A DNA stretch of 7,887 nucleotides, taken from assembly GCA_903875815.1 (NCBI GenBank), contig CAIQXR010000015.1:1-7887 (forward strand), given 5' to 3'. Every line of letters begins with the position of its first letter. The first letter of the stretch is position 1. This DNA comes from an uncultured Actinomycetes bacterium. Lineage in GTDB: Bacteria; Actinomycetota; Actinomycetes; Nanopelagicales; Nanopelagicaceae. Shown in pieces: positions 1-7,887 of this stretch. The position numbers and the translations under genes are program-made. A model generated the notes under the pieces. That model was given only the letters and a program-made list of their open reading frames with translations, was not told the origin of the DNA and made no database searches.

Positions 1-393
1 GGCGCCAATTTCAATTGCAGTAGTGATCTCTTCAATCGATTTATTATTTCCATGAACTTCGATCAATTCGGGTGGAAAACCTGCAGCACGAGCAACTGCC
101 ATCTCCCCCGCGGTGCAGACATCAATTCCGATTCCGACCGATTTAATCCACTTAGCCACTTCAATACAGGTGAAAGATTTAGAGGCGTAATAAACATTGC
201 CAGCAGCGGGGCCGAAGTGGCGATCGAGAGCGCTCTTCCACGCCGTTGCTCGACTAAGGAAATCATCCTCATCCATAACAAAAAGTGGCGAACCAAATTC
301 CCGGACGAGAGCTGCAGCCCGGATACCCGCGATAGTGAGCTCGCCATTGCTGACCGCTGAATTTGTTGAATAGACCTCAGGAAGAAAAGTCAT
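1..393 (-). CDS. lysA: Diaminopimelate decarboxylase, N-terminal part (runs off left edge)
   Basis: This is the first 131 codons of a PLP-dependent decarboxylase that converts meso-diaminopimelate to L-lysine, the last step of lysine synthesis in the cytoplasm. Reading in from the ATG at 393, the frame stays open to the window edge. Visible motifs are YYASKSF (residues 68-74), whose Lys72 should form the Schiff base with PLP, GIDVCTAGE (89-97), and HGNNKS (114-119), all typical of the fold III alanine-racemase-like barrel of LysA. The ATG lies 2 bp after the argS stop codon (TAG-TC-ATG), so the two genes are almost certainly co-transcribed and probably translationally coupled. A GGAG lies inside the end of argS about 11 nt upstream of the ATG. 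The argS-lysA order is common in Actinobacteria. Fold III also includes ornithine/arginine decarboxylases, but the motifs and context favour LysA. The C-terminal domain, with the Cys and Tyr of the dimer active site, lies outside the window. Confidence 0.93.
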   Translation of the reverse strand, partial: MTFLPEVYSTNSAVSNGELTIAGIRAAALVREFGSPLFVMDEDDFLSRATAWKSALDRHFGPAAGNVYYASKSFTCIEVAKWIKSVGIGIDVCTAGEMAVARAAGFPPELIEVHGNNKSIEEITTAIEIGA

Positions 394-395
394 GA

Positions 396-2048
396 CTACA
401 TCGTCTCCGGCGTGCTCACGCCTAATAGTTCGAGGCCATTGGCAATAACTTGAGCAGTTGCTGCGCAGAGCGTGGCGCGAGCACTGTGAAGGGCCGATGG
501 GGTTTCGTCTCCGAGCGGAAGAACGCGGCAATCGGCGTAGAACCGGTGATAAACGCCAGCAAGCTCTTCCACATAGCGCGCCACTCGGTGCGGTTCGCGA
601 AGTTCGGCCGCGCCAGCAACAATTCGAGGGAATTCAGCAAGCAAGCCCATCAATTCCCGTTCGCGCTCGTGCTCTAATAACTCGCCATTGAAATGATCGA
701 GACCGTAGGCAATGGCCAAGTCAGATGCATTTCGCAGTACGGCGCAAATGCGAGCATGGGCATATTGCACGTAGTAGACCGGATTTTCATTGGTGCGACT
801 TCGCAAAATATCAACATCCATGACCATCGGAGTATCGACGGGGTAGCGAATCAAGGTGTAGCGCGCAGCATCGACGCCCACTTTCTCCACCAACTCTTCC
901 AAAGTAATTACCGTTCCGGCTCGCTTAGAGAGTTTGAGCTCTTCGCCACCTTCCATGATCTTGACTAACTGACCAATAAGAATCTCGATGTTGTAATCAG
1001 GGTTATCACCAGCACATGCTGCGATTGCTTTGAGTCGATTGACATAGCCATGGTGGTCAGCGCCCAACATATAAATGGAAATATCTGAACCACGCTCACG
1101 CTTAGAGATGTAATAGGCCGAATCGGAGGCAAAATAAGCGAATGAGCCATCAGATTTGATCATCACGCGATCTTTGTCGTCACCAAAATCAGTCGTGCGC
1201 AACCAAGTAGCACCGTCGAGTTCATAGACATGTCCTTGGGCGCGAAGGCGATCGAGACAATGTTGGAAAAAGTCCTTTTCGTACAAACTCTTCTCAGAGA
1301 ACCAGTTATCAAAGTGCGTGCCAAAGCCATCGAGAACGCGTTGCTGCTGCGCTAACTGAAGTTGATAACCCGCCTGCAGAAATGCTGCATCTGATTGCTC
1401 TTCGGGAAGATCTTTATATTCCGGATGAGTCGCGACGATTTCTGCCGCAATATCGTCAATATAAGCACCGTGATAACCATCTTCAGGGCGAGGTTGACCG
1501 AGAGCAGAAGAGCGAATTGATTTTCCGAAGAGCGCCATTTGGTTACCGCGGTCATTGACATAGAACTCGCGCGTAACTTTCGCGCCAGCTGCGCTGAGGA
1601 CCCGACCGAGCGCATCGCCAACGGCCGCCCATCGGGTATGACCCAAATGAAGAGGCCCAGTGGGATTAGCTGAGACAAACTCTAAATTGATCGCCACGCC
1701 AGCGAGTGCTTGGCCATGTCCAAATAGTTTTCCTTGGGTCAGTGCATTTGTAATAACTACCGCCTGGGAACTTTTAGCCACAGTGATATTGATAAATCCA
1801 GGACCGGCAATGTCGACGGCAGAGATTGCTTCATTCTCTTTGAGCGCCGCAACGATTAACTCTGCGACTTCGCGTGGTGATTTGCCAGCAGGCTTTGCCA
1901 GGGCGAGTGCGATATTCGTTGCATAATCGCCATGATCGCGATTTTTTGGGCGCTCGAGGGCAATTTCCTGAGGAAGCGGACAGCCGAGCTGTGCAGCAAC
2001 TAGCGCATCAAGTACAGCAGCAGCAATTTGATCCTGTACGGCGCTCAT
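396..2048 (-). CDS. argS: Arginyl-tRNA synthetase
   Basis: Class I aminoacyl-tRNA synthetase that charges tRNA-Arg with arginine using ATP in the cytoplasm; 550 residues, the normal bacterial length. The N-terminal tRNA-recognition (Arg N) domain covers about residues 1-90 (RPKNRDHGDYATNIAL at 33-48). The catalytic Rossmann domain follows, with the HIGH motif as HLGH (134-137) inside the family signature FVSANPTGPLHLGH. The KMSKS-equivalent loop is KLSKR (372-376), preceded by GGEE. The C-terminal DALR anticodon-binding domain begins near NPVYYVQYAHARICAVLR (422-439) and ends with GLELLGV close to the C terminus, as in intact homologues. All catalytic motifs are present and the frame is unbroken. 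The ATG at 2048 fits family length and starts 6 nt after a -10-like hexamer. There is no Shine-Dalgarno, consistent with a leaderless mRNA. lysA follows after 2 bp. Confidence 0.98.
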   Translation of the reverse strand: MSAVQDQIAAAVLDALVAAQLGCPLPQEIALERPKNRDHGDYATNIALALAKPAGKSPREVAELIVAALKENEAISAVDIAGPGFINITVAKSSQAVVITNALTQGKLFGHGQALAGVAINLEFVSANPTGPLHLGHTRWAAVGDALGRVLSAAGAKVTREFYVNDRGNQMALFGKSIRSSALGQPRPEDGYHGAYIDDIAAEIVATHPEYKDLPEEQSDAAFLQAGYQLQLAQQQRVLDGFGTHFDNWFSEKSLYEKDFFQHCLDRLRAQGHVYELDGATWLRTTDFGDDKDRVMIKSDGSFAYFASDSAYYISKRERGSDISIYMLGADHHGYVNRLKAIAACAGDNPDYNIEILIGQLVKIMEGGEELKLSKRAGTVITLEELVEKVGVDAARYTLIRYPVDTPMVMDVDILRSRTNENPVYYVQYAHARICAVLRNASDLAIAYGLDHFNGELLEHERERELMGLLAEFPRIVAGAAELREPHRVARYVEELAGVYHRFYADCRVLPLGDETPSALHSARATLCAATAQVIANGLELLGVSTPETM

Positions 2049-2054
2049 GCGAGA

Positions 2055-2060
2055 AGGTTA
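2055..2060 (-). promoter_or_regulatory. Putative leaderless -10 element for argS-lysA
   Basis: Read on the minus strand, TAACCT matches the actinobacterial -10 consensus TANNNT and ends exactly 6 nt before the argS ATG, which would place the transcription start at or next to the A of the ATG. No good -35 is seen 16-18 bp upstream, which is common for such promoters. This is inferred from spacing and motif only. Confidence 0.5.
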
Positions 2061-2088
2061 GCGTTTACCAGCGCCCCTGCGCTCGCGT

Positions 2089-2117
2089 TTGGATCTTTGC
2101 GCCGAGTGCTTTAACCT
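2089..2117 (+). promoter_or_regulatory. Putative promoter of tRNA-Leu
   Basis: TTGGAT (2089-2094) and TAACCT (2112-2117) are separated by 17 bp and are reasonable -35 and -10 hexamers. The start would fall near 2124, about 10 nt before the mature tRNA 5' end, a normal leader length for a tRNA gene. It is divergent from the argS promoter. Confidence 0.4.
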
Positions 2118-2133
2118 AAGCCTTGTTACACCC

Positions 2134-2217
2134 GCGGGAGTGGTGAAATGGCAGACACGCAGGTCTTAGGAACCTGTGCTTTACGGCGTGTGGGTTCAAG
2201 TCCCACCTTCCGCACCA
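2134..2217 (+). tRNA. tRNA-Leu (anticodon UAG, reads CUA/CUN)
   Basis: An 84-nt class II tRNA. The acceptor stem GCGGGAG (2134-2140) pairs with CTTCCGC (2207-2213), including one G-T pair. The anticodon stem is CAGGT/ACCTG (2160-2164 and 2172-2176) around loop CTTAGGA, giving anticodon TAG at 2167-2169. The variable arm is long (2177-2189), as expected for leucine. The T arm is GTGGG-TTCAAGT-CCCAC (2190-2206). The discriminator base is A (2214), also expected for Leu, and CCA is encoded at 2215-2217. The gene stands alone, divergent from argS and convergent with the small secreted-protein gene. All arms fold without mismatches except the wobble pair. Confidence 0.97.
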
Positions 2218-2240
2218 AGGATTTATTGAAAGTATTTGAT

Positions 2241-2657
2241 CTAATTGATTGCTTGCTTAGCTGCCTCATAGGCAGCTTTAGCTGAATTCAAACTAGCGCT
2301 GAGCGCCTGAAAAATCTGGTTATAACTATCTTTGAAAGTTTGCTTGGCAAGCGCGATCGCCGCCTTATCTTTTCCAGCTGCAGCAATCGATTGATCCATG
2401 ACTGACTTGGCGTCGGCGACTGCGCGTGAGAATCCATCACGAGCATTTGCTACTGCAGTGGCATAAGCAGACTGCGCTGCAGCTAAAGCAACTCTTTGAT
2501 CAGCAGTGAGACCCGGCTTCTTACTTGCAGTAGGCGATGCTGACGGTGCTGGCGAATGTGCCGCATGATTTGTATCCGCAACTGCGGGAAGTGCGAGAAG
2601 GACAGCGCTCATGCCGGAGGTAGCAACGATTGCTACGGCGCGGGTGCGGATTCTCAT
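2241..2657 (-). CDS. Small alanine-rich predicted secreted protein, unknown function
   Basis: A 138-residue protein I do not recognise. The N terminus has arginines (MRIRTR) followed by a hydrophobic stretch (about residues 7-24) and a likely signal peptidase I site after AVA (residue 27). Next comes a short Ala/Pro/Ser linker (about 33-48), as often found in secreted actinobacterial proteins. Residues 50-138 are strongly Ala- and Lys-rich with spaced aromatics (QSAYATAVANARDGF, KQTFKDSYNQIFQAL) and should form long helices, possibly a coiled-coil or helical hairpin. There is no lipobox cysteine and no catalytic motif. I chose the ATG at 2657, because GAGAAT lies 6 nt upstream as in the other leaderless starts here. 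A TTG two codons upstream (2663) would give 140 residues. The gene is divergent from the secreted esterase gene across 63 bp, which weakly suggests a shared cell-envelope role. Confidence 0.8.
   Translation of the reverse strand: MRIRTRAVAIVATSGMSAVLLALPAVADTNHAAHSPAPSASPTASKKPGLTADQRVALAAAQSAYATAVANARDGFSRAVADAKSVMDQSIAAAGKDKAAIALAKQTFKDSYNQIFQALSASLNSAKAAYEAAKQAIN
2259..2279 (+). terminator. Possible hairpin terminator for tRNA-Leu
   Basis: AGCTGCCT (2259-2266) and AGGCAGCT (2270-2277) form a perfect 8-bp stem with a 3-nt CAT loop, about 40 nt after the tRNA 3' end. Only a short T stretch follows (TTTA). It lies inside the 3' end of the convergent alanine-rich gene, whose GCN codons could produce such a repeat by chance. 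Confidence 0.3.
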
Positions 2658-2663
2658 AGCCAA

Positions 2664-2669
2664 ATTCTC
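2664..2669 (-). promoter_or_regulatory. Weak leaderless -10 candidate for the small secreted protein
   Basis: On the minus strand GAGAAT matches TATAAT at 4 of 6 positions and ends 6 nt before the ATG at 2657, the same spacing as at argS and glpD. The first base is not T and no -35 is visible, so this rests mainly on spacing. Confidence 0.25.
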
Positions 2670-2708
2670 TCACATTTCTTTTCACTCGCCATCCGCACAT
2701 GGCGCCAT

Positions 2709-2714
2709 TACTCT
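2709..2714 (+). promoter_or_regulatory. Putative leaderless -10 element for the esterase gene
   Basis: TACTCT fits TANNNT and ends 6 nt before the ATG at 2721. No Shine-Dalgarno lies between it and the start codon, so a leaderless mRNA starting at the ATG is likely. No convincing -35 is seen at 16-18 bp. Confidence 0.45.
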
Positions 2715-2720
2715 TGCCTA

Positions 2721-3629
2721 ATGTCTCGGCGGCGGAAAGTTGCGCACTCAGCCTTAGCGCTTGCTGTGAGCCTGGCCGCTCTCACCTTCTTCCTTTACTC
2801 CCCCACCCCCACGCAGGCAGCCACCATCAAGGGGCTAAAAATCCTTCATGTAGCAAGCCCGGAAAAGGACCTGCCCATTCGCGACGTCTATGAATGGATC
2901 CCCGATGTCGGCAATACCGATATCAACACATTGCCAGTTGTCTATCTCTTACATGGTTGGCCGGGCTCACCGCAATCTATGGTCACTGGTTACGTCGCTA
3001 ATTTGCAGAAAGCCTTCACTGCAGGAGTGCGTCCCTTTATTGCCGTCTTTCCCGATGGAAATGCGAAAACTCATATTGATTCAGAGTGGGCAGATTCGGC
3101 CGATGGCAAGGCCATGATTGAAACTTGGCTAACGACTCGAGTTATTCCAGCGGTAGAAGGTGATCATCTGCGCACTCGAGAAATGCGCGCAATATCTGGA
3201 TTCTCCATGGGTGGGTACGGCGCTGGAATTATTGGTTTGCATCATCCTGAACTCTTCTCGCAAATTGCCACGATCTCGGGGTATTTCGTGGTTGACGATC
3301 TCACTGGTGCATTTAGTAGTTCCAAGAAGATTGCCGCACAAACACCCGCCAATTATTTAACGGTGGCAAAAAACTTTCGCTGGTTTATGGCTGAAGGCAA
3401 AGATGACTACACCCATCCAATTCGTGGTCAAGCAGTGAGTTGGGCAGCCCAACTTAAATCCATGAAAGTGCCAAGTACGGTCGTTGTGGCGCCAGGCGGA
3501 CACTCCTATGTATTTGTTGGGAGCATGATTCCAGCGCTTACGAAGTGGTTCATTTGGCCATCAGTCTCAAGTTCAATGGCAACACCAACGCCCGCACCAA
3601 AATCTGATACGGGCGTTGTTTCTAACTAG
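2721..3629 (+). CDS. Predicted secreted alpha/beta-hydrolase (esterase / antigen 85 / FrmB-like)
   Basis: A 302-residue serine hydrolase of the putative esterase family (Pfam PF00756 type), which includes S-formylglutathione hydrolase, enterochelin esterase and mycolyl transferases. The N terminus (MSRRRK, then hydrophobic 9-25) is a Sec-type signal with likely cleavage after TQA (about 33). LLHGWPGS (76-83) supplies the oxyanion-hole loop, and GFSMGG (160-165) is the nucleophile elbow with Ser162. GKDD (226-229) provides the likely acid and GGHSY (259-263) the catalytic His261. The C terminus is a Ser/Thr/Pro-rich tail (about 281-302). The ATG at 2721 was preferred because it starts the signal peptide and lies 6 nt after a -10-like hexamer. 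The frame is open upstream to 2556, but that part overlaps the divergent gene and lacks secretion features. The substrate cannot be told: cell-envelope lipid acyl transfer or extracellular ester hydrolysis are both possible. Confidence 0.88.
   Translation: MSRRRKVAHSALALAVSLAALTFFLYSPTPTQAATIKGLKILHVASPEKDLPIRDVYEWIPDVGNTDINTLPVVYLLHGWPGSPQSMVTGYVANLQKAFTAGVRPFIAVFPDGNAKTHIDSEWADSADGKAMIETWLTTRVIPAVEGDHLRTREMRAISGFSMGGYGAGIIGLHHPELFSQIATISGYFVVDDLTGAFSSSKKIAAQTPANYLTVAKNFRWFMAEGKDDYTHPIRGQAVSWAAQLKSMKVPSTVVVAPGGHSYVFVGSMIPALTKWFIWPSVSSSMATPTPAPKSDTGVVSN
3587..3622 (+). terminator. Predicted intrinsic terminator overlapping the esterase 3' end
   Basis: AACGCCCG (3587-3594) and CGGGCGTT (3610-3617) form a perfect 8-bp GC-rich stem with a 15-nt loop, followed by GTTTCT. 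It lies within the last codons of the esterase gene, just before the stop at 3627-3629. The neighbouring convergent gene ends only 6 bp further on, so there is little other room for a terminator. The T tract is short. Confidence 0.45.
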
Positions 3630-3635
3630 CCGTCA

Positions 3636-4574
3636 TTATTTCTGCGAGCGATACCAGTTCCGCCAGATCAATCGATGCACCGGTATTTTGTAAGGAATTG
3701 CGCGTAAGCCAGGTATCAATGGCAAGAGTGCAAGACCCAGAGTGAGAACACCCATCAATAACATAATGATGGTGTCTGCGTTATCCGATGACTTAAATGG
3801 ATCTATTTGATACCAGAATGAGAACAGCCAGAGCCAGGATTGACCCGGCCATGAACCCGTCTCATTCATCACTCCCCATTGATCACCGCTGAGATGAGCC
3901 TTGGCTGCGAGATCTCCGAAGTAGCCATCGCTATCTGCCAAGAAGAGCAGAGGCTTGGTGAAGTTGGTAGGTAGCGGGGTATCACTCGTTGCGAGAGCAC
4001 CGTCGAGCGCACCAGACTGAGCCATCGCCAAAAGTGATGTTGCAAGTTGCGGTACAGGTCCAAAACTATGGGACGAATCGGCAAGTGTTACCGCCCCTGG
4101 CTTCTTCCCCAACGCATCAGCATAAGTACTCGCCCACTTAGCTTGCTGATCATTCGTTGCACTCTTCCAGATCCCCACTGCCGATATGCCGGCAGGATCA
4201 TTTGAGATCAGGAGCGGTTTAACAACAAAATCTGCTGCCGGATCGATGGGAATTCGCACTCCGGCCCAGTCCTGCAATTTCATAACCCCGAAATGCTGAC
4301 CTTTTGCAGCGTGGTTATATGGCGCGCCATATCCTGCAGAAGTAGTTGTGCCTGCCAATTCCCCAGTCGTCACTGAAACAAAATCGCTGGGATTGGCAAG
4401 CGCCCATGATTTCAGAGTAACTGCTGGTTCATCGGGCGAACTAAAAGCAAAAGCCAAGCCGCAGGCAAGGACTCCCACAACAATAATGGCGATAACGATC
4501 TCTTTGATCAGATCGTACGGACGAGTTGGTCCTTCCCATTTTTTAGCGGGATCTACCATCAATTTTGTTGTCAT
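3636..4574 (-). CDS. Membrane protein in the subunit-IV position of a cytochrome b6-type operon, with large extracytoplasmic insert
   Basis: A 312-residue protein that I recognise only by context. A cytoplasmic N terminus (WEGPTRPYDL at 13-22) leads into one transmembrane helix (about 24-45). A hydrophilic segment follows (about 46-243), predicted to lie outside the membrane. Next come a Trp-rich hydrophobic stretch (SWLWLFSFWYQI, 246-257) and a strong transmembrane helix (about 266-288). The tail is basic (IPGLRAIPYKIPVHR from 288). The membrane plan resembles the subunit IV / C-terminal half of cytochrome b, with the aromatic stretch where PEWY would be, but the PEWY motif itself is absent. 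The insert contains no CxxCH haem site and no Rieske cysteine motif; the only cysteine is in the first helix. The ATG overlaps the stop of the cytochrome b6-like gene (ATGA), indicating translational coupling. I infer that it is the second membrane subunit of a quinol-oxidising complex. Function is unproven. Confidence 0.85.
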   Translation of the reverse strand: MTTKLMVDPAKKWEGPTRPYDLIKEIVIAIIVVGVLACGLAFAFSSPDEPAVTLKSWALANPSDFVSVTTGELAGTTTSAGYGAPYNHAAKGQHFGVMKLQDWAGVRIPIDPAADFVVKPLLISNDPAGISAVGIWKSATNDQQAKWASTYADALGKKPGAVTLADSSHSFGPVPQLATSLLAMAQSGALDGALATSDTPLPTNFTKPLLFLADSDGYFGDLAAKAHLSGDQWGVMNETGSWPGQSWLWLFSFWYQIDPFKSSDNADTIIMLLMGVLTLGLALLPLIPGLRAIPYKIPVHRLIWRNWYRSQK

Positions 4575-5200
4575 TTGAGAGCTCCTCGGCGAATCTGACC
4601 ATCGTTATCAATAGGTGGAACAACGCCTTTGCGCCGCACGAGCAGAATGTGCCAAACCACGATTGCTCCCAACGCAAGTGGCAAAAGTGCAACGTGCACC
4701 AAGATTGCTTGACCTGTGTTTAGCGCGTTGAAATAGGCACCGATGCCCATGGCATTGAAACCATCTTTTGCTTGCGTAGCGATCCATTGCGAATCGAAAT
4801 TTGTTTGAATGATGTAACCCGTAAAGGCGGTGATGATGGAGACTCCAAATGACAGTACGCCGGTAATCCACGTTGCGGTGCGCTTGCCGCGCCAAGCTGC
4901 CATCCAAAACTTTCCCCACAGGTGGGCGACCATAAAGAGAAAGAAGAGTTCAACGCTCCACAGGTGGACTGAATTCACATAATGCCCGATGGAGGAGGTA
5001 TGCCACCAAGATGGGCCTTGCATCGTCAGGATCAGACCAGAAGCAATAAGTGAGACCAGGGCTGCAATTGTCGCCACTCCAAAGATATAGATCCACGATG
5101 CGACGTAAGCGGGTTGAACTTCAGGAAGCAGATCTTCCGGCTTCATCTTCTCCAGTGTTGCCCGACGAACTATTCCGGTCCAGGATTTACTGTCGCTCAT
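4571..5200 (-). CDS. Cytochrome b6-type di-haem membrane subunit (cytochrome b N-terminal domain)
   Basis: A 209-residue protein of the length of cytochrome b6 or the N-terminal half of cytochrome b. Four transmembrane helices are visible at about 33-58, 78-98, 111-131 and 164-188. The second helix holds His79 and His93 (14 apart) and the fourth holds His169 and His184 (15 apart), the expected ligand pairs for two b haems. The wider spacing in the last helix is typical of the b6 / Firmicutes type rather than the mitochondrial type. HLWSVELFFLFMVAHLWG (79-96) is a typical helix B, and VVPP (193-196) follows the last helix. The protein should take part in quinol oxidation and transmembrane electron transfer. 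It overlaps by ATGA with the small gene upstream and with the 312-residue gene downstream. No Rieske or cytochrome c gene is adjacent, unlike the qcrCAB cluster of most Actinobacteria. The symbol qcrB is not assigned because the protein lacks the C-terminal domain and the usual context. Confidence 0.9.
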   Translation of the reverse strand: MSDSKSWTGIVRRATLEKMKPEDLLPEVQPAYVASWIYIFGVATIAALVSLIASGLILTMQGPSWWHTSSIGHYVNSVHLWSVELFFLFMVAHLWGKFWMAAWRGKRTATWITGVLSFGVSIITAFTGYIIQTNFDSQWIATQAKDGFNAMGIGAYFNALNTGQAILVHVALLPLALGAIVVWHILLVRRKGVVPPIDNDGQIRRGALK

Positions 5201-5373
5201 TTTTTGCCCTTCTTCTTTGCTGCATCGCCGCTATGTGGAAAGGGCAAGAGCAGCGCGAGCATAAAGAGAATTGCCAGCGCGCCGATCATGGCGGCATTGC
5301 CGACCGAAATAGAGAATGGTCCAAGACCAAAATAGTGGGCTGGGTGGTTGAGATTGATCAACGAACGAAGCAT
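5197..5373 (-). CDS. 58-aa single-span membrane protein, first gene of the cytochrome b6-type operon
   Basis: A short gene starting at the ATG at 5373, preceded by a perfect AGGAGG 5 nt upstream, and ending in a TGA that overlaps the ATG of the cytochrome b6-like gene (ATGA). The protein begins MLRSLINLNHPAHYFGLG, has one hydrophobic helix at about residues 21-45 (ISVGNAAMIGALAILFML), and ends in a lysine-rich tail (AAKKKGKK). By the positive-inside rule the C terminus is cytoplasmic and the N terminus, with His10 and His13, faces outside. The strong ribosome binding site, the overlap with a real gene and a sensible membrane topology make it a genuine gene despite its size. By position it may be a small accessory or assembly subunit, comparable in role to the small subunits of b6f complexes, but I see no sequence match to any named one. 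Confidence 0.85.
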   Translation of the reverse strand: MLRSLINLNHPAHYFGLGPFSISVGNAAMIGALAILFMLALLLPFPHSGDAAKKKGKK

Positions 5374-5378
5374 GAAGG

Positions 5379-5384
5379 CCTCCT
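5379..5384 (-). promoter_or_regulatory. Strong Shine-Dalgarno (AGGAGG) for the cytochrome b6-type operon
   Basis: Minus-strand AGGAGG is a perfect anti-16S match, 5 nt before the ATG at 5373. It fixes the start of the 58-aa gene. It also contrasts with the other transcription units here, which lack a Shine-Dalgarno, so this operon mRNA has a real 5' leader. A promoter should lie within about 5385-5449, but no hexamer pair stands out there. Confidence 0.75.
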
Positions 5385-5448
5385 GGCGCGACGAGCGGTT
5401 TGCTCATCACCTGCCTTAGAGGCTACTCAGATCGCGAATGAGATAAAG

Positions 5449-5471
5449 TAAAAAGACGAGTGCTGCCACTC
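5449..5471 (-). terminator. Predicted intrinsic terminator downstream of glpD
   Basis: On the minus strand GAGTG-GCAG-CACTC forms a 5-bp stem with a tetraloop, followed by GTCTTTTTA. It starts 33 nt after the glpD stop codon and lies before the cytochrome b6-type operon, so it would separate the two units. The stem is short, so termination may be partial and some glpD transcription could read into the operon. The remaining 130-bp gap (5374-5503) holds only this hairpin, the AGGAGG and presumably the operon promoter. Confidence 0.5.
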
Positions 5472-5503
5472 ATGTAGGAAGTGAGTAGTGAAGGAATAAA
5501 GTC

Positions 5504-7162
5504 TTAAGAATGCACTACCTGAAGCGCAGCTTTTTCCCGTTCCACTTTGGCGTGATAGCTCTCGATGGATTTCTTCTTCGCCGCAGCGCTCCAACCCAGA
5601 TAAGGCGCCATCAACTTGGCAATTTCATCGACCAGCGAAAGTCCGAAATCAGCTGTCTCGATCGCGATCCGAGTGCGGCGAGCAAGAATGTCATCAACAT
5701 TTCGTGCGCCCTCGTGCGTAATTGCATAAGCAACTTCAGCACGCAAATAGGGAAGATCTTTGGCGATCGGCTTGGCCAGCGTCTTGTCAGTTTCAATGAG
5801 CTCAGCGATATCAGCAATTTTGCTGCCATATCGGTCGAGTAAATGCATTACTTGCTCTTGGGTGAGTTTCATTTCACCAGCAATAAGTGCAGCGCGATTA
5901 ACCATCGCTTTATAGCCATCTGCGCCAAGTAGTGGAATTTCTTTTGTTGGAGACTCTGGTACTGCTCGGCGAATATCATCGGAGGCAGCATCTACAGCAT
6001 CTTCCGCCATGACTCGATAAGTTGTGTATTTACCGCCAGCAATACTGACGAAGCCTTGCAACGGGTGATCGACGATATGTTCACGCGAAAGTTTTGTTGT
6101 CGGCGAATTGCTCTTGCGAGTAACCAAGGGACGTAAGCCAGCATAAACACCCAAGATATCTTTCTCAGAAATTTTTGGCGTCAAAACTTTATTGGCTTGA
6201 TCCAAAATGTATTGGACATCATCGTGATCGGCTAGTGGTTCGCGTGGATCACCGGTGTATTTAGTGTCGGTGGTTCCCACTAACCATTTATCTGCCCACG
6301 GAATGATGAAGAGGACCGAGACTGCAGTCTTGAGAATGACGCCGGATTTCGAGTTGATCGCTGACTTGGGTAGGGCAATATGAACGCCCTTGCTCATCGT
6401 GACGTGATATCCAGGGGTAATACCAAGTGCTTCGTGAATCGGATCGGTCCATACGCCGCCAGCCAAAATTGTCACGGTCGCAGCGACGTTAATTTTCTTC
6501 TTACTCTCATTATCGACAACAACTGCACCAATGACTCGACGTCCCTTTTTTGTTGCTTCTACATAGGAAACGCCGGTCGCAATTACCGCGCCGTGATGCG
6601 CCGCCGTGCGAGCAATCGTCATTGTGTGCCGCGCATCATCCACTTGAGCGTCAAAATATTGAATTCCACCGGTAATGAGATCGAGGCGAAGTGATGGCGC
6701 AATTTCATGAAGAGTCTTCTGACTCATATGTTTGTGATTAGGCAGCGCGCGCTTGAAACCGCGGAGTGCGTCATAGAGCGCAAGGCCAGCTCCGACATAG
6801 GTGCGCTCGCGCACTTTCTCTGTGAGTGGATAGATAAAAGGAACAGGCTTTACTAAGTGTGGTGACTGAGTTGTCACCATGAGTTCGCGCTCTTGAAGAG
6901 CCTCGCGAACTAATTTGAAGTCGTATTGCTCCAGATATCGAAGGCCACCGTGAATAAGCTTGCTCGAGCGAGAAGAGGTTCCAGAAGCGAGATCTTCGGC
7001 CTCCACTAATGCCACTTTGAGGCCGCGGCTGGCAGCATCAAGTGCGATACCCGTGCCAGTTACTCCCCCGCCCACAACCAAAATATCGAACTCTTCGCTA
7101 CCCAGCGCCTTCACGGCTGCTTGGCGTTGTGCAGGGTTCAAGGCTGACTTATCGACGGGCAT
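5504..7162 (-). CDS. glpD: Glycerol-3-phosphate dehydrogenase (FAD-dependent, quinone-linked)
   Basis: A 552-residue flavoprotein that oxidises sn-glycerol 3-phosphate to dihydroxyacetone phosphate at the inner face of the membrane and passes electrons to the quinone pool. The FAD-binding motif VVGGGVTGTGIALDAASRG spans residues 29-47, followed by LVEAEDLASGTSSRSSKLIHG (about 52-72), the family signature around the flavin. WLVGTTDT (293-300) and YAGLRPL (340-346) are further motifs of the DAO fold. The C-terminal alpha-helical domain (about 400-552) is present, so the protein is full length. The ATG at 7162 was chosen because it lies 6 nt after TATCCT, gives a normal N terminus and leaves room for glpK. 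The frame is open to 7315, but that extension would run antisense through the first 45 codons of glpK. glpK is divergent, 18 bp away. Product and substrate fit the neighbouring kinase. Confidence 0.96.
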   Translation of the reverse strand: MPVDKSALNPAQRQAAVKALGSEEFDILVVGGGVTGTGIALDAASRGLKVALVEAEDLASGTSSRSSKLIHGGLRYLEQYDFKLVREALQERELMVTTQSPHLVKPVPFIYPLTEKVRERTYVGAGLALYDALRGFKRALPNHKHMSQKTLHEIAPSLRLDLITGGIQYFDAQVDDARHTMTIARTAAHHGAVIATGVSYVEATKKGRRVIGAVVVDNESKKKINVAATVTILAGGVWTDPIHEALGITPGYHVTMSKGVHIALPKSAINSKSGVILKTAVSVLFIIPWADKWLVGTTDTKYTGDPREPLADHDDVQYILDQANKVLTPKISEKDILGVYAGLRPLVTRKSNSPTTKLSREHIVDHPLQGFVSIAGGKYTTYRVMAEDAVDAASDDIRRAVPESPTKEIPLLGADGYKAMVNRAALIAGEMKLTQEQVMHLLDRYGSKIADIAELIETDKTLAKPIAKDLPYLRAEVAYAITHEGARNVDDILARRTRIAIETADFGLSLVDEIAKLMAPYLGWSAAAKKKSIESYHAKVEREKAALQVVHS

Positions 7163-7174
7163 GCTCTTAGGATA
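7144..7174. promoter_or_regulatory. Overlapping divergent promoter for glpD and glpK (shared -10 bases)
   Basis: On the plus strand TAGGAT (7168-7173) ends 7 nt before the glpK ATG. On the minus strand TATCCT (7174-7169) ends 6 nt before the glpD ATG. Both fit TANNNT and they share five base pairs (7169-7173). A plus-strand -35-like CTGACT (7144-7149, 4 of 6 matches to TTGACA) is 18 bp from the glpK -10 and lies inside glpD codons. No matching -35 is seen for glpD. Both transcripts would be leaderless and could not be initiated at the same moment. Confidence 0.5.
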
Positions 7175-7180
7175 GGGGCT

Positions 7181-7887
7181 ATGAGTTACATCGGCTCGCT
7201 TGATCAGGGTACGACAAGTACGCGTTTTATGATTTTCGACCATGCCGGCCGAATTATTGGCCAGCACCAACTCGAACATCGCCAAATATTGCCCGAACCT
7301 GGTTGGGTCGAACATGATGCGCTAGAAATTTGGCATCGCACTCAAGAAGTTATCACTGGCGCCCTCGCTCAAGCAGGAATCATTGGCTCTGATCTCACCG
7401 CCATCGGTATTACCAATCAGCGCGAGACCGTTGTTGCATGGGATGTCACCACTGGCGCACCGCTCCATAACGCGATCGTCTGGCAAGACACTCGCACCCA
7501 ATCAATTCTTGATCAATTCACTTCTGATGAGAAGAGTTACATCACTCATACCAGTGGCCTCACTATCGCCCCCTATTTCTCTGGCAGCAAGATGCGTTGG
7601 CTGATTGAAAATTCTCCTGCGGTACAGGTAGCCGCCGAAGCAGGGAAGCTTCGCTTGGGAACAGTGGACTCGTGGATTTTGTGGAATCTCTCTGGCGGAA
7701 TTCGCGGCGGTCTTCACGCGACAGATGTGACCAATGCCAGCCGAACTCTGCTCATGGATCTGGAGTCACTCCAATGGGATGATCGCCTGACCGATCTCTT
7801 CCATATTCCGCAGAACGCACTTGCAACAATTAAAAGCTCTTCGGAAATCTATGGTTACACCGACCCGGCCGGTCCACTGGGAAGCAA
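7181..7887 (+). CDS. glpK: Glycerol kinase, N-terminal part (runs off right edge)
   Basis: The first 235 codons, plus two bases, of an FGGY-family kinase that phosphorylates glycerol to sn-glycerol 3-phosphate with ATP in the cytoplasm. The frame is open from the ATG at 7181 to the window end. The N terminus YIGSLDQGTTSTR (3-15) is the phosphate-binding loop. GWVEHD (41-46), ITNQRETVVAWD (77-88, with Arg81 and Glu82 at the glycerol-contacting positions) and PYFSGSKMRWL (131-141, Tyr132) are typical of GlpK. GTVDSWILW (160-168) and TDVTNASRTLL (181-191) also match. These distinguish it from xylulokinase and other sugar kinases of the family. The second half, with the catalytic Asp and the adenine site, is outside the window. 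Its product is the substrate of the divergent glpD. No Shine-Dalgarno is clear: AGGGG lies only 2 nt before the ATG, too close, which fits leaderless translation. Confidence 0.96.
   Translation, partial: MSYIGSLDQGTTSTRFMIFDHAGRIIGQHQLEHRQILPEPGWVEHDALEIWHRTQEVITGALAQAGIIGSDLTAIGITNQRETVVAWDVTTGAPLHNAIVWQDTRTQSILDQFTSDEKSYITHTSGLTIAPYFSGSKMRWLIENSPAVQVAAEAGKLRLGTVDSWILWNLSGGIRGGLHATDVTNASRTLLMDLESLQWDDRLTDLFHIPQNALATIKSSSEIYGYTDPAGPLGS

Follow-up and report, generated by a model that had tools for sequence, protein, structure and literature searches.

Three adjacent genes in the 7,887-nucleotide stretch of actinobacterial DNA that was analysed (hereafter the window) probably encode a cytochrome b complex that is real, widespread, Rieske-less and apparently undescribed. 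The first-pass annotation had raised the idea of an undescribed complex, and a literature search over the titles and abstracts of open-licence papers agreed with it, as no description of the trio was found there. The features discussed below are listed in Table 1.

Table 1. Coordinates of the trio and related features (positions refer to the window unless a locus is named).
Feature	Position	Strand	Basis or remark
58-aa single-span subunit, trio gene 1	5197..5373	-	ORF list
ATGA overlap, stop of 58-aa gene and start of b6	5197..5200	-	ORFs
209-aa b6-type di-haem protein, helices A-D	4571..5200	-	PF13631 and PF00033 matches; profile match to cytochrome b6 chains
H79, predicted haem ligand	4964..4966	-	kept in 75/78 aligned homologues
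H93, predicted haem ligand	4922..4924	-	kept in 76/78 aligned homologues
H169, predicted haem ligand	4694..4696	-	kept in 78/78 aligned homologues
H184, predicted haem ligand	4649..4651	-	kept in 78/78 aligned homologues
ATGA overlap, stop of b6 and start of 312-aa gene	4571..4574	-	ORFs
312-aa protein, subunit-IV-like, two spans, large domain in between	3636..4574	-	profile comparison, hydropathy
First span, residues 18-45, aligned with helix E	4440..4523	-	RPYDLIKE vs FFPDxxxKD/E
Insertion between spans, residues ~50-235	3870..4427	-	predicted p-side location; no conserved cysteine
PGQSWLW, residues 243-249, at the place of the Qo motif PEWY	3828..3848	-	PGQxW in 81/81
Second span, residues 269-287, aligned with helix F	3714..3770	-	profile alignment, hydropathy
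Terminator-like stem 3' of glpD	5456..5473	-	7-bp stem; number of such sites near shuffle mean
Second CuA oxidase operon with cupredoxin-like protein	L198:6294-10445; also L199-L207, L209-L213

Gene Layout and Distribution of the Trio

All three genes lie on the minus strand, and the ORF coordinates bear out the earlier view that they are coupled through two ATGA overlaps. The convergent esterase, which had been taken as one boundary of the set, ends at 3629 and fits that role. The terminator proposed after glpD is present as a stem, but the evidence for it is weak, with three such sites found against 2.1 in shuffles. Likewise, the claim that no oxidase gene is part of the trio is right for the window but not for every relative, as the contig L233 described below illustrates. 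Hydropathy windows predicted one span in the 58-residue protein, four in the 209-residue protein and two in the 312-residue protein, and neither the first nor the last of these matched a Pfam family at E up to 1.

The window also carries tRNA-Leu, the esterase and glpD, together with a long minus-strand frame near the trio that we take to be argS and the start of a plus-strand frame that is presumably glpK. In the relative L001, glpK-like and glpD-like frames precede the trio in the same order as in the window. The listed glpD frame (5504-7315) extends upstream of its likely start; this start, at 7162, would diverge from the glpK-like start at 7181. A 140-residue alanine-rich frame with a signal-like start (2241-2663), matching no family, adjoins the tRNA-Leu gene.

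Relatives of the 312-residue protein numbered at least 5,210 in the protein collection, where 7,999 candidates were scored. A pattern search of species genomes gave 361 stretches, of which 344 encode such relatives; the best 80 of these 344 and the window were used as a set of 81 loci. The titles of the kept loci name Actinomycetota (including Acidimicrobiaceae, Solirubrobacterales and Ferrimicrobium), Chloroflexi and one Dormibacteraeota MAG. When genomes were drawn evenly, with the centre genome included, the 312-residue protein was found in 10 of 296 genomes from the phylum of G001, in 38 of 121 from its family, and in 29 of 201 from the phylum of the Chloroflexi-titled MAG G040. No match was obtained among 72,556 plasmid records.

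The b6 gene was present in 78 of the 81 loci and a match to the small protein in 75; the remaining three and six loci, respectively, end at a contig edge there. The order of the two large genes proved to be conserved among relatives, a check that the first-pass annotation had proposed: across the 77 fetched loci holding both (the window excluded from the count), b6 lies upstream of the 312-residue gene on the same strand in 74, and the two form a single frame in three (L036, L058 and L077). The position of the small protein is less regular, its best match sitting after the 312-residue gene in L042 and falling inside the b6 frame in L057 and L061. A conserved neighbour that would name a partner was sought in the 81 loci, and none was general. 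In L055, a Na+/H+ antiporter gene (PF06965; 8976-10007) lies 3' of the trio, and its homologues are found on the trio strand in 10 of the 81 loci.

The 209-Residue Protein Is of the Cytochrome b6 Type

The 209-residue protein matched the Pfam families Cytochrom_B_N_2 (PF13631; 1.1e-11) and Cytochrome_B (PF00033; 1.2e-6). A profile of the family matched cytochrome b6 chains among solved structures (best 1.5e-15), and with the single sequence the best NCBIfam and PDB matches were also b6 proteins, weakly scored. Its four predicted haem ligands are spaced H-x13-H (H79/H93) and H-x14-H (H169/H184) and are each kept in at least 75 of the 78 aligned homologues, some of which end at contig edges. By these sequence features the protein shows the four-helix, four-histidine cytochrome b feature of bc complexes. 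Moreover, the packing glycines G41, G55, G114 and G128 are kept among homologues, and R189 and G192, after the last histidine, are kept in 77 and 78 of 78. The cysteine for haem cn of b6f sits near the start of helix A, and the b6 protein of the window contains no cysteine. In a quick tree, the trio b6 rows (n = 38) formed one side of a branch against 40 canonical sequences with support 99, the program warning of long branches meeting.

The 312-Residue Protein Is a Probable Subunit IV with an Insertion

The 312-residue protein probably represents the half of cytochrome b known as subunit IV, its ef loop enlarged by about 190 residues. The databases that name it label it hypothetical. Among 41 members of its family, no cytochrome family and no clearly linked Pfam family was matched, PF00032 (subunit IV) matching none of them at E up to 0.1, and its profile matched no solved structure at E up to 10. 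The resemblance emerged from profile comparison by hhalign with the insert columns omitted. Against petD together with the C-halves of QcrB, the probability was 90% and the score 43.4, while 60 block shuffles reached at most 27.7. Against petD alone, the score of 27.5 was barely above the shuffles (at most 26.3), and against a wider set of 21 rows, for which usable sequence came from only 10 of 30 newly fetched loci, the values were 65% and 34.7 (shuffles at most 28.7). When the insertion was retained, the probabilities fell to 8%, 67% and 13% for the three template sets; the C-terminal part alone gave 3% against the widest set, and the insertion alone gave no match.

RPYDLIKE in the first span resembles the FFPDxxxKD/E found ahead of helix E in canonical subunit IV, and PGQxWLW comes before the second span just as PEWY comes before helix F. 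The Qo motif itself is changed throughout the family, with PGQxW in all 81 of the 312-residue proteins and P[DE][WF][YF] in 0 of 81. The glutamate of PEWY is treated as a hypothetical proton acceptor in passages of PMC9162462, where its replacement partly compromises turnover. The subunit-IV reading is strengthened because the gene order and the single b6::312 frames add to sequence evidence that is moderate. The earlier picture of a membrane protein with a large external domain is modified: the protein is not simply new, being most likely the subunit-IV half carrying an insertion.

No Rieske Homologue or Shared Cytochrome c Gene Was Found near the Trio

No Rieske homologue was found within 5 kb of the trio in any of the 81 loci, using 19 Rieske queries (drawn from loci of the QcrB and Rieske-b6-IV kinds and from one further locus) at E 1e-3, with flanks of at least 3 kb on both sides in 43 of the loci. 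As a control, 26 of 28 Rieske-bearing loci were recovered by a query from a different locus. A narrow Rieske motif recovered 8/8 Rieske-b6-IV loci, 0/10 QcrB loci and 0/10 other Rieske loci, and the homology search was used instead; a loose motif gave two chance-like matches, short frames in L002 and L026. The c-type cytochrome motif CxxCH occurred in 17 scattered places near the 81 loci with no common gene apparent, and was found in none of the 81 312-residue proteins and none of the 78 b6 proteins. Of the genes that the first-pass annotation had declared missing from the set, no Rieske homologue was seen near the trio in its relatives either, and no cytochrome c gene is conserved there. Because the insertion would lie at the Rieske dock and PEWY is replaced by PGQxW, the trio appears not to be made for a Rieske partner.

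In passages of PMC8350767, Ferrimicrobium acidiphilum is described as encoding several c-type cytochromes, each with at most two haem sites, which speaks against a wholly cytochrome-c-free chain in this species; the main text of that paper contains neither 'Rieske' nor 'cytochrome b'.

The Trio Coexists with Canonical Complex III

The trio is not a replacement for complex III. Out of the 80 loci, 46 trio genomes were searched, and QcrB was above the cut-off in 34. In eight of the remaining 12, a search with PF00032 and Rieske gave matches for a Rieske, a b6 and a IV-like protein together on a single contig; for two of these eight, G037 and G043, the PF00032 match was below the cut-off, yet a PDWY protein was present. 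A canonical complex was thus found in 42 of 46 trio genomes, upholding the earlier idea of a separate module. The other four, G035 (Ferrimicrobium) and the Chloroflexi MAGs G040, G042 and G045, showed no other cytochrome b above the cut-off. Rieske-domain matches occurred in all 12 genomes below the QcrB cut-off, and in these four the best matches were without the CxHxGC...CPCH form of bc-type proteins. NrfD, used as a test for alternative complex III in genomes without another cytochrome b, was found in G035, G471, G523 and G555, with no match in the three Chloroflexi MAGs.

In the even draws, QcrB passed in 36 of 38 trio genomes of the family and in 75 of 83 others, and PF00032 was matched at E 0.01 in 14 of the 18 Chloroflexi trio genomes common to both searches. 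The trio is kept in small freshwater actinobacterial genomes (1.1-2.1 Mb as listed) beside the ordinary complex and therefore probably earns its place.

A Cupredoxin-Like Gene and a Second CuA Oxidase

COX1 was found at E 1e-20 in 43 of 46 trio genomes, all except the same three Chloroflexi MAGs. In many of them, a second, lower-scoring COX1 of about 630 residues was present besides the aa3 subunit near QcrB. Sixteen regions of this second COX1 (L198-L213, two from genomes without the trio) were fetched, and a gene for a cupredoxin-like protein was seen in 15. The exception, L208, has no adjoining cupredoxin-like gene and its COX1 lies about 3 kb from QcrB; it was left uncounted as a second oxidase. 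In the COX2 of the second oxidase, the CuA ligands are conserved in all 9 rows. A frame of about 200 residues 3' of the second COX1 was considered as COX3 and had no Pfam match.

In 13 of 14 rows, the only hydrophobic stretch of the cupredoxin-like protein is at its N terminus; L213 has this stretch and a second one, and all 14 rows share an invariant His, a C-x3-C and two Met. No fitting Pfam match was obtained with the 14 members and no solved relative was found; an hhalign comparison with COX2 gave a probability of 3.5%, with the alignment covering the CuA loop. A distant relative in L060 matched Cupredoxin_1 at 6.8e-5, below the cut-off. The name is taken from the motifs; copper binding by the protein, and its role, are predicted.

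By COX1 score, the second oxidase was present in 30 of the 46 trio genomes, and the cupredoxin-like gene was seen in the 25 of these where it was looked for (all but G009, G011, G013, G014 and G018). The other 16, judged by this score alone, were not shown to have the oxidase; among them the genes are truncated in G036 and G043 and where COX1 regions were read only in G024, G026, G027 and G044. The family draw of 121 genomes allowed the association to be counted. The cupredoxin-like gene, marking the second oxidase operon in 48 genomes, occurred in 34 of 38 genomes with the trio (missing from G021, G374, G391 and G422) and in 14 of 83 without (Fisher p 1.4e-14, kinship ignored). A quick tree built from QcrB covered 105 of the 121 genomes; on it, the trio and the cupredoxin-like gene each needed 14 changes. 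Ten independent pairs gave 4.4 agreements, 0.1 disagreements and 5.5 ties (sign test, median p 0.125, not significant), and with the traits swapped 4.8, 0.1 and 5.1 (p 0.0625, not significant). Both trio and cupredoxin-like gene are present in G373 and G348, within groups having neither.

In one of these, G373, a single contig of 12.3 kb (L233) carries the trio, a UbiA-family (ctaB-like) gene, a divergent Caa3_CtaG gene and a small ORF, followed by an oxidase operon in the order cupredoxin-like gene, COX2, COX1 and a 218-residue frame. This was the only one of 34 genomes with trio and cupredoxin-like gene on a common contig. After the oxidase genes of L233 there is a CopD-thioredoxin fusion frame (8470-9828). 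The trio is near ctaA, ctaB-like and thioredoxin-like genes in 11 loci: eight with titles Acidimicrobiaceae or Acidimicrobiales (L046, L048, L051, L052, L056, L059, L069 and L080) and L222, L224 and L225, which are not near copies of any of those eight. In L042, a multicopper oxidase with a Tat-signal-like start (5743-7224) ends 82 bases before the b6 frame of the trio. The acceptor, which had been put down as unknown, need not be wholly so, as one family offers a candidate in the cupredoxin-like protein and the second CuA oxidase.

A Model for the Trio and Its Alternatives

We propose that the three genes encode a cytochrome b complex divided as in b6f, in which the b6 protein would supply helices A-D with two b haems, the subunit-IV-like protein would supply helices E and F and no G, and a small one-span subunit would complete the set. 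The ef-loop insertion would occupy the Rieske docking place. This anatomy is very probable. The complex may oxidise menaquinol, with the b haems and the p-side domain relaying the electrons to an acceptor in the periplasm; haem binding, the quinol substrate and the direction of electron flow are all predicted from sequence. In the family of the window, the likeliest acceptor would be the membrane-anchored cupredoxin-like protein encoded ahead of the second CuA haem-copper oxidase, giving a branch from menaquinol through trio and copper protein to the CuA oxidase, beside qcrCAB-aa3. The acceptor part is tentative, and the explanation as a whole, with anatomy, menaquinol oxidation and copper-protein acceptor together, comes near an even chance without quite attaining it.

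The trio might instead serve different p-side acceptors by lineage, such as copper proteins, multicopper oxidases or small soluble carriers, with no single partner. The neighbours of the trio do differ among loci, the L042 multicopper oxidase is one such neighbour, and the 16 genomes not shown to have a second oxidase by COX1 score point the same way, but the domain separating the spans is strongly conserved, which suggests that the partner or substrate is a single, fixed one, and we regard varied acceptors as fairly unlikely. It is unlikely that the trio works in reverse, as a quinone reductase in which electrons from Cu, Fe or some other donor on the p-side would reach menaquinone at the n-side site, at the cost of membrane potential. 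The cross-membrane haem ligands and R189/G192 are kept and the Qo glutamate is lost, as such a reaction would have it; relatives occur in Ferrimicrobium and Aciditerrimonas ferrireducens, Ferrimicrobium acidiphilum respiring Fe(II) or Fe(III) according to the abstract of PMC8350767, and the trio is present in the three Chloroflexi MAGs without a COX1 match. Against reverse flow, the association with an oxidase operon and with genes for making haem A points to quinol respiration.

A bolder form of the proposed menaquinol-oxidising model, which we consider doubtful, is a complex III free of both Rieske protein and cytochrome c, where a copper protein would replace the Rieske protein in a Q cycle feeding a dedicated CuA oxidase. 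The ef-loop domain would guide the cupredoxin-like protein to a rebuilt Qo site; the copper protein would take one menaquinol electron and the other would pass through the b haems to the n-side quinone.

It is very unlikely that the trio represents a canonical bc complex left incomplete, which would borrow the Rieske protein and cytochrome c of qcrCAB: canonical complexes are at hand in 42 of 46 genomes, but PEWY is missing from all 81 proteins, the insertion sits where the Rieske protein would dock, and four trio genomes show no other cytochrome b above the cut-off and best Rieske matches that are not bc-type by motif. An assembly or sensing factor for haem-copper oxidases that carries no electrons, as the ctaA and ctaB-like genes near 11 loci might suggest, is highly improbable, given that all four haem ligands are kept and that three trio genomes have no COX1 match.

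Comparison with Known Systems

Descriptions of quinol-oxidising cytochrome b complexes normally include a Rieske subunit (passages of PMC9162462). A widespread lineage that keeps the haem core, goes without PEWY and carries a large domain at the Rieske dock raises the question of whether a Rieske protein is needed for energy-conserving quinol oxidation.

The SoxM-type archaeal chain comprises the cytochrome b SoxG, the Rieske protein SoxF and the sulfocyanin SoxE. If our model is right, the trio would be like it in placing a copper protein between cytochrome b and oxidase, whereas the SoxM chain has a Rieske protein and none was seen beside the trio. In NCBIfam, the b6 protein came closest to ExtP of the Geobacter ext cluster (NF040969), at 3.5e-13 and 49.8 bits, where the cut-off is 290. 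ExtP differs from the trio in being accompanied by the Rieske protein ExtO and by multihaem cytochromes c, as described in passages of PMC5877670. From b6f, bc1 and the actinobacterial bcc complex, the trio differs in having no Rieske homologue or conserved cytochrome c gene nearby, in PGQxW for PEWY, in the ef insertion, in the lack of helix G and in forming a separate clade. On the other hand, it shares with them the b6-type sequence, the four histidines, the packing glycines, the order of b6 followed by a IV-like gene and, in three trio loci, a single frame.
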